A stretch of DNA of 64,000 bases from the NCBI RefSeq assembly GCF_026410255.1, contig NZ_JAPMLL010000001.1, positions 124,001 through 188,000 on the forward strand, read 5' to 3'. Below the pieces are notes generated by a model. That model did not search any database. It was not told the origin of the DNA and saw only the letters and a list, made by a program, of their open reading frames with translations. A program made the position numbers and the translations under genes. Origin of the DNA: Xanthomarina sp. F1114. Its GTDB lineage: Bacteria > Bacteroidota > Bacteroidia > Flavobacteriales > Flavobacteriaceae. Positions 1 through 64,000 of this stretch are shown here, piece after piece (within the stretch, counting starts at the first letter, position 1; each line of letters opens with the position of its first letter).

Positions 1-42
1 AAATCAACATTTAGTAAATGAAGTAGAATTATGTTAAAAATG

Positions 43-56
43 TTATGCACGCATAA
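43..56. promoter_or_regulatory. Perfect-armed palindrome, putative operator of the TonB receptor/SGNH pair
   Basis: TTATGC, AC, GCATAA forms a 6-2-6 inverted repeat about 100 bases upstream of the receptor start at 153. A possible -7-like box TATATTGC lies at 97-104, so the palindrome would sit in an upstream, activator-type position. A 12-of-14 match occurs at 25380-25393 in the promoter of an acyl-CoA thioesterase gene. The protein that binds it is unknown. Confidence 0.45.
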
Positions 57-152
57 TTTTAATCAAAAACCTCTTAAAGTTTTCATAATATTATTATATA
101 TTGCCTAATAATAAATTAACTAAATCAATTAATAATTAACTAAAACTATAAA

Positions 153-2918
153 ATGAAATCAATCCTTTCACTTTTATTTTTGTTTTTTTGTGGGATATCG
201 TACTCACAAACAACAATTTCAGGTGTTGTAACTGACGAGAACAGTCAGCCAATTCCTGGAGCAAACGTTATTATAGTAGGGACGTCGACTGGTACAGTTA
301 CCGATTTCGATGGAAACTTTTTTTTAACTGTCAGTCAAGAACCTCCGTTTACATTACAAGCAAGTAGTGTTGGGTTTAGCACCGTAAACCAAGAGGTTAC
401 GGCCAACAACCAAACTTTAAATTTTATCTTGAAAGAAGGAACTTCATTAGACGAAGTAGTTATTTCCGCTTCTAGAACTCCGGAAAGAATCTTTGAATCC
501 CCAGTAACTGTAGAACGTTTTGGTTTAAAAGAAATTAAAAATACAGCTTCTGCAGATTTCTATAATGGTTTAGAAAACTTAAAAGGTGTGGATATCAACA
601 CCAACAGTTTAACGTTTAACTCAATAAATACAAGAGGGTTTGCGGCTTTTTCTAACACACGTTTTATGCAACTGGTGGATGGAATGGACAACTCAACTCC
701 TGCCTTAAATTTCCCAATAGGAAACTTAGTAGGAATGATTGAAACCGATGTACAAAGTGTCGAGTTACTTCCTGGAGCTGCTTCTGCACTATATGGAGCA
801 AACGCTTTCAACGGAATTCTTTTTATGAGAAGTAAAAGCCCGTTTGATGTGCAAGGTATTAGTGGTTACTACAAACAAGGAATTACCTCGCAAGATGCTG
901 CTGGAGACAACACCTATAGAGATTTAGGGATTAGACTCGCACATAAATTTAGCGATAAATTTGCGGCTAAAGTAAATTTTGGCTGGTTAAAAGGAACCGA
1001 TTGGTATGCAACTAACTATCAAGGAAAACCAGGAACTGGTGACACTAGAGCTAGTTTAAACTACGATGGTTACAATATATATGGTGACGAAGTTTCTACA
1101 AACATACGCTCGGCTTCTGGTGGATTAGGAATTATTCCAGACGTTGTAGTAAGTAGAACAGGATATGAAGAAAGAGATTTAACCGATTATAATGCAGAAA
1201 GTATAAAAGCTGACTGGGGACTATACTACCGTCCATGGGCTAACGATTTCGAAATTGCTTATGTAGGTAAAGTAGGTACAGGTTCTACCATTTATCAAGG
1301 ATCTAACCGTTACAGCATTGATAACTTCTTTCAACAACAACACAAAATTGAAGTTAGAAATGACAACTTCTTTTTAAGAGGTTATATAGTTGCAGACAAA
1401 GCAGGAGACTCTTATGATATGACTATGACCGGTATTCAAATTAACAGAGCTTGGAAAAGTGATGAACAATGGTTTGGAGATTATATCAACACCTTTGCTG
1501 CAGCAACTATAGGCGGTGCTACAGAAGATCAGGCTCACGATTTAGCAAGACAAGCTGCAGAATCAGGAAGATATGAACCAGGTTCGCCAGAGTTTAAAGC
1601 GGCCTTCAATAAAAGTATTAATGACCCACAGTTAGTAACTGGTTCAAAATTCCAAGATGCTTCTAAATATTACCATGCAGATGGTAACTACAATTTCAGT
1701 CACCTTTGGGATGTGCTCGAAGTACAACTTGGAGGATCTTTTAGAAAATATGATTTAAATTCATCTGGAACAATATACACGGATTACGACGGATCTATAC
1801 CTTATTCAGAATATGGTATCTATACCCAGCTTCAAAAACAATTTGATTTAAACGAAGACTTAGAACTTAAATTAACAGGTTCAGCACGTTTTGATAAATC
1901 TGAATTTTACAGTGGATTTGTGTCTCCAAGAATTTCTGCTGGTTTAACTATAAACAGAAACCACAATATTAGAGCTTCTTTCCAAACAGGATTTAGAAAC
2001 CCAACAACTCAAGATTTATTTATTGGATTAGATGCCGGACCATACGTATTAGTTGGTTCTGCTCCTTCCAACTTGGATAGATATACTAGAGATTATGCTG
2101 TAAGTGCTTCCGGACAACAAAACGGTCACCCAGCAATTATAAACCAAACAGGTGGAGCTGCATATACCAACTCTTACTCAAGTTCAAGTGTTACTGCATA
2201 TTTAGCCAGTGGAAACTCCCCTGGAACAAGAGATGCTAGTTTACTAAAGGTTGGGAATCCAGATATTGTAAAACCAGAACAAGTAAGTTCTATGGAAATT
2301 GGGTATAGAGGTAAATTAAACCCTCTAACTATAGATTTAAGTGTGTACTACAATAAATATAAAGACTTTATATCTAACGAAAATGTTGTTGCTCCTTTAT
2401 ACGGGGTAGCAGGAGATAATGGAGTCTCTCTTGACGCGATTAACTTTAAAGATTACCAATCATATCAAACCTACACAAATTCAGATGTCGATGTAAAATC
2501 TTTTGGAGGGTCCATAGGACTTTCAATGAAAGTATTTAATGGCTTCGATTTAAATGGTAGTTATACATATGCTAAAGAAGATTTCGACCAAGAAGCTAAT
2601 CCAGATTTTAGAACAAGTTTTAACACTCCAGAACATAAAGTAAAAGTTGGCTTTGGTCATACCGAAGTTTTTAAAAATTTTGGATTTAATTTAGCTTGGA
2701 AGTGGAGTGATGATTATAAGTGGGAAGCTACTTTTGGAGACGGAGACATTCCTGCTTTCCATTCTTTAGATGCACAAATTAGCTATACTGTTCCAAAAAT
2801 CAAGTCCGTATTTAAATTAGGTGCTTCTAATGCCTTTGGCGAAGAATATTATTCTGCAATTGGTACCGGTAGTATTGGATCTATTTATTATGTATCATGG
2901 ACACTTAATAACCTATAA
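153..2918 (+). CDS. TonB-dependent outer membrane receptor with carboxypeptidase-regulatory-like domain
   Basis: This is a 921-residue outer membrane receptor for TonB-driven uptake; the substrate is unknown. The signal peptide ends near residue 19 (SYSQ). A carboxypeptidase D regulatory-like domain spans about 20-97 (GVVTDENSQPIPGANV). It is followed by a TonB-box-like DEVVISA, a plug (about 110-230, with LLPGAASALYGANAFNG) and a long beta-barrel. The SGNH hydrolase-like lipoprotein gene starts only four bases after its stop codon. That suggests one transcript and a joint role, perhaps capture of a lipid ester or acylated compound at the surface. It lacks the size of SusC proteins and has no SusD partner nearby. 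Confidence 0.9.
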   Translation: MKSILSLLFLFFCGISYSQTTISGVVTDENSQPIPGANVIIVGTSTGTVTDFDGNFFLTVSQEPPFTLQASSVGFSTVNQEVTANNQTLNFILKEGTSLDEVVISASRTPERIFESPVTVERFGLKEIKNTASADFYNGLENLKGVDINTNSLTFNSINTRGFAAFSNTRFMQLVDGMDNSTPALNFPIGNLVGMIETDVQSVELLPGAASALYGANAFNGILFMRSKSPFDVQGISGYYKQGITSQDAAGDNTYRDLGIRLAHKFSDKFAAKVNFGWLKGTDWYATNYQGKPGTGDTRASLNYDGYNIYGDEVSTNIRSASGGLGIIPDVVVSRTGYEERDLTDYNAESIKADWGLYYRPWANDFEIAYVGKVGTGSTIYQGSNRYSIDNFFQQQHKIEVRNDNFFLRGYIVADKAGDSYDMTMTGIQINRAWKSDEQWFGDYINTFAAATIGGATEDQAHDLARQAAESGRYEPGSPEFKAAFNKSINDPQLVTGSKFQDASKYYHADGNYNFSHLWDVLEVQLGGSFRKYDLNSSGTIYTDYDGSIPYSEYGIYTQLQKQFDLNEDLELKLTGSARFDKSEFYSGFVSPRISAGLTINRNHNIRASFQTGFRNPTTQDLFIGLDAGPYVLVGSAPSNLDRYTRDYAVSASGQQNGHPAIINQTGGAAYTNSYSSSSVTAYLASGNSPGTRDASLLKVGNPDIVKPEQVSSMEIGYRGKLNPLTIDLSVYYNKYKDFISNENVVAPLYGVAGDNGVSLDAINFKDYQSYQTYTNSDVDVKSFGGSIGLSMKVFNGFDLNGSYTYAKEDFDQEANPDFRTSFNTPEHKVKVGFGHTEVFKNFGFNLAWKWSDDYKWEATFGDGDIPAFHSLDAQISYTVPKIKSVFKLGASNAFGEEYYSAIGTGSIGSIYYVSWTLNNL

Positions 2919-2922
2919 TATC

Positions 2923-4539
2923 ATGAAAAAATTTAATATGAAAACAAAATATATATGGTTACTTGCTGTACTCTTAGGTTTTACAGCTTGTAATAACGAT
3001 GATGACTCTTCTACACCGGAGCCTGTTTTACCAGCCTTAGTTGCTGGAGAAGCAGATTTATCAAATTATGTGGCGGTAGGTGCTTCTTTCTCTGCTGGTT
3101 TTACAGACAATGCTTTGTTTATAGCAGGACAACAAAATTCATTCCCAAACATTTTATCGCAGAAGTTTGAATTAGTTGGAGGAGGAACCTTCAATCAACC
3201 TTTAATGAACGATAATATTGGTGGTTTTGTAATGGGACCAACTGTAGTTGCCAATCCTAGACTATATTTTAATGGAACAGCGCCTGTTGTATTACCTGCA
3301 ACTCCAACAACCCAAGTAACCAATCATTTATCAGGACCTTTTAATAATTATGGTATTCCTGGTGCTAAAAGCTTCCATTTAGGAATACAAGGTTACGGAA
3401 CTTTAAACCCATATTTTGGCAGAATGGCTTCTAGTGCTGGTGCTACCGTACTTGGAGATGCTGTAAGTCAGAACCCAACATTTTTTACCTTATCTGAAAT
3501 TGGAGGAAACGATGTCTTAGCTTATGCTACTTCTGGCGGATCAGGTGTAGACCAAACCGGGAATATAGATCCATCAACTTATGGAAGCAATGATATTACA
3601 GACCCTAACGTGTTTGCAGCGTCTTTCTCTGCAGCAGTAGATGCCTTAACAGCAAATGGAGCTAAAGGTGTTGTAGCCAATGTACCGTATATTACAAGCT
3701 TAGCACATTTTACAACGGTACCTCATAACCCTCTAGATCCTACAAACCCAGATTTTGGACCTCAAATTCCAATGCTTAATTCTATTTTTGGTGCATTAAA
3801 TCAAATATATGATGCCTTAGGAGAACCTAACCGTATGGTTGTTTTTTCTGAAACAGAAGCAAGTCCAGTGGTTATTAAGGACGAGTATTTAACAGATATA
3901 TCTGCTCAAATAACTGGCGCTTTAATGGCTAGTCCAACCTTCCCTGATTTTATTGCTCAATTTGGTTTACCACCACAAGCGGCACCATTAGTAGCTGGAT
4001 TATTAGGACAGACTTACGGTCAAACAAGACAGGCTACAGAAACAGATTTATTTGTTTTACCTAGTAGTTCAGTAATTGGAACTGTTAATCAAGCTTATGC
4101 AGCAGCATTAATGCAACAAGGATTATCTCCTGAATTAGCAGGTCAATTTTCTATAGAAGGTATTACACTACCTTTAGAAGACAAATGGGTGCTTGTTCCA
4201 CAAGAACAAACAAATATCAAAAACGCAACAGATGCTTATAATTCAAGTATAGAAGCTATTGCAAATAACAAAAGCTTAGCTCTTGTAGATTTTAAAGGTA
4301 TTCTAATTGAAGCGTCGACCATAGGTTTTCCTTCTGGAAACTATATTTTAACTACAGAATTAGTTAGAGGTGGTTTGATTAGTTTAGACGGGGTTCATTT
4401 AACATCAAGAGGTTATGCCGTTATGGCTAACGAGATGATGAGAGCTATAGATCTTACTTACGGATCTAACTTTGAAGCCTCAGGGAATTTTGTAGATCCA
4501 GGAAACTATCCTACAAACTACCCTCCTAACTTACAATAA
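2923..4539 (+). CDS. SGNH/GDSL hydrolase-like outer membrane lipoprotein
   Basis: A lipoprotein of about 538 residues. I take the ATG at 2923, or 2938, as the start. An upstream in-frame ATG lies inside the receptor gene and would put non-signal residues ahead of the lipobox LGFTAC (Cys23). SGNH-type blocks are visible: GASFSAGF with candidate nucleophile Ser55, GGND at 194-197, and DGVHLTSRGY with candidate Asp489/His492. The family hydrolyses esters, including lipids and acylated sugars. Block I is GASFS rather than GDSLS, so the Asp of the canonical motif is replaced by Ala. Its translational proximity to the receptor suggests they act together at the outer membrane. The substrate is unknown. 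Confidence 0.8.
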   Translation: MKKFNMKTKYIWLLAVLLGFTACNNDDDSSTPEPVLPALVAGEADLSNYVAVGASFSAGFTDNALFIAGQQNSFPNILSQKFELVGGGTFNQPLMNDNIGGFVMGPTVVANPRLYFNGTAPVVLPATPTTQVTNHLSGPFNNYGIPGAKSFHLGIQGYGTLNPYFGRMASSAGATVLGDAVSQNPTFFTLSEIGGNDVLAYATSGGSGVDQTGNIDPSTYGSNDITDPNVFAASFSAAVDALTANGAKGVVANVPYITSLAHFTTVPHNPLDPTNPDFGPQIPMLNSIFGALNQIYDALGEPNRMVVFSETEASPVVIKDEYLTDISAQITGALMASPTFPDFIAQFGLPPQAAPLVAGLLGQTYGQTRQATETDLFVLPSSSVIGTVNQAYAAALMQQGLSPELAGQFSIEGITLPLEDKWVLVPQEQTNIKNATDAYNSSIEAIANNKSLALVDFKGILIEASTIGFPSGNYILTTELVRGGLISLDGVHLTSRGYAVMANEMMRAIDLTYGSNFEASGNFVDPGNYPTNYPPNLQ

Positions 4540-4560
4540 TATAGGTAAAAAACATGTTTA

Positions 4561-4600
4561 AAACGCCATCATTCCTTAATTCGGATTGATGGCGTTTTTT
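4561..4600 (+). terminator. Rho-independent terminator after the SGNH lipoprotein gene
   Basis: The arms AAACGCCATCATTCC (4561-4575) and GGATTGATGGCGTTT (4583-4597) pair with one mismatch and are followed by a T run. The hairpin closes the receptor/lipoprotein operon and separates it from atpD. Confidence 0.9.
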
Positions 4601-4628
4601 ATGCTTAAAAAAGCCTAAAAAATTCATG

Positions 4629-4657
4629 TTGTTTTTAAATTAAAACTACTATCTTTG
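4629..4657 (+). promoter_or_regulatory. Bacteroidota-type promoter of atpDC
   Basis: TTG at 4629-4631 and TATCTTTG at 4650-4657, separated by 18 bases, match the -33/-7 pattern of the Bacteroidota housekeeping sigma factor. The predicted start near 4664 leaves a leader of about 80 bases before the atpD ATG. Confidence 0.7.
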
Positions 4658-4730
4658 CAGCGCGAAAAAATGCATTTATCCCACGGGGTAAATTAGTTGT
4701 TTTTTTTCATATGAAACATTTAGCAAATAA

Positions 4731-6254
<1,524 letters not shown>

Positions 6255-6257
6255 AAA

Positions 6258-6310
6258 AGTTCAGAGTTTAGAGTTCAAAAACTGAAACTCATAACTTATA
6301 ACTCATAACT
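6258..6310. repeat. Two opposed arrays of 7-bp tandem repeats in the atpD-atpC spacer
   Basis: Three units, AGTTCAG, AGTTTAG and AGTTCAA, occupy 6258-6278. After an eight-base spacer, the units ACTCATA, ACTTATA and ACTCATA plus ACT occupy 6287-6310. The second array read on the other strand is made of AGTTATG/AGTTATA units, so the two arrays are imperfect inverted copies. They could fold into a hairpin in the atpDC mRNA just before the atpC start at 6321. Confidence 0.75.
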
Positions 6311-6320
6311 AAAAAGAGAT

Positions 6321-6614
6321 ATGTATTTAGAAATTGTATCACCAGAAGCAACTTTATTTAGTAAAGAAGTGGATTCGGTTGTTGTTCCCGGAGTTGATGG
6401 CGAGTTTGAAATGTTAAAAAATCACGCGCCCATTATTTCTCTCTTAAAAAAAGGCATCGTAAAAATTCATACTCATACTGAAAGTCATTTAGTATTTGAT
6501 GAATTACCGGCAGAAATACGTCCGCATAAAGACAACGATAAACTTTTGCTTTTAAAAATAACATCAGGAACTGTTGAGATGAAAGATAATAAAGTTATTA
6601 TCTTAGCTGAATAA
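6321..6614 (+). CDS. atpC: F-type ATP synthase subunit epsilon (short form)
   Basis: Epsilon subunit of the F1 central stalk, 97 residues. It begins MYLEIVSPEATLFSKEV and carries the conserved beta-sandwich block VVVPGVDGEFEMLKNHAPI. The E. coli protein is about 139 residues; this one ends just after the sandwich (VEMKDNKVIILAE). The C-terminal helical hairpin that inhibits ATP hydrolysis in other bacteria is therefore absent. Short epsilons are usual in Bacteroidota. It is co-transcribed with atpD. Confidence 0.95.
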   Translation: MYLEIVSPEATLFSKEVDSVVVPGVDGEFEMLKNHAPIISLLKKGIVKIHTHTESHLVFDELPAEIRPHKDNDKLLLLKITSGTVEMKDNKVIILAE

Positions 6615-6640
6615 GCTATCTAAAACATTCGATATAAATA

Positions 6641-6672
6641 AAAAAAGACTATCTATTAAGACAGTCTTTTTT
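6641..6672. terminator. Bidirectional terminator between atpC and the symporter gene
   Basis: AAAAAAGACT (6641-6650) and AGTCTTTTTT (6663-6672) pair perfectly, with a further TCT/AGA pairing inside. A and T runs on the two sides make it usable by the converging transcripts on both strands. Confidence 0.88.
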
Positions 6673-6675
6673 GCT

Positions 6676-8490
6676 TTATAAGATATTCACTTTTATTTTC
6701 TTCCAGAGTTTAATCAGGATCCATCCAAAAATTATAGAGGCTCCAGTTAGTAATACAGCAGAAGTATATTCTCCATATATAAAGTAACCTGTGGCAAACA
6801 TGAGACTGTAAATTAAAGCAGAACCTACTAACATAGCCAATATACCAGAAGGCACACTCCAACCTCCTTCTTTGGCATCCACTAATTCCATGTTTTCGTC
6901 TCTAGCCTCTACAACTACTTTTTCCCATCCTGGACCACCTGGCTGAATTCTCTTATAGAAGTTTCGTAAAACAGTTTTACTTTCAGCTTGTGTTAAAAAG
7001 GTAACCAATACCCAAACACATGTGGTTACCAAAACAATCATGGGGAATTTTGCCCAAGTAGGCAATAGTCCTTGATCTCCAAAAAAGTAAATTCCTAAAT
7101 CTGTAAAGTTTAGTAATATAGAAACTATCCCAGATACAAACATTGCAGAAATTTCACTCCAAGCGTTAATTCGCCACCAAAACCAACGCAAAATAAAAAT
7201 CAAACCTGTTCCTGCGCCAAACATTAAAATAATTTCGAACAGTTGTAAGGCATTAGTAAGTACTAAAGCTAAAAGCGCACTACAAACCATTAAGGTAACG
7301 GTTGCTAATCTACCTACAGTTACCAATTGCTTTTCTGAAGCTTCTTTATTTATTTGTTGTTTATAAAAGTCGTTTACTATATAAGATGCTCCCCAATTTA
7401 AATGAGTAGATATGGTACTCATATAGGCCGCAATTAAGGATGCCAATACTAAACCTAATAAACCACTTGGTAATTTGGTTAACATGGCAGAATAGGCTAA
7501 ATCGTGTCCCAATTTATCTTTGGCTACCAAAGGGAAAGCCTCTTGGATACTTGCAATATCCGGAAAAATCACCAAAGATGTTAAGGCGACAATAATCCAA
7601 GGCCACGGACGTAAAGCATAGTGCATAATATTAAAAAAGAAGGTAGCGCCAATGGCATGATTTTCGTTTTTAGCAGCCAACATACGTTGCGCGATATAGC
7701 CTCCACCACCTGGTTCGGCTCCCGGGTACCAAGAACTCCACCATTGGACTGCCAAAGGAATTATCAATAAGGTAATAAGAGCTTCTGTATCTGTAAAATC
7801 TGGTAATATATTTAATTTATCTACAACATTTTCGTGTTTAAGCATGGCTTCCAAGCCTCCTACTTCCGGTAAACCTACCAAATAATAAGCAGCTCCTAAA
7901 GCTCCTGCCATAGCCGTAAAAAACAGAATAAAGTCGGTGTAAACCACTCCTTTAAAACCACCTAAAGCACTAAAGACAACTGTAATTGTTCCCGCATAAA
8001 CAACTGTTTCCCAAGGTTGCAGTCCCAACATAATAGCTCCAATTTTTATGGCTGCCAAGGTTACGGCCGACATGGCTAAGATATTAAAGATAATTCCCAG
8101 ATAAATGGCACGGAAACCTCTAAGAAAACGAGCAGCTGGACCGCCATAACGCAATTCATAAAACTCGATATCTGTAGTGACTTGCGACTTTCTCCACAAC
8201 TTAGCATAGACAAAAACCGTAAGAAGTCCTGTTAACAAAAAAGCCCACCATACCCAATTTCCAGAAACGCCGTTGGTTCTAACTATATCTGTTACTAAAT
8301 TAGGAGTATCTGTAGAAAAAGTAGTTGCAACCATAGAAACACCTAGTAACCACCAAGGCATATTTCTTCCTGAAAGAAAATATTCGGCTGCAGATTTTCC
8401 AGATTGCTTGGACACATAAATTCCAATAAAAAGAGTAATTGCGAAGAAAATAACTATTAAAATAAGGTCTAGCGAGGACAATTCTACCAT
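6676..8490 (-). CDS. Sodium:solute symporter family permease
   Basis: An inner membrane transporter of 604 residues in the SSS family, which couples solute entry to sodium. About 13-15 hydrophobic helices can be read. The N-terminal block AAEYFLSGRNMPWWLLGVSM and a later helix (LASLIAAYMSTISTHLNWGASYIVNDFY, split over two conserved stretches) are family hallmarks. Its length is at the upper end of the family. The substrate cannot be told from the sequence; sugars, amino acids or carboxylates are all possible. It lies 31 bases downstream of the umuD-like gene on the same strand but is unlikely to be functionally linked to it. Confidence 0.9.
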   Translation of the reverse strand: MVELSSLDLILIVIFFAITLFIGIYVSKQSGKSAAEYFLSGRNMPWWLLGVSMVATTFSTDTPNLVTDIVRTNGVSGNWVWWAFLLTGLLTVFVYAKLWRKSQVTTDIEFYELRYGGPAARFLRGFRAIYLGIIFNILAMSAVTLAAIKIGAIMLGLQPWETVVYAGTITVVFSALGGFKGVVYTDFILFFTAMAGALGAAYYLVGLPEVGGLEAMLKHENVVDKLNILPDFTDTEALITLLIIPLAVQWWSSWYPGAEPGGGGYIAQRMLAAKNENHAIGATFFFNIMHYALRPWPWIIVALTSLVIFPDIASIQEAFPLVAKDKLGHDLAYSAMLTKLPSGLLGLVLASLIAAYMSTISTHLNWGASYIVNDFYKQQINKEASEKQLVTVGRLATVTLMVCSALLALVLTNALQLFEIILMFGAGTGLIFILRWFWWRINAWSEISAMFVSGIVSILLNFTDLGIYFFGDQGLLPTWAKFPMIVLVTTCVWVLVTFLTQAESKTVLRNFYKRIQPGGPGWEKVVVEARDENMELVDAKEGGWSVPSGILAMLVGSALIYSLMFATGYFIYGEYTSAVLLTGASIIFGWILIKLWKKIKVNIL

Positions 8491-8521
8491 AGGTGTCTGT
8501 GGTTTATTTTGGTGGCGTAAG

Positions 8522-8965
8522 TTATACTTTTTTAATCACATTGGTAACAATTCCCCAAATAACAAAGTTATTGTCTTCATTGATTTTTATGGCTTGATAG
8601 TTTGGGTTTTCAGGTTGTAACCACACCCCATCTTTTTCAACACGCAAACGCTTTACTGTAAATTCGCCATCCAGAAAGCATACAGCTATTCTATTATTTA
8701 TAGGTTCCAAACTCCTATCAATTACCAATAAATCGTTATCGTCTAAGCCAGCACCAATCATACTTTGACCGCTAACACGCGCATAAAAAGTGGTTTTTCT
8801 ATTCTTAACAAGCATATTGTCTAAAGAAAGTGTTTCTTCTCCTTTAAAATCTTCAGCAGGGGAAGGAATTCCAGCAGATATACCAGCATCGAAAAAAACG
8901 GCGCCCGAAGAATTTGAATAATCGGGACTAAAAAAGCTAAGACTTTTAGATTGACTTTGTATCAT
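8522..8965 (-). CDS. umuD: UmuD-like S24 autopeptidase, without an adjacent umuC
   Basis: A 147-residue LexA/UmuD-type serine peptidase (S24). In E. coli, UmuD cuts itself upon RecA activation and becomes the UmuD' subunit of DNA polymerase V. The cleavage site is visible as Ala31-Gly32 in SAGIPSPAEDF, equivalent to CGFPSPAADY of E. coli. The catalytic pair is Ser68 (SGQSM) and Lys105 (FTVKRL), 37 residues apart as in E. coli UmuD. There is no DNA-binding domain, so it is not LexA. No umuC lies next to it, whereas umuDC is the usual arrangement. A strong inverted repeat sits directly upstream. Confidence 0.88.
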   Translation of the reverse strand: MIQSQSKSLSFFSPDYSNSSGAVFFDAGISAGIPSPAEDFKGEETLSLDNMLVKNRKTTFYARVSGQSMIGAGLDDNDLLVIDRSLEPINNRIAVCFLDGEFTVKRLRVEKDGVWLQPENPNYQAIKINEDNNFVIWGIVTNVIKKV

Positions 8966-8978
8966 AGTTATTTGTGTG

Positions 8979-9021
8979 CTTAAAGTCCTATTTACACAGG
9001 TTATATCTATAGGACTTAAAG
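8979..9021. promoter_or_regulatory. Inverted repeat upstream of umuD, putative operator
   Basis: CTTAAAGTCCTAT (8979-8991) and ATAGGACTTAAAG (9009-9021) are inverted copies that agree at 12 of 13 positions, separated by 17 bases. The repeat ends 14 bases upstream of the umuD start. I could not find a clear TAnnTTTG box there. It may be an SOS-type or other operator, or a hairpin in a short leader. The regulator is unknown. Confidence 0.5.
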
Positions 9022-9194
9022 ACTCTTAGATTAATAAGAATTGCTTGATGATATTTATACCATTAGAAGCCTCAATTTAGTAAATTAAACATATAAAATG
9101 TATAGAAGTAAACTATATTTTTAAGATATGTATGTTATAGAGCCTTTTGTGTTTATAGCATCACATTGTAAATAAGATTTAGTTTTTTAATGTT

Positions 9195-9271
9195 TTGGTA
9201 TACTACCATGAGGTAGCCATGGAGTATCCATGGGAAAGGTACGGGAAAGCCATGGGAAAGGTATACTATTT
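9195..9271. repeat. Degenerate 11-bp tandem repeat array
   Basis: Units of exactly 11 bp follow each other from 9206: CCATGAGGTAG, CCATGGAGTAT, CCATGGGAAAG, GTACGGGAAAG, CCATGGGAAAG. GGTATACTA flanks the array on both sides (9197-9205 and 9260-9268). The array is GC-richer than its surroundings and lies between recX and umuD. The gene-free stretch 8966-9300 otherwise holds only the inverted repeat at 8979-9021 and AT-rich sequence. Confidence 0.85.
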
Positions 9272-9300
9272 GACTCGTCCTAAAATAACTATACAGATTA

Positions 9301-9771
9301 TTAAAACAACTCATTGACTTTATCGTACACCAAATGGCTTTCCCAGCCTCTGTACAAAAGATAATCTGCTAACTTTTTCTTTTTTTTAAAGGGGTTTGTT
9401 TCTTTGATGGTGGCTGCTTTTTTTTCAGCTAATTCGTGAAAGACGTTTAGATAATCTGAATCTGGAATTTCCTTAAAAGCTTCTTTGATATTATACGCAG
9501 AGATATCTCGTTTTTTCAATTCTATCTCGAGGCGTTTTTTACCCCATTTTTTTACTCGAAATTTCCCTCGCGCATAGGTTTTTGCAAACCGGGTTTCATT
9601 TAAAAAATCGTGTTCCAGCAAATGTACTACCACTAGATCTATGGCTTCTGGAATCATACGCATCTTATAAAGTTTTTGGGTAACTTCCTTATGGCATCGC
9701 TCCTGATAAGCACAATAGTTTTCTAGGTTTCGTTTAGCCTCTTCTAGAGTGTAAGTTTTAACCGATTTCAT
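9301..9771 (-). CDS. recX: Regulatory protein RecX
   Basis: A 156-residue RecX-family protein. RecX binds RecA filaments and limits recombinase and co-protease activity in the cytoplasm. The sequence shows the helical-repeat pattern of the family: ARGKFRVKKWGKKRLEIELK and FLNETRFAKTYARGKF correspond to its most conserved stretch, followed by the C-terminal LLYRGWESHLVYDKV. Length matches the family (about 150-160). It stands alone on the minus strand upstream of the repeat region and umuD; both genes belong to DNA-damage biology, but nothing shows an operon. Confidence 0.92.
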   Translation of the reverse strand: MKSVKTYTLEEAKRNLENYCAYQERCHKEVTQKLYKMRMIPEAIDLVVVHLLEHDFLNETRFAKTYARGKFRVKKWGKKRLEIELKKRDISAYNIKEAFKEIPDSDYLNVFHELAEKKAATIKETNPFKKKKKLADYLLYRGWESHLVYDKVNELF

Positions 9772-9842
9772 AGCTGCAAGATAATAACAATTTGTTAATA
9801 AGTAACCCGCTACTAATCACTGCATTGTATTGAAATTTAGAC

Positions 9843-9850
9843 TATATTTG
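9843..9850 (+). promoter_or_regulatory. -7 box of the T9SS cargo gene
   Basis: TATATTTG matches TAnnTTTG. A TTG at 9825-9827 could be the -33 element, although the 15-base spacing is short. The predicted start near 9857 leaves about 32 bases of leader before the ATG at 9889. Confidence 0.5.
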
Positions 9851-9888
9851 TTTACTTGTCTTACAAAAAGACATTATTTGTTTTCCCT

Positions 9889-12800
9889 ATGATTAAAAAA
9901 TACTCCCTCATATTTGCTGCGCTTTTATGCTTTGGTTTGTCTGGATTTGGGCAAGAAATAGACATTAATGTATTAAATATAGATTACAACACTAATTTTA
10001 ATTCATGGAACGGTACGCTACCAAATGGTTATACGCATACTGGAGAAATCACAACATACAGAGGGGATCAAGCTGACACCGACTCTGGAGGTTTGTATGC
10101 GGTTCCAAATAATGGCTACGGTTACCAGCCATCAGGATCTGCAGATCACTTAACACTAACTGCAACTTATAGAAATACCTCTGGAAGTCCGATTACTGAA
10201 TTAGTAATTAGTTATGAAGCTTTTAGTATTTATCACCAGGCTAGTAGATTGCCAGGTTGGTCAGTTACCTCAGTTTTAGGGAATGTTTCTTCTTTAGATT
10301 GGTCTTATAACCAATCTGCTACAAATAATATTCCCGATTTAAGAACAGTCACTTTAACTGGTTTAAACATAGCAAATAACGCCACTTTCACGATTGATTT
10401 TGATTCAGACCGAGGTTCTGGATCGGGTAGATCACCTAAAATAGGACTCAACAATATACGTGTTAATGCAAATAACTCTGCTCCAACCACCCCAGAACTC
10501 CAAATAGTAGATAATACAGCTACCAATCAAAACTGTGGTTATACCATAGATTTTGGAACTCTTGGAAGTAATTTTGGTACAAACAACCTTACTTTTGATA
10601 TTGAGAATTTAGGGTTTGCAGAATTAGATGTAAGCTCCCTTAATATAACAGGTACCAATGCCGGAGATTTTTCAATCGTATCACCTGCTGCACCGTTTAC
10701 AGTAATACCAGGTGCTAGTCAAACCGTTACCGTGCAATTTGCACCTACAGCAAATGGTACCAGAAATGGAGTTTTAACTATAAATAATAACGATGTAGAT
10801 GAGAGTTCATGTACTGTTAATCTTACAGGAATCGGGGTAACCCCTGACCCAGAGATTCGTGTTGAAACCAACTCTGGAAATAATATTCCAGATGCTGCAG
10901 GGATTGCTCCGGTATATGACAACACCTTTGCTGGAACAATAGAAGGACAAACCTCTGCCCCAAAAACCTACTTAATTGTAAATTTAGGAACTGGGCCTTT
11001 AGATTTAAGCAGTATAACTGTATCTACTACAGAGTTTATAATTACAAGTAATCCTGCTCCTATAAGCTTGGCACCTGGAGATTCCACTCCGGTTATGATT
11101 GCGTTTAGTCCATCTACTCCGGGCGAAAAAAATGCCACTGTAACTATTAATAATAATGACAGTAATGAAAACCCATTTACCTTTGCCGTTAGAGGTACTG
11201 GTATATGTGGTTCTAGCAGCATGACTTCAACACCAAGTTCTGGACCCATTGGTACCGTTATAACTTTAACAGATTTTAGCACCAATATAAGTACAGCAAC
11301 AGTAACTTTAAATGGCACGCCATTAACTGTATCTGTTATTAGTAATCATGAAATTGAGGTTACTGTGCCTACAGGCGCGCAAACAGGAAATCTTATAGTA
11401 ACAAATAGTTTGGGTTGTTCTAGCGCGTTTGCTTTTAGTATTATTGATAGCCAAATTGGTGGTTGTGAAGGCAGCGCAACCTTAGCTGATATATTTATTA
11501 GTGAAATTACAGATGCTACTTTAGGAGGCCTCACTTATATAGAACTTTATAATGGAACTGGTAGTCCTGTAAACCTTTCAGGGTATTCTATAGGTATATA
11601 CAATAATGGAGAAAATTCACCATCAAATTCTGTTAATTTAACAGGTAATATTCTTACTAACGATACTTTCGTTATAGCCATTGGAGCTACAACAAACCCA
11701 CAAACATCAAATAGCTGCCCGATTAACGGAAATGGAGAATTGGCAGACCTTGTTAGTAATGTTGGAGGAATTAATAAAAAGACTAATGAACATGATGCTA
11801 TTCGTTTATTAAAAGCATCTGGAACTGTAGTTGTAGACGAATTTGGTGTGCATGAAAGCAATAACTGGATGGATAGTATGCATACTACAGTTTCAGGAGA
11901 TAGAGGGTTTAACTTTAGAAGACTGAATACTGCGAGTCCTTTACCAAATAATAACTTTGATGATAATGATTGGTTAATTATAGATTGGGCTGGTTCTGGA
12001 ACTAGTTCTTGTAACACCAATGATTATTCCGACATTGGAACCTACGATTTTTCCACAGGTGTTCCTCCTTCCATAACTGTTCAACCTAATCTGCCAGCTA
12101 GCTATTGCGATCTAACTGCCTCCATTAGTGTTACAGCTACCGAAGGTTTTGTTGGAGGAAACCCATTAGCCTATCAATGGTACTATTCTGCTCCCGGAGA
12201 TACTGGCTGGACTGAAGTTATTAACGGAACAAACTATGCTGGCGCGAATAGCGATACTCTAACCATTTTAGATGTATTAAATCTTGAAAACTACCAATTT
12301 TACTGTCAAGTAAGAGAAGATACAGCAAGCTGTTACCAAGCAAGCAATGCTGTAAGGCTGTATATTGAGCGCACTATATGGACGGCTACTGGTTGGTCTT
12401 CACCCCCAACTATAGATAAAATTGCCATTATAGATGCTGATTACAATACAGGTAACGGTACAAACGGACAAGTTAGCTTTGAGGCTTGTAACTTAATAGT
12501 GAATAGCGGTAACACATTAATTATTAGCGGTGGCACTTATGTGGATGTCAATTTAAATATTACCAACAACGGAGCACTGCATATTGAAAATAATGGCTCT
12601 TTAGTACAGAGAGATAATGCCGGTATAAATACCGGAAACATCAGTATGGATCGCGATACCAATATTAGAAGATTGGATTACGTATATTGGTCGTCTCCTA
12701 TCACTGGCTTTAATGTCAACAATATTTCTCCTGGCTCGCCAAGCAATAGAATTTATAGATGGCATCCAACCATTTACAATACCAATGGTACACAAGGTAA

Positions 12801-14040
12801 TTGGGTGGCTGCAGCTGGCGAAACCATGCAAGCAGGAATTGGCTATATTGTAAGAGGACCAAGTTCTTATACAGATACACCACAAATCTATACAGCAACA
12901 TTTAATAATGGGGCTCCATTTAATGGGGTTATTACAGTTCCTGTTTCTAGAGGTACTATTTCTGGTAATATAGACGATCAATGGAATTTAATTGGAAACC
13001 CTTATCCTTCTGCCATTGATGCTTTTAGCTTTTTACAGCACCCAAACAATAGTGAATTAGATGGTTACGTCCACCTCTGGACTCACGGACATAATATTTC
13101 TGAAACATATATCGATCCGTTTTATGATGATTTTGGTTACAATTATACTGAAACCGATTATCTTCCATACAACGCTACAGGATCTGGAAGTGGACCCGGT
13201 GACTTTTATATAGGTGCTGGACAAAGTTTTATGGTAAATTTAGAGGAATCTGAGCCAGAAAACTCTACCATTGAATTTACTAATTCTATGAGAAATAGCA
13301 CTTATGATAACTCACACTTTTATAGAACCACCGAAAGAAATTATAATACAGCTGAAAAACACAGAATATGGTTGGATTTAGTTTCTGAAACTCAAGGAGC
13401 TAATAGAATTTTAGTTGGTTATATTGATGGAGCGACCATGGAAAAAGATAGAATGTACGATGCTAGAACTTCTATAAAAGACAATCAACACTTATATTCT
13501 TTATTAGAAAACAAACCTTTTATTATTCAAGGGAGAGCTTTGCCTTTTACAGATACAGATGTCGTTCCATTAGGCATACATATAATAGAACAAGGAAATT
13601 ACCATATAGCGATTGCACATATAGACGGACTGTTTAAAACAACTGACCAAATTATTTATCTAAAGGATAATTTGTTAGGATTTGTGCATGCTTTAAATGA
13701 CATGCCTTATTCTTTTACTTCAGAAGTAGGCGAATTCAATAACCGTTTTGAAATTCTTTTTAAAGACTCTGCTCTTTCTATAAATGAAAATGAAATAACC
13801 GGAAGTAGCATTTCTATTATAGAGCTTCAAAATGGAAATATACAGTTTAGTGTACCAGGAAATTACGAAATAGAATCGGTTGAGATTATTGATATGTTAG
13901 GGAGAACTATTTACAAGTTAAAGGGGAAGAGTTCTTCGGAAGTTTATAATCTCTCTAATTTAAGTCAGGGAACTTATACTGCTAAAATTACGTTATCTAA
14001 TGGACAAATAATTAGCAAAAAGGCTATAAAACGATTTTAG
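9889..14040 (+). CDS. Large multidomain secreted protein with T9SS type A sorting domain
   Basis: About 1383 residues from the ATG at 9889. An in-frame TTG at 9856 is rejected because it coincides with the predicted transcription start and would precede the signal peptide MIKKYSLIFAALLCFGLSGFGQ. Order of domains: an N-terminal unassigned region; two choice-of-anchor-D-like (ASPM-SPD2-Hydin) Ig domains at about 202-314 and 320-439; an IPT/TIG-like domain (440-519); a lamin-tail-like domain (527-720); an Ig-like domain (724-828); a long unassigned region; and a C-terminal T9SS sorting domain (about 1304-1383, ending ISKKAIKRF). The protein is probably carried over the outer membrane by T9SS and anchored or released. 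No catalytic domain is seen; adhesion is a guess. Confidence 0.88.
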   Translation: MIKKYSLIFAALLCFGLSGFGQEIDINVLNIDYNTNFNSWNGTLPNGYTHTGEITTYRGDQADTDSGGLYAVPNNGYGYQPSGSADHLTLTATYRNTSGSPITELVISYEAFSIYHQASRLPGWSVTSVLGNVSSLDWSYNQSATNNIPDLRTVTLTGLNIANNATFTIDFDSDRGSGSGRSPKIGLNNIRVNANNSAPTTPELQIVDNTATNQNCGYTIDFGTLGSNFGTNNLTFDIENLGFAELDVSSLNITGTNAGDFSIVSPAAPFTVIPGASQTVTVQFAPTANGTRNGVLTINNNDVDESSCTVNLTGIGVTPDPEIRVETNSGNNIPDAAGIAPVYDNTFAGTIEGQTSAPKTYLIVNLGTGPLDLSSITVSTTEFIITSNPAPISLAPGDSTPVMIAFSPSTPGEKNATVTINNNDSNENPFTFAVRGTGICGSSSMTSTPSSGPIGTVITLTDFSTNISTATVTLNGTPLTVSVISNHEIEVTVPTGAQTGNLIVTNSLGCSSAFAFSIIDSQIGGCEGSATLADIFISEITDATLGGLTYIELYNGTGSPVNLSGYSIGIYNNGENSPSNSVNLTGNILTNDTFVIAIGATTNPQTSNSCPINGNGELADLVSNVGGINKKTNEHDAIRLLKASGTVVVDEFGVHESNNWMDSMHTTVSGDRGFNFRRLNTASPLPNNNFDDNDWLIIDWAGSGTSSCNTNDYSDIGTYDFSTGVPPSITVQPNLPASYCDLTASISVTATEGFVGGNPLAYQWYYSAPGDTGWTEVINGTNYAGANSDTLTILDVLNLENYQFYCQVREDTASCYQASNAVRLYIERTIWTATGWSSPPTIDKIAIIDADYNTGNGTNGQVSFEACNLIVNSGNTLIISGGTYVDVNLNITNNGALHIENNGSLVQRDNAGINTGNISMDRDTNIRRLDYVYWSSPITGFNVNNISPGSPSNRIYRWHPTIYNTNGTQGNWVAAAGETMQAGIGYIVRGPSSYTDTPQIYTATFNNGAPFNGVITVPVSRGTISGNIDDQWNLIGNPYPSAIDAFSFLQHPNNSELDGYVHLWTHGHNISETYIDPFYDDFGYNYTETDYLPYNATGSGSGPGDFYIGAGQSFMVNLEESEPENSTIEFTNSMRNSTYDNSHFYRTTERNYNTAEKHRIWLDLVSETQGANRILVGYIDGATMEKDRMYDARTSIKDNQHLYSLLENKPFIIQGRALPFTDTDVVPLGIHIIEQGNYHIAIAHIDGLFKTTDQIIYLKDNLLGFVHALNDMPYSFTSEVGEFNNRFEILFKDSALSINENEITGSSISIIELQNGNIQFSVPGNYEIESVEIIDMLGRTIYKLKGKSSSEVYNLSNLSQGTYTAKITLSNGQIISKKAIKRF

Positions 14041-14117
14041 ATATTTTGAATAACACTTTATTTTTAAATAATCATCAGAATTCAACTAAATAAACACAAT
14101 CAAACCAACCTTAAACC

Positions 14118-14155
14118 AAAAAGCCACTATTTGTTATTTATAGTGGCTTTTTTTA
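14118..14155. terminator. Terminator shared by the T9SS cargo gene and the converging receptor gene
   Basis: A perfect 13-bp stem, AAAAAGCCACTAT (14118-14130) with ATAGTGGCTTTTT (14140-14152), is followed by further T residues. The A run on the left makes it usable from the minus strand too. Confidence 0.9.
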
Positions 14156-14172
14156 CGATGCATTATTGTTAT

Positions 14173-16587
14173 CTACAAACTATAAGTTAAAGAAATAATT
14201 AAATTCCTTCCTGGAGAAGCAATTCCAGAAGAATAGGTTTTATAGCGTTGATCTGTAATATTTTCTAAACTAGCCGTTATGGTGGCCGCTTTTGTAATTT
14301 GATATTGTGTTCTTAGATTTAATGTAAACCAAGATGGTGCGTACGGATTACCGTTTTTATCTATAGCGTACATATAATCCTTTGATTGTTCGGATGGTGC
14401 CATTTGATAAAAGGACAATTCGTCGTTATACTCTGCAAACGCATCCACTAAAAACTTGTTTTTTTGCCAAACAAGATGTGTATTTCCAAAATTTGGAGAC
14501 ACATGTCTAACTGGAACTTCCTTACCATTACTCTCTTCTTTACCGCCTGTAACATTATACTGCGAAGTTATTTTAAATTGTTTAGATAAGTTGACACGCA
14601 CCCCAACTTCAAATCCGTAAATGGTTGCTTCAGAAGCATTTTGAATAGCTTGTACGTTACTTAATTCGCCATCATACATTATCTCAGTTTCGCCATTTAA
14701 ACTATAATCTTTTCTAACTAAAGCATTATCTAAATAGGTATAATATGTAGCTAAATCGAGAATAACAGCATTCTCAAAATTTAAAGTCAGACCTAACTCT
14801 CCTCCATAAGCATATTCGGCTTCCAAATCTGGATTAGGCACAACTACAGAGCCAGGTTCCGAGTCGAAGACTTTTCCAATATCGTCTATATTTGGAGCTC
14901 TAAAAGCTGTGGACAAATTAAATTTCCACTGCATGATGTTATTTGGTAACCAGCTAACTCCGGCAGAACCGGTTAAGGCTCCAAAATTTAAATTGGTTTT
15001 ATCAAATGGCAAATGGAGATATTGATTGTTTTCTGTAAAATCGGCATGCATTAAAATATAGTTATAACGCAAACCCGATTGAAAAATAAACTTGTCGCTA
15101 GATTTAAATTTCACACTAGTATAGGCAGCAATAGATTGCCAATTAGAGCCATTTGGATATCTAGAAACTGTTGGTGTTAGTTCAGAAGATTCCATATTCA
15201 GTATATCTCCAGTAGATTTTATTTTATTATATACATATTCCACCCCATAAAATAAATCTGTTTTAGGAGATAACGATTTTTCAAAATCGGTGTTAAATGA
15301 ATAAGCATCTACGGCTTCTTCTCTAATGTCTTTATATATTTTTTGATAGTCTCTATCGTTTCTACTTTCTTTAAAATTCTGATAAGCTAAAGTGGTTTGT
15401 ATCTTGTCATATAAATTAGAACTACTACTTACTTTGGTCATTTGTAGATTTCCCATAAACCATTGTTGGGGACCGTAATACCATTCGGCAGAACGCAAAT
15501 TATCCCCTTTATATCTTATCAATCTATCGTATCTAGAGTAATCAGAGGTAGTCGTGTAAATTAGTCCCAAGTCGAAATTTAAATTCTCTTTTGGCTCAAA
15601 ACGCACTTTTTGCATTAGGTTTAACTGACTATAACCTGTAGGTATCTGAATTTTAGGATTTGAATTTGGGATTATTTCGTCTACTCCATTATTTGTAACT
15701 ACATATTCTGGTCTTAAATAGTTATCTGGACCATGACTTCCCATTCTTAAATCGTCAAAATCCGAATAAGAAACACTGGTTAAAAAGGCCCATTTTTTTA
15801 AGCCGATATTAAAGTCCAGATGTCCCGTTTTCTCTTTATTTGCCGTGGCGTATCGAACTACGGCATTGGTTGCAAAATACATTTTATCAGAATAGGACAC
15901 TTGTGGTTTTTTTGTATAAAAACTCATAACACCTCCAATAGCATCACTTCCATAAACCACAGAACCAGCACCTAATGTTATTTCTGTATTTTGAATTACA
16001 AAAGGATCTACAGAAATAACATTTTGAAGATTTCCACTTCTAAAAATAGCATTATTCATTCTTACCCCATCAACAGTAAGAAGTAATCTATTAGTAGAAA
16101 AACCTCTTATCATAGGACTTCCACCACCGAGCTGACTTTTTTGAATGAACACATTTCCAGAACTTTCTAATAAATCTGCACTTGTTTGTGGGTTTGCTAA
16201 TTTAATTTCCTGTGCATCTATACTTATAATTTTCTGAGGGATATCTCGTTTGCTTTGTTCAAATTTTGATGCAGAAATAACCACCTCATCTAAACCTTCA
16301 ATTTTAGCTTCCAATAAAACGATATGGTTATTAGCAATAATTTTAGATTTATTCGATTTATACAATAAGTGTGTAAAATTTTCAAAGTAAATAGTTTCAA
16401 TCTCAGAAAAGCTATTTAAAGAAGCTCTTCCATCAATATCGGTACTTACGGTGATACTTTTTGTTTGGTTATAAATAGAAACTCCAGGAATAGGTTGCCG
16501 AGATTCGCTTTCCAATACTTGAATATTTTGTGCCTGCGTCCAGCTTATAGCAAAAAGTCCTAAAAAAAGGAATAAAACAAACTTCAT
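14173..16587 (-). CDS. TonB-dependent receptor, haemoglobin/transferrin-receptor-like
   Basis: An 804-residue outer membrane receptor. The signal peptide ends at about residue 19 (TQAQ). A short carboxypeptidase-regulatory-like domain (20-95) is followed by DEVVISA, the plug (about 115-230; IRGFSTNRLLLTVDGVRMN) and the barrel ending LIISLTYSL. FRAP at 562-565 and NPDL at 585-588 match the paired boxes of haem/haemoglobin receptors, but the His usually found between them is absent, so haem is not certain as the substrate. It lies 16 bases downstream of recO on the same strand and may be read through from it. No haem-processing genes are adjacent. Confidence 0.85.
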   Translation of the reverse strand: MKFVLFLFLGLFAISWTQAQNIQVLESESRQPIPGVSIYNQTKSITVSTDIDGRASLNSFSEIETIYFENFTHLLYKSNKSKIIANNHIVLLEAKIEGLDEVVISASKFEQSKRDIPQKIISIDAQEIKLANPQTSADLLESSGNVFIQKSQLGGGSPMIRGFSTNRLLLTVDGVRMNNAIFRSGNLQNVISVDPFVIQNTEITLGAGSVVYGSDAIGGVMSFYTKKPQVSYSDKMYFATNAVVRYATANKEKTGHLDFNIGLKKWAFLTSVSYSDFDDLRMGSHGPDNYLRPEYVVTNNGVDEIIPNSNPKIQIPTGYSQLNLMQKVRFEPKENLNFDLGLIYTTTSDYSRYDRLIRYKGDNLRSAEWYYGPQQWFMGNLQMTKVSSSSNLYDKIQTTLAYQNFKESRNDRDYQKIYKDIREEAVDAYSFNTDFEKSLSPKTDLFYGVEYVYNKIKSTGDILNMESSELTPTVSRYPNGSNWQSIAAYTSVKFKSSDKFIFQSGLRYNYILMHADFTENNQYLHLPFDKTNLNFGALTGSAGVSWLPNNIMQWKFNLSTAFRAPNIDDIGKVFDSEPGSVVVPNPDLEAEYAYGGELGLTLNFENAVILDLATYYTYLDNALVRKDYSLNGETEIMYDGELSNVQAIQNASEATIYGFEVGVRVNLSKQFKITSQYNVTGGKEESNGKEVPVRHVSPNFGNTHLVWQKNKFLVDAFAEYNDELSFYQMAPSEQSKDYMYAIDKNGNPYAPSWFTLNLRTQYQITKAATITASLENITDQRYKTYSSGIASPGRNLIISLTYSL

Positions 16588-16603
16588 ATTAGTTGGGTAA
16601 AAG

Positions 16604-17326
16604 TTATGTATTAAATACTTGATTAAAAATCTGTAAAGATTGAGGTTTTTTAAAACCTTCTAGGTGTAATTCAAAATACAAAAGCATCATTTTTAAAAAC
16701 GCTTGTCGCTGATTTGAATTGATTTTAATTGCGTTTAACGCATCAAAATTTATGCCTAAAAGCTGCTTGAGAAGGATTAAATTTTCACCTGTAATTGCGT
16801 ACATATTGGTTTTATCATTCTGAAAAGTTCCTTCTGTTAAATCGAACCAATTTTCATTGTTTGTGGCCATTTCGGGATAAAATCCTAAGTATTTGGTGAG
16901 TCTTAATAAAAAAAGAAGATGAAAATTGGCATACTCTGAATTTGTATCTAGCCACTGTAAAGTAGTTTCTAAATAACTGTAAAGATTCTGGTTAACTTCT
17001 TCTTCTTTTAAAGTGCTGCTAAGAACCTCAGCTAGAAAAAAAACAATGGAACTCTTTATAACATGAGTCTGTAAACTCGTATACATATAATGAGTTTTAA
17101 CCTCTTTTACTTCTTGTAAGGATCTGTTATTTTTATGAAAGACAACTAATTGCAGTTGAGATAATAATTGAAAATAGGCTGTTTTAGATTTTCCTTTTTT
17201 AGAGCTGGAAACATTTCTCAATATATAGCTAACTACACCATATTTCTGAGTATAGCATTTAACTATTAAATCGTTATCTCTATATTTAATTTTTGATAGA
17301 ACAATGGCATTTGTAGTTGTTAGCAT
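16604..17326 (-). CDS. recO: DNA repair protein RecO
   Basis: A 240-residue RecO, which loads RecA on SSB-coated single-stranded DNA in the RecF(O)R pathway. The N-terminal OB-fold begins LTTTNAIVLSKIKYRDNDLIVKCYT in conserved blocks, and a helical C-terminal domain follows. I see no Cys4 zinc motif; many Bacteroidota RecO proteins lack it. Its ATG shares one base with the porZ stop codon (TAATG), which suggests translational coupling. The recO-porZ pairing is common in Flavobacteriaceae. Confidence 0.92.
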   Translation of the reverse strand: MLTTTNAIVLSKIKYRDNDLIVKCYTQKYGVVSYILRNVSSSKKGKSKTAYFQLLSQLQLVVFHKNNRSLQEVKEVKTHYMYTSLQTHVIKSSIVFFLAEVLSSTLKEEEVNQNLYSYLETTLQWLDTNSEYANFHLLFLLRLTKYLGFYPEMATNNENWFDLTEGTFQNDKTNMYAITGENLILLKQLLGINFDALNAIKINSNQRQAFLKMMLLYFELHLEGFKKPQSLQIFNQVFNT

Positions 17327-19677
17327 TATCTGACTACCATTAATTTAATGACTTTCGTTTCAAAAGTTCCTAAATCGGATAACAAAATTAAATACACTCC
17401 AGAAGCCACGGTATTATTACCTAAGTTTTTTCCATTCCAATATGCCGTTCCACCATCAATCTCCAAATTATAACCTTTATATCGCGTATTAGTATTAGAT
17501 TGAGCTTCTGCTACTAGATTTCCTTCAATATCGGTAATCTTGATATTCATATTATCTGTAATGCCCTTAATTTTCACTTTCTTATCCGTCATATTGTAGT
17601 TTGGTCTAACGGGATTCGGGTAAATAAAAGCGTTTTCTAAAGTTTCAGCTGTTTGTGAACCCCCAGACCCATAAGACACCAAGCCTTTGTCTGTTGCTAT
17701 ATAAATAACACCATTAGATTGATCTAGTTTGATATCTACAACATTATTAGAAGGCAAAGGCGAATTGTCTTTAGTAAAATGATAAATTGTTTCTTGACCA
17801 TCTGACGAAAAGTAAAACAGTCCGGAGCTATAAGTTGCCACCCATTTATTATTAGAACCATCAACTTCTATATCTGATACAAAGGTTTGGTATAGAAGTT
17901 CTTTTGGAACTCCATCGTCCAAAATAATAATGGATTGAGCTTGTACAGAAGGATCTGTAAAAAAACCAGCTGTATTGTATAACACCCTTAAACCATTAGT
18001 GGTTCCCATCCAGATTTGATTTCTTTTATCGATAGCAACTGTAGACACAAAAGGTGTTGGCATATTTTGTTCTTCCCTGTTTATACTTTTTATTTTAACC
18101 CCATTGTTATTATTATAACCAATTAGTCCATTAAAATAAGAGCCTATCCATTTGGTTCCATTTTGATCTATTTCAATATCGCTATAACCCCATTCGCCTT
18201 CTAAAGGATCTAAGATTAAACTAGTAAAATCAAAACTTTGCCATTGTCCAGAATTAGGATCATAAGATACCAAGGGTTTTGCAACTCGACCTGTCATAGT
18301 CCATAAAACACCACTGGAATCGAAAGTAGAAGCACTTACTCTAATACTTTTATAATTTGGATTTGGTGTTACAAGTGATTTCAACCCACTATTACTTTCA
18401 TCGTATAAAATAGTAGGAATATCGTTATTAACCTCTAATAAGCCGTCAGCAAAAGAACTAATAAAAGCTTGTTGATGATTAAAAGGGTTTACTGCAATTT
18501 TATTTAAGTTTTTAGCTCCTAATACACTATCGAATGGCACATTTACCCATGCTTCTTCTGCCGGAAGATGACTAAAACCTCTTTTTCTTACTGGAGCTGG
18601 GTCGTATGCTAAAGTATAATCTCCAAAAGTAACCCAGAGATTATTAGCAATGGCTTGAATGGCAAAGGGGCTATTTCTTAGAGGTCCATCTGGGTGAATT
18701 TCAGAAAACTCTCCAGGACTAGGGTATTCTGTTTGTAGCAAACCATAATTTTCAGTTCCAATATATATAAATCCCTCTACAAGAGTAGATACTGTAAATT
18801 TTGTATTATATGGTTCTGCCACTGGAATGGAAAGAGTTTGCGCAAAATCGCTATTAAAAACATAAGAAGTGTTTTTGGTTGTAATCAAAAGATTATTTTC
18901 TCTACTTCTATAATCTAAAACAGTTGATGGTATAGTTGTTTTTAATTCTAAGTTTGTATTGTTTACTTTAAACACTCTTCTATCGGCTCTAATTACATAC
19001 ACATATCCTTCTTCGGTAGATTGAATGCCCACATAATTTCCAGAAGGCACTACAGAAATCCATTCCTGATAATTTATTAAGTTTGGACTATCTACAAGTG
19101 CTCTCTTAAAACCTATCTCACTATAGCATGCTGCATAAATAAAGCCATTTGCTATAGTTGTTTGTTTCACCTTTACCTGAGTTCCATTATTTCCAATATA
19201 ATAAGTGTCTCCAAATTCCAGACGAGACATATCGTATACAGAAATACCATAATCTGTTGATATATAAACAAACTGGTTATATTCTTCAAAGTTATTAATC
19301 TGTTTATTTGTTGGAGGAATGGTTGGTTTATCTAAAATATCTACAACAGTAATTATGTTGGTTTCATTATCTAAAGCAACTTCCATTAAACCATTTGTAT
19401 GGCCAATTAATAACATTTGATAAGCCTCACTATAATGGATAGATGAAATTTCTTCGCCCGAAAGTCCGTTAATAGTTGTTAGGGTTTCAATTTCTGAAGT
19501 ATTTATATCATACGAAAAAACAGCGTTCTCTGAAGCGACAAAAACCTTACCATTTCCTTGCGAGACATCTTTAACATTAAGATAAGAAAAATAACCTTTC
19601 CACTGGGAAGAATAATCCTGAGCTATTAAAGCCATTGGAAAAAGCAAAACAATTATTAAGAAGTTTCTTTTATTCAT
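17326..19677 (-). CDS. porZ: T9SS attachment-complex protein PorZ
   Basis: About 783 residues from the Met codon at 19677. An ATG seven codons upstream falls inside the promoter box at 19696-19703 and would spoil the signal peptide MNKRNFLIIVLLFPMALIAQ. Repeated beta-propeller blades (IGSYFNGLIGYN, MGTTNGLRVLYN, VATYSSGLFYFS) fill most of the protein. The end (about 680-783; FIYPNPV to YLILLSDLGTFETKVIKL) is a CTD-like beta-sandwich. PorZ of Porphyromonas binds anionic LPS and works with PorU, PorV and PorQ to attach T9SS cargo at the surface. A cargo protein lies at 9.9-14 kb. Confidence 0.88.
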   Translation of the reverse strand: MNKRNFLIIVLLFPMALIAQDYSSQWKGYFSYLNVKDVSQGNGKVFVASENAVFSYDINTSEIETLTTINGLSGEEISSIHYSEAYQMLLIGHTNGLMEVALDNETNIITVVDILDKPTIPPTNKQINNFEEYNQFVYISTDYGISVYDMSRLEFGDTYYIGNNGTQVKVKQTTIANGFIYAACYSEIGFKRALVDSPNLINYQEWISVVPSGNYVGIQSTEEGYVYVIRADRRVFKVNNTNLELKTTIPSTVLDYRSRENNLLITTKNTSYVFNSDFAQTLSIPVAEPYNTKFTVSTLVEGFIYIGTENYGLLQTEYPSPGEFSEIHPDGPLRNSPFAIQAIANNLWVTFGDYTLAYDPAPVRKRGFSHLPAEEAWVNVPFDSVLGAKNLNKIAVNPFNHQQAFISSFADGLLEVNNDIPTILYDESNSGLKSLVTPNPNYKSIRVSASTFDSSGVLWTMTGRVAKPLVSYDPNSGQWQSFDFTSLILDPLEGEWGYSDIEIDQNGTKWIGSYFNGLIGYNNNNGVKIKSINREEQNMPTPFVSTVAIDKRNQIWMGTTNGLRVLYNTAGFFTDPSVQAQSIIILDDGVPKELLYQTFVSDIEVDGSNNKWVATYSSGLFYFSSDGQETIYHFTKDNSPLPSNNVVDIKLDQSNGVIYIATDKGLVSYGSGGSQTAETLENAFIYPNPVRPNYNMTDKKVKIKGITDNMNIKITDIEGNLVAEAQSNTNTRYKGYNLEIDGGTAYWNGKNLGNNTVASGVYLILLSDLGTFETKVIKLMVVR

Positions 19678-19695
19678 ACTTACTTTTAAACGTTT

Positions 19696-19729
19696 CAAAT
19701 ATATCTATATATAACGAGTTTTAAACCAA
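19696..19729 (-). promoter_or_regulatory. Promoter of porZ-recO
   Basis: Read on the minus strand, TATATTTG (19703-19696) is a -7 box, and a TTG (19729-19727) lies 23 bases upstream. The predicted start near 19689 leaves about 12 bases before the porZ ATG at 19677. The rest of the gene-free stretch 19730-20100 is very AT-rich. I find no gene in it and only a weak plus-strand TATCTTTA box near 19937. Confidence 0.55.
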
Positions 19730-20106
19730 AAACATATATTTTGAATAAAAAAAGCTTTAAGAAAAGGAACTTTCTTTAAAGCAAGTATCACTTTTGCATT
19801 TTAAACGACTAATAATAACTCAGATTTATTTGCTTAACTTTCAAGTTATATGACTAAAAAAGGCCTATATTTTAATTTTTATTTGAATAAATTCAAATGT
19901 ATCATAGAATTTATTTAATTTATCCAATAAATATACACTATCTTTAAAAGTTGTTTGTTATTTTTTAATTTTTCGCAATGCAACTTATAAAATAAATTCA
20001 TAGATTTATCTAATTAAGAATTAAAACAGAACAGCTTCAAAATATTGAAGTGTTATAAAAAAATATCATTGCCAATAACGATTAATTTTTCATGTACCCC
20101 ACCCAT

Positions 20107-20162
20107 TTGTAGACCGACAAAATTATCATAGTAGTTTCGTTTTAAATGATTTGTTTGTCGGT
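20107..20162 (+). promoter_or_regulatory. Promoter bracketed by a perfect 9-bp inverted repeat
   Basis: ACCGACAAA (20113-20121) and TTTGTCGGT (20154-20162) are perfect inverted copies. Between them lies TAGTTTCG (20132-20139), close to the -7 consensus, with TTG at 20107-20109 as a possible -33 element (22-base spacing). Because one arm would be upstream of the transcription start, an mRNA hairpin is unlikely. A protein operator is the better guess. Confidence 0.5.
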
Positions 20163-20217
20163 TTGCTGTGTTTTTATATATTTGTTTAACAATATGCTCT
20201 AATTATCGAATGCTTAT

Positions 20218-20997
20218 ATGCGTAATTTGAAACTGTTATCTATATCCTTATTCCTACTTTTAGGAACTCACTTTAGTTTTGCACAACTTGGATTTTCGCA
20301 TGAAATTGGTGCTATTGTTGGTCCTGTTCAATTTAGGTCGGATTACGGTGTTCGTCAAGATGAAGGCACAAACTTCGGGAATTCTGGATTTGGAATTGGA
20401 ATTATTCATTACCTCAACTTTTCGTATAGTGCCGAATGTAATTGCTATACCACGGACAGCTATTTTAACGACCACTTTAAACTAAGAACTGAGATTTCTT
20501 ATAACAAAACCAAACTCGAGCATCATGGAAAATGGGCCGAAGGGAATAAATTAGAAGCACAAAAATTACGAGCCCACACTGGAGAAGCAAATAATTTTGA
20601 TATAGGAATGCAATTGGAATATTTCCCTTTAAGTATTCGCGATTTTCAAGCTTTTGCCTATCGTTTTGCTCCTTTTGTAAGTTTTGGAATTCATTATACC
20701 GCTTATAATCCAAAAGCAGAAACCTCTTATGGGGACCAAAATATTTTAAACGCAGATAACTTCTGGGGAGCTTGGGAACCTGGATCTATAGATCCTTCTC
20801 CAGGAAGTACCTGGTCTTTAGTTTCAAGTCTTGGAGTAAGGTATAAGTTGACAGGCGATTCTGATTTAATGATGGATCTAAGACTACAATATTATGGCAG
20901 CGATTGGATAGACGGCTTAAACCATCAATTAGATTCCAATAAATATAACGATTGGTTGGTATGGTTGAACTTTGGATATATTTATTATCTGGATTAA
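20218..20997 (+). CDS. Conserved flavobacterial secreted protein, probable outer-membrane beta-barrel type
   Basis: 259 residues with a signal peptide ending at about residue 23 (FSFAQ). The body is rich in alternating aromatic/polar strands (LGVRYKLTGDSDLMMDLRLQYY, in two strands; WLVWLNFGYIYYLD at the end), which fits an outer membrane barrel of the kind found in T9SS- and gliding-associated proteins. From memory it resembles the flavobacterial THC0290_0291 family, but I cannot verify this. A distinctive CNC at residues about 75-77 could hold a metal or disulfide. It stands alone with its own promoter and an inverted-repeat operator. Function unknown. Confidence 0.7.
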   Translation: MRNLKLLSISLFLLLGTHFSFAQLGFSHEIGAIVGPVQFRSDYGVRQDEGTNFGNSGFGIGIIHYLNFSYSAECNCYTTDSYFNDHFKLRTEISYNKTKLEHHGKWAEGNKLEAQKLRAHTGEANNFDIGMQLEYFPLSIRDFQAFAYRFAPFVSFGIHYTAYNPKAETSYGDQNILNADNFWGAWEPGSIDPSPGSTWSLVSSLGVRYKLTGDSDLMMDLRLQYYGSDWIDGLNHQLDSNKYNDWLVWLNFGYIYYLD

Positions 20998-21045
20998 ACC
21001 TTTAGCATAAAAAGTCCAAAAAACTCTTAGTCTTTTTCTTTATTT

Positions 21046-22185
21046 CTAGTTGATGGCTTGTTTTAAATCAGCAATTAAATCGCTGATATCTTCAATTCCA
21101 ACACTCAATCTAATTAAGGAGTCCAAAATTCCCATTTTTTCGCGTTCTTCTTTTGGAACACTAACATGAGTCATACTTGCTGGATGACCCGCTAAAGACT
21201 CCACGCCTCCAAGAGATTCAGCTAAAGTAAAGATTTTCAGTTTTTCAACAATTTTAATTGCTTCTTCATAATTATTTCCTTTTGTACTAAATGAAACCAT
21301 ACCTCCAAAATCTTTCATTTGCAATTTTGCAACTAAATGGTTTGGATGGTCCTCAAATCCCGGCCAGTAAACCTTTTCAATTTTAGGATGATTTGCAAGG
21401 TATTCTGCAACTGCTTTTCCATTTTCGCAATGACGTTGCATTCTAACATGAAGAGTTTTAATTCCTCTTAACACTAAAAAACTATCATGTGGACCACAAA
21501 TAGCACCGCTAGAATTTTGAATAAAATATAGACTATCTGCCAATTTTTTATCTTTTACAATCAAGCCTCCCATAACTACATCGCTATGTCCACCAAGGTA
21601 TTTAGTTGCCGAATGCATAACAATATCTGCACCTAAACTTAAAGGTTGTTGTAGATATGGTGTAGCAAAGGTATTATCAACTGCAAGCAATAAATTATGC
21701 TTTTTAGCAATTACAGAGCATGCCTTAATATCGATAATACTCATCATGGGGTTGGTTGGTGTCTCCACCCAAAGTAGTTTCGTGTTTTCATTTATATAAG
21801 CTTCTATATTACCAATATCTTGCATATTAACAAAGTGAAATTTAATGCCAAATTTCTTATAAATTGAAGTAAATAGTCTGTAAGAACCTCCATATAATTC
21901 GTTAGTTGACAGAACTTCATCCCCAGGTTTCAAAAGTTTTAAAACAGCATCTATTGCTGCCAAACCAGATCCAAAAGCCAATCCGTAATTCCCGTTTTCT
22001 AAACTGGCAAAAGCACTTTCTAAAGCATTTCTCGTGGGGTTTGCACCTCTAGAATATTCATAACCTTTATGGCCGCCAGGAGTTGATTGTGCGTAAGTTG
22101 TAGTTTGATAAATTGGAGGCATAACAGCTCCATAGGCTATATCAGGCTCTTGACCTCCATGTATTGTTTTTGTATTAAATTTCAT
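21046..22185 (-). CDS. Cystathionine gamma-synthase / gamma-lyase (PLP enzyme)
   Basis: A 379-residue Cys/Met metabolism PLP enzyme acting in the cytosol. SATKYLGGHSD contains the PLP-binding Lys195. YEYSRGANPTR, ETPTNP and SLGGVESLAGHP are family signatures. It either joins an activated homoserine to cysteine or splits cystathionine. Sequence alone does not separate MetB from MetC/CSE activity, so I give no symbol. It is a single gene on the minus strand. I looked for a riboswitch-like leader upstream (22186-22351) and saw none I could support. Confidence 0.9.
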   Translation of the reverse strand: MKFNTKTIHGGQEPDIAYGAVMPPIYQTTTYAQSTPGGHKGYEYSRGANPTRNALESAFASLENGNYGLAFGSGLAAIDAVLKLLKPGDEVLSTNELYGGSYRLFTSIYKKFGIKFHFVNMQDIGNIEAYINENTKLLWVETPTNPMMSIIDIKACSVIAKKHNLLLAVDNTFATPYLQQPLSLGADIVMHSATKYLGGHSDVVMGGLIVKDKKLADSLYFIQNSSGAICGPHDSFLVLRGIKTLHVRMQRHCENGKAVAEYLANHPKIEKVYWPGFEDHPNHLVAKLQMKDFGGMVSFSTKGNNYEEAIKIVEKLKIFTLAESLGGVESLAGHPASMTHVSVPKEEREKMGILDSLIRLSVGIEDISDLIADLKQAIN

Positions 22186-22351
22186 TTAAATCAGTTTTTA
22201 ATATTAATAAAAAGATTCTATGTTACAAATTACCAGAAAGTGTCTGATTTTATTCCAAAAAAATAAAAAATTATTGTCACAAAGTAAGCGTTTAATTCGG
22301 TGTATTCAAATGCAATAACTACCTTTAACATCATCTAAATTCTTTTGTGCT

Positions 22352-23068
22352 ATGCGCTTTAAAATTTTCTTTTATGTTATTCTATTTTCATTAGTTTCAC
22401 AAACTTGCAAAGAGGAAAAAACCATTGAGTTTAAAGAAGTTAATAAAACAACTACAACCAACAAACTTGTAGATATTAATATTCCTGAAGCCTCAGGAGA
22501 TGATACTGTTTCCATAGCCATTAACAATACTGTGAACCAGTTAATTATAAATTCTTTAAACACAAACGAACCAGACGGATCTGCACCTAAAAACATAGAA
22601 GAGAGCATAGATTCTTTTAATAAGGAGTTTAATCGTTTTAAGACGGATTTCCCTGATGCTGTTGTAACTTGGGAAGCCCAAATTGATGGCGAAGTTATGT
22701 ATCAATCGCCTGATATTATTTCCATGGCAATTACTACTTATCTTAATACTGGCGGAGCTCATGGTAATTTAAGCATTTCGTTTTTAAATTTTAATGCCCA
22801 AACAGGAAAGCAACTAAAAAATGAAGATTTACTAGAGGATCATCTAGCTTTTATAGAAATAGCTAAAACTTATTTTGACGAAGAAATAGCCGACAAAAAA
22901 GAACTATACTTTGAACCTGAAAACTTTAAACTACCTGAGAACATAGGCTTTAGTGAGGAAGGTGTTATCTTACTTTACAATACCTACGAAATAGCTCCTT
23001 ACTCCTCTGGAATTACCGAAATTCTTATTCCTTGGAACGAACTACAGACTTCTCTAAATTATTTATAA
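22352..23068 (+). CDS. DUF4163/DUF3298 (PdaC/RsiV-like) exported protein
   Basis: 238 residues with a hydrophobic N-terminus and a Cys at SQTCKEEK that may be a non-ideal lipobox. The N-terminal half matches DUF4163-type domains. The C-terminal half has the DUF3298 signature TGGAHGNLSISFLNF and NTYEIAPYSSGITEILIPW, as in RsiV and the N-terminus of PdaC. RsiV-type domains bind lysozyme in Firmicutes, but that role cannot be assumed here. The likely location is the periplasm or the outer membrane's inner face. The last six bases overlap the end of the converging dinB-like gene. A TACCTTTA box at 22320-22327 may be its promoter. Confidence 0.75.
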   Translation: MRFKIFFYVILFSLVSQTCKEEKTIEFKEVNKTTTTNKLVDINIPEASGDDTVSIAINNTVNQLIINSLNTNEPDGSAPKNIEESIDSFNKEFNRFKTDFPDAVVTWEAQIDGEVMYQSPDIISMAITTYLNTGGAHGNLSISFLNFNAQTGKQLKNEDLLEDHLAFIEIAKTYFDEEIADKKELYFEPENFKLPENIGFSEEGVILLYNTYEIAPYSSGITEILIPWNELQTSLNYL

Positions 23069-23518
23069 GGACTTTTTTAAGGCCAAAATATAGCCTAAAT
23101 GTATGCCTTCATGAAAATTGTTAAAATCGATAGCCTCTTCCACTTTAGTTAGAACACTTTTTGTACTAACCGTGTATGCGTTATACGTTTTAAACACGTT
23201 GTTTTTATAATCTTCTTTTGTTTTTTCAAGCGTAGAGAACAACAGGTCTTTTATAATTTCTACTTCGGCTTGGGTAACATCTCTTTCCACTTTTGTCCCT
23301 TTTCGATACATTTCTACTAAATCATCCGATAAAAGCATTGGCAATCCAGACATATTATAAACCAATAGTTGTTGTGTTACAATGGTGTGAGCCACATTCC
23401 AGATTATATTATTACTAAAGCCTTTTGGTACTTTATTAAGTTGTTCTAAACTAAAAGTTTCTAGAAAATTTTTAAAAATGATTCTATTTTTTAATGTAAT
23501 ATCGAAAGCCCATTCCAT
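23063..23518 (-). CDS. DinB-like four-helix protein
   Basis: 151 residues, cytosolic, in the DinB/YfiT superfamily of metal-binding four-helix proteins, some of which are thiol-dependent transferases. The three-His metal site can be read: the His in NVAHTIVTQQL, and the two His of HEGIHLGY near the C-terminus. Begins MEWAFDITLKNRIIFKNFLE. It is not the DNA polymerase IV also called DinB. It converges with the DUF3298 gene and its stop overlaps it. The substrate is unknown. Confidence 0.85.
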   Translation of the reverse strand: MEWAFDITLKNRIIFKNFLETFSLEQLNKVPKGFSNNIIWNVAHTIVTQQLLVYNMSGLPMLLSDDLVEMYRKGTKVERDVTQAEVEIIKDLLFSTLEKTKEDYKNNVFKTYNAYTVSTKSVLTKVEEAIDFNNFHEGIHLGYILALKKSL

Positions 23519-23626
23519 ATTTATAAGTTTTGCTTAAAAATAATTATTTTTCATTAAAAATGGGCGTTATTTGTAGGTAGAAATTTTTTGTTTAATGTAT
23601 TAAATACTCACTGTAGTGAGCATCTT

Positions 23627-23980
23627 ATGAAAAAAGTTTACTATTTAAAAACTTGTAGCACTTGTTCGCGAATATTAAAAGAATGGGATTTACCTTCAGA
23701 CTTTGTATTACAAGACATAAAAAATGAAGAGATTACTGTAAAACAATTAGAAGAAATGAAATCTCTTGCAGGTTCTTACGAGGCTCTTTTTAGTAAACGC
23801 GCCAAGCTTTATAAAGAAATGGATTTAAAAAATCAATCTTTAAAAGAAGCTGATTATAAGCAGTATATACTTGAACATTACACTTTTTTGAGTCGTCCAG
23901 TTCTTCTTTTTAACAATCAAATATTTATTGGAAACTCTAAAAAAGTAACACAACAAGCCAAAGAAGCTATACATGGATAA
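23627..23980 (+). CDS. ArsC/Spx-family thioredoxin-fold protein
   Basis: About 117 residues from the ATG at 23627. The upstream in-frame TTG at 23588 is less likely, as MKKVYYLKTCSTCSRILKEW is the natural family N-terminus. TCSTC holds the CxxC redox pair. The C-terminal LSRPVLLFNNQIFIGNS is the usual ArsC/Spx/YffB end. It could be an arsenate-reductase-like thiol enzyme or an Spx-type regulator; no arsenic genes are near, so the former role is not supported. Its stop lies within the first codons of the EamA gene (8-bp overlap), so the two are coupled. Confidence 0.85.
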   Translation: MKKVYYLKTCSTCSRILKEWDLPSDFVLQDIKNEEITVKQLEEMKSLAGSYEALFSKRAKLYKEMDLKNQSLKEADYKQYILEHYTFLSRPVLLFNNQIFIGNSKKVTQQAKEAIHG

Positions 23981-24857
23981 AACCAGGCTTCTAGCAATTC
24001 TTGCTGTAATTATGGTTCATGTTATTTATGGACTTACCTTTACATTTGCCAACGATGTTTTAGCAGAAGGTTATGTAAAACCTTATGGATTTCTAGTTAT
24101 ACGTGTAGTAGGAGCCGCTCTTTTATTTTGGGTTTTTAGCTTATTTACCCCCAAACAACGCATAGAGCCCAAAGATTATATTACTATTTTCTTTGCATCT
24201 GTTTTTGGATTAGGCCTAAATTTTCTTACATTTTTTAAAGGCTTAGAATTTACAACACCTATTCATGCCTCTGTAATTATGACGGTCGTTCCTATTGTGG
24301 TTCTTGTCTTATCTGCAGTCTATTTAAAAGAGAGAGTTTCAGGACTAAAAATTATTGGTATTCTACTTGGTTTTTCTGGAGCTATTGTGCTTACACTTTA
24401 TGGAAAATCGCCACACCCAACAGATCATATTCTCTTGGGTAACCTTTTAATTTTTATAAATGCCGTTTCTTACAGTATTTATCTAATTATTATAAAAAAA
24501 TTAACCAATAAATACCATCCTTTCACTTTTATAAGGTGGTTGTTTCTATTTGGTTCCATTTTGGTAATACCTTTCGGTTTTAACGAGTTTTCACAAGTAG
24601 AATGGACAAGCTTTACTCCTTATATCACATTTTCGGTTTTATTTGTTGTAGTTGGCGCCACTTTTGGAACTTATCTCTTAAACCCAATAGCTTTAAGACA
24701 TTTAAAAGCTTCTACCGTTAGTACTTTTTTATATATACAACCAGTAATTGCCAGTGTTTTTGCGCTTTTTATGGGCAGTGATTCTATAGATTTGGTTAAA
24801 ATAATTGCCGCAATTCTAATTTTTGCAGGAGTTTATTTAGTTACAAAGAAGGCCTAA
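23973..24857 (+). CDS. EamA/DMT-family permease
   Basis: A 294-residue inner membrane protein with ten hydrophobic helices in two EamA repeats (about 8-140 and 150-292). Drug/metabolite transporters of this kind export amino acids, nucleobases or other metabolites; the substrate is unknown here. It overlaps the ArsC-like gene by 8 bp and ends one base from the converging thioesterase gene, with no room for a separate terminator. Confidence 0.88.
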   Translation: MDKTRLLAILAVIMVHVIYGLTFTFANDVLAEGYVKPYGFLVIRVVGAALLFWVFSLFTPKQRIEPKDYITIFFASVFGLGLNFLTFFKGLEFTTPIHASVIMTVVPIVVLVLSAVYLKERVSGLKIIGILLGFSGAIVLTLYGKSPHPTDHILLGNLLIFINAVSYSIYLIIIKKLTNKYHPFTFIRWLFLFGSILVIPFGFNEFSQVEWTSFTPYITFSVLFVVVGATFGTYLLNPIALRHLKASTVSTFLYIQPVIASVFALFMGSDSIDLVKIIAAILIFAGVYLVTKKA

Positions 24858-24858
24858 A

Positions 24859-25338
24859 CTACATATCTAAATGTACCGGTTTTTTCCCAGAAACTCTTGT
24901 GTCTTCTTTAGTTAGGGTTTTGTAGTTTTTTGTTTTAGGAAAGGTGTTTTCCTTTTCTAATAATAATTCTGGAAGCTCAGTTAGTTTTCGTGTAGACAGG
25001 TCAATCCAAGCGCCAAACATATCGCAGCTAGCAATATTTTCGCCTTTATGATTATAAAAGTTATGTTCAAATTTAAAAAACATGCCGTCTTCGCTCAAAC
25101 CAGAAACCTCTAAACTTACTGTTAACGGCTGTCCCATAAAAACTTCTTTAAAATAATACATGTGTTCATAAAAAACTACAGGTCCTAAATTATATTCAGA
25201 CAGCGTTTTCATATTAAAACCATTTTCAATTAAAAACGCCATTCTAGTGTGGCTCATAAAATTGGTATAGGCACTATTTGCTAGGTGTCTATTAGCATCT
25301 ACATCACTCCATCTAATTTCAAATTGTTTTGTATACAT
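24859..25338 (-). CDS. Acyl-CoA thioesterase, 4HBT hotdog family
   Basis: 159 residues, cytosolic hotdog fold. RWSDVDANRHLANSAYTNFM matches the 4HBT active-site region (D-x-N-x-H-x-x-N type, with Asp and Asn/His present). Such enzymes release free acids from acyl-CoA. It may be a YbgC-type or fatty-acyl thioesterase. The palindrome TTATGCATGTATAA lies over its -33 region, and a sister site stands before the lipoprotein/receptor pair at the left end. That hints at control with lipid or fatty acid metabolism. Confidence 0.85.
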   Translation of the reverse strand: MYTKQFEIRWSDVDANRHLANSAYTNFMSHTRMAFLIENGFNMKTLSEYNLGPVVFYEHMYYFKEVFMGQPLTVSLEVSGLSEDGMFFKFEHNFYNHKGENIASCDMFGAWIDLSTRKLTELPELLLEKENTFPKTKNYKTLTKEDTRVSGKKPVHLDM

Positions 25339-25361
25339 CTTATATTCAATTTTTAAAAAAG

Positions 25362-25393
25362 CAAACTTACAGAATTTTGTTATGCATGTATAA
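25362..25393 (-). promoter_or_regulatory. Thioesterase promoter with overlapping palindrome TTATGCATGTATAA
   Basis: On the minus strand TAAGTTTG (25369-25362) is a -7 box. The palindrome at 25380-25393 falls where the -33 box should be. It matches the site at 43-56 at 12 of 14 positions and both have AT-rich flanks. A repressor or class II activator site fits this position. Confidence 0.5.
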
Positions 25394-25427
25394 TTAAAAA
25401 TCTATTTTCTAAGCCCTTAGTTTTACC

Positions 25428-25435
25428 TACCTTTG
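25428..25435 (+). promoter_or_regulatory. -7 box of the yicC-gmk-nadD operon
   Basis: TACCTTTG matches TAnnTTTG. Its end touches the in-frame GTG at 25435, which argues that translation starts at the ATG at 25456 instead. Confidence 0.55.
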
Positions 25436-25455
25436 TGCAACTTTATAAAAGAGAT

Positions 25456-26313
25456 ATGATACACTCCATGACTGGTTACGGCAAATCGATATTGCAATTA
25501 CCAACTAAGAAAATTACTATTGAAGTAAAATCGCTTAACAGTAAAAACCTAGATTTGAATGCCAGAATGCCCTCTATTTATAGAGATAAAGAGCTGTCTT
25601 TACGAAAACTTATTGGTAAAGAACTTGAGCGTGGAAAGATAGATTTCTCATTATATGTAGAAATGACAGGAGAAGAAAGCTCGACTCAACTAAATAAGAC
25701 TGTTGTAAAGCAATACATAAAACAGTTAAGAGACATTGTTGATGGAGACGAAACTGAGCTATTAAAAATGGCCGTGCGTTTTCCGGACACTTTAAATACA
25801 GAGCGTGAGGATATAGATGAAGATGAATGGGAAGCTATTCTAAGTGAAGTAAAAGTTGCCCTAAAAAATATAGGAATTTATAGACTAGACGAAGGAAAAG
25901 CACTGGAAACAGATTTCAAGATTCGACTAAGCAATATTGAAAGTTTATTAAACCAGGTTATTGCCATGGATCCAGAACGTATTGAAGGCGTTCGCGAGCG
26001 TTTGCGCAAAGGTGTTGAAGAGTTAAAAGAGAAAGTAGACGAAAATAGATTTGAGCAAGAATTGGTTTATTATATCGAGAAATTTGATATCACCGAAGAA
26101 AAAGTACGCTTAAAAAACCATTTAGATTATTTTAATTCCGCTTTAGACTCGGCAGATTCTAATGGAAAAAAATTAGGCTTTATAGCTCAAGAAATTGGTA
26201 GAGAAGTTAATACCATAGGATCCAAAAGTAATTATGCTCCTATGCAACAACTTGTGGTACAAATGAAAGATGAATTAGAAAAAATTAAGGAACAACTTTT
26301 AAATGTACTTTAA
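25456..26313 (+). CDS. yicC: YicC-family endoribonuclease
   Basis: 285 residues from the ATG at 25456, giving the family N-terminus MIHSMTGYGKS; the GTG at 25435 is inside the promoter box. YicC proteins are now known as endoribonucleases linked to stationary phase and RNA turnover. The N-terminal YicC-like domain (1-150; VEVKSLNSKNLDL-type block) and the DUF1732 C-terminus are both visible: ELVYYIEKFDITEE, then RLKNHLDYF, then GKKLGFIAQEIGREVNTIGSK. It leads gmk and nadD, a pairing (yicC-gmk) common across bacteria. Confidence 0.92.
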   Translation: MIHSMTGYGKSILQLPTKKITIEVKSLNSKNLDLNARMPSIYRDKELSLRKLIGKELERGKIDFSLYVEMTGEESSTQLNKTVVKQYIKQLRDIVDGDETELLKMAVRFPDTLNTEREDIDEDEWEAILSEVKVALKNIGIYRLDEGKALETDFKIRLSNIESLLNQVIAMDPERIEGVRERLRKGVEELKEKVDENRFEQELVYYIEKFDITEEKVRLKNHLDYFNSALDSADSNGKKLGFIAQEIGREVNTIGSKSNYAPMQQLVVQMKDELEKIKEQLLNVL

Positions 26314-26449
26314 CTAGTACTCGTTTTTTGGGGACAGAAAGTGGTGTTTAGTAAATAACATCGCCCTTATTAAAAACAGTATATCTGTCTAAATAAAACA
26401 ATTATAACAAACGTGCGTGCTTTTTAGTACGATAGCTAAAAATATATTT

Positions 26450-27043
26450 GTGACAAACAAAAATTCAAATAAAGGAAAACTCATTGTGTTCTCGGCACCT
26501 TCCGGCTCTGGAAAAACAACAATAGTTAGACACCTTTTAAATCAAGAAGCATTAAACTTAGAATTTTCTATTTCTGCTACTTCCAGAGAAAAAAGAGGTA
26601 CAGAAATCAACAAAAAAGACTATTATTTTTTGTCTGCCTCAGAATTTAAAAACAAAATAAAAAACGATGAATTCTTAGAATGGGAAGAAGTATATCGTGA
26701 TAATTTTTATGGAACTCTAAAAACAGAAGTAGAACGAATTTGGGCTCAAGGCAAACATGTTATTTTTGATATAGATGTATCTGGAGGTTTACGTATTAAG
26801 CGAAAATTTCCAGAAGAAACCTTGGCTATTTTTGTAAAACCTCCAAGTATAGACGAACTTAAAATAAGACTAAAAAAACGCGAAACGGAAACTTCAGATA
26901 AAATTAATATGCGAATAGCTAAAGCATCTGCCGAGCTTGCAACCGCGCCTCTATTTGATGTAATTATAGAAAATGACAATCTAGACAAAGCGCTTCATGA
27001 GGCAGAAAATTTAGTAGCTAATTTTGTAAACAAAACACATTAA
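26450..27043 (+). CDS. gmk: Guanylate kinase
   Basis: About 197 residues if translation starts at the GTG at 26450, which puts a short leader before the conserved GKLIVFSAPSGSGKTT. The other in-frame choice, a GTG at 26417, adds 11 residues not typical of the family. No ATG is available. The enzyme phosphorylates GMP to GDP with ATP. The P-loop SGSGKT and the GMP-binding stretch SREKRGTEINKKDYYFLS are clear. TATATTTG at 26443-26450 looks like a -7 box but overlaps the preferred start, so one of the two readings is wrong. nadD follows after 2 bases. Confidence 0.95.
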   Translation: MTNKNSNKGKLIVFSAPSGSGKTTIVRHLLNQEALNLEFSISATSREKRGTEINKKDYYFLSASEFKNKIKNDEFLEWEEVYRDNFYGTLKTEVERIWAQGKHVIFDIDVSGGLRIKRKFPEETLAIFVKPPSIDELKIRLKKRETETSDKINMRIAKASAELATAPLFDVIIENDNLDKALHEAENLVANFVNKTH

Positions 27044-27045
27044 AA

Positions 27046-27624
27046 ATGAAAGTAGGACTGTTTTTTGGTTCTTTTAACCCCATTCATATTGGGCATCTTA
27101 TCATTGCAAATCATATGGTAGAGCACAGCGATTTAGATAAAATCTGGTTCGTTGTTACGCCACACAATCCGTTTAAAAAGAAAAGTACTTTACTAGACAA
27201 TTATCAGCGTTTAGAAATGGTATATCGAGCTACTAAAGATTATGACAATTTAGACCCAAGCAATATAGAGTTCAATTTACCTCAGCCTAATTACACCATA
27301 AACACTTTAGTGTATTTAGAAGAAAAATATCCAACTTACGAGTTTAGTTTAATTATGGGGGAAGACAATCTTAAAAGTTTTCACAAGTGGAAAAACTACG
27401 AACTTATTTTGGAGAGTCATGATATTTATACCTATCCACGTATCTCTAAAGGCAGCATTGAAACACAGTTTCATGGTCATAAAAGAATACATCATGTCCA
27501 GGCACCAATCATGGAAATTTCATCTACATTTATCAGAAAATCTATAAAAGCCGATAAAAACGTGAGGCCTATGTTACCTGAAGCCGTTTGGAAATATATA
27601 GATGAAATGAGCTTTTATAGGTAA
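27046..27624 (+). CDS. nadD: Nicotinate-nucleotide adenylyltransferase
   Basis: 192 residues. It transfers AMP to nicotinate mononucleotide in NAD synthesis (cytosol). The nucleotidyltransferase motif GSFNPIHIGH lies at residues 8-17, and the C-terminal ISSTFIR is the second signature. It starts two bases after gmk and is surely co-transcribed with it. Length matches the family. Confidence 0.96.
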   Translation: MKVGLFFGSFNPIHIGHLIIANHMVEHSDLDKIWFVVTPHNPFKKKSTLLDNYQRLEMVYRATKDYDNLDPSNIEFNLPQPNYTINTLVYLEEKYPTYEFSLIMGEDNLKSFHKWKNYELILESHDIYTYPRISKGSIETQFHGHKRIHHVQAPIMEISSTFIRKSIKADKNVRPMLPEAVWKYIDEMSFYR

Positions 27625-27710
27625 TTTCACCTTAGCATAACAATAGAATATCTGCTCTTATCTTTCTAAAAACAAGATAGCCTAATTAGTCCCTATCCCA
27701 TTATATACAG

Positions 27711-28616
27711 ATGAAGCAAATCTTGCACAATAAATATGTTCTCCTCCTCATAATTTCTCTTACCTGGGGTTCGTCTTTTATACTTATAAAAAAGACATTA
27801 CCAGTTTTCGATCCTTATCAAATTGGGGCATTTCGAGCGGGACTTTCAGGACTTATTTTAGCTTTTATAGGTTTCCCTGCCATGCGTAAAATGACAAAGA
27901 AAGATATTTTCTGGATTGCTTTATCCGGATTATTTGGTAATTTTTTAGTGGTTTTTATTTTTCCATTTGCACAACGGGAAGTAAGTAGCTCCTTGGCAGG
28001 AATTATCAACGCATTAGATCCTATTTTTACCTTAATTTTAGGGGTGCTACTTTTCGGGATTAGAAGTAAACCCATTCAGTACTTTGGTGCTGTAATTGGT
28101 TTTTTAGGAGCTCTGATTCTGGTATATACCTCGGGTTCAGAAAGCAGTGAGAGTCATTACTTTTATATATTATTATTAGTCATTGGATCTGCCCTTTACG
28201 CAGTTTCGGCACTTATTGTCGAGAAGAAACTGAAACATATAAAAACAACAGAATTAACGAGTTCCATTTATACTATCTGGATGATTCCGTCACTTATAAT
28301 ATTAGGGTTTTCTGGTTTCTTTACAAATATTGATTATTCCCAATCAGCAACCATGGAGTCTTTGGGGGCTTTAGTTTTCTTAACCGTTGTTAGTACAACC
28401 CTGGTTATGTTTCTGTTTTTTAAACTTGTTCAAGATACTTCGGCAGTTTTTGTTAGTACCGTTTCGCTTTTAATTCCAGTTATTGCAGTTTTTTGGGGGA
28501 TTTTAGATGGTGAAAAATTTACTATTTGGTATGCTCTTGGAGGAACTTTAGTTATTATAGGCGTCTATTTTATTCGAGATAAGAAAAAAGAGAAACCATT
28601 AGAGGAAACTAAATAA
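27711..28616 (+). CDS. EamA/DMT-family permease (second copy)
   Basis: A 301-residue inner membrane transporter with ten predicted helices in two EamA repeats and a basic C-terminal tail. WGSSFILIKKTLPVFDPYQIG is the usual family start. It is clearly different in sequence from the EamA protein at 24 kb, so the two are separate families rather than a recent duplication. The substrate is unknown. A weak hairpin at 28626-28657 lies between it and the converging cupin gene. Confidence 0.88.
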   Translation: MKQILHNKYVLLLIISLTWGSSFILIKKTLPVFDPYQIGAFRAGLSGLILAFIGFPAMRKMTKKDIFWIALSGLFGNFLVVFIFPFAQREVSSSLAGIINALDPIFTLILGVLLFGIRSKPIQYFGAVIGFLGALILVYTSGSESSESHYFYILLLVIGSALYAVSALIVEKKLKHIKTTELTSSIYTIWMIPSLIILGFSGFFTNIDYSQSATMESLGALVFLTVVSTTLVMFLFFKLVQDTSAVFVSTVSLLIPVIAVFWGILDGEKFTIWYALGGTLVIIGVYFIRDKKKEKPLEETK

Positions 28617-28625
28617 TAAATTAAT

Positions 28626-28657
28626 ATTGAGAAAATATAAAACTTATATTACTCAAT
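28626..28657. terminator. Weak hairpin between converging genes
   Basis: ATTGAG (28626-28631) pairs with CTCAAT (28652-28657), and inside it ATATAA (28635-28640) pairs with TTATAT (28644-28649). There is no T run, so termination is uncertain. Confidence 0.3.
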
Positions 28658-28705
28658 CATAGTTTGAGGAAATCTAGTTGAAATAGATCTTTTTGGGGCT
28701 AGTTT

Positions 28706-29578
28706 TTATTGAAAATTATTTTGTTTCGAAGTTCTTAAAACAGCTTGTTCATTTTTCCAATCAATCCATTTCTGACCTTTTATTCGTCTCATAATATTAT
28801 CAAAATATCTCATGATAAAAATATTATAGACTGCTTTCCCTAAATTGGCAGGATTTCTTGGAATGGCTCTTAAACTCATAGAGAAACCCGTAGTTTTATA
28901 TTTCATATAATGCCAATAACCTTCTGGCATATAAAGAATTTCACCCCGATTTAACTGAGTTTTAAAACCTTTCGCTTGTTTTAAGGCTGGCCATTTCTCC
29001 AAATCAGGATTTGAAAAATCAATATCTTCCCGGGTAATTAACGAATGAGGAACTTTATATAAGTACTTATTTTGCTTTTGATCGAAGAGAATAATTTCTT
29101 TTTCACCATAAAAATGAATATGAAAAATATTGGCTAAATCAATATCATAATGCATAAAAGTATATGAATCTTCACCCCCAAAAAACAACATAGGAAGTTT
29201 TTTTAAGAGTTTTAAACCAAAATCCGGGTATTTAAAATCCCTTTGTAGTTCTGGGACTTCCTTTAATATATTCCAAAGAAAAATTCGATATTTTGTGGGT
29301 TCGCTTTTAAGTAAATCTATGTATTCACCTAGACTCATTTTAGCATGAGGCTGGTTAAATTCATCATCACAAGATACAGGTCTGTCATCATAAAGTGAGA
29401 CTACTTTGTCTCCTGCCAACTCATTAAAATAATCTAAATTCCATTTTTTAAATGCTGGCCAATCTTCAATATAATGCTCGATAACCACAGGTTTTTGTGG
29501 TTTAAAATAGTGTTTTATAAAATCTTCTTTAGAGATAGATTTAACACGTGGAATGTCTTGTAGATTTAGTTCCAACAT
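28706..29578 (-). CDS. JmjC-like cupin (cupin_8) oxygenase candidate
   Basis: 290 residues, cytosolic. The N-terminal PVVIEHYIEDWPAFKKW is typical of cupin_8/JmjC proteins, which are Fe(II)/2-oxoglutarate hydroxylases. The metal triad can be placed: His and Asp in FMHYDID, and the distal His in MPEGYWHYM. The substrate (protein, RNA or small molecule) is unknown. It stands alone, with 275 bases of mostly AT-rich sequence upstream. Confidence 0.85.
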   Translation of the reverse strand: MLELNLQDIPRVKSISKEDFIKHYFKPQKPVVIEHYIEDWPAFKKWNLDYFNELAGDKVVSLYDDRPVSCDDEFNQPHAKMSLGEYIDLLKSEPTKYRIFLWNILKEVPELQRDFKYPDFGLKLLKKLPMLFFGGEDSYTFMHYDIDLANIFHIHFYGEKEIILFDQKQNKYLYKVPHSLITREDIDFSNPDLEKWPALKQAKGFKTQLNRGEILYMPEGYWHYMKYKTTGFSMSLRAIPRNPANLGKAVYNIFIMRYFDNIMRRIKGQKWIDWKNEQAVLRTSKQNNFQ

Positions 29579-29767
29579 TTAGTATTTAAGTGATTAAATA
29601 ATAATTTTAAAGCTAGTTTACAGTGTTAGATGCTCTTTTAATAAAGTACTTAAGCTCAATTTAAGCTTTGACCTAACTCAAAAATAACATGTTTTATATT
29701 AAAAAGGTATCAAATAATTTACAAATACGGGCTCTTTAAAAGTAAATATAACTAAAACGTTATAAGA

Positions 29768-29845
29768 ATGGAAGCAGCTTTTACAAAAATGTTCTTGTTC
29801 ATCTTATATCTTTTAGTTAATTTCTTGTATTTCAAAACTTGCTAA
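29768..29845 (+). CDS. Possible 25-residue hydrophobic peptide
   Basis: An ATG-to-TAA reading frame encoding MEAAFTKMFLFILYLLVNFLYFKTC, here described as one hydrophobic helix with a short polar start and a final Cys. It lies in the gene-free stretch 29579-29853. No clear promoter or ribosome binding site precedes it. It may be chance in AT-rich DNA, where Leu/Phe codons are abundant. The rest of the stretch shows nothing recognisable. Confidence 0.2.
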   Translation: MEAAFTKMFLFILYLLVNFLYFKTC

Positions 29846-29853
29846 TGAAAATC

Positions 29854-30267
29854 TTATTTTAAATCGAATTCTGTGTGACAAGTTTCACATCTATATTTAT
29901 GTCTGGTATAAAACGGAAGTGAGGAAAACATGACTCCAAAAACAAACCATATTAATGATTTAGCATCCTTTATAGTAGAAAAAAGTTCAATTTTTTCACT
30001 TTTACAGGAAGGACAGAATATTGAGTTTCCTTCGTCGTCTAAAGAGTATTTATTAATGGAATTTAAAATTTCTATAGCTTCTTCACTTTGACTAGAAAGC
30101 ACTTTTAACTTAACACCTCCAATGGCATTACTTATTAGTGGATCTGTATCTATAGTTAGATTATCTGAAAGAAAAACTTCGATTCCGTCTGCTTCCAAAC
30201 GACCTTTTATAATTTGGGCTTCGGAAGAATACTGAAATTTAGCAATGGTTTTAAAAGTATCTTTCAT
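29854..30267 (-). CDS. DUF2007 protein with C-terminal zinc ribbon
   Basis: 137 residues. The N-terminal 70 residues (FKTIAKFQYSSEAQIIKGRL to LSSQSEEAIEIL) match DUF2007, a small alpha/beta domain of the PII/putative signal-transducing fold. The C-terminal part has CPSC (about 89-92), a hydrophobic stretch SLIWFVFGVMFSSLPF and a second CETC, so a zinc ribbon is split by a probable membrane-associated helix. Its start overlaps the bioF stop by four bases (ATGA type), so translation is coupled. Role unknown; a link to biotin synthesis is not established. Confidence 0.75.
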   Translation of the reverse strand: MKDTFKTIAKFQYSSEAQIIKGRLEADGIEVFLSDNLTIDTDPLISNAIGGVKLKVLSSQSEEAIEILNSINKYSLDDEGNSIFCPSCKSEKIELFSTIKDAKSLIWFVFGVMFSSLPFYTRHKYRCETCHTEFDLK

Positions 30268-31409
30268 ATATCTATAAGGGTGGCTAATAATTGAACAACA
30301 TCTTTTATTTCCGTTTCCGAATTAAAACTGTGTAAGCAAAAACGCAGACGTTCTTGGCCTTCAGAAACAGTAGGATAAAAAATAGGGTTTACATTATAGC
30401 CTTTTTTTAAAAGCTGATTGGAAACACCTTTTACATTTTCATTTCCAAGAATAAGACAGGATTGAATGGCTGAATCGCTTTCAATAAAATAAGATTTTAG
30501 CTTGTTTTTAAAGACCTCTTTTTTAAATAAAGCGATGTTTTCATGTAATTTTGAAATTTCATGTGTTTTGGGTAATTCAATATACACAGACTTTAAAGTC
30601 ATTAAAGTATGCGGTGGAAGTGCTGTTGTATAAATAAATGATCGTGCAAAATTAATTAAATATTGACTTAGCTCGTTGCTTCCTAAAATAGCTGATCCAT
30701 GACTTCCTAGAGCTTTTCCAAAGGTTATTATTCTTGCAAAAACCTTGCTTTCCAATTCGAGTTCTTGAACCAAACCAACTCCGTTATTTACATAAACTCC
30801 AATAGCATGAGCCTCGTCCACAATTAAATAAAAATGATACTTGTTGCTAAGAGCAACTAATTGTTTTAAGTCTGGGGAGTTTCCGTCCATAGAAAACACA
30901 GATTCAGTAACCACATATATCTCTGCGTCGGGGAAGTTTTTATTATATCTCTCCAGCTTATTTTTTAAATCGTCTAAATTATTATGGTCAAATTTATAAG
31001 CTTTTGCATGGCTCATAATAATGCCATCTCTTATGGAAGCGTGAATATACTCGTCGAACAGAATAATGTCTCCACGTTGAGGCACTGAGGAGAACAGACC
31101 CAAATTGGCATCGTAACCCGAATTAAAAATTAGGGCAGATTCCGAATGATGAAACTCGCACAAGGTCTCTTCAACTTCTTGATACAGCTGATAGTTTCCA
31201 GATAACAATCGAGAACCTGTGGCTCCATTTCTAGATAAACTGTAATTTTCTAAATAGTGATGCGTCATATCGAAAATTTCTTTCGACCTTGAAAAGCCGA
31301 GATAATCGTTAGACGAAAAATCTATCAGATTATGCTCAATGCACAATTCACGTAAAGTATTTTTAGCTTTTCGCTGATTTATTTTTTCTTGAAGTTTTTT
31401 AGGAATCAT
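30264..31409 (-). CDS. bioF: 8-Amino-7-oxononanoate synthase-like PLP enzyme
   Basis: 381 residues of the alpha-oxoamine synthase family (cytosol). It condenses an acyl-CoA or ACP with an amino acid; BioF uses pimeloyl thioester and alanine in biotin synthesis. SSNDYLGFS, NGATGSRLLSGN, DEAHAIGVY and the PLP Lys232 in TFGKALGSHG are clear. Related KBL and serine palmitoyltransferase enzymes look similar. The short length and the N-terminal NLIDFSSNDYLG favour BioF. No other bio genes lie here. A -7 box ends five bases before its ATG, so the message may be leaderless. Confidence 0.85.
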   Translation of the reverse strand: MIPKKLQEKINQRKAKNTLRELCIEHNLIDFSSNDYLGFSRSKEIFDMTHHYLENYSLSRNGATGSRLLSGNYQLYQEVEETLCEFHHSESALIFNSGYDANLGLFSSVPQRGDIILFDEYIHASIRDGIIMSHAKAYKFDHNNLDDLKNKLERYNKNFPDAEIYVVTESVFSMDGNSPDLKQLVALSNKYHFYLIVDEAHAIGVYVNNGVGLVQELELESKVFARIITFGKALGSHGSAILGSNELSQYLINFARSFIYTTALPPHTLMTLKSVYIELPKTHEISKLHENIALFKKEVFKNKLKSYFIESDSAIQSCLILGNENVKGVSNQLLKKGYNVNPIFYPTVSEGQERLRFCLHSFNSETEIKDVVQLLATLIDI

Positions 31410-31414
31410 ATAGT

Positions 31415-31422
31415 CAAATATA
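31415..31422 (-). promoter_or_regulatory. -7 box immediately before bioF
   Basis: Minus-strand TATATTTG ends only five bases before the bioF ATG (31409). With the usual distance to the start of transcription, the mRNA would begin at or next to the start codon. Confidence 0.5.
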
Positions 31423-31493
31423 CAAAAGTGCTATAAGCAGTTCTAACTTTAGAAGTAAAAAACATTGTATCTTAGAGCCTTAAATTTATATTC

Positions 31494-33266
31494 ATGCAAA
31501 AATTACAATTTGGCTTTTTAGCTTTTATTTTTTCAATGCTTGTAAATGCTCAAGTGTCTTCAAGTTATCTCATTTCATTTGAAAACGCTGTGCACCACGA
31601 GGCAAATGTTCGAGCTAGTTTTACAGATTTAAAATCTGAAAATATAGAGATTAGAATAGCCCGATCGTCTCCTGGACGTTATGCCCTACATGAGTTTGCT
31701 AAAAATGTTTACAACGTTAAGGTAACTGATAGCAAAGGAAATGAATTAGAGATAACCCGTACAAACCCATATTCCTGGAATGTTTCTGGACATGATGGGG
31801 CTATAAATGTAAGTTATACCTTGTTTGCAAATCGTGGCGATGGTACGTATGCACAGGTTGATGAAACCCATGCTCACCTAAATATTCCGGCTATTTTTAT
31901 GTATATTCCCGAATTATCCGAAAATGAAATTAAAGTAACCTTTAATGTTCGTGAAGACCTAAATTGGAAAGTGGCCACACAATTAAAACATGTTGAAGGA
32001 AATACATACTACGCTAAAAACTATCAATATTTTATGGATAGTCCAACTGAAATTGCCAATTTTAGAACCCGATCTTTTAAGCTAGATGGACAAACCATAA
32101 AATTAGTGCTTCATGACGATGCTGCTTCAGATAAAGATTTAGATAAGTATTTTGAAAATGTTAAGAAAGTTGTGCTTCAGCAAAAAGCTGTTTTTGGCGA
32201 ATTGCCTGCTTTCGATTATAACGAATACACCTTCTTAGCCTGTTATATGCCAAACGCAAGTCGCGACGGTATGGAACATAGAAATTCTACCTATGTAACT
32301 AATACACGTAGTTTGGCAGATGGCGGAATTGAACAGAATATTGGAACTGTATCTCATGAGTTTTTCCATATTTGGAATGTAGAACGTATTCGTCCAAAAA
32401 GCTTAGAGCCATTTAGGTTTGAAGAAGCTAATATGAGTGGGGAATTGTGGTTTGCTGAAGGTTTTACAAGTTATTATGACGATTTAACCTTATGTCGTGC
32501 TGGTATAACCTCTCAAGAAAACTACCTAACCGGATTAACAAGAACCTTTAATTATGTATGGAATTCTCCAGGGCGCGATTATTTTAACCCGATAGGAATG
32601 AGCTACCAAGCTCCTTTTGTAGATGCCGCTAAATCTGTAGATGAAACCAATAGAGAAAATACCTTTATTTCTTATTATTCTTACGGGAGTATGTTAGGCT
32701 TGGCTTTAGATTTGTCTTTAAGAGATAAAGGCCTAAATCTAGATGATTTTATGAAATTAGTTTGGAAAAAATATGGCAAAACAGAAATTAGCTATACTTT
32801 AGAAAACATAAATGAAACCTTAAATACCTATGCTGGAACCGATTTTGGGAATAATTTCTTTAACAGTTATATTTATAAAAGTGGCATGCCAGACTTGAAA
32901 CAGTTGTTTGAAACAGTTGGTGTTAATTTAAGTCAAGATCTTTCTAAAGTAGCTTTTGGAGCTTTTGTTAGACATGGAAAGTTAATGAGTAACCCTACAG
33001 TTGGTTCTACTGCCTATAAATCAGGGTTTCAAAAAGGAGACAAACTTTTAAAGGTAGGGACTACCCAACTTACTGATAATTCAGATTTAAACAAGATTCT
33101 AAATTCTTATAAGGTAAACGATCAAGTTGAAGTTAGTTTTGAACGTTTTGGAAAAACAAATTCTACAACCTTATCTCTCCAAGCAGATACCAATTACACC
33201 ATTTCTTTAATGGAGACAGATAAAAAACAGGAAACCAACAGAGAAAACTGGTTGGGAGAGAAATAA
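31494..33266 (+). CDS. M61-family metallopeptidase with PDZ domain
   Basis: 590 residues, exported (signal peptide to about residue 19, LVNAQ). The N-terminal beta domain is followed by the zinc motif HEFFH at 288-292, with the downstream glutamate in ELWFAEGFTSYYDDL. A PDZ domain covers about 490-575 (VGSTAYKSGFQKGDKLLKVG). M61 enzymes are glycyl aminopeptidases with an N-terminal PDZ-linked substrate site. It probably works in the periplasm on peptides. A single gene with a strong terminator behind it. Confidence 0.92.
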   Translation: MQKLQFGFLAFIFSMLVNAQVSSSYLISFENAVHHEANVRASFTDLKSENIEIRIARSSPGRYALHEFAKNVYNVKVTDSKGNELEITRTNPYSWNVSGHDGAINVSYTLFANRGDGTYAQVDETHAHLNIPAIFMYIPELSENEIKVTFNVREDLNWKVATQLKHVEGNTYYAKNYQYFMDSPTEIANFRTRSFKLDGQTIKLVLHDDAASDKDLDKYFENVKKVVLQQKAVFGELPAFDYNEYTFLACYMPNASRDGMEHRNSTYVTNTRSLADGGIEQNIGTVSHEFFHIWNVERIRPKSLEPFRFEEANMSGELWFAEGFTSYYDDLTLCRAGITSQENYLTGLTRTFNYVWNSPGRDYFNPIGMSYQAPFVDAAKSVDETNRENTFISYYSYGSMLGLALDLSLRDKGLNLDDFMKLVWKKYGKTEISYTLENINETLNTYAGTDFGNNFFNSYIYKSGMPDLKQLFETVGVNLSQDLSKVAFGAFVRHGKLMSNPTVGSTAYKSGFQKGDKLLKVGTTQLTDNSDLNKILNSYKVNDQVEVSFERFGKTNSTTLSLQADTNYTISLMETDKKQETNRENWLGEK

Positions 33267-33277
33267 TAAGCAAAATA

Positions 33278-33320
33278 AAAAAGCCTTAGAAGCTAATTTT
33301 GACTTCTAAGGCTTTTTTTT
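33278..33320. terminator. Strong bidirectional terminator after the M61 gene
   Basis: A perfect 15-bp stem (33278-33292 with 33303-33317; core AGCCTTAGAAG/CTTCTAAGGCT) with a 10-base loop and T run. The A run on the left side also serves the converging barrel gene. Confidence 0.92.
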
Positions 33321-33355
33321 ATATAAAGTTATAAGCTCTTAATACTACTTGTGTA

Positions 33356-33850
33356 TTAATTTAAATTAAAAACAGCACCTACGTTAAAAGTAAACTGATT
33401 ATTAATTTTTTCTGCATAACTTAAGTGATCATTGTTGTATTTAGCAATAGGAAACGCAGCTTCGGTAAATAATCCAAACCCTTCAGAAAAGAAATATCTA
33501 GCTCCAACATGGCCACCAAAATTCTTTAAACTAAAGTTAATACCAGGATATAAATCGAAATTTTCACTAATATTTAAAACGTTTCCAATATTAGCATTGA
33601 AGCGCGCTTTAATATCAAATCTGTCGTCAAATTTAGCATCTGTAACACTAGCAACTCCTAAAGCATAAGATGAAGCAACTCCTATAGAGAAATTCTCTCC
33701 TAAACCATAGTCGTAACTCATATACAATCCAGTAGCGTGTTCTTGAAAACTAGCACCAATTTGCATTTTATTATCTCCTTTACCTGTAAAAGCTTGTGCA
33801 TTTACTAGATATCCAGTAAGCAGGCAAGCGATAATCATTACATTTTTCAT
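33356..33850 (-). CDS. Small outer-membrane beta-barrel protein, DUF6646-like
   Basis: 164 residues. The signal peptide ends at about residue 19 (LVNAQ). Strands such as MQIGASFQEHATGLYMSYDYG and VGARYFFSEGFGLFTEAAF (quoted in parts) and a final FNVGAVFNLN suggest an eight-stranded outer membrane barrel. I recall this as a flavobacterial DUF6646-type family but cannot check. TATCTTTG on the minus strand at 33893-33886 is a good -7 box, leaving about 29 bases of leader. Confidence 0.75.
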   Translation of the reverse strand: MKNVMIIACLLTGYLVNAQAFTGKGDNKMQIGASFQEHATGLYMSYDYGLGENFSIGVASSYALGVASVTDAKFDDRFDIKARFNANIGNVLNISENFDLYPGINFSLKNFGGHVGARYFFSEGFGLFTEAAFPIAKYNNDHLSYAEKINNQFTFNVGAVFNLN

Positions 33851-33885
33851 AATTTTTGAATTAATTTTTTTGTTAATTGAGGTTG

Positions 33886-33893
33886 CAAAGATA
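33886..33893 (-). promoter_or_regulatory. -7 box of the small barrel gene
   Basis: Minus-strand TATCTTTG matches the consensus. The -33 element is unclear; the nearest TTG is 26 bases upstream. Confidence 0.5.
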
Positions 33894-33943
33894 AGATTTA
33901 CTTTTTAAAGTTATTCCTACAAAGACTACAATTAGTGCATAAA

Positions 33944-33975
33944 AAAAACGTCAACTTCTTATAGCTGACGTTTTT
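33944..33975 (-). terminator. Terminator after the BON-LysM gene
   Basis: AAAAACGTCA (33944-33953) and TGACGTTTTT (33966-33975) pair perfectly. The A run at 33941-33948 gives the minus-strand transcript its U tract. Confidence 0.85.
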
Positions 33976-33994
33976 AATTCTAATCTAAAGTTTT

Positions 33995-34492
33995 CTATCC
34001 TAAAACAGGAATACGTAAAACTTGTCCTGGGTATATTAGATCTGGATCTTTAAGCATTGGTTTATTAGCTTCAAAAATTGCTGGATATTTCATGGCATTT
34101 CCATAATATTTTTTTGCAATCTTCCCTAAGGTATCTCCACTAACTACTGTATGAAATTGAGCTTCTGGTTCTGGGTTTTCAACCGTCATTTGATCGTCTA
34201 CAACAGCAATTCCATTAGAATTTCCTACTACTAAAACCACTTTTTCTTTGGTTGCTTGATCATAAGCTGCTCCAGAAATAGTTGCTTTATCGTCTACAAT
34301 ATGAATGTTTAAATTCTCTACTTTAAGGTCTAAATCGTTAACAGTTTCCGATAAATTGTTTGCAGCAGCAGTTTCTGCATTTAATTTAGCCGCTTTTGCA
34401 TCTGCTGCTTTCTCGGCAGCTTCTTCTGCACTAGTTTTTCCAATTCCAAAAACCTTTGCTCCTGCATCTTTAATAAATGAAAATAATCCCAT
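33995..34492 (-). CDS. BON and LysM domain protein, Kbp/YgaU family
   Basis: 165 residues with no signal peptide. After a short Ala-rich, helix-prone segment (about 13-45), a BON domain (46-105; LNIHIVDDKATISGAAYDQATKEKVVLVVGN, in parts) is followed by a LysM domain (about 113-163; HTVVSGDTLGKIAKKYYG to VLRIPVLG). E. coli Kbp (YgaU), built the same way, is a cytosolic potassium-binding protein. The same role is plausible here but not shown. The Ala-rich linker is longer than in Kbp (149 residues). Confidence 0.88.
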   Translation of the reverse strand: MGLFSFIKDAGAKVFGIGKTSAEEAAEKAADAKAAKLNAETAAANNLSETVNDLDLKVENLNIHIVDDKATISGAAYDQATKEKVVLVVGNSNGIAVVDDQMTVENPEPEAQFHTVVSGDTLGKIAKKYYGNAMKYPAIFEANKPMLKDPDLIYPGQVLRIPVLG

Positions 34493-34613
34493 AATTTGTT
34501 AATTTTATTTGTTTTGTATTAATTATCTAAAGTTCAAAAAAATCTTTTTAAAAACCTATTTATTCTAAGAATAAACCTAAGAAAAAATGTTATGCTCAGT
34601 AAGTTTAAGTCAT

Positions 34614-34662
34614 TAAAAAAAAGAAACTGCTTAGTTTTCTAAATAATCAAAAGCAGTTTCTT
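34614..34662 (-). terminator. Terminator after the lipoprotein gene
   Basis: AAGAAACTGCTT (34621-34632) and AAGCAGTTTCTT (34651-34662) form a perfect 12-bp stem. The A run at 34614-34620 gives the minus-strand U tract. Confidence 0.85.
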
Positions 34663-34687
34663 CTTTAATTAATCTACCTACTCCATT

Positions 34688-35629
34688 CTATTTTTCTAAT
34701 CTAGAATTTTCTCTAGGATTTTCTTTTCTTTCTCCTTTAAACTTACGGAGTTTAGGAGTTTCTGTTTGCTTTCCTTCGGCATTTCTCATATATTGAATAT
34801 AGCCTCTTCCCGCAAATTCATAAGTTGTACCAGAAGCATTGTGATACAGTCTAATTAGTGCATCATTAATAACACGTAATTCAAAAAATTCGGTTCCGTA
34901 GTAATCGTAATTCAAACTTAGAGTTTTTAAATACATATTATTTGGAATGTTATTTACACCATAAATTCCAGTATAATCCCAGTAAATATTCTCTGGATTG
35001 ACAATTCCATAATCTTGCGAGCTTCTAAATTCCGAATCGTTACCTCCGGCTAAGAATTGTAAGTAATTCTCATTATCAAAATCGTTAATATTCCCTGTTT
35101 GACTGGTATAGGTTTTTTCCCAAGCCTCATATTCTTGCAAGAAGTAATGAATATTATCGTAGAACACCAGGTCGTAATCGAAATTAGCACGTTGATATCC
35201 TTTTAAAAAATAAGAAGTATCGTTATATGGATCGTACAATTCTATGGTATTGGTGTTTATTTGATAAACATCAAAGGTATTAAACCCGTCTATTACATGA
35301 TTTACATCTAGAATAGTTCCATAAGCATTGTAATTACCTACTGGTATTCCAAATCCGTTTCCCTGACTTCCAATACCAACTAAATTATTATTGGCCCAAA
35401 GTGTCCCATTTCTAAAGGATATGGTAAAAGCAATTTCTAAAAATGGCACCTGTCCGTATCCTATAGTTTGGTTAATATCTACGTACCATAACTCGTAAGA
35501 ATTAAGTAGTTGATTTAAAGAAATAGAAGGTTGAGGATTATGATTATCTATAAACACATCGTCGGTATAACAAGATGTGAATAGCGTTGCTATTAGAGCA
35601 AATCCGAAAAGTAGTTTTATAGTTTTCAT
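34688..35629 (-). CDS. Conserved flavobacterial lipoprotein of unknown function
   Basis: 313 residues. The signal and lipobox LFTSC (Cys20) are followed by YTDDVF. The body is rich in Tyr, Asn and Asp with paired domains (about 40-150 and 185-290) and no catalytic motif I can name. The last 30 residues are basic and repetitive (KLRKFKGERKENPRENSRLEK-like), unusual for a lipoprotein and possibly exposed. Proteins of this type in Flavobacteria have carried a 'nicotinic acid mononucleotide adenyltransferase' label in databases as I recall; nothing here supports such activity. Single gene. Confidence 0.7.
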   Translation of the reverse strand: MKTIKLLFGFALIATLFTSCYTDDVFIDNHNPQPSISLNQLLNSYELWYVDINQTIGYGQVPFLEIAFTISFRNGTLWANNNLVGIGSQGNGFGIPVGNYNAYGTILDVNHVIDGFNTFDVYQINTNTIELYDPYNDTSYFLKGYQRANFDYDLVFYDNIHYFLQEYEAWEKTYTSQTGNINDFDNENYLQFLAGGNDSEFRSSQDYGIVNPENIYWDYTGIYGVNNIPNNMYLKTLSLNYDYYGTEFFELRVINDALIRLYHNASGTTYEFAGRGYIQYMRNAEGKQTETPKLRKFKGERKENPRENSRLEK

Positions 35630-35760
35630 AAGCCTTTGTTTTAAAGTTATTATGATAATGAATTCAAAACACGTGCCAAAATTTTTAAGGCTTTCATTTT
35701 AAACAAGTCGAAAGAGTTAATTTTTATGTATTTTTGATTCTTGTAATTTGAAGAAGAGAT

Positions 35761-36762
35761 ATGGAAAAACCATTAAAATATGCTGTTTTTGGTTCAGGAA
35801 GTTGGGCTACAGCTATTGTAAAAATGCTGTGCGAAAATTTAGACGAAGTAGGTTGGTATATGCGCAGTGTATACACTAAAGAGCATTTAATTAAAGAACA
35901 ACACAACCCAAGTTATTTAAGCTCGGTGGAGTTTAAAATAGAGCAGCTTAAATTAAGTAACGATATTAATGAAATGGCTGAGTATGCCGATGTGTTGATT
36001 TTTGTTATTCCTTCTGCATTTATGCATTCTGAATTAGAAAAACTAACGACAGATCTTTCTGAAAAAACTATTGTATCTGCAGTTAAAGGAATAATTCCAG
36101 AATCCGGACTGCTTGTTGGCGAGCATTTTCATGACATTTATAATATCCCTTTTAAAAACATTGCAGTTATTGCTGGCCCGTGCCATGCAGAAGAAGTTGC
36201 ACTTGAGCGTTTATCTTATTTAACTATTTCTTGTGCTGATGCTGAAAAAGCACAAGAAATTGCCGATAAATTTTCTAGTAATTATATAAAAACAAAAATA
36301 AGCGACGATGTTATTGGTACCGAATATGCCGTCATGCTAAAAAATATTTATGCTATTGCTGCTGGAATAGCTCATGGATTGGGCTATGGAGATAATTTCC
36401 AAAGTGTCTTGATGAGTAATGCCATTCGTGAAATGAAGCGGTTTATAAAGAAAACGCACAAAATGAAACGAAACATTAACAACTCGGCTTATTTAGGCGA
36501 TTTATTAGTAACGGGATACTCTATATTTTCTAGAAACAGAATGTTTGGAAATATGATTGGGAAGGGCTACACGGTTAAATCTGCCCAAATGGAAATGAGC
36601 ATGATTGCAGAAGGGTATTACGCTACAAAAAGTGCTTATTTGATAAACGAAACCAATAAAAAGAAAACCAAAATTCCTATTATAGACGCTGTTTACGCTG
36701 TTTTATATGAAGGGAAAGACCCAAAGAAGACTTTTAAAAAGTTGGCAGATAAGCTGGATTAA
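35761..36762 (+). CDS. gpsA: Glycerol-3-phosphate dehydrogenase, NAD(P)-dependent
   Basis: 333 residues, cytosolic. It reduces dihydroxyacetone phosphate to sn-glycerol-3-phosphate for phospholipid synthesis. The dinucleotide-binding GSGSWATA lies at residues 10-17. AVIAGPCHAEEV, the catalytic-Lys segment (VMLKNIYAIAAGIAHGLGYGDN) and the C-terminal PIIDAVYAVLY are conserved. The first fold motif is GSGSWA rather than the usual GAGSWG, a common flavobacterial form. Single gene. Confidence 0.95.
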   Translation: MEKPLKYAVFGSGSWATAIVKMLCENLDEVGWYMRSVYTKEHLIKEQHNPSYLSSVEFKIEQLKLSNDINEMAEYADVLIFVIPSAFMHSELEKLTTDLSEKTIVSAVKGIIPESGLLVGEHFHDIYNIPFKNIAVIAGPCHAEEVALERLSYLTISCADAEKAQEIADKFSSNYIKTKISDDVIGTEYAVMLKNIYAIAAGIAHGLGYGDNFQSVLMSNAIREMKRFIKKTHKMKRNINNSAYLGDLLVTGYSIFSRNRMFGNMIGKGYTVKSAQMEMSMIAEGYYATKSAYLINETNKKKTKIPIIDAVYAVLYEGKDPKKTFKKLADKLD

Positions 36763-36764
36763 CC

Positions 36765-37042
36765 CATGCCTGTGAAAGTAGGAATCTAGTCAATAATTGA
36801 TGAAAATAATCAAATTATAATATTTCAACTTTTATTAAGACAAACATATAGCTATCCATGTAAAAGTGAATTCTAAACGGCAAACAAGAGATTAGCTTCG
36901 CTGAATCTTCGATTTCCTGTAAAGCCTGAAAAACAGTTGATTTCGAGCATAAATTATAATTTCAAAACTGTTTGTCAGAAAAATATTTATAAGAGTATGT
37001 ATTTTGAATTTTAAATAATGAGATTCCTGCGTTCGCAGGAAT
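36765..37042. repeat. Decayed palindromic-repeat element (MITE-like) downstream of gpsA
   Basis: The left end CATGCCTGTGAAAGTAGGAATCT (36765-36787; shown with key part AGGAATCT) and the right hairpin ATTCCTGCG, TT, CGCAGGAAT (37023-37042) are inverted, diverged copies of one sequence. Inside, AAACAGTT (36931-36938) and AACTGTTT (36966-36973) form a second dyad. The stretch has no reading frame of note. The layout fits a non-coding element with terminal inverted repeats. Right-end hairpin plus T run may also terminate transcription on the plus strand. Confidence 0.6.
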
Positions 37043-37044
37043 TT

Positions 37045-37440
37045 TTACTTCACCAAAACCCCTTTTGCATCCATTAAAGGAAGAGGTTGCAAAGCCTTTA
37101 AATTAATGGTATTTTTTCTAAAGAGATATGTTTTATCGTACATGGTGTTTCCTTGAAAGAAAGTAACTTTAAATGTGTTATTTAAAGCAAAAAGATCCTC
37201 CTGCAAAAGCTCAATTTTTGCGTAGCTTTTTGCAGGAAGTCTTTCTAATTTTTTTCTAAATACAGCTGTTTTTTTAGCTTCAGAATAACCACTAGAGACT
37301 ATAAGAACCATCTCTAAATCGACATCCTTATCATTAATAATATAAGCATTCCAATCTTGAGTTTTATAAATGTCGTTGTATTCATTTACAACTGCTAAAT
37401 ACACATTTTTCACCTCTGGAATTTGAATGTCTTTTTTCAT
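37045..37440 (-). CDS. Conserved protein of unknown function
   Basis: 131 residues with no signal peptide or membrane segment; probably cytosolic. The start is MKKDIQIPEVKNVYLAVVNEY and the pattern suggests an all-beta sandwich (alternating hydrophobic strands, YDKTYLFRKNTINLK). No motif that I recognise. A minus-strand TATTTTTG at 37476-37469 could be its -7 box. It is 58 bases upstream (in genome position, downstream of the efflux operon's last gene is at 37498) and may alternatively be read from the efflux transcript. Confidence 0.65.
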   Translation of the reverse strand: MKKDIQIPEVKNVYLAVVNEYNDIYKTQDWNAYIINDKDVDLEMVLIVSSGYSEAKKTAVFRKKLERLPAKSYAKIELLQEDLFALNNTFKVTFFQGNTMYDKTYLFRKNTINLKALQPLPLMDAKGVLVK

Positions 37441-37497
37441 ATTATCATCATGTTTGTTCGTGTAAAAACAAAAATATAAGCTAATTTATCTCTTAGT

Positions 37498-38910
37498 TTA
37501 TTGCCAGCCTCCACCTAAGGATCTGTATAAACGTACCACAGATAAAAGTTGTTCTAACTTATTGTCAATGGTATTTATTTCTGCTCTCAACACACTTTCT
37601 CTAGCAGTTAACAAATCTAAGTAATTGGCATAACCGTTGTCTAGCAATTCTTCCGAATTAGATTCGGCACGTCTAAGAGCTTCCACCTCTTTTTCACGGT
37701 ATTGGAATTTATCCACTTCAGCTTGATAAGAATATAAAGCATCTGAAACCTCTTTCCCTGCTACTAATAAGGTGTTTTTAAAGTTTAATAAAGCTTGTTC
37801 TTGTTGGGCTTGAGAAACTTCGTATTGGGTTCTAACTTTTCTTTGGTTAAATATGGGTTGTGTTAATCCGCCAACAATATTAGCGAATAATGCGTTTGTA
37901 CTAAACCAATTCTGAAATTCTAAGCTCTGAAAACCTCCTGCTGCACTTAAAGTTAATGATGGGTAGAAATTTGTTAAGGCCACATTAGTTAACTCAAAAG
38001 ATTGAATGAATTCGCTTTCGGCAGCAATCACATCTGGTCTATTTCTTAGCAATAAGTACGGCACACCTAGTTTCATTTCTGTTGTAATAGCTTGTTCGTC
38101 CAAGGTACTTCTTTCAAAACTCTGTGGTTGTTTAGCCAATAAAATACTTAAGGTATTTTCTAATTTAAAAATTTCAGTTTTCACTTCAATCTCCAGAGCT
38201 CTCGCATTGTTATACTGCGCTACGTTTTGATCTACAGCCACCTGAGTTACTTGTCCAGCTTCTTTTAAAGCCATTATAGTATGAACACTTTTTTCTCGTG
38301 TTTCAGCAGTTTCTGTTAGAATATTTAACTGTGCATCTAAAGCTACCAACCCATAATACGTAGAAGCAATATTTTCGATAAGTCTTGTTTTTACTGCTTG
38401 GTGTGCTGCAATACTTTTTAAATAACCTGCATGAAAGGCTCGTTTATTAGATCTAATTTTTCCCCATATATCAGCTTCCCACGAAAGAGAAAGCACGGCT
38501 TCATAGTTATTAATAGACCCTCCTCCTAATTGTCCATTTTTAGAAAACTCCTGATGACCAGCAGAAGCATCTCCATTTAAGGTTGGTAAATACCCGGCAT
38601 TTCCTTGTTTCATATAAGCCTCTCCAGCAATAATTTGTTGTATGGCAATTCTAATATCAATATTATTCTGAAGGCCTTCTTCTATATATTGGGTTAAATA
38701 TGGATCGGTAAAAACTTCTTTCCAAGATACATCTGCCATAGATAAACTATCTGCAGGGAGGTTATCTGTACGATATAAAGTCTCTGTTTCGTCCTCTAAT
38801 TCTTCTGGCCTTTCGTAGTTTTTAGATACCAAACAACTTTGCATAGTTATGGCTAGCAATGCAAAAACCATAACTCTAGAAATTCCTCTCTTATTTATAA
38901 TTGCTTTCAT
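37498..38910 (-). CDS. TolC-family outer membrane efflux lipoprotein (NodT type)
   Basis: 470 residues. The signal and lipobox MQSC (Cys26) mark an OprM/NodT-type lipoprotein. Two OEP repeats (about 60-250 and 270-465) carry long coiled-coil helices, and the segment LRNRPDVIAAESEF is the usual family hallmark. It forms the trimeric outer channel of the RND pump. Third gene after the adaptor and pump genes, five bases behind the pump gene. Confidence 0.93.
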   Translation of the reverse strand: MKAIINKRGISRVMVFALLAITMQSCLVSKNYERPEELEDETETLYRTDNLPADSLSMADVSWKEVFTDPYLTQYIEEGLQNNIDIRIAIQQIIAGEAYMKQGNAGYLPTLNGDASAGHQEFSKNGQLGGGSINNYEAVLSLSWEADIWGKIRSNKRAFHAGYLKSIAAHQAVKTRLIENIASTYYGLVALDAQLNILTETAETREKSVHTIMALKEAGQVTQVAVDQNVAQYNNARALEIEVKTEIFKLENTLSILLAKQPQSFERSTLDEQAITTEMKLGVPYLLLRNRPDVIAAESEFIQSFELTNVALTNFYPSLTLSAAGGFQSLEFQNWFSTNALFANIVGGLTQPIFNQRKVRTQYEVSQAQQEQALLNFKNTLLVAGKEVSDALYSYQAEVDKFQYREKEVEALRRAESNSEELLDNGYANYLDLLTARESVLRAEINTIDNKLEQLLSVVRLYRSLGGGWQ

Positions 38911-38915
38911 TCTAA

Positions 38916-41900
38916 TTATTCTTTTATATCTTGATTTACTATTTCTGGTGTACCACTAACTTTTTCTTGTAACCATTGGAAAACAACAAATAATACTGGA
39001 ATTACAAAAACTCCAACAACAGTTCCAACTAATAATCCGCCAACTGCTCCTGTACCAATAGAATTGTTACCAACTGCTCCTACTCCTTTTGCCAATACTA
39101 ATGGGGTAATACCCAGAATAAAAGCAAAGGATGTCATTAAAATAGGACGTAATCTTACTTTAGCACCATCGATGGCAGCGTTGACTAACGACAAGCCGTG
39201 TTGTCGGCGTTGAACTGCAAACTCCACAATTAAAATGGCATTTTTGGCTAATAAACCTAAAAGCATAATTAAAGCAATTTGGAAGTATATATTATTTTCC
39301 AGTCCCGTTAAATAGGTTGTTAAATAAGCTCCAGCAACCCCAATTGGTAATGATAAGATAATAACCAAAGGCAATAAATAACTTTCATATTGTGCAGCTA
39401 ATAAGAAATATACAAACAAGATACTAATCATAAATATGACTGTTGATTGTCCTGCAGAAGCAATTTCTTCTCTGGTAATACCAGAATAAGCCACTTGGTA
39501 ACCCTCTGGTAAATTATTTGCTGCCAATTGATCTATAGTTTTAATAGCATCTCCAGAACTAAATCCAGGAGTTGCAGATCCATTAACCGTAACCGCATTA
39601 AATAGGTTAAAACGATTAACAGTTTGTGGACCGTATACACGTTCAAACGACACGTATTGTGAGATTGGTGTCATTTCTCCACTAGGTGTTTTTATAAACA
39701 TGCTATTTAAACTTTCTTCGTCAACTCTATCTTCAGGTAAAGCCTGCATAAACACTCTAAATTGTTTTCCAAAGCGGCTAAAATCTGCCACATAATTACC
39801 ACCAATATAGCCTTGTAAAGCTGATAAAATAGCGCTAGTTGAAACCCCAGCTTCTTTTGCTCTCTCTACATTAATATCTAATTGCAATTGTGGGAAGTTA
39901 GTACTAAATGAATTGGATGCATATGCAATTTCAGGTTGTTGGTTTAACAGTTTAACAAAATCGTTTGCAGTATCATCTAGCTCTGTTAAAGGTCTAGCAT
40001 TTCTATCCATCAATCTCATTTCAAAACCATCTGCACTACCAAAACCAGGTACGCTAGGTGGTGTAAAAAAGATAATATTAGCTTCAGGGATCATAGCAGC
40101 TTTTTGAAACAACTGACCAATAATTCCATTTACAGAAGTTGCTTCTGTCTCTCGCTTATCCCAATCATCTAGAATAATAAAGCCCATGGCGTTAGAACTA
40201 CCTTGTCCTGAGAAAAAGTTCTGCCCACTAATAAAAGAAGCTCCTTTAATACCTTCAATTTCTTTAACGGCTTTTTCTAATTCTTCATTCACTTCGAATG
40301 TACGGTCTAATGATGAACCTGGAGGTAACTCGGCATTCATAAACACAATCCCTCTATCTTCTGAAGGCACAAATCCTGTTGGAATAATTTTATTCAATCC
40401 TATAATTCCAAAAACACTAAGCCCCAAAATTATTATGGTAATCCATTTATGCTTTATCAAAAAGCCTACAGATTGTGCGTATTTTGATGTTGTTGCATTA
40501 AATCCTGCATTAAAGGCATCGTAAAAACGCTGTAATAGAGATCTCTTTTTTACTTCTTTACCATCATGCTCCTTATGAGGTTTTAAGAAAATAGCACATA
40601 AAGCCGGTGTTAATGTTAAGGCGTTAATTGCCGAGATAAAAATTGCAATCATTAAAGTAACTCCAAATTGCTCATAGAAAACCCCTGAAGGTCCCTTAAT
40701 AAAAGTAATTGGAATAAATACGGCCATCATTACTAAAGTAATTGAGATAATAGCACCTGTAATTTCGCTCATGGCAGAAATGGATGCTTTTTTAGCATCT
40801 TTGTAGCCACCTTCCAGTTTGGCATGAACAGCTTCTACTACTACAATGGCATCATCTACCACAATACCAATGGCTAGAATTAATGCAAATAGCGTTAATA
40901 AGTTAATAGAATAGCCTAACACATTTAGGAAAAAGAAAGTACCAATAATAGATACAGGAACAGCAATTGCTGGAATTAATGTAGATCTAAAATCTTGTAA
41001 GAAAATAAATACTACCAAGAAAACTAGTAAAAAGGCCTCTAACAGGGTATGTACCACTTTATCAATGGAAGCTGTTAAAAACTTATTGGTATCGTAGTTT
41101 ACTAAGTAATCCATACCTTCTGGAAAATCTTTTTTAAGCTCGTCCAGTTTTACGTAAATATCTTCAATAATTTCTTGAGCATTAGAACCTGGAGTTTGAA
41201 AAACCCCAAAGTTAACTGCTGAATTACCATTTGTTTTTGAGATAGAGGAATAAGAGAACGCGTCTAATTCTACTTTTGCAACATCCTTAACTCTTAAAAA
41301 TTGTCCGTTACCTAAAGCTTTTATTACAATATCTTCATATTCTTTAGCTTCCTTATAACGGCCTTTATATTTTACAACATACTCAAACGACTCTCCAGCA
41401 TTCTGACCGAAAGATCCTGCAGCTGCTTCCAAACTTTGTTCGTTTATAGCTTGAGTAACCTCTCTTGGTTCTATTTTATAGGCTGCCATTTTAGTTGGAT
41501 CTAACCAAATACGCATGGAATAATCCTTAGCACCAAAAACGTTCATGGCTCCTACACCGTTAATACGTTGTATTTCTGGCTTAATATTAATATTTAAATA
41601 GTTCTGTATATACGTATCGTTATATTCTGGATTTGTAGAATATATAGCAGCAAATAATAAAGCGGAGTTTTGTTGTTTTTGTGTAATTACTCCTGCACGG
41701 ATAACTTCGGCAGGTAATAAAGCATTTGCTCTTGCTACTCTATTCTGAACGTTTACAGCAGCAATATCCGCATCGTAACCTTGTTCAAAAAACACTTCAA
41801 TAGAGGCACTACCAGAGTTACTAGCTGTAGAGGTAATATAGGTCATACCTTCTACCCCGTTTATTTGTTCTTCAATAGGAACCACCACACTTTCTAGAAT

Positions 41901-42068
41901 GGTTTCTGCGTTTGCACCAGGGTAACTAGCTGTAACTTTAACAGTTGGCGGTGCAATATCTGGATATTGTGTAACCGGTAATTGCGATAGCCCCAGAACC
42001 CCCAAAATAACTATAATAATGGAGATTACTGTAGATAATACAGGCCTTTCAATAAATTTTTGTATCAT
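38916..42068 (-). CDS. RND multidrug efflux permease, HAE1 (AcrB) family
   Basis: 1050 residues, inner membrane. The pattern of 12 helices with two large periplasmic loops is present. RPVLSTVISIIIVILGVLG begins the protein. The proton-relay Asp pair in IGIVVDDAIVVVEAVHAK (TM4) is intact. The family exports hydrophobic drugs, dyes, bile salts or lipids by proton antiport. It sits between the adaptor (8 bases away) and TolC genes in one operon, with a GbsR/MarR-type regulator in front. Confidence 0.95.
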   Translation of the reverse strand: MIQKFIERPVLSTVISIIIVILGVLGLSQLPVTQYPDIAPPTVKVTASYPGANAETILESVVVPIEEQINGVEGMTYITSTASNSGSASIEVFFEQGYDADIAAVNVQNRVARANALLPAEVIRAGVITQKQQNSALLFAAIYSTNPEYNDTYIQNYLNINIKPEIQRINGVGAMNVFGAKDYSMRIWLDPTKMAAYKIEPREVTQAINEQSLEAAAGSFGQNAGESFEYVVKYKGRYKEAKEYEDIVIKALGNGQFLRVKDVAKVELDAFSYSSISKTNGNSAVNFGVFQTPGSNAQEIIEDIYVKLDELKKDFPEGMDYLVNYDTNKFLTASIDKVVHTLLEAFLLVFLVVFIFLQDFRSTLIPAIAVPVSIIGTFFFLNVLGYSINLLTLFALILAIGIVVDDAIVVVEAVHAKLEGGYKDAKKASISAMSEITGAIISITLVMMAVFIPITFIKGPSGVFYEQFGVTLMIAIFISAINALTLTPALCAIFLKPHKEHDGKEVKKRSLLQRFYDAFNAGFNATTSKYAQSVGFLIKHKWITIIILGLSVFGIIGLNKIIPTGFVPSEDRGIVFMNAELPPGSSLDRTFEVNEELEKAVKEIEGIKGASFISGQNFFSGQGSSNAMGFIILDDWDKRETEATSVNGIIGQLFQKAAMIPEANIIFFTPPSVPGFGSADGFEMRLMDRNARPLTELDDTANDFVKLLNQQPEIAYASNSFSTNFPQLQLDINVERAKEAGVSTSAILSALQGYIGGNYVADFSRFGKQFRVFMQALPEDRVDEESLNSMFIKTPSGEMTPISQYVSFERVYGPQTVNRFNLFNAVTVNGSATPGFSSGDAIKTIDQLAANNLPEGYQVAYSGITREEIASAGQSTVIFMISILFVYFLLAAQYESYLLPLVIILSLPIGVAGAYLTTYLTGLENNIYFQIALIMLLGLLAKNAILIVEFAVQRRQHGLSLVNAAIDGAKVRLRPILMTSFAFILGITPLVLAKGVGAVGNNSIGTGAVGGLLVGTVVGVFVIPVLFVVFQWLQEKVSGTPEIVNQDIKE

Positions 42069-42076
42069 AATTAATT

Positions 42077-43195
42077 TTATTTAAAGACAGTCTGGAAAGA
42101 GTTAATAATACTATCTAACGGTTTTACAATTGGTTGAATTTTTGTTCCAGGTCCTACTTTATTAAGGCCTCTAGCTAAAATAGTTTCTCCTACTTCAATT
42201 CCGTTATCTATAATATATAAGCGATTAGCATTCTTTAAAATAGCAACAGGCTTATCTACTAATGAATCGTTAACTATGGTATAAACAAAGGTCTTTCCTT
42301 GTCTTTCAAAAGTTGATTCGGCAGGAATAACAATGACATCGTGATATTCTCTTGGAATTAAGATAGTACCACTACTACCATTTCTAAGTAAACCCGCTTT
42401 ATTATCGAATCTAGCTCTAAAAGTTATTGTTCCTGTTTGTGTATTAATATCACCAGCAATAGTTTCTATTTTTCCCGGTTTATCATATATATTTCCATTG
42501 GCGAGACGCAATTTAACATTTGGAAATTTTTCTAATTTCTCTTTAGCAGTTTCACCTTTGGCTTCAGCCATAAACGAAATAAACTTTTTTTCGTTTATAG
42601 AAAAATACGCGTAAACTTCGTCAATAGAAGACACATTAGTTAGTGGCAATGGATCTTGACCACTTACCAAAGCTCCCTTTCTAAAATTGATAGAACCCAC
42701 AACTCCATCTACTGGACTTTTTACATTAGCATAGTCTATATTAGCGTTAATACTATTATAATTACTTTGTGCCTGTAACAATTGTGCTTTTGCTGTTTCC
42801 AATTGCACTGGACTAATAATATTTTTATCAACTAATGGTTTAAGTTTATCAACCTCAACCTGCGCAGCATTAACATTTGCTTTTGCAGCATTGGCATCTT
42901 GACTTAAAGATTGAGTTTCTAATCTAAATAAGGATTGTCCTTGTTTAACAAACTCACCTTCTTTTACAAGTACTTCTTTAATATAACCTGAAACCTTAGG
43001 TCTAACTTGGCTGTTTACTTTTCCTTCTATTGTAGCCGGAAAATCTTCGTGTGTAACAACATCTTGTTTTTCAACTTTTACCACTGGATATGGCATAACA
43101 TAAGCTGGTTTTTTTTCTGCTTGTTTATTGCCACAGCTGCTTAGCACTAATACTAAGGCGCACGGAATGAGGATGTTTAATGCGTTTTTTTTCAT
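42077..43195 (-). CDS. RND efflux periplasmic adaptor lipoprotein
   Basis: About 372 residues from the ATG at 43195. An in-frame ATG at 43225 would overlap the regulator gene and put ten residues ahead of the signal peptide. The lipobox VLVLSSC anchors it in the inner membrane. The order is barrel-sandwich (about 55-85 and 165-205; VRPKVSGYIKEVLVKEGEFV), helical hairpin (90-160), beta-barrel and membrane-proximal domain. It joins the pump to the TolC-like channel. It starts one base after the regulator's stop codon. Confidence 0.93.
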   Translation of the reverse strand: MKKNALNILIPCALVLVLSSCGNKQAEKKPAYVMPYPVVKVEKQDVVTHEDFPATIEGKVNSQVRPKVSGYIKEVLVKEGEFVKQGQSLFRLETQSLSQDANAAKANVNAAQVEVDKLKPLVDKNIISPVQLETAKAQLLQAQSNYNSINANIDYANVKSPVDGVVGSINFRKGALVSGQDPLPLTNVSSIDEVYAYFSINEKKFISFMAEAKGETAKEKLEKFPNVKLRLANGNIYDKPGKIETIAGDINTQTGTITFRARFDNKAGLLRNGSSGTILIPREYHDVIVIPAESTFERQGKTFVYTIVNDSLVDKPVAILKNANRLYIIDNGIEVGETILARGLNKVGPGTKIQPIVKPLDSIINSFQTVFK

Positions 43196-43196
43196 G

Positions 43197-43706
43197 TTAG
43201 GGTTGCGTTTTAATGTTGTTAGCAACTATTTTGGTTTTTAAATCTGAAATAGATGCAATTGCTAATTTTAAAAATTCTATGTATTTGTCGTGAAATGTTA
43301 AATCGAATTCAAATTCATTTAAGGTAGAATCTAATTTATTTACCTTTAATTTATATTCTGATATTTCTTTATGAAGATTTTTTTCAGATTCCCATTCGCT
43401 AATCATATGATCAATACTTTGTAAAAAGTTTGCAGAATTAACAATGAAATACTTTTTTCTATCTCCAGTTTTAGTGAAATAACTAATTCGGTCTAAGCTC
43501 TGTAAATGGGTTAAATGAGTAGAAATAGTACTTTTACTAGCGCATAAATTTGACACCAAGTCTTCGAAAGTACTCCCCTCTTTTCCTGTAAGAATAATAT
43601 ATGCTAAAATTCGTGCAGCAACTGGTGCTAGATGGTCTTTCCCTTCTAAATGAACGCCCAGTTTTTCAACCAATTTATATTTTTCTTCTAATAACTTCTT
43701 CTCCAT
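43197..43706 (-). CDS. GbsR/MarR-family transcriptional regulator of the RND operon
   Basis: 169 residues, cytosolic. A winged-helix domain (about 20-95) contains the recognition stretch LCASKSTISTHLTHLQ, and the long C-terminal helices are dimerisation arms, as in GbsR-type proteins. First gene of the operon with the adaptor, pump and channel genes. Its promoter holds a palindrome (43737-43756), so it probably regulates its own operon. The ligand is unknown. Confidence 0.88.
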   Translation of the reverse strand: MEKKLLEEKYKLVEKLGVHLEGKDHLAPVAARILAYIILTGKEGSTFEDLVSNLCASKSTISTHLTHLQSLDRISYFTKTGDRKKYFIVNSANFLQSIDHMISEWESEKNLHKEISEYKLKVNKLDSTLNEFEFDLTFHDKYIEFLKLAIASISDLKTKIVANNIKTQP

Positions 43707-43723
43707 AATTTTGGAATTATTTG

Positions 43724-43756
43724 CAAAGATACCTTAAGTTCGGAATTAACCGAACT
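43724..43756 (-). promoter_or_regulatory. Efflux operon promoter with regulator palindrome
   Basis: Minus-strand TATCTTTG (43731-43724) is the -7 box. AGTTCGG (43737-43743), six bases, CCGAACT (43750-43756) is a perfect-armed palindrome covering the -33 position. Predicted leader before the ATG at 43706 is only about 11 bases. Confidence 0.65.
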
Positions 43757-43807
43757 AAGCGAAGTTAAAAAAATGTTAAATACACTAAACCCCTTGTGAA
43801 ATTAGGT

Positions 43808-44827
43808 TTAGAGGGCTGATTTAAACTGCTCTAAAAAGCGAACATCGTTTTCGCTTAAGAGTCTAATATCATTAATTTGATGCAATAGCATAGCAATTCT
43901 GTCTATTCCAACACCAAAAGCAAATCCGGAATATTCTTTTGGATCAATATTACAATTTTCCAAAACATTAGGATCTACCATTCCACAACCACCAATTTCT
44001 AACCAACCTGTTCCTTTGGTAATTCGGAAATCGGCTTCTGTTTCCAGACCCCAATACACATCAACCTCCGCACTTGGTTCTGTAAAAGGAAAATAAGATG
44101 GACGCAATCTAATTTTAGATTTCCCAAACATTTCAGTTGTAAAATATTGAAGGGTTTGTTTTAAGTCTGCAAAACTTACATTCTTATCTATATACAAACC
44201 TTCTACTTGATGGAAAAAACAATGAGATCTAGACGAAATGGCTTCGTTTCTATAAACTCTCCCTGGAGAAATGGTTCTTATAGGTGGTTTATTATTTTCC
44301 ATATAGCGCACTTGCACAGAACTGGTATGTGTGCGTAATAATATATCTGGATCTGTTTGAATAAAAAAGGTATCCTGCATATCTCGGGCAGGATGATATT
44401 CTGGCAAATTTAAAGCTGTAAAGTTATGCCAATCGTCTTCAATTTCCGGCCCTTCACTAACATTAAAACCAATACGCGAAAAGATACCAATTATCTGATT
44501 TTTAACGATAGATATAGGGTGACGAGCTCCAATTTCAATTGGTTCGCCAGGACGAGATAAATCTCCGTAAATTCCTTTTACTTCCTCCTTGCTTTCTAGC
44601 TCTTCTTTTAATGCATTAACCTTATTCTCTGCTGTAGTTTTTAAAGCGTTTATTGCTTGACCAAAATCCTTTTTCTGATCTTTAGCAACGTTTTTAAACT
44701 CAGCAAAAAAGTCGTTTAAAAGACCCTTTTTTCCTAAATATTTTATTCTAAAAGCTTCGATTTCCTCCTTGGATTGCGCTTGAAAGTTCTCTGCTTCAGT
44801 AATAAGTACTTTTATCTTATCTATCAT
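43808..44827 (-). CDS. pheS: Phenylalanine--tRNA ligase subunit alpha
   Basis: 339 residues, cytosolic. Class II synthetase alpha chain that, with PheT, charges tRNA-Phe. The N-terminal coiled coil (1-85) is followed by the catalytic core: [10 protein letters not shown], then [15 protein letters not shown], then [19 protein letters not shown] and GIGGCGMV-type IGGCGMV and [11 protein letters not shown]. pheT is not adjacent; separation of pheS and pheT is known in Bacteroidota. Minus-strand TAAATTTG at 44855-44848 is a fair -7 box. Confidence 0.97.
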
Positions 44828-44847
44828 GATATGGTTGAAAATGACTG

Positions 44848-44855
44848 CAAATTTA
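44848..44855 (-). promoter_or_regulatory. -7 box of pheS
   Basis: Minus-strand TAAATTTG matches TAnnTTTG and leaves about 14 bases before the ATG at 44827. No -33 TTG is evident. Confidence 0.45.
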
Positions 44856-44925
44856 ATGATTTTTAGAAATAATCATACTAATGCTTCTATATAAATTAGT
44901 TCCAGTTAATTTCTCAAAAAAAATG

Positions 44926-45282
44926 TTATTCTATGTATTCCGATTCTAAAAAATAACTAACAATGGCTTCCTTCATCAAAACACTTTGTTCGCCTGCTTT
45001 TAAGGTTGGTAGTTGCTCTTTTGTAATATAATGAGGCCAACCATCTTCATCGAAATAGTCAAATTCATAATAACCATAAGGTTCTAAAAGCCTACAAATA
45101 GCTATATGCATAAGGTCTAATTTATGGTCTTTCTTGAACTTTCTATCAAGTTGCCCCAATTCTTGAACTCCAATTAAATAGATAATTGCGTCTAAATCTA
45201 AAGTATCTCCATCTGCAAATTGTGTGGATAGTTTACTAACCACAAGTTCCCATCGGGTTTTTAATTGTTCGTCTCTTGACAT
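44926..45282 (-). CDS. Conserved flavobacterial protein of unknown function
   Basis: 118 residues, acidic, no signal peptide or membrane helix, so cytosolic. DLDAIIYLIGVQELGQLDRKF and the repeat of aromatic/acidic residues EPYGYYEFDYFDEDGWPHY are its most striking parts. I do not recognise a domain. It stands between pheS and cvpA with its own upstream space of 200 bases. Confidence 0.7.
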   Translation of the reverse strand: MSRDEQLKTRWELVVSKLSTQFADGDTLDLDAIIYLIGVQELGQLDRKFKKDHKLDLMHIAICRLLEPYGYYEFDYFDEDGWPHYITKEQLPTLKAGEQSVLMKEAIVSYFLESEYIE

Positions 45283-45483
45283 ATTATAAATCCTGAAGAA
45301 ACCAGGAGGATTTTAAGTTTAACTTAGAAAATAATTCTCGCAAAGTTAAGTTATATTTACAGAAATAAAGAATTTCGTAAAATGCTAATTTTTTTTATTT
45401 TCGTTCCCTGAATCACATAGAATCAAACAGTTTCAAATGTTCTCCCAATAATTCTAAGAGAGCGTATAATCTAAACCGGAATT

Positions 45484-46011
45484 ATGGGTGTTATTGATAT
45501 TATTTTATTAGGCTTTTTATTACTCGGATTAGTGCGAGGCTTTTTAAAAGGTTTTTTTGTTGAAGTTGCATCTTTAATCGCTTTAATTGCCGGGATTTAT
45601 GGCGCCATTCATTTTAGTTTTTATGCTGCTGAAATGTTGACAAATCAAGTTGACTGGGACGAAAAGACTATTAACGTCACCGCTTTTGCCATCACCTTTA
45701 TTGTTATTGTTTTAGTTATTGCTATGGCTGGAAAAGCCCTTACCAAGTTAGCAGATTTTGCTGCTTTAGGCATTGTGAATAAGGTTTTTGGAGCAATTTT
45801 TGGTCTGGTAAAAATGACATTAATTTTAAGTATTCTCCTTAATATATTCGATAAACTAAATACAACAATTCCCTTTCTAGATGAAGAACACACTAAAAAT
45901 ACAGTGCTTTACAACCCAGTAAAATCTGTAGTCCCAATAATTTTTCCGTTTATTATAAAGACTGAAGAATTAGAATTTAATGAGTCTAAAGAAGAAATCC
46001 ATGACGTCTAA
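45484..46011 (+). CDS. CvpA-family membrane protein
   Basis: 175 residues with four helices in the first 130 (IDIILLGFLLLGLVRGFLKGF is the family N-terminus with its conserved GxxRGxxKGF). CvpA was named for colicin V production and later linked to envelope and bile-salt stress. The last four bases overlap the end of the converging PepSY-flavoprotein gene. Role here unknown. Confidence 0.9.
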   Translation: MGVIDIILLGFLLLGLVRGFLKGFFVEVASLIALIAGIYGAIHFSFYAAEMLTNQVDWDEKTINVTAFAITFIVIVLVIAMAGKALTKLADFAALGIVNKVFGAIFGLVKMTLILSILLNIFDKLNTTIPFLDEEHTKNTVLYNPVKSVVPIIFPFIIKTEELEFNESKEEIHDV

Positions 46012-48200
46012 TAGCAGTCCATTTTAAGTTGTTGCCTATTCTGATAATACCCCAAAGGTTTGTTATTATAAGTAGCACAAATTTTCTCTAGAACACCTAA
46101 CACGTCTTTTTGCATAGCCAAAGAACCGCAAATCATAATAACACCGTTATTCTGTAGCACTTTTGCAATAAATTTAGCATCTTTAAATAAAGCATCTTGA
46201 ACATAGATTTTATCTGTTTCTTGAGATAATGCCACTTCCAGTTTCCTTAATTTATTATCTGAAATAAAATCTTCAATTTGTTTTTGATACAGATTAAAAG
46301 ACGCCTGAGTTCTTAAACCCAAATACAAATAAGTCTCTATTTGCTTTTTATTTTCGTGAAGCATTCCCAAAAATGGACCAATTCCAGTTCCATTAGCAAT
46401 CATAACAACTTGAGATGCTTTTTTAGGGAAATAAAACTGACTATTTTTAAAAATTCTCGCTTTAAACCTAGTTTTAGGCTCTAAATTATTTAGGTAATTT
46501 GACCCTAAACCTCTTTCAAAATGTTTCACACTTAATTGCATATTCCCGTTTACTTTTCCTATAGAGTATAGGCGCTCACGATAATCGTGATTGGGGTATA
46601 TTGCCAACAAATCGCCAGATTTAAAACAATATGTCTTTTTAGGTTTTAAGGTGATTAGAAACGTCTTGTCCGGGTTTGTTTTTACTTCGGTTCTTTTTAC
46701 AACTTTTAGTTTCTTTAAGAGTTTAGGCTTTACTACTAAATCTTGTTTAGATATTTTAAATTCTAAACTTTGAGTCTTAGCCCACAATTGTGTCCATTTT
46801 TCAAAAGCTTCAACCGATTTATCGTTAATGGTAAATGGTGCTAATTCTTCTTTAAAATAATCGTTAAGCTCAATATTAACATCAAAAGCGTACTTACAGA
46901 AATCTGGGTAAGATAGAGAACCAAAACCAACTACAGAGAATGCTAATTTTTTGTTTTGTTTGGTTGTTTTTAGCAGTTTTAAAAATTTATCAGCATTGGT
47001 TGGAGCTTCTCCTTGTCCATAAGTGGCTGTAAGAACAATGAGGTGTTTGGCTTTTTTATAAGTTGTATACTTATTTAATTCTGAAATATAAACCTTCTCT
47101 CCTGCTTGCAATAATTGTTTATATAAAACATTGGCAAACGGTATTGTGCTTCCGTTTTCTGAGCCTACCAAAATAATATACTTTGCCTGATCTTTTTTAT
47201 ATTTATTTTTAAGTTTCGCTTTCCTTCGCTTTAAAGTCATAGCAAATCCAGAGTAGATAAAAAATAGGATATTGACACTTGCAATAGCCAGGATTAAAGA
47301 CCAAATAATACTGCCTTTACCCGTATGAAGATTTAAACTTAAGTTAGAGAAAAAGCTCACTAATGGATATTTTTCTTCACTTAAAACAGTTCCTGTAAAC
47401 TGATTTACCAAAATTTCTCTGTCTTTTAATTCTATAGTGAAGTAATCTTCTACATCTTCTGAGAAAGGAAACTCAACAGCTTTAACTTGCGACAGTTTTA
47501 TGTCTTTAAAAACAGGAAACTGGAAGAAGTCCAATTTTGGAGTTTCATAAATAGCATCAAAATCAACATTATGAGATGTGGTTACTTTGGGTAAAACATT
47601 AAATTTTTCTAAGGATAAATACACTCCAGTAAGGGTGATGATAATAATAGGAATTAAAGACAAACGTCCAAGAACCACATGCCAGTATTGATTAAAATTT
47701 TCATTAACAACGGATGAAAATATCTTTTTGAAACTCCCTTGTCTTTTAACAACCAAAACTAACCCAGAAACAGCTATTAAAAACAAAATAAAGGAGCATA
47801 ATCCAACAAAAAACCGACCAGTTCCTTTTAAAAACAACGAACGATGGAAATTAGTCACCCATTGAAAAAACTTAGAAGGTTCTTTTTTATTGGCAAGAAA
47901 TTGTGCTGTTTCTGGATTAAAGTAACCATTTAAGCTTTTGCCCTCTTTAGTAATAACCGATGCAAAAACAAAGTTGTTAGCATCTACCTGAAGTTCTATA
48001 ACCTCGGGATAATTATCTTTGAAAACAGTAACTGTTTCAGCTAAACTTAAAGCATTAAGATCTGCCACATGATACGGTTGCAGCTTATCTGAAACAGGTT
48101 CGAATGCCAGAATTATTCCAGTTACAGATGCTAAGAGAATAAAAACAAAAGAAGATACAGCCAACGCAAGATGGCTATATCTCCAAATGGAAATGGTCAT
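46008..48200 (-). CDS. PepSY transmembrane - flavodoxin - FNR-type reductase fusion
   Basis: 730 residues. PepSY-associated membrane region (about 1-335) with helices near 9-33, 136-157, 182-203 and 300-322. It bears His residues such as FHRSLF, YWHVVLGRL and LNLHTGKG that could hold haem. Then comes a flavodoxin-like domain (about 338-480; VGSENGST, TATYGQGEAP). Last is an FAD/NAD(P) reductase module (about 497-730; RLYSIGK near 541, IANGTGIGPF near 597, CGSLAMQKDV). The design resembles sulfite-reductase-type flavoproteins tied to a membrane electron conduit, and would move electrons from NAD(P)H to the periplasm. Last gene of the minus-strand group next to a haem receptor. Confidence 0.9.
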   Translation of the reverse strand: MTISIWRYSHLALAVSSFVFILLASVTGIILAFEPVSDKLQPYHVADLNALSLAETVTVFKDNYPEVIELQVDANNFVFASVITKEGKSLNGYFNPETAQFLANKKEPSKFFQWVTNFHRSLFLKGTGRFFVGLCSFILFLIAVSGLVLVVKRQGSFKKIFSSVVNENFNQYWHVVLGRLSLIPIIIITLTGVYLSLEKFNVLPKVTTSHNVDFDAIYETPKLDFFQFPVFKDIKLSQVKAVEFPFSEDVEDYFTIELKDREILVNQFTGTVLSEEKYPLVSFFSNLSLNLHTGKGSIIWSLILAIASVNILFFIYSGFAMTLKRRKAKLKNKYKKDQAKYIILVGSENGSTIPFANVLYKQLLQAGEKVYISELNKYTTYKKAKHLIVLTATYGQGEAPTNADKFLKLLKTTKQNKKLAFSVVGFGSLSYPDFCKYAFDVNIELNDYFKEELAPFTINDKSVEAFEKWTQLWAKTQSLEFKISKQDLVVKPKLLKKLKVVKRTEVKTNPDKTFLITLKPKKTYCFKSGDLLAIYPNHDYRERLYSIGKVNGNMQLSVKHFERGLGSNYLNNLEPKTRFKARIFKNSQFYFPKKASQVVMIANGTGIGPFLGMLHENKKQIETYLYLGLRTQASFNLYQKQIEDFISDNKLRKLEVALSQETDKIYVQDALFKDAKFIAKVLQNNGVIMICGSLAMQKDVLGVLEKICATYNNKPLGYYQNRQQLKMDCY

Positions 48201-48226
48201 GTTTATTTGTGTTTGTTCAGTAAAAA

Positions 48227-48709
48227 CTAATTAGGCATCATTCTTATATAACGAATAAAACCTGTTCCGTCCTGTTTACTTTTTACATTTTCTGTAGTTA
48301 ATGGGAACTCCACATCTTTGGTGTAGTACTCTTGATCTTCAACGGCTGTTTCAAAACGAATGCTGTAACCAGCATCAATTTTAGAATCATCAATATCGAT
48401 TACACTAATGGTTCTAGCGCCTCCGGCAATTGTTGCTCCAGTTATTGCATCTAAATTTGTACGTTTTTTTCCGTAGAAGTTCCACCAATCAGAAATATCG
48501 TGATACCACTCGTCGTCGTCTCCTTGAACATAAAGCGTTTTTTCATATTCTCCTTGAGGATTAATCAATGAAATAATTACATAGGCAGCTTCACCTGTAT
48601 AATTAGTCATTTGAATCATGCATTTGTACTTAGTAGTTTCAGAAAAAGTACTTACAGACAAAAGACCTAATGTGGCAATAGCTATAAGTATAAATTGTTT
48701 AATTTTCAT
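48227..48709 (-). CDS. Exported DUF2271 protein with a putative flavinylation motif
   Basis: 160 residues. The signal peptide ends near residue 22 (VSTFSE). The body matches DUF2271: YKCMIQMTNYTGEAAYVIIS, WYHDISDWWNFYG and a C-terminal YTKDVEFPLTTENV. Residues 87-93 read DAITGAT, which fits the D-x-x-(S/T)-G-A-T motif where ApbE links FMN covalently to a Thr; Thr93 would be the site. It lies 26 bases upstream of the PepSY reductase gene, so the two may pass electrons. No apbE gene lies in the window. The function is inferred, not known. Confidence 0.8.
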   Translation of the reverse strand: MKIKQFILIAIATLGLLSVSTFSETTKYKCMIQMTNYTGEAAYVIISLINPQGEYEKTLYVQGDDDEWYHDISDWWNFYGKKRTNLDAITGATIAGGARTISVIDIDDSKIDAGYSIRFETAVEDQEYYTKDVEFPLTTENVKSKQDGTGFIRYIRMMPN

Positions 48710-48824
48710 TTTAATATTGAGGATTTATTAGATTCATTAAGTAATACCATGACTTCAAATTAAACCCACAAAGCTTTAAATGGCTTAACATTTATGATAG
48801 CTGCTTTGCAGGCCTAATAACCAA

Positions 48825-50297
48825 CTAACTACTCAAAAAATCAAAATTTAGTTTTTTCGCTAATAAAATTTCGTTTTCCGAAGCTAAATCGAAGGCTGTT
48901 TCTTCAAATTCTGTGAGTTCCTTCTTTTTTGCTCCTTGCTCTATAAGGTATTTTAGAATTTCTGTATCTGTGGCACTCATAGCTGCTAAATGAAGCGCTG
49001 TATTGCCTTCCTTATTTTTAGCATTAATATCTACTTTATACTGAGACACCCATTTTACGAGTTCTAAATTATTTTTAGAAACTGCTAAATGATATAAGGT
49101 ATTGCCATCTTCTTGAACTTTACTAATATCTAATCCCTGTGTTTTTAAAAGTTTTACTTTTTCTTGAAAGTCATCTGAAGGAAAAGCATCTAATAAATAG
49201 TATGCTAAATGGTTTCCGTTGGTATCAACAACCTCTACATTGGCTTTATGTTCCATTAGAAAACTAACCGATTTAGCAGAATTATTAGCAATGGCCAGAC
49301 TTAAAGCTGACTGTCCTTTATTGTTGACCCAATTAATATCTTTAGTTCCTTTTAATAAAGTTGATATTACCTCTAGGTTGTTTCTACTTGCTGCATGAAT
49401 TAAAGCTGTATTTCCATTTTTATCGGCTAAATTAATATCTGCACCTTTTTCTATAAAATAGTTTGTAATAGACACATCTTTATTTCTGGCTGCCACAATT
49501 TGCAACGGACTAATGCCTTCCTTTGTTCTAGTATCAGGGTTTAGACCTGTACTTTCTAAAAACTTATATACCTCTAATCCGTTGGTTTTTCCTCGAGTTC
49601 CATAAGCAGCAAAAACAAAAGCCTGATCGTTTCCTTTTATGTTTCTTTCTAACAGTTTATTTAATAAATCTATGTTTCCTGTTTTTGCCACATAATTAAA
49701 AACGCCATTTCCTTCGGAATCTACACTATTTATGCTGAATCCTTTTGAAGTAAAATAATCGATAAGCACAAAATCTGTATCAAAAGGAGCTGCAAGCAAT
49801 AACGCGTTAGCGCCATTTGGAGTTAGGTCTTTTTCTAGGTTGGCACCATGTGTTAAACAGAGATCGTACACTTGAGTATTTGGTTGCCCAGAGCCAGCTG
49901 CAAAGTTTAAAATGGTATTACCTTTATCGTCTGTTACATCTGTTTTAGCTCCTTTTTTTAAGAGATATTCCATGAACGGTACATTCCCCTTATAAGCTGC
50001 CCAAAATATATAGGTTCTTCCGTCGTGAGTTAGTTTATTAACATCGTTTCCAGGTTTAGATTGTATATATTTTAGGGTTTTTAAAGGAGCGTTTTGTAAA
50101 ATAGCATATACAACAGCATCAAAATTATTACTATTAGCTTCCGTAATACTATTTCCGGCTTCTATTTTTGCATCAATCGCTTTAATAGTTGGTTTGGTAT
50201 CCCAAAAATTGCGATCTAAAAACACGTTTTCTTGTGCTGTAATCTGGGTTCCAAATATAAAAATGAAACCCAAGACTAATTGTTTTAAGTAAGTCAT
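48825..50297 (-). CDS. Exported ankyrin-repeat protein
   Basis: 490 residues with a signal peptide ending near residue 21 (QITAQ). At least ten ankyrin repeats fill residues about 60-480; well-formed ones include DGRTYIFWAAYKGNVPFMEYLL, NGNTALIHAASRNNLEVIS and EGNTALHLAAMSATDTEIL. Probably periplasmic. Secreted ankyrin proteins are known as scaffolds; AnkB of Pseudomonas aeruginosa supports a periplasmic catalase. It stands four bases behind the DUF6607 gene and 115 before the DUF2271 gene on the same strand, within the haem/iron locus. Partner unknown. Confidence 0.9.
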   Translation of the reverse strand: MTYLKQLVLGFIFIFGTQITAQENVFLDRNFWDTKPTIKAIDAKIEAGNSITEANSNNFDAVVYAILQNAPLKTLKYIQSKPGNDVNKLTHDGRTYIFWAAYKGNVPFMEYLLKKGAKTDVTDDKGNTILNFAAGSGQPNTQVYDLCLTHGANLEKDLTPNGANALLLAAPFDTDFVLIDYFTSKGFSINSVDSEGNGVFNYVAKTGNIDLLNKLLERNIKGNDQAFVFAAYGTRGKTNGLEVYKFLESTGLNPDTRTKEGISPLQIVAARNKDVSITNYFIEKGADINLADKNGNTALIHAASRNNLEVISTLLKGTKDINWVNNKGQSALSLAIANNSAKSVSFLMEHKANVEVVDTNGNHLAYYLLDAFPSDDFQEKVKLLKTQGLDISKVQEDGNTLYHLAVSKNNLELVKWVSQYKVDINAKNKEGNTALHLAAMSATDTEILKYLIEQGAKKKELTEFEETAFDLASENEILLAKKLNFDFLSS

Positions 50298-50301
50298 GTT
50301 A

Positions 50302-51210
50302 TTAAGATTTTACAAAAGCGTCTATAATTGGATCGATTTCTTGAGCAGTTTTATAGTTTTCGTCGTCTAGTATATATTTAAACATTACTTTATTATCAAC
50401 CTTCTCCTTAAGGAATAAATTTGTGTTTCTTGCAAAAACCTCATCCCATTTGGCACGAACAACCGCCCATTTTTCTTTATTTTTTTTCCAATAATCTTGG
50501 CCAGCTTTACATCTTTCATCAGCAATCTTAACATAGGTATTATGACCTTTTTCTTGTGCTAGAAGCATGTCTTCTTTTCCTTCTTCACGAATTACTTTGT
50601 CGTTGTCTTGATCGTGAATCCATCCATTAGAAACAATTTCATGTCTATTGGTTCTAATTAGCACATTATAATCACTACGTGTTGTGTATTCACGTCTTGC
50701 CAAAGGTGCAGCCGTGGTATTTTCCCAATAACTTTTTCCATCTACATGTACCCAAGAGGCAGAACCTTCATAACGAGGACTATCATCTACTTGAAATACT
50801 CTTTGTGTCCATTGTCCTTTAACATCTTTTTTTGGAAGCTTAACATATTCCCATTTATTATCATGATCGTAAACATATAAGTCTGTGTTTTCAAATTCCC
50901 AATCTTGACGCCAATGTTTAACAATATGTGGACTATCTGGACGACCAACAATTAAAATATGTTGCATGACAATTTTATCTGCATCATTTTGAAGTAATTC
51001 TACCCATTCTAATGCTTTATCGTGTTTCGTTTTAGAAGGAATGTAAGTTGAGTCTCCAGAATACTCGAACGTTTCAGTAAAATTAAAGCCCACTTCGTAG
51101 CAACCACACATGTCTTTTATGGCTTTTTGATCTTGTTTCTTTTTGTTTTGGGCTTGAGTTTGAAAAATAACTACGACTAATAAAAAAGTGAGGAGTGATA
51201 ATCGTTTCAT
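50302..51210 (-). CDS. DUF6607-family exported protein
   Basis: 302 residues, signal peptide to about residue 20 (QTQAQ). CGCYEVGFNFTETFEYSGD and KHWRQDWEFEN are the family's recognisable parts; a WxxR/HW cluster and several Tyr/Trp/His could contact a metal or porphyrin, but this is a guess. Members are typically found beside HmuY and TonB receptors in Bacteroidota. It heads the minus-strand group, divergent from the receptor gene, and shares the 104-base control region with it. Confidence 0.82.
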   Translation of the reverse strand: MKRLSLLTFLLVVVIFQTQAQNKKKQDQKAIKDMCGCYEVGFNFTETFEYSGDSTYIPSKTKHDKALEWVELLQNDADKIVMQHILIVGRPDSPHIVKHWRQDWEFENTDLYVYDHDNKWEYVKLPKKDVKGQWTQRVFQVDDSPRYEGSASWVHVDGKSYWENTTAAPLARREYTTRSDYNVLIRTNRHEIVSNGWIHDQDNDKVIREEGKEDMLLAQEKGHNTYVKIADERCKAGQDYWKKNKEKWAVVRAKWDEVFARNTNLFLKEKVDNKVMFKYILDDENYKTAQEIDPIIDAFVKS

Positions 51211-51259
51211 TACTAGGGTTTTCTTTTTAAGTGAATTATTTATTTAAAATTTACCTATT

Positions 51260-51296
51260 CTTATTTAGACTGATTTAAAATAAGATTTTATATTTG
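51260..51296 (+). promoter_or_regulatory. Fur-box-like dyad and -7 box before the haem receptor gene
   Basis: CTTATTT (51260-51266) and AAATAAG (51278-51284) are perfect 7-bp inverted arms around AGACTGATTTA. TATATTTG (51289-51296) is the -7 box, so the dyad covers the -33 region and would block the receptor promoter. AT-rich TTATTTAGA-like halves are what I would expect of a flavobacterial Fur site, but I cannot confirm the consensus. The DUF6607 gene begins on the other side. Confidence 0.5.
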
Positions 51297-51314
51297 CTGC
51301 AAATTTAATCAAGA

Positions 51315-53450
51315 ATGAGTCTAAATAAAAATAAAATTCTAATTTATTTTTCACTTTTTTTAAGTCCCATAGTTTTTTCACAAGAGACAGTTGTTGATTC
51401 TACCAAGACCGAAGAACTTAATGAAGTTGTAATTACGGGACAATACAATCCACAATCCATCAAGAAATCTGTTCATAATGTGATTGTTATAAATAAAGAA
51501 CAAATTGAAAATCAAGCCGGAAATAATCTCGCAGATTTGTTGAATTTCAATTTAAATCTAACCATTATTCCAAGTTCTCAAACTGGAAAATCTAGTATCT
51601 CATTTTTTGGTTTAGATGCGCAATACTTCAATATTTTAATAGACAATATTCCTTTAGTTAGCGATAATGGCCTTGGAAACAACATAGATTTAACCCAAGT
51701 CAACCTAGACGACATAGAACGCATAGAAATAGTTGAAGGTGCTATGGGAGTTGAATATGGAGCGAATGCCGTTTCTGGTGTTATTAATATAATTACCAAA
51801 AAATCCATTGATTCTAGTTGGCAAATTCAAGGAGGCATCCAGGAAGAAACTGTTGGAGACGAATACGCATGGTTTGATGCTGGTAGACATATTCAACTTA
51901 TAAACCTGTCTCATAATTTTAATGAAAAATGGTATGGCCGCTTAGGTTTTAATCGCAATCATTTTGCAGGCTATTTAGATAATAAGCAAGGAAAAGATTA
52001 TTATATAAATGATGGTTTAAGAGGGTACGAATGGCTACCAAAAACACAATTTAATACCAATGCTTTAATTAATTATCAGTCGGAGAAGTTTAAATTAAAT
52101 TATCGTTTTGATTATTTTCATGAAGTTCTTAACTATTATGATGCTACAGTAAGACCTAACATAGATATTGTTTCGCAAACTTCGAATCCTTCTGCTACCG
52201 ACAAAATATTTACAACCAACAGGTTTGTAAATAACATAAATATCTCTGGACATTTAAATTCTGGAGCCAACTACAAGGCATCTTTTTCATATCAACAACA
52301 ACAGCGCGATTTAAATAAGTTCAATTACTATATTTTAAGTCACGAGAAAACCAACGAAACAGATGAAACCTACCAATCTACTAAAATATTTTTCTCTAAT
52401 GGTACGATAAATAATCTTATTAAAAACGACAAATTCAACTTTGAGTTAGGCTATGAAACGAGATTTATAGATGGGTTCGACACACAAGCAACTGGAGATT
52501 ATAGCCAATTAGCTAAAAGCCATTCTATTTATAATTTATCCACATATGGTTCTGCAGAATATAGATTTAATCAAAAGCTATCTCTAAGACCAGGATTACG
52601 TTACGAATACAATTCTAAATTTCAATCTAAAGTTTTAGGTTCTTTAAGTGCCAGGTATTTAATGAATCATGGATTTGAACTTCGGGCAAATGTGGGTAGT
52701 TCTTATAGAACTCCAAGTTTTGAAGAACTCTATTACTACTTTGTAGACTCTAATCACGATGTACGAGGAAATGAAAACTTAAATCCAGAAAATGGATATA
52801 CCGCTTTTATTAACTTAAAAAAACGTAGTTGGTTTGATGATATATCTCTTCAAAATGAATTAAAATTTAGTTATATCTCTTTAAAAGATAAAATTGATCT
52901 CGCCATTGTAAACACCAGCCCGTTGCAATATCGGTACATAAATATAGATAGCTACAGGCTTTGGGGACTTACTTTAAACAACTCTATAAAATCTAATAAC
53001 TGGAACTTTAATTTAGGTGCCACTTTGCAAGGGGTTTCAAGAGGATTAGAAAATGAAGTGAATGCTAATGATGATTTTTTATATGCATTTCAAATAAATT
53101 CTAGTGCCACTTACCATCTAAAAAAATGGGATACTTTTTTAACCATGCTTTATAAATATAATGGCCCACAAGAAGATTACGTCGCTTCAGGAACAGATGC
53201 CAATGGAAATTCCACCTTTAGCACAGAAACCTTAGATGCTTACAGCTGGTTGGATGCTTCTGTTAAAAAGTCTTTTTTCAAAGACGCTTTTCAAGTCACT
53301 CTTGGAGCTAGAAACTTATTAAACATAACCTCTGTAGATATTAGAAATTCTAATGCTAGCACAGGATCTCATAACGCCAGTAGCGACAATCTTACTTTGG
53401 GCTACGGACGTTCATTTTACTTAAAACTATTATATACATTAAATATTTAA
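51315..53450 (+). CDS. TonB-dependent receptor, haem-receptor-like
   Basis: 711 residues without an N-terminal carboxypeptidase-like domain. The signal peptide ends near 22 (VFSQ), followed by LNEVVITG as a TonB box, the plug (about 40-165) and the barrel ending LKLLYTLNI. In the region of the haem-receptor FRAP and NPNL boxes it has YRTP (464-467), then His481, then NENLNPE (486-492). His between the two boxes is required for haem use in HmuR/HemR. Its partner hmuY-like gene begins 12 bases later. It probably takes up haem or a haem-like ligand. Confidence 0.88.
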   Translation: MSLNKNKILIYFSLFLSPIVFSQETVVDSTKTEELNEVVITGQYNPQSIKKSVHNVIVINKEQIENQAGNNLADLLNFNLNLTIIPSSQTGKSSISFFGLDAQYFNILIDNIPLVSDNGLGNNIDLTQVNLDDIERIEIVEGAMGVEYGANAVSGVINIITKKSIDSSWQIQGGIQEETVGDEYAWFDAGRHIQLINLSHNFNEKWYGRLGFNRNHFAGYLDNKQGKDYYINDGLRGYEWLPKTQFNTNALINYQSEKFKLNYRFDYFHEVLNYYDATVRPNIDIVSQTSNPSATDKIFTTNRFVNNINISGHLNSGANYKASFSYQQQQRDLNKFNYYILSHEKTNETDETYQSTKIFFSNGTINNLIKNDKFNFELGYETRFIDGFDTQATGDYSQLAKSHSIYNLSTYGSAEYRFNQKLSLRPGLRYEYNSKFQSKVLGSLSARYLMNHGFELRANVGSSYRTPSFEELYYYFVDSNHDVRGNENLNPENGYTAFINLKKRSWFDDISLQNELKFSYISLKDKIDLAIVNTSPLQYRYINIDSYRLWGLTLNNSIKSNNWNFNLGATLQGVSRGLENEVNANDDFLYAFQINSSATYHLKKWDTFLTMLYKYNGPQEDYVASGTDANGNSTFSTETLDAYSWLDASVKKSFFKDAFQVTLGARNLLNITSVDIRNSNASTGSHNASSDNLTLGYGRSFYLKLLYTLNI

Positions 53451-53461
53451 AATCAATTATT

Positions 53462-54553
53462 ATGACAAACAAATTTTCCTCACTCCTTTGTGGAGTTTTA
53501 CTAATTAGCAGCTTTGGTTGCAGTAGTGATGACAACAACGAACCATCTGGACCTATAGATGTAATTATTGAAGGTGCACAAGTAACGCCAGAAGTTGGTG
53601 GACCAAACCAACAAAACCAAGTTTATATCGATTTAAGCACAAATACCTCAACAACTGTGCAGCGTGATACTTGGGATTTAGGTTTCTATTCTGGATCAGA
53701 ATTTAGAGTAGCCATAAATGGATCTATTTATATGGCTACGGCAAAATTAACAGAAAACAACATAGATGCCGTAAATTCAAGCAGTCCTGAAGTTCAAGAT
53801 TTACAGACTAGAGTTGCTGTTGGAACCTTTGCTGCAGAAACTGCCAATTTTATAGATGCGCCTAGTGGAAACATAAATGGAACAGCTATAGAAGCCATTT
53901 CTAATACAGATTCTCAAAACAACGTATATCTATTAAATCTAGGTTATAAAGTTGGTACAACCACGCCAGCCAATGGTGCTGTTGCTGTAAACGGTGACCC
54001 AAGAGGTTGGATGAAAATACGTGTATTAAAAAACGGAAACGATTATGTACTACAATATGCCGATTTAGATACCAGCACACATCAAGAAGTAACTATTACT
54101 AAGAGTAGTGATTTCAATTTCAACTTTTTTAGTTTTAATACAGAAAGTGAAGTATCTGTGGAGCCAGTAAAGTCTCAATGGGATTTAAACTTTACCGTTT
54201 TTACTAATGAAATTGAAGGATATGGAGCTTATGGTTATAGCGATTTTGTAACACATAACACCAAAGGAGGTGCAGCTGTATATAGTTTAAATACTGAAGA
54301 TACTTCTTATACCTACGAAAACTTCACGCTAGCCGATGTTGATAATTCTAACTTTGTGTTTAACGATCAAAGAACCATTGGAGGTACTTGGAGAAATGGT
54401 GGGGGACCATCTAGTTTACCATCTTTAAAAGACAATATGTTTTATGTATTACAAGACACAGACGGTAATTTGTACAAACTTCAATTTTTAGCTTTAACTA
54501 ATGCTGAAGGCGTGCGTGGTTATCCGGAATTTGTTTATAGCTTATTGGAATAA
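53462..54553 (+). CDS. HmuY-family lipoprotein (haem-binding)
   Basis: 363 residues. The lipobox SSFGC (Cys20) is followed by a SSDDNNEP linker and the HmuY domain (about 33-360). The start of the domain bears WDLGFYSGSEFRVAIN and a second WDLNFTVFTN typical of the fold. HmuY of Porphyromonas gingivalis (about 216 residues) is a surface haemophore that hands haem to HmuR. This one is longer, as often in Flavobacteria. Which residues hold haem is not clear; the two His used in Porphyromonas cannot be placed with confidence. Co-transcribed with the receptor. Confidence 0.88.
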   Translation: MTNKFSSLLCGVLLISSFGCSSDDNNEPSGPIDVIIEGAQVTPEVGGPNQQNQVYIDLSTNTSTTVQRDTWDLGFYSGSEFRVAINGSIYMATAKLTENNIDAVNSSSPEVQDLQTRVAVGTFAAETANFIDAPSGNINGTAIEAISNTDSQNNVYLLNLGYKVGTTTPANGAVAVNGDPRGWMKIRVLKNGNDYVLQYADLDTSTHQEVTITKSSDFNFNFFSFNTESEVSVEPVKSQWDLNFTVFTNEIEGYGAYGYSDFVTHNTKGGAAVYSLNTEDTSYTYENFTLADVDNSNFVFNDQRTIGGTWRNGGGPSSLPSLKDNMFYVLQDTDGNLYKLQFLALTNAEGVRGYPEFVYSLLE

Positions 54554-54587
54554 AAAAAGAAATTTCACTATTATACAAAACAAAAAG

Positions 54588-54610
54588 GCCACTTTAAAAG
54601 TGGCTTTTTT
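54588..54610 (+). terminator. Terminator after the hmuY-like gene
   Basis: GCCACTT (54588-54594), a 3-base loop, AAGTGGC (54598-54604) and a T run (54605-54610). The A run at 54582-54586 also serves the converging carbonic anhydrase gene. Confidence 0.85.
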
Positions 54611-54611
54611 A

Positions 54612-55238
54612 TTATTCTAAATGATAGATTTCCATAATATCATTGAGGTATTTATCAAAGTCAATTTTTAAATCGATAAGTTTTCCTGAATGAACATCAA
54701 AAACCCAACCATGTACTTTTAAGCCTCTATCTCTATTTGCTCTTTGTACGGCAGCCGTTTTAATTAAATTGACACATTGTTCTTGAACATTAAGCTCTAC
54801 CAATCTATCGTAGCGTTTAGCATCGCATTCAATACTGCTTAATTCTTCTTTATGAAGTCTGTAAACATCCCGAATATTACGTAACCACGGATTAAGAATT
54901 CCCAGGTCGGCAGATTGCATAGCAGCTTGTACACCTCCACAAGCGTAATGCCCACAAACTATAATATCTTTAACAGCAAGATGGTCTACTGCGTAATTAA
55001 CCACAGACATCACATTTAGGTCAATACTAATTACCATATTGGCAATATTTCTATGTACAAATACATCGCCAGGACCTAAGCCCATTAATTCTTCGGCAGC
55101 AACGCGACTATCAGAACATCCAATAAATAATAATTCTGGATTTTGTCCATTACCTAATTCTTCAAAAAATTCGGAGTTAACGGCTAATTTGTCTTTAACC
55201 CATTTTTCGTTGTTTTTAAAAACTTTCTCTAATTCCAT
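54612..55238 (-). CDS. Beta-class carbonic anhydrase
   Basis: 208 residues, cytosolic. It interconverts CO2 and bicarbonate. The zinc ligands are Cys41, His97 and Cys100 (CSDSR, GHYACGG); Asp43 and Arg45 form the catalytic dyad. It belongs to the Can type, with the conserved VQEQCVNL and a C-terminal GWVFDVHSGKLIDL. Single gene. The 188-base stretch to nhaA holds only AT-rich sequence. Confidence 0.94.
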   Translation of the reverse strand: MELEKVFKNNEKWVKDKLAVNSEFFEELGNGQNPELLFIGCSDSRVAAEELMGLGPGDVFVHRNIANMVISIDLNVMSVVNYAVDHLAVKDIIVCGHYACGGVQAAMQSADLGILNPWLRNIRDVYRLHKEELSSIECDAKRYDRLVELNVQEQCVNLIKTAAVQRANRDRGLKVHGWVFDVHSGKLIDLKIDFDKYLNDIMEIYHLE

Positions 55239-55426
55239 TGATAGTGTTTTAGGCTTTATTAAAAATGAAGTTACCGTTTAATCTTCACATTAAAAAAGTG
55301 ATTAAAATTAAATAAAAATGATCAAAAAAACTGATAAAATATATTTAACCTCATTAAAACTTTCTAAAATACCAAACAAAAAGACCTTTACACTAAAATT
55401 GAAATATCAAAAATTGTTAAAAATAA

Positions 55427-56743
55427 TTACAATTTAGATGGGCTCTCTGTCCTTTTAGAGTTAATTAGTAAAATAAAGTATCCAATAATAGCAGATACTA
55501 AGGATCCTAACAAAATTCCAATCTTAGCCGAATCGACATAGGCTGGTGTATTTAAAAACGCCAGACTTGCAATAAAAATAGCCATTGTAAACCCGATACC
55601 TGCTAAAAACCCTACACCAACAATATGTGCATTATTAATATCTGAAGGAACGGTAATAATTTTTAACTTTTTCGAAATAAGGACCACAGCTGTTACGCCA
55701 ATACTTTTTCCTAAAACCAAACTAACTACAAGAGTTAAAACAAGCTCCCAGTTTAAGTGATATTCACTATTAAACGAGACGCCAGCATTAGCTAAGGCAA
55801 AAAGTGGGATAATAAAAAAGGCTACCCAATCATGTAATTTATGCTCCAGTTGCTGTAATGGCGATTGATATTTACTTGTCCAATCTTGTAAGTTATCTAT
55901 TTGATTTATTTGCTCTTTAGACAGAATGGGTTGTTGCAAAACAGATGCAATTCTCAAATCTTTAATAATGGTTTCTAAGCTACTTATATAAGATTTTGTA
56001 GTAATATTTTGTTGAATAGGAATAGCAAAAGCTAATAAGATTCCCGCAATAGTTGGATGAATTCCAGATTTAAGAAACAATACCCAAATAACTATTCCAA
56101 CTACAAGAAATAAAGACTTGAAATAAAGATCTTTATAAGATAATAAGTATAATAAAACAAGTAATCCAAGTGCAATAAGTAATAAGTTAACTTCTATATT
56201 ACCACTATAAAACAGGGCTATTACTAATACTGCTCCAATATCGTCTACAATAGCAAATGCCATTAAAAATAACTTTAAACTTAAAGGTACCCGATTTCCC
56301 AACACGTTAAGTACAGCCAAGGCAAAAGCAATATCTGTTGCCATAGGTATTCCCCAACCATGTACGGTATCTGGACTATGGTTTAAGCCTAAGTAAAACA
56401 ACACAGGAATTACCATCCCACCAATAGCTCCTACTAACGGGAAAGCTAATTTTCTAACAGAATTTAGTTCTCCTATTAAAAATTCACGTTTTATTTCTAA
56501 TCCAATTAGGAAAAAGAAAATAGCCATTAACCCATCGTTAATCCATAAAATTAGGGGTTTATTTATTTCAAATGTTTCGCTTGTAAATCCAAGTTGATAT
56601 TGCCATAACTCGTGATAGCTCTCACTCCAAGGAGAATTTGCCCAAATTAAAGCTATAATTGTTGCTCCTAAAAGTAAAAAACCACTTAGGCTTTCAACTT
56701 TCATAAACTTTTGTAAAGGGGATAAAATGGTTCTTTTTGACAT
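55427..56743 (-). CDS. nhaA: Na+/H+ antiporter NhaA
   Basis: 438 residues, inner membrane, 12 helices. It exchanges sodium for protons, helping with salt and alkaline stress. The TM5 Asp pair is present in MAFAIVDDIGAVLVIALFYSG, and TDIAFALAVLNVLGNRVP is the usual TM4 block. The long hydrophilic loop at about 250-310 (ETIIKDLRIASVL to HDWVAFF) is typical of Bacteroidota NhaA. Monocistronic. Confidence 0.95.
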   Translation of the reverse strand: MSKRTILSPLQKFMKVESLSGFLLLGATIIALIWANSPWSESYHELWQYQLGFTSETFEINKPLILWINDGLMAIFFFLIGLEIKREFLIGELNSVRKLAFPLVGAIGGMVIPVLFYLGLNHSPDTVHGWGIPMATDIAFALAVLNVLGNRVPLSLKLFLMAFAIVDDIGAVLVIALFYSGNIEVNLLLIALGLLVLLYLLSYKDLYFKSLFLVVGIVIWVLFLKSGIHPTIAGILLAFAIPIQQNITTKSYISSLETIIKDLRIASVLQQPILSKEQINQIDNLQDWTSKYQSPLQQLEHKLHDWVAFFIIPLFALANAGVSFNSEYHLNWELVLTLVVSLVLGKSIGVTAVVLISKKLKIITVPSDINNAHIVGVGFLAGIGFTMAIFIASLAFLNTPAYVDSAKIGILLGSLVSAIIGYFILLINSKRTESPSKL

Positions 56744-56936
56744 ATACGTATGGTCTTATGATGAATTAGGATAAACCTATTATTTTAATTGTTGGACGTT
56801 AAAATCCTTATAACTTTTGATAGAAAAACAAATCAATATACTGCTTCTTAAAAAGAAAAGCAATTGTTAATAGTAACACATAGTCTTAGTGTTATCTCGA
56901 AACTACATTTATAAACTTACTATAAATTTACAAATA

Positions 56937-57239
56937 TTATACAGAAAACCTTGGTGGGGGCAATATTGTTTTCAATGCATAAGTAATGTATCTATCTAAA
57001 TAATAACTATGATATTTTTTTTTTTGAAGTTTTAAAACACTTCCTGTAGGATCTATAATAGAAAAGAATGGGATGACTTTTTGTTGTGAAGTATCATGGC
57101 CATTGCTACTCTCTTCTTCATTCAAACTATAAAATACGGTAATATCGAACGATTTATCTATAACGGTTATCACCAAAGGTGCTGCCATTAATAAGGTAAG
57201 GATTAAAGTAAAATAAATGGAAATTGTAGTCTTCTTCAT
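56937..57239 (-). CDS. Small membrane-anchored protein of unknown function
   Basis: 100 residues with one N-terminal helix (about 7-27; FTLILTLLMAAPLVITVI) and a polar, basic rest ending PPPRFSV. It has no domain I recognise. TATCTTTG on the minus strand at 57270-57263 gives it its own -7 box, so it is not merely the tail of the Bat operon 64 bases upstream. It could be a signal peptide or a membrane anchor. Confidence 0.65.
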   Translation of the reverse strand: MKKTTISIYFTLILTLLMAAPLVITVIDKSFDITVFYSLNEEESSNGHDTSQQKVIPFFSIIDPTGSVLKLQKKKYHSYYLDRYITYALKTILPPPRFSV

Positions 57240-57262
57240 TCAATATTCTAAAAAATGAACTT

Positions 57263-57270
57263 CAAAGATA
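57263..57270 (-). promoter_or_regulatory. -7 box of the 100-residue gene
   Basis: Minus-strand TATCTTTG, 24 bases from the ATG at 57239. The -33 region shows no TTG. Confidence 0.45.
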
Positions 57271-57303
57271 CAATTTGAATTTTTTTTATCTGTTAAATAA
57301 AAA

Positions 57304-58053
57304 TTAAAGTGCCTTAATATCTTCTTTAACAATCCACCCAGTTTTTCCATCTGAAAGCTTTATTTTCTTCCAATTGTTAACTGTATCTAGAATTTGAACT
57401 TTGGTACCTTCATGAAGAATAAAGGCTTCTGAACTGCGCAAATTAGGTTCGCTCTTAACTTGGCTTTCTTGAACAAAAACAATGGCAGGTCTATCTTTTT
57501 TATCTAAATTAGATTTATGAAAAGCCAACGATAAACTGAGGCAAGCTATAATTAAGAAAGCCATACTAGCAACAAAAGACAAGCGTTTCTTAGCTGTAGA
57601 ATAAGCAAAATAATAGCTTAAGAACACCAGAACAAAAAGTAAAACAAAAGCTATAGATATTTTTGCCCAGGTATCAAAACTAAAGGTGTTACTTAGGTTT
57701 TTTAAATATCGGGAAAGTCCAACCTCAGGCACAGAATCAATAGCATCTATGGTCATGTTTTTTGCAAAAGCTGCGTTATTTTTAATATCCTTATCGTTTG
57801 GTGCTAATTGCAGTGCTTTTTCGTAATAATAAATACTTGGTGCAATATGATTTAATTTATAATGCGCATTTGCCATATTATAATACAGGGCAGCAGAGTG
57901 CTCGCCATTGTTTAAAATAGCTTCATACTTTAAGATGGCTTGATCGTAATCTCCTTCGTTATAAAGAGCATTTCCTTGCTCGAACAAGGATGTATTTTGA
58001 GCAAAGCACACACTAGAAAATATAAAAAATATGCTGTAAATTATCTGTTTCAT
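57304..58053 (-). CDS. batE: BatE-like TPR and SH3 domain protein
   Basis: 249 residues. Signal peptide to about 18 (VCFAQ), TPR repeats (19-100; YNEGDYDQAILKYEAIL, YYYEKALQLAPNDKDI), two membrane segments (about 134-152 and 160-178) and a bacterial SH3 domain (about 185-249; VQESQVKSEPNLRSSEAFILHEGTKVQIL in parts). In the Bacteroidota Bat system it is a periplasmic-side scaffold protein. Last of the bat genes, 66 bases after batD. Confidence 0.85.
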   Translation of the reverse strand: MKQIIYSIFFIFSSVCFAQNTSLFEQGNALYNEGDYDQAILKYEAILNNGEHSAALYYNMANAHYKLNHIAPSIYYYEKALQLAPNDKDIKNNAAFAKNMTIDAIDSVPEVGLSRYLKNLSNTFSFDTWAKISIAFVLLFVLVFLSYYFAYSTAKKRLSFVASMAFLIIACLSLSLAFHKSNLDKKDRPAIVFVQESQVKSEPNLRSSEAFILHEGTKVQILDTVNNWKKIKLSDGKTGWIVKEDIKAL

Positions 58054-58119
58054 TACTATATGGTACTAATAAGAGAATCTGTTTTTTATTTAAAAACTCT
58101 TACTTATCAGAATTTCTGA

Positions 58120-59901
58120 TTATTTAATTTGTTTATCTATTGCCGAAATTGTTTTAGCTGCTTTACTATAATCTTGCTGCATCTCTACATTGGTTATTGG
58201 TGTATAACGTGCTAATTCGCAATTTTCTAAAATTTCATCAAACTCCATAACAACCTCCTTATCTACTTCTCTTTCTAACAACAGCGTTTCAATTCTGTCT
58301 TTACTCATTTCGCTGGTTTCAATTTGGAGTTTAGCTTTCAAGTAATTATGCAAAGCTTTCTCTAAGGCTACATAAAATGCTTCTTTATTACCTAAGGCTT
58401 TTTTAGCTTCACCTAAATAACGTTTTGCTAGCTTATCTGCTTTTCTTGTTTTGTTACCTAAAACATCGGCATCACGAACTTGTTTTTTCTTTCTAACTAC
58501 AATAGCTAGAGGAATGGCTAAAAGTGGTAAGAGTAAACTAGTCCAAAAACCAGTAGTTTTAAAAAAATGATTTGGGTTTACAGATTGAAAATTAGCATCT
58601 GTTTTTATAAATGCAAATTGTTGGTCGCTTACCACAACAGGTTGTTTCCCACTATTTACATTGGCTATATTATTATCTGAAGCAGTTGTATTTGTTGGGC
58701 CTTCCAATACATTAATTATTATTTCGCCAGAAGAAATACGTTTATACGTTTCTGTTTTTAAATCGAAATAAGAAAAGGAAATCGTTGGAATTGGGTATTT
58801 ACCTTTATATTGTGGCACAATAGTATAACTGTCTGAAATACTACCTTGCATTCCACCCAAATTGGTCACTACATTCTCGCTGTGTTCAGGCTCATAAACT
58901 TCTAAAGAGCTAGGCAAATTAAGTTTAGGAGTTTGAAATAACCTCAAGTTTCCTTTTCCTTTTACTTCTACAGTAGCTTGTAAAGACTCTGAAGCATTTA
59001 ATTCAGATTTTGAAGTTATTACATTGAACTCAAAATCGCCAACAGCTCCAGTAAAATCAGTTGGTTTACCTTCCATTGGTAGTGGCTTAACATCTATTGT
59101 TCTACTGCCAGCAGAAACTGTTCTATGGGCTTGAGTCATTAATCTTGCTCCAAAAATATCCCGTCTGTTTGTTGGAACTTCTACCGTTATATCTAAACTT
59201 AAAGGCTCTATTTCTAATTTTCCTGTTTTCTGAGGGTAGAGAACTGTTTTTCTTAAAACTACATATCTATAATCCTCGCCTTTATAGGTTCCATTCTGAA
59301 CTTTAAGATTCTTAATATCTATATTCTGACTCCAAAAGTCGTTAAACCTTGGGTTGTCTATTTCTCTCCAGTTTCTAACTCCTGTATTTGGTGCTACATA
59401 AAGTTTGTATACAACCGTAATGGCTTCATTTAAATAAGGCTTATTTTTAGAAACCTCAGCTACCAAATGAATGCTATTGGCAGCAATAGCATCTGGATTA
59501 TTATCGTCGTTAGGTCTATCTACAGCAGAGGTTACCACAACTGTTTGAGGAGTTGTTTTATAGACGTTTCCATCTATTTCGATGGTTGCTTGTTTCAAGG
59601 TAAAAGAACCTCTCTTTTTGGGAGAAAGAAAGTAACTATAGGTTTTCTTATAAGTTCTTTTTCCATTCATCCAAGAGGTACTAACAGCTTGATTAGGACC
59701 ACCAACAACATTAAAACCCGCAAAATCTGGAGGATTAAAATTGTCTCCATCTTTATTCATTTCGAAATCAATACGCAATCTCTCGTTTATACCAAGTTTC
59801 TTTTTGCTCAATTTAGCCTCAAAAGTAACCTGAGCACTAACTAAACTTGTACTTAATACAATTAGTAATATTGATATGTGTTTTAATAATTTCATTTCCA
59901 T
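58120..59901 (-). CDS. batD: BatD-family protein
   Basis: 593 residues. Signal peptide to about 23 (LVSAQ), several Ig-like beta domains (25-410) and one C-terminal membrane segment (about 445-468), then a cytosolic tail of about 120 residues rich in helix. The family name comes from the Bacteroides aerotolerance operon. Start at 59901 or, two codons later, at 59895 cannot be separated. 80 bases lie between it and batC. Confidence 0.9.
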   Translation of the reverse strand: MEMKLLKHISILLIVLSTSLVSAQVTFEAKLSKKKLGINERLRIDFEMNKDGDNFNPPDFAGFNVVGGPNQAVSTSWMNGKRTYKKTYSYFLSPKKRGSFTLKQATIEIDGNVYKTTPQTVVVTSAVDRPNDDNNPDAIAANSIHLVAEVSKNKPYLNEAITVVYKLYVAPNTGVRNWREIDNPRFNDFWSQNIDIKNLKVQNGTYKGEDYRYVVLRKTVLYPQKTGKLEIEPLSLDITVEVPTNRRDIFGARLMTQAHRTVSAGSRTIDVKPLPMEGKPTDFTGAVGDFEFNVITSKSELNASESLQATVEVKGKGNLRLFQTPKLNLPSSLEVYEPEHSENVVTNLGGMQGSISDSYTIVPQYKGKYPIPTISFSYFDLKTETYKRISSGEIIINVLEGPTNTTASDNNIANVNSGKQPVVVSDQQFAFIKTDANFQSVNPNHFFKTTGFWTSLLLPLLAIPLAIVVRKKKQVRDADVLGNKTRKADKLAKRYLGEAKKALGNKEAFYVALEKALHNYLKAKLQIETSEMSKDRIETLLLEREVDKEVVMEFDEILENCELARYTPITNVEMQQDYSKAAKTISAIDKQIK

Positions 59902-59981
59902 TAGTCCTTTTTAATATCGGACATCTTTAATCCAATTTCTACAATCTTACTTTTATAGACTCTATTAACTTTGTTCTTATT

Positions 59982-60839
59982 TTACCAATCTTTCTCAGAT
60001 TCTACTTTAACACCTTTTTGCTTCTCAGCATTCATTTTTTCCTGAACCTTTTGCTCTTGATTATTCATAGCTTCTAGCAGGTTTTTAACCTGTTGTGGAG
60101 AGAGCTGTCCAGGTTTTTGTTCAGGCTTTTGTTGGTCTTGTTTCTCATCCTTGCCTTTACCTTGGTTCTCATCTTCCTTAGGTTTACCTTCATCGTCTTT
60201 CTCGTCGTCGCCTTCTTTTTTATCTTGATCGCCTTGGTCTTTATTATCTTCTTTGTTATCGCCTTTGTCCTGATCTTTATTATCCTGATTCTCATCCTGA
60301 TTTTCATCTTGATTCTGGTCCTGATCCTTATCTCTGTTCTGATCGTCTTTATTATCGTCTGGCTGCTCGTTCTTTTGCTGTTCAGCACATTCCTTAGCTA
60401 AACCAAAGTTATAACGGGTTTCATCGTCTGAAGGATTATTTCTTAAAGCACTTTTATAGGCTTCAACTGCTTCTTTACATCTCTTTTCTTTCATTAATAT
60501 ATTTCCAATATTATGAAAGGCTTTGTGTTTTTCTTCTTTTGAAGTTGCGCTTTTTACAGCTTGTTGCAAACGGAATAAAGCTTCGGTATAATTTTCGTTT
60601 TTATAATATGAAGTTCCAAGGTTATAAGCTCCAGCAACAGATGAAGATTGCTCTGAAAGTGCTTGTCTATAGGCCATTTCTGCTGAAACAAAATCGTCGT
60701 TTACAGCTTTTTCATTACCTTCAAACACATAATTATTCGCCTTCTTTAAAGCCAATAACGCCTCCTTTTCTTTGTCCTTGTCTTGAGCAAAACTGGAAAT
60801 AGACAGGATAGTCAATATGTAAACAAATACATGTTTCAT
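59982..60839 (-). CDS. batC: BatC-like TPR protein with a highly acidic low-complexity tail
   Basis: 285 residues. Signal peptide to about 18 (SSFAQ), TPR repeats at about 20-150 (AEMAYRQALSEQSSSVAGAYNLGTSYYKNENY in parts), then a tail (about 155-245) made almost only of D, E, K, N and Q with short repeats such as DQNQDENQDENQ. It ends with a polar helix (QKVQEKMNAEKQKG). TPR proteins with this kind of tail are usual in Bat operons. The tail's repeats could vary in number between strains. It lies between batB and batD. Confidence 0.87.
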   Translation of the reverse strand: MKHVFVYILTILSISSFAQDKDKEKEALLALKKANNYVFEGNEKAVNDDFVSAEMAYRQALSEQSSSVAGAYNLGTSYYKNENYTEALFRLQQAVKSATSKEEKHKAFHNIGNILMKEKRCKEAVEAYKSALRNNPSDDETRYNFGLAKECAEQQKNEQPDDNKDDQNRDKDQDQNQDENQDENQDNKDQDKGDNKEDNKDQGDQDKKEGDDEKDDEGKPKEDENQGKGKDEKQDQQKPEQKPGQLSPQQVKNLLEAMNNQEQKVQEKMNAEKQKGVKVESEKDW

Positions 60840-60951
60840 TTAAATTCTACTCTTTTTCTTTAGCAACATCTAATATATAAAATGGATACACGTCTGATAG
60901 TTAAAGGTTTTATAAAATTTCTTATTTCCATAGAACGATTAATTAACAGAC

Positions 60952-61989
60952 TTAAAAGTTCTCGTTGAATAAATTTAGTTTCTTTAACCAGGATGTTTTT
61001 CTATCCAATAAAAATATATCTAAAAATAATAAGGCCAAAGCAATTACTAAAAACCAATGAAATTGGTCTTTGAAATCTGCAAATTGCTTAGCTTCAAATT
61101 CTGTTTTATCCATATTATTTAGAATATCCCGGATGGTTTCAACAACCTCATTTGTGTTTTGACCATTAATATATACGCCATCTGCTTCTTTGGCTATGGC
61201 TTTTAGCGTATTTTCGTCTAAACGTGTAATAACCGTTTCTCCTTGTGAGTCTTTCTTATAATTTAAAACTATCCCATTTTTTTTAATAGGAATGGGACCT
61301 CCTTTTGTTTGGCCTACCCCAATTGTAAAAATCCGGATTCCTTCTTCATATGCTTCTTTAGCTGTTTCTACAGTTCCTTCTCCATGATCTTCCCCATCGG
61401 AAATAATAATTAAAACCCGATTGGTTTCCTCCTCATCATCAAAATAGGTTTTAGATAAATCAATAGCTTCGTTTATGGCGGTTCCTTGCGAAGACAGCAT
61501 ATCTGTATTCATGTTTTGCAAGAACATTTTTGCCGATGCATAATCTGTAGTAATTGGTAATTGTGGAAAAGCTTTTCCTGCATACGCAATAATTCCAACA
61601 CGATCGCTCGCCAGATTATTGATTATTTGTGTAACTAATTGTTTGGTTTTTTCTAATCTATTAGGCGCAATATCTTCGGCCAACATACTTTTTGAAACAT
61701 CAATTGCAAAAACAACATCTACGCCTTCGCGTTTTACAGTTTCTAATTTTGTTCCAACTTTTGGGTTTACCAAGGCTATACTTAAAGAAGCTATAGCTAA
61801 ACAAATAACCAAAAGCTTTAAAACACTTTTAAACAGTGATTGATCGGGGCTTAATCTTTTTAATAACTGTTTATCCGCGAATTTCTTCTGGGCGTGACGT
61901 TTCCATACTTGAAGCAACAAAAAGAATAGGATTATTACAGGAATAACCGCTAATACCCAAAACCATATTTTTTCTTCTAATTGATACAT
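60952..61989 (-). CDS. batB: BatB-like VWA membrane protein
   Basis: 345 residues. N-terminal helices (about 8-25 and 55-73), a von Willebrand A domain (about 88-290) with the metal site DVSKSM and T-x-D-type residues, and a C-terminal helix (about 310-330). VWA domains of Bat proteins are thought to work with MoxR ATPases in maturation or stress response. Paralogous to batA beside it. 112 bases separate it from batC. Confidence 0.9.
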   Translation of the reverse strand: MYQLEEKIWFWVLAVIPVIILFFLLLQVWKRHAQKKFADKQLLKRLSPDQSLFKSVLKLLVICLAIASLSIALVNPKVGTKLETVKREGVDVVFAIDVSKSMLAEDIAPNRLEKTKQLVTQIINNLASDRVGIIAYAGKAFPQLPITTDYASAKMFLQNMNTDMLSSQGTAINEAIDLSKTYFDDEEETNRVLIIISDGEDHGEGTVETAKEAYEEGIRIFTIGVGQTKGGPIPIKKNGIVLNYKKDSQGETVITRLDENTLKAIAKEADGVYINGQNTNEVVETIRDILNNMDKTEFEAKQFADFKDQFHWFLVIALALLFLDIFLLDRKTSWLKKLNLFNENF

Positions 61990-62056
61990 TAATTGTTTAT
62001 CTGTTTGTCGTGGAGTTAATAAACCACGAGTGTCCGATTATTAATTTTTTCAATAT

Positions 62057-63061
62057 TTACACGAAACTCCTGAAAATTGTAAATCTTAATAGTAATTCGA
62101 AAAGCAATAATATTCCAGCCAATAAGACTAATGGTCTAAATTTTTCTTCGTAATTATAATATTTAAATTCTTCGATATTTGTTTTTTCAAGCTTATTGAT
62201 TTCATCGTAAATTTCTTCAAGCTTTTTGTTATCGGTAGCTCTAAAATATTTTCCACCTGTAACATCGGCTATTTCCTGTAATAGTTTTTCGTCTATTTCT
62301 ACTTGGGCACGACCGTATTGAAATTGTCCGTTTGGTAAAAGTGCCATTGGCGTTAATGCCATGCCATTGGTTCCTATTCCAATGGTATAAGTTTTAATTC
62401 CAAATTCTACAGCCAACTCGCTAGCTGTTCTAGGTTCTATAAATCCAGAATTATTTACACCATCTGTAAGCAGGATTATAATTTTACTTTTAGCCTCACT
62501 GTCTTTTAAACGGTTTACCGAAGTTGCCAAGCCCATTCCAATAGCTGTTCCACCTTCAATAATAGTACTGTATTTTATATCGACTAAAGCTCTAAGCACT
62601 AATGCCTTATCGCTAGTAATAGGTGTTTTTGTATAACTCTCTCCAGCATATTCCACCAAGCCTATTCTATCGTTTGGTCTTTCTTTTATAAACTCTGCTG
62701 CTACATCTTTTAAGGCTTCCAGTCTATTTGGTTTTAAGTCTTTAGCCAACATACTTGCAGAAACGTCTATAGCCATAACAATATCAATACCTCGAGTGGT
62801 TTTTGTTTTTGTGGACACATCTACGGTTCTAGGTCTGGCCAATGCTGTAATTATTAATGCCAAAACTAATAAGCGCAAAACAAAAAGTATATGTTTCAAT
62901 TTTGGCAATAAAGAATTACCAGTTTTAAAACCTTTTAAACTCGATATTTTAAGCTCGGCCGTTTGTTTTTTAAATTTAAAAACATACCAAAGCAAGGCTA
63001 AAGGAAGCAGTAAAAACAACCAGAAATATTCTTTATTTACAAATTCAATTCCTTCAAACAT
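62057..63061 (-). CDS. batA: BatA-like VWA membrane protein
   Basis: 334 residues. Helices at about 10-28 and 58-76, then a VWA domain (about 90-285) with the MIDAS motif DVSASM (DxSxS) and the usual TDGVNNSG region. A last helix lies at about 310-328. Its ATG shares a base with the stop codon of the preceding gene (TAATG), so translation is coupled. Closely resembles batB in layout. Confidence 0.92.
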   Translation of the reverse strand: MFEGIEFVNKEYFWLFLLLPLALLWYVFKFKKQTAELKISSLKGFKTGNSLLPKLKHILFVLRLLVLALIITALARPRTVDVSTKTKTTRGIDIVMAIDVSASMLAKDLKPNRLEALKDVAAEFIKERPNDRIGLVEYAGESYTKTPITSDKALVLRALVDIKYSTIIEGGTAIGMGLATSVNRLKDSEAKSKIIILLTDGVNNSGFIEPRTASELAVEFGIKTYTIGIGTNGMALTPMALLPNGQFQYGRAQVEIDEKLLQEIADVTGGKYFRATDNKKLEEIYDEINKLEKTNIEEFKYYNYEEKFRPLVLLAGILLLFELLLRFTIFRSFV

Positions 63062-64000
63062 TATTGATCTGTTTTTTTAAGTTCTATTGAATTAATGACT
63101 CTCTCGGATATTTTTTCAGCATAAGTATCGCCCGTTTTCCAAACAAGCAAAATTTGCTGTAACACCACTTTATTTTCTGAAACAAACTGAAGTAACGCGT
63201 AGTTGCCTTCATAAAAACCATTAGAATTTAACCTAGGAATATTTAAGGTTCCAAAAGTTTTTAAGCCTTCCGCTCCATTTGGAGTTATATACTCTTCCTG
63301 TTTTACAAAAATATCTGTAATTCCTCCTTTTTCCAGAGTATTTAAACTTTCTGCTGCTACCTTTTGTAAATCAATATCTTTCTTTTCAGATTCCTCTCCT
63401 TCATGCTTAAAAGTTGTTGTACTAACATTTATATAGAAATTATCTTGAAAGGTTCCAAATACAAAAGCTGAAGTTTCTAACTGTGCTTTAATATCTTCAG
63501 GAACCGGAGGATTATCGCGTTTTAAAACGTGTGGTGTAGAAATGTCTATTGGAGGTACTCCATATTCACTTCTTACCCATTGTCCTTCTAAAAGCTCCTT
63601 ACTGTCGTTACCCAAAATGGTATCTGTTACATAGCCAAAACCATATTTTACACCAAAACCTACAAAAACAGCAATAAGCACTAAAACTGCCGCTAAACTT
63701 GTAAGAACTATTTTTCTACGTTTCTTTTTACGCTCTAGATTATCTTTGTACTCTTGATCTAATAATTTTTCTTCTTCCGTTGGTTCAGGAAGTACTTCTT
63801 TTACATGATCAATTTCTAAATCGATAGTATTTCTATCTAGTTTTGCTAGCTCGATATCTGGAGCAGATTTTGCAAACTTCACCAAATCGGCACGTTTAAA
63901 AATGCTTTCTAAGTTTCCAAGTGTTTCTTTACTTAAGTCTATTTGATTTCCTTCTTTTAAAAGGTTTAGTCTTGTAATTAGCTCATCGGTTGTGCTTTCT
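63061..64000 (-). CDS. Membrane-anchored protein upstream of batA, truncated at the window edge
   Basis: At least 312 residues are in the window. The reading frame stays open on the minus strand to 63999, 38 codons past the first Met/Leu-type codon at 63885 (TTG there codes Leu within the gene). The true start is therefore outside. Visible parts: an acidic stretch (LPEPTEEEKLLDQEY), a basic patch KKKRRK, one strong helix (about 38+48 to 38+75; TSLAAVLVLIAVFVGFG), then a periplasmic or outer domain of about 190 residues. Function unknown; position suggests a role with the Bat system, between MoxR/DUF58 genes and batA. Confidence 0.8.
   Translation of the reverse strand, partial: ESTTDELITRLNLLKEGNQIDLSKETLGNLESIFKRADLVKFAKSAPDIELAKLDRNTIDLEIDHVKEVLPEPTEEEKLLDQEYKDNLERKKKRRKIVLTSLAAVLVLIAVFVGFGVKYGFGYVTDTILGNDSKELLEGQWVRSEYGVPPIDISTPHVLKRDNPPVPEDIKAQLETSAFVFGTFQDNFYINVSTTTFKHEGEESEKKDIDLQKVAAESLNTLEKGGITDIFVKQEEYITPNGAEGLKTFGTLNIPRLNSNGFYEGNYALLQFVSENKVVLQQILLVWKTGDTYAEKISERVINSIELKKTDQ

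Follow-up and report, generated by a model that had tools for sequence, protein, structure and literature searches.

The locus described here from Xanthomarina sp. F1114 places genes for haem capture beside genes for a probable transmembrane electron path. In the window, a stretch of 64,000 nucleotides, six open reading frames were confirmed at positions 46008-54553. As first described, and borne out by ORF coordinates and Pfam, these are arranged around a 104-base divergent region (Table 1). The assignment to haem or iron also held, based on a RhuH-family haemophore, an HmuY-family lipoprotein and Fur-box-like sites. The favoured reading, with a probability of about 0.6, is an iron-acquisition locus in which a Flavobacteriales haem-capture set is joined with a Bacteroidota transmembrane electron path that reduces an imported ferric ligand. 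The capture set would comprise the RhuH haemophore, the TonB receptor and the HmuY-family lipoprotein. The electron path, a Bacteroidota form of a known one, would comprise the ankyrin protein, the DUF2271 flavoprotein and the PepSY-flavodoxin-FNR protein.

Table 1. Features of the haem/iron locus, with positions in the window
Feature	Positions	Strand	Size	Basis or remark
PepSY_TM-flavodoxin-FNR reductase	46008..48200	-	730 aa	Pfam
DUF2271 protein	48227..48709	-	160 aa	Pfam and motif
Ankyrin-repeat protein	48825..50297	-	490 aa	Pfam
RhuH-family haemophore (DUF6607)	50302..51210	-	302 aa	8XJC match, Foldseek, ligand residues
Divergent control region	51211..51314		104 bases	ORF coordinates
Fur-box-like site	51263..51281			15/19 to R. 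anatipestifer consensus (similarity, not binding)
TATATTTG, resembles Bacteroidota -7 element	51289..51296	+		Inference from sequence
Second Fur-box-like site, overlaps receptor start codon	51308..51326			15/19 (similarity, not binding)
TonB-dependent receptor	51315..53450	+	711 aa	Resembles RhuR/HmuR in position and in its best-scoring model, which stays under the cut-off
HmuY-family lipoprotein	53462..54553	+	363 aa	PF14064; 11 bases 3' of receptor
Terminator-like hairpin, 3' of HmuY gene	54582..54610	+		5 such sites in region vs 4.0 expected

The DUF6607 protein matched PF20311 (E 7e-93) and showed full-length similarity to the Riemerella RhuH structure 8XJC (E 1e-87), with TM-scores of 0.85/0.93 against that fold in Foldseek. 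By sequence and fold, it is assigned to the RhuH haemophore family. Haem in R. anatipestifer RhuH is ligated by His96, and its propionates are contacted by Arg143, Tyr144, Arg170, Arg183 and Gln198. The equivalents in F1114, mapped via alignment with 8XJC, were H99, R146, Y147, R173, R186 and Q201, all of them present. The ligand His99 was kept in 116/116 aligned RhuH-family sequences, as were R146, Y147, R173 and R186, and Q201 was kept in 109/116. Haem binding by RhuH has been shown for relatives in print. A literature search for DUF6607 by name returned nothing and the link to RhuH surfaced through the PDB only. DUF6607, which Pfam lists as unknown, gains an identity from this locus. The original prediction had left the protein open as a scaffold or ligand partner; an unknown scaffold is set aside here, as the protein belongs with haemophores for which a structure has been solved. 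RhuH of R. anatipestifer was located in secretions and vesicles and was absent from cell extracts, which fits poorly with a periplasmic partner.

The receptor matched PF07715 and PF00593. It had been predicted to be of the haem type, and TonB-hemin TIGR01785 was indeed its best NCBIfam model, but the score of 97.5 bits did not reach the curated cut-off of 316.85, so that the label rests on context and not on a curated threshold. The lipoprotein matched PF14064 (E 2.8e-26), showed weak PDB matches to HmuY-family structures and is encoded in the RhuA/HfpY position. PF14064 was also present in 36/36 scanned partners of a second receptor type. Haem binding by a divergent HmuY-family member has been reported (PMC9331221); no His or Met, the residues that bind haem as a pair in this family, was invariant across 29 aligned sequences. 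A recurrent lipoprotein (c13) was considered as DUF4374-like and rejected, with no Pfam family matched in the two scanned.

Within the control region, TATATTTG resembles the Bacteroidota -7 element. A sigma-70 promoter scan was uninformative (42 found vs 38.5 expected). Using the R. anatipestifer consensus (PMC5609570), Fur-box-like sites were detected 5' of RhuH in 102/116 loci, compared with 10% in shuffles. Ankyrin genes beside RhuH had such a site upstream in 0/57 cases, which together with the sites before RhuH is as expected of one operon. RhuH and the electron-path genes thus probably form a single operon, and the similarity of these sites to Fur boxes indicates that the locus is probably Fur-controlled.

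The reductase had been described as carrying all cofactor domains in one chain, and PF03929 (E 3e-35), PF00258 (E 1e-12) and PF00175 (E 2e-10) were all matched within its 730 amino acids, corresponding to a membrane part, a flavodoxin domain and an NAD(P)H/FAD reductase domain. His 10, 119, 174 and 292 of the membrane part were invariant in 82/82 aligned reductases, retained by length and score from 91 matching ORFs, and FNR motifs were present as well. From the role of His as haem ligand in the PepSY structure described in PMC11334425, these four residues would form the bis-His haem sites of the membrane part. The DUF2271 protein (PF10029, E 9e-42) had a signal-like N-terminal stretch by eye. 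The predicted candidate FMN site was located in its flavinylation-type motif DAITGAT, and the family is an ApbE substrate according to PMC8238504. Among 89 aligned DUF2271 proteins, the acceptor S/T was present in all; [ST]GA[ST] was found in 68 and 21 departed from the pattern. The ankyrin protein (ankyrin repeats, E 6e-51) likewise had a signal-like N-terminus by eye. Ankyrin, DUF2271 and reductase genes occurred together at 23/27 surveyed DUF2271 places. The ankyrin gene is a regular upstream partner of DUF2271, and its product can be counted among the usual components of the DUF2271-PepSY iron systems of Bacteroidota. DUF4198, a common, non-universal partner of flavinylated PepSY systems, had no Pfam match in the six locus proteins.

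A locus-encoded ApbE was rejected. The single apbE gene of the genome was located on contig C55, outside the haem/iron cluster, and no local match was found within the 80 closest RhuH loci. No NQR genes were recognised by eye in the 19 kb around the apbE gene. ApbE was present in 20/20 DUF2271-positive genomes of the order, compared with 139/196 overall, and adjoined the ankyrin-DUF2271-reductase run in 15/24 survey loci.

The order RhuH, ankyrin, DUF2271, PepSY-flavodoxin-FNR on one strand was found in 60 of the 80 closest RhuH loci, a sample of mutually non-independent members, and all gaps were below 400 bases in 54 of those 60 runs. Cellulophaga, Winogradskyella and Bizionia are among the genera whose loci show this order. 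Receptor placement varied among the loci carrying the run, giving several gene orders. The conservation of the four-gene run is more than chance. In a wider survey, DUF2271 was nearby in only 2/35 RhuH loci. Across the order, DUF2271 was present in 18/32 RhuH-positive genomes vs 2/164 RhuH-negative ones (p 6e-15). The association persisted within 79 genomes known to be at least 2.5 Mb (p 1e-8), sizes being taken from listed genomes, 30 in the family plus 49 further ones out of 196. Values without tree correction were p 0.03 within one genus, p 1e-4 within the family and p 6e-6 outside the family in the order. DUF2271 thus tracks RhuH within the order, and the genes do co-occur across genomes; a lack of co-occurrence was one of the outcomes that the original prediction had named as refuting it.

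The most serious rival is a shared regulon only, in which the run would reduce ferric siderophores or ferric iron in general, co-located through Fur repression and without action on haem. We consider this unlikely, yet a real contender. Outside the order only 3/7 DUF2271 genomes had RhuH; DUF2271 without RhuH made up 4/7 there and 2/20 within the order (G056, G087, G268, G329, G365 and G420). Where no RhuH was in the examined stretch, the ankyrin gene had its own Fur-box-like site in 15/22 cases. In other genomes the run lies near siderophore-type receptors: of six scanned, five had the siderophore model MxcH as their best match, without reaching its cut-off, and one exceeded the siderophore-receptor cut-off. 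Ferric and siderophore iron were also proposed for PepSY systems in PMC8238504. A shared regulon does not account well for DUF2271 being tied to RhuH in the order and not to HmuY without RhuH (0/54), nor for the run following RhuH in most close relatives in several gene orders.

On the favoured reading of a joined capture set and electron path, we infer the electron route in F1114, its substrate and the role of the ankyrin protein as follows. The HmuY lipoprotein and RhuH would take haem, which the receptor would pass to the periplasm. NAD(P)H would donate electrons to the FAD and FMN of the reductase's cytosolic portion. From there, two haems with bis-His ligation in the membrane portion would carry them outward to FMN on the DUF2271 protein, attached by the genome's single ApbE. 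The probable task of this machinery is to move electrons through the inner membrane. The DUF2271 protein would then reduce the ferric iron of the imported ligand, either RhuH-held haem or iron freed from haem, so that Fe(II) is more readily released and taken up, with the ankyrin protein probably as periplasmic scaffold. Retention of the pairing in many relatives suggests a reductive release of iron, from imported haem or a different iron carrier, that takes place outside the cytoplasm. The electron target may be haem, or ferric iron and siderophores, because reductase genes elsewhere lie near siderophore-type receptors and RhuH is in the minority of DUF2271 genomes outside the order. Dozens of Flavobacteriaceae genomes tie a proven haemophore family to such an electron path, and the source of the electrons for releasing iron from haem in the periplasm thereby becomes testable by single-gene deletion.

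A narrower form, a dedicated envelope haem reductase delivering NAD(P)H electrons via the covalent flavin of DUF2271 to RhuH-held haem, with release of iron or haem without haem oxygenase or HmuS, is considered doubtful. If true, it would add to the known routes from haem to iron, and would offer a model of where the missing electrons for haem processing in the Bacteroidota periplasm come from. The F1114 genome had no match to the haem oxygenase PF01126, the one haem-degrading family of this kind searched; it also had no match to PF02514 (HmuS-type, CobN-like). FeoB was matched in a 699-aa frame. RhuH and DUF2271 occur together in 18 genomes of the order; of these, five had a PF01126 haem oxygenase, one a PF02514 protein and three lacked a full-length FeoB match. 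The RhuH linkage and the lack of a PF01126 match would also agree with a path that keeps imported haem ferrous for an inner-membrane importer or periplasmic cytochrome assembly. This is very improbable, as the Fur-box-like sites and the chelator phenotype of a Caulobacter relative (PMC11870441) point to iron supply. A merely accidental proximity of two iron operons that have nothing to do with each other in this lineage, which the wider-survey count and the non-independence of the 80 loci would allow, is already disfavoured to the point of being barely credible, given the run in 60 of these relatives in more than one gene order and the co-occurrence in genus, family and the rest of the order.

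Parts of this arrangement are in print. A close known system is RhuH-RhuR-RhuA of R. anatipestifer, in which a promoter controlled by Fur lies between rhuH and the divergent rhuR-rhuA genes (PMC11967795; 8XJC). The F1114 protein shares its RhuH family by sequence and fold and its haem ligand, and both loci have rhuH divergent from a receptor and second haem protein, with a Fur box or Fur-box-like site in the shared promoter. In F1114, rhuH is followed by genes for the ankyrin, DUF2271 and reductase proteins; PepSY, flavin, ankyrin and reductase are absent from the main text of PMC11967795. DUF2271 flavinylation and PepSY/DUF2271/TonB iron clusters were published by Meheust et al. 2021 (PMC8238504), who give TonB in 231 PepSY clusters, propose iron assimilation and describe the same combination of a PepSY protein with NAD-binding domain and DUF2271 with [S/T]GA[S/T]. 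As in those flavinylated systems, the PF03929 PepSY gene of F1114 adjoins its flavinylation substrate DUF2271. The F1114 locus differs by its regular ankyrin partner, the lack of a local ApbE and its haemophore neighbour; ankyrin does not appear in the main text of that paper. The P. gingivalis Hmu system and relatives have the HmuY-family lipoprotein and TonB receptor in common with F1114, but a Hmu operon of that type was rejected in view of the missing PF02514 match. Porphyromonas hmu clusters are shown with pepSY and a calycin-like gene in a figure legend of PMC12106395. In Flavobacterium psychrophilum, where a DoxX gene separates hfpR and hfpY, haem use through HfpR/HfpY was shown and the proximity of the operon to "transmembrane electron transfer" genes was remarked on (PMC9331221). 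The earlier statement that the set had no description as one system therefore stands in part: PepSY-DUF2271-TonB clusters had been published, as had the siting of a haem operon next to genes for electron transfer, but the RhuH-ankyrin-DUF2271-reductase order across close relatives is new here.

The six genes that the original prediction had placed around a 104-base divergent region (46008-54553 of the window) were all recovered as ORFs in those places, and its domain calls for the six proteins were confirmed by Pfam. On the plus strand, 11 bases separated the TonB receptor and HmuY-family lipoprotein genes. On the minus strand, the gaps between the genes for DUF6607, the ankyrin protein, DUF2271 and the single-chain PepSY-flavodoxin-FNR reductase were 4, 115 and 26 bases (ORF coordinates). 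This spacing suggests two putative units, receptor-HmuY and DUF6607-ankyrin-DUF2271-reductase. The top NCBIfam model for the receptor was TonB-hemin, with a score far under its cut-off.

A literature text search for DUF6607 returned no paper, and the family was therefore linked to RhuH through structure and sequence. On that basis, DUF6607 is a haemophore family. A profile of 82 DUF6607 sequences had a single strong match among solved structures, 8XJC 'haemophore' (E 8e-121), the runner-up among 115 structure matches being at E 0.02. The window protein as lone query matched 8XJC at E 1e-87. Its AlphaFold2 model (mean pLDDT 94) gave TM-scores of 0.85 and 0.93 against 8XJC; the next matches were much weaker (E 0.002 and above) and mostly nitrobindins, which are haem barrels too. 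8XJC is RhuH of Riemerella anatipestifer, which binds haem with a Kd of 3.4e-11 M and His96 as iron ligand, and deletion of rhuH impairs growth on haemoglobin and haemin (PMC11967795). Window counterparts of the six RhuH haem contacts were placed by aligning the window protein with 8XJC. Counting the window protein, 116 sequences were compared; five of the contacts were kept in all of them and the sixth, Q201, in 109.

DUF2271 was present in 20 and DUF6607 in 32 of 196 Flavobacteriales genomes. In a phylum draw of 296 genomes, DUF6607 was present in 25, and DUF2271 passed its cut-off in 22 (35 when E 0.001 was allowed). The neighbourhood survey proposed in the original prediction comprised 27 DUF2271 places and the DUF6607 surroundings in 35 of the 41 other DUF6607 genomes. 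Genes for ankyrin, DUF2271 and reductase (the run) occurred together in 23 of the 27 places, with an intervening gene in L076. The four exceptions were a locus beginning at a contig end (L097), one lacking both partners (L089) and two ApbE-DUF2271 fusions (L095, L096). ApbE adjoined the run in 15 of 24 survey loci, L097 included. Around DUF6607, a TonB receptor was usually adjacent and an HmuY-family gene often present; DUF2271 was near in only 2 of 35 loci.

Close-relative loci were the best 80 of 578 matches of the DUF6607 alignment to named genomes. Among these 80, DUF2271 was near RhuH in 63, the reductase in 62 and ankyrin in 61; ApbE was found in none, some loci ending at contig ends. 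The order RhuH-ankyrin-DUF2271-reductase was seen in 60 of the 80, every gap being below 400 bases in 54, and these loci are not independent because they were picked for likeness to the window. The exceptions were a 2.4 kb RhuH-ankyrin distance (L149, L151, L153, L157), 4 kb ahead of the reductase (L182) and a split ankyrin frame (L146). Receptor genes either diverged from RhuH, the layout of the window, or lay upstream in the same direction (L139, L144, L159, L183) or downstream (L180, L187, L192); in survey locus L090 they stood between RhuH and ankyrin. Such varied gene orders are a stronger argument for linkage than the count of 60. Two very different receptor types occurred among the best 80 loci; the second (39 loci) had an HmuY-family partner in 36 of 36 scanned, three near-duplicates being omitted. 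In L174 and L181, RhuH was followed by DUF2271 and reductase with no labelled ankyrin gene, and certain lineages may thus do without the ankyrin protein.

The expected co-occurrence of DUF2271 with RhuH was borne out in the order: 18 genomes had both, 2 DUF2271 only, 14 RhuH only and 162 neither (Fisher p = 6e-15, genomes counted singly and kinship ignored). With kinship likewise ignored, p was 1.5e-4 in the family, 6e-6 in the rest of the order and 0.03 in one genus. For 79 genomes known to be at least 2.5 Mb, the counts were 17, 2, 10 and 50 (p = 1e-8). DUF2271 was absent from all 54 genomes with an HmuY match (E 0.001) but without RhuH. The tie is looser outside the order: DUF2271 passed its cut-off in 7 genomes there, 3 of which held RhuH, and 3 of the 10 genomes with RhuH held DUF2271.

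Regulation was assessed against the R. anatipestifer Fur box (PMC5609570), a site being at least 14/19 matches at most 120 bases upstream. Sites preceded RhuH in 102 of 116 loci, compared with 10% in shuffles. Ankyrin genes within 2.5 kb of RhuH had none (0/57). Of the remaining 27, a site preceded 15, compared with 4% in shuffles; these 15 all belonged to the 22 without RhuH in the stretch, and the five with RhuH further off had none. Counts were 0/89 for DUF2271 and 1/39 for HmuY. The 64 kb window held three 15/19 sites (2.3 expected), two of them within the control region or at its border. These sites fit predicted Fur control of RhuH and the genes after it. In R. anatipestifer, rhuH is divergent from rhuR-rhuA, and the promoter between them, 122 bases long, contains a Fur box (PMC11967795).

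ApbE has been shown to flavinylate one DUF2271 protein, and many genomes carry PepSY-like clusters that include DUF2271, for which a role in iron assimilation has been proposed (PMC8238504). The window protein carries DAITGAT. [ST]GA[ST] was kept in 68 of 89 aligned sequences, window included, and the final S/T in all 89. Flavinylation cannot be assumed for the 21 departing sequences, whose middle was GE in 18 and GS in 3, preceded by V in 6. Four His were kept in 82 of 82 aligned reductases, as were the FNR motifs (82 of 91 ORFs, nine shorter or weaker ones omitted). The pooled alignments double-count a few genomes (L089 and L155 are the same contig). This genome has one DUF2271 and one ApbE, on separate contigs; all 20 Flavobacteriales genomes with DUF2271 also had ApbE, compared with 139 of 196 overall. 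The fusions of L095 and L096 (G329, G365; ~505 aa) lay apart from the ankyrin-reductase run, and were assigned by Pfam for L096 and by clustering and a 516-aa frame for L095; such fusions are mentioned in PMC8238504. The VGET copy of DUF2271 in L089 had no reductase or ankyrin gene, and the SGAT copy of Zobellia uliginosa lay elsewhere (L084), together with both.

The locus probably combines haem capture with an iron supply that works by reduction (probability about 0.6). An electron path specific to haem is unlikely and was rated lower because of siderophore-type receptors near the run, DUF2271 without RhuH and RhuH secretion. For five of six large receptors scanned near the run elsewhere, the best model was the myxochelin receptor MxcH, with scores under its cut-off; the sixth (L098) passed a siderophore-receptor cut-off. 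DUF2271 occurred without RhuH in six surveyed genomes (G056, G087, G268, G329, G365, G420), and R. anatipestifer RhuH is secreted with vesicles and was not detected in whole-cell extracts (PMC11967795). The haem-degradation search covered PF01126 haem oxygenase and HmuS-type PF02514, and neither matched in this genome. A FecCD permease is present, and FeoB matched a frame of 699 aa. Among the 18 order genomes with both DUF2271 and RhuH, PF01126 was found in five and PF02514 in one. Three (G074, G116, G150) had no full-length FeoB match and would thus need another ferrous iron route. A recurrent lipoprotein-like protein of ~440-460 aa, c13, was seen in the neighbourhood of the run, where a large TonB receptor also lay; two scanned proteins matched no Pfam family.

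Positions of c13 and of a second DUF2271 copy in surveyed loci
Feature	Locus	Position	Remark
c13	L084	11517-12899	
c13	L099	6232-7542	
c13	L085	16105-17442	
DUF2271, second copy	L089	9085-9576	adjoins RhuH; motif VGET; contig of L155, Zobellia uliginosa

In the literature searched, no paper joined ankyrin to DUF2271, or to PepSY with TonB-dependent iron or in a Flavobacteri context. RhuH with haemophore retrieved PMC11967795 alone, whose main text lacks PepSY, flavin, ankyrin and reductase. No statement tying RhuH to DUF2271, PepSY or ankyrin proteins was found in the portions of the literature searched. How electrons are supplied when iron is released from haem in the periplasm is called unresolved in PMC13227078. 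A Caulobacter PepSY-DUF2271 locus has an EDTA fitness defect (PMC11870441), a PepSY gene is down in an iron-regulator mutant of Bizionia argentinensis (PMC9478572), and a legend on Porphyromonas hmu clusters names a pepSY gene (PMC12106395). Haem use through HfpR/HfpY was shown in F. psychrophilum, whose haem operon was noted to lie close to genes for transmembrane electron transfer (PMC9331221). A DoxX gene was observed near the receptor in eight RhuH loci (L128, L132, L137, L152, L161, L167, L179, L188), none with the run within the stretches analysed. The published hfp operon likewise has a DoxX gene near its receptor.
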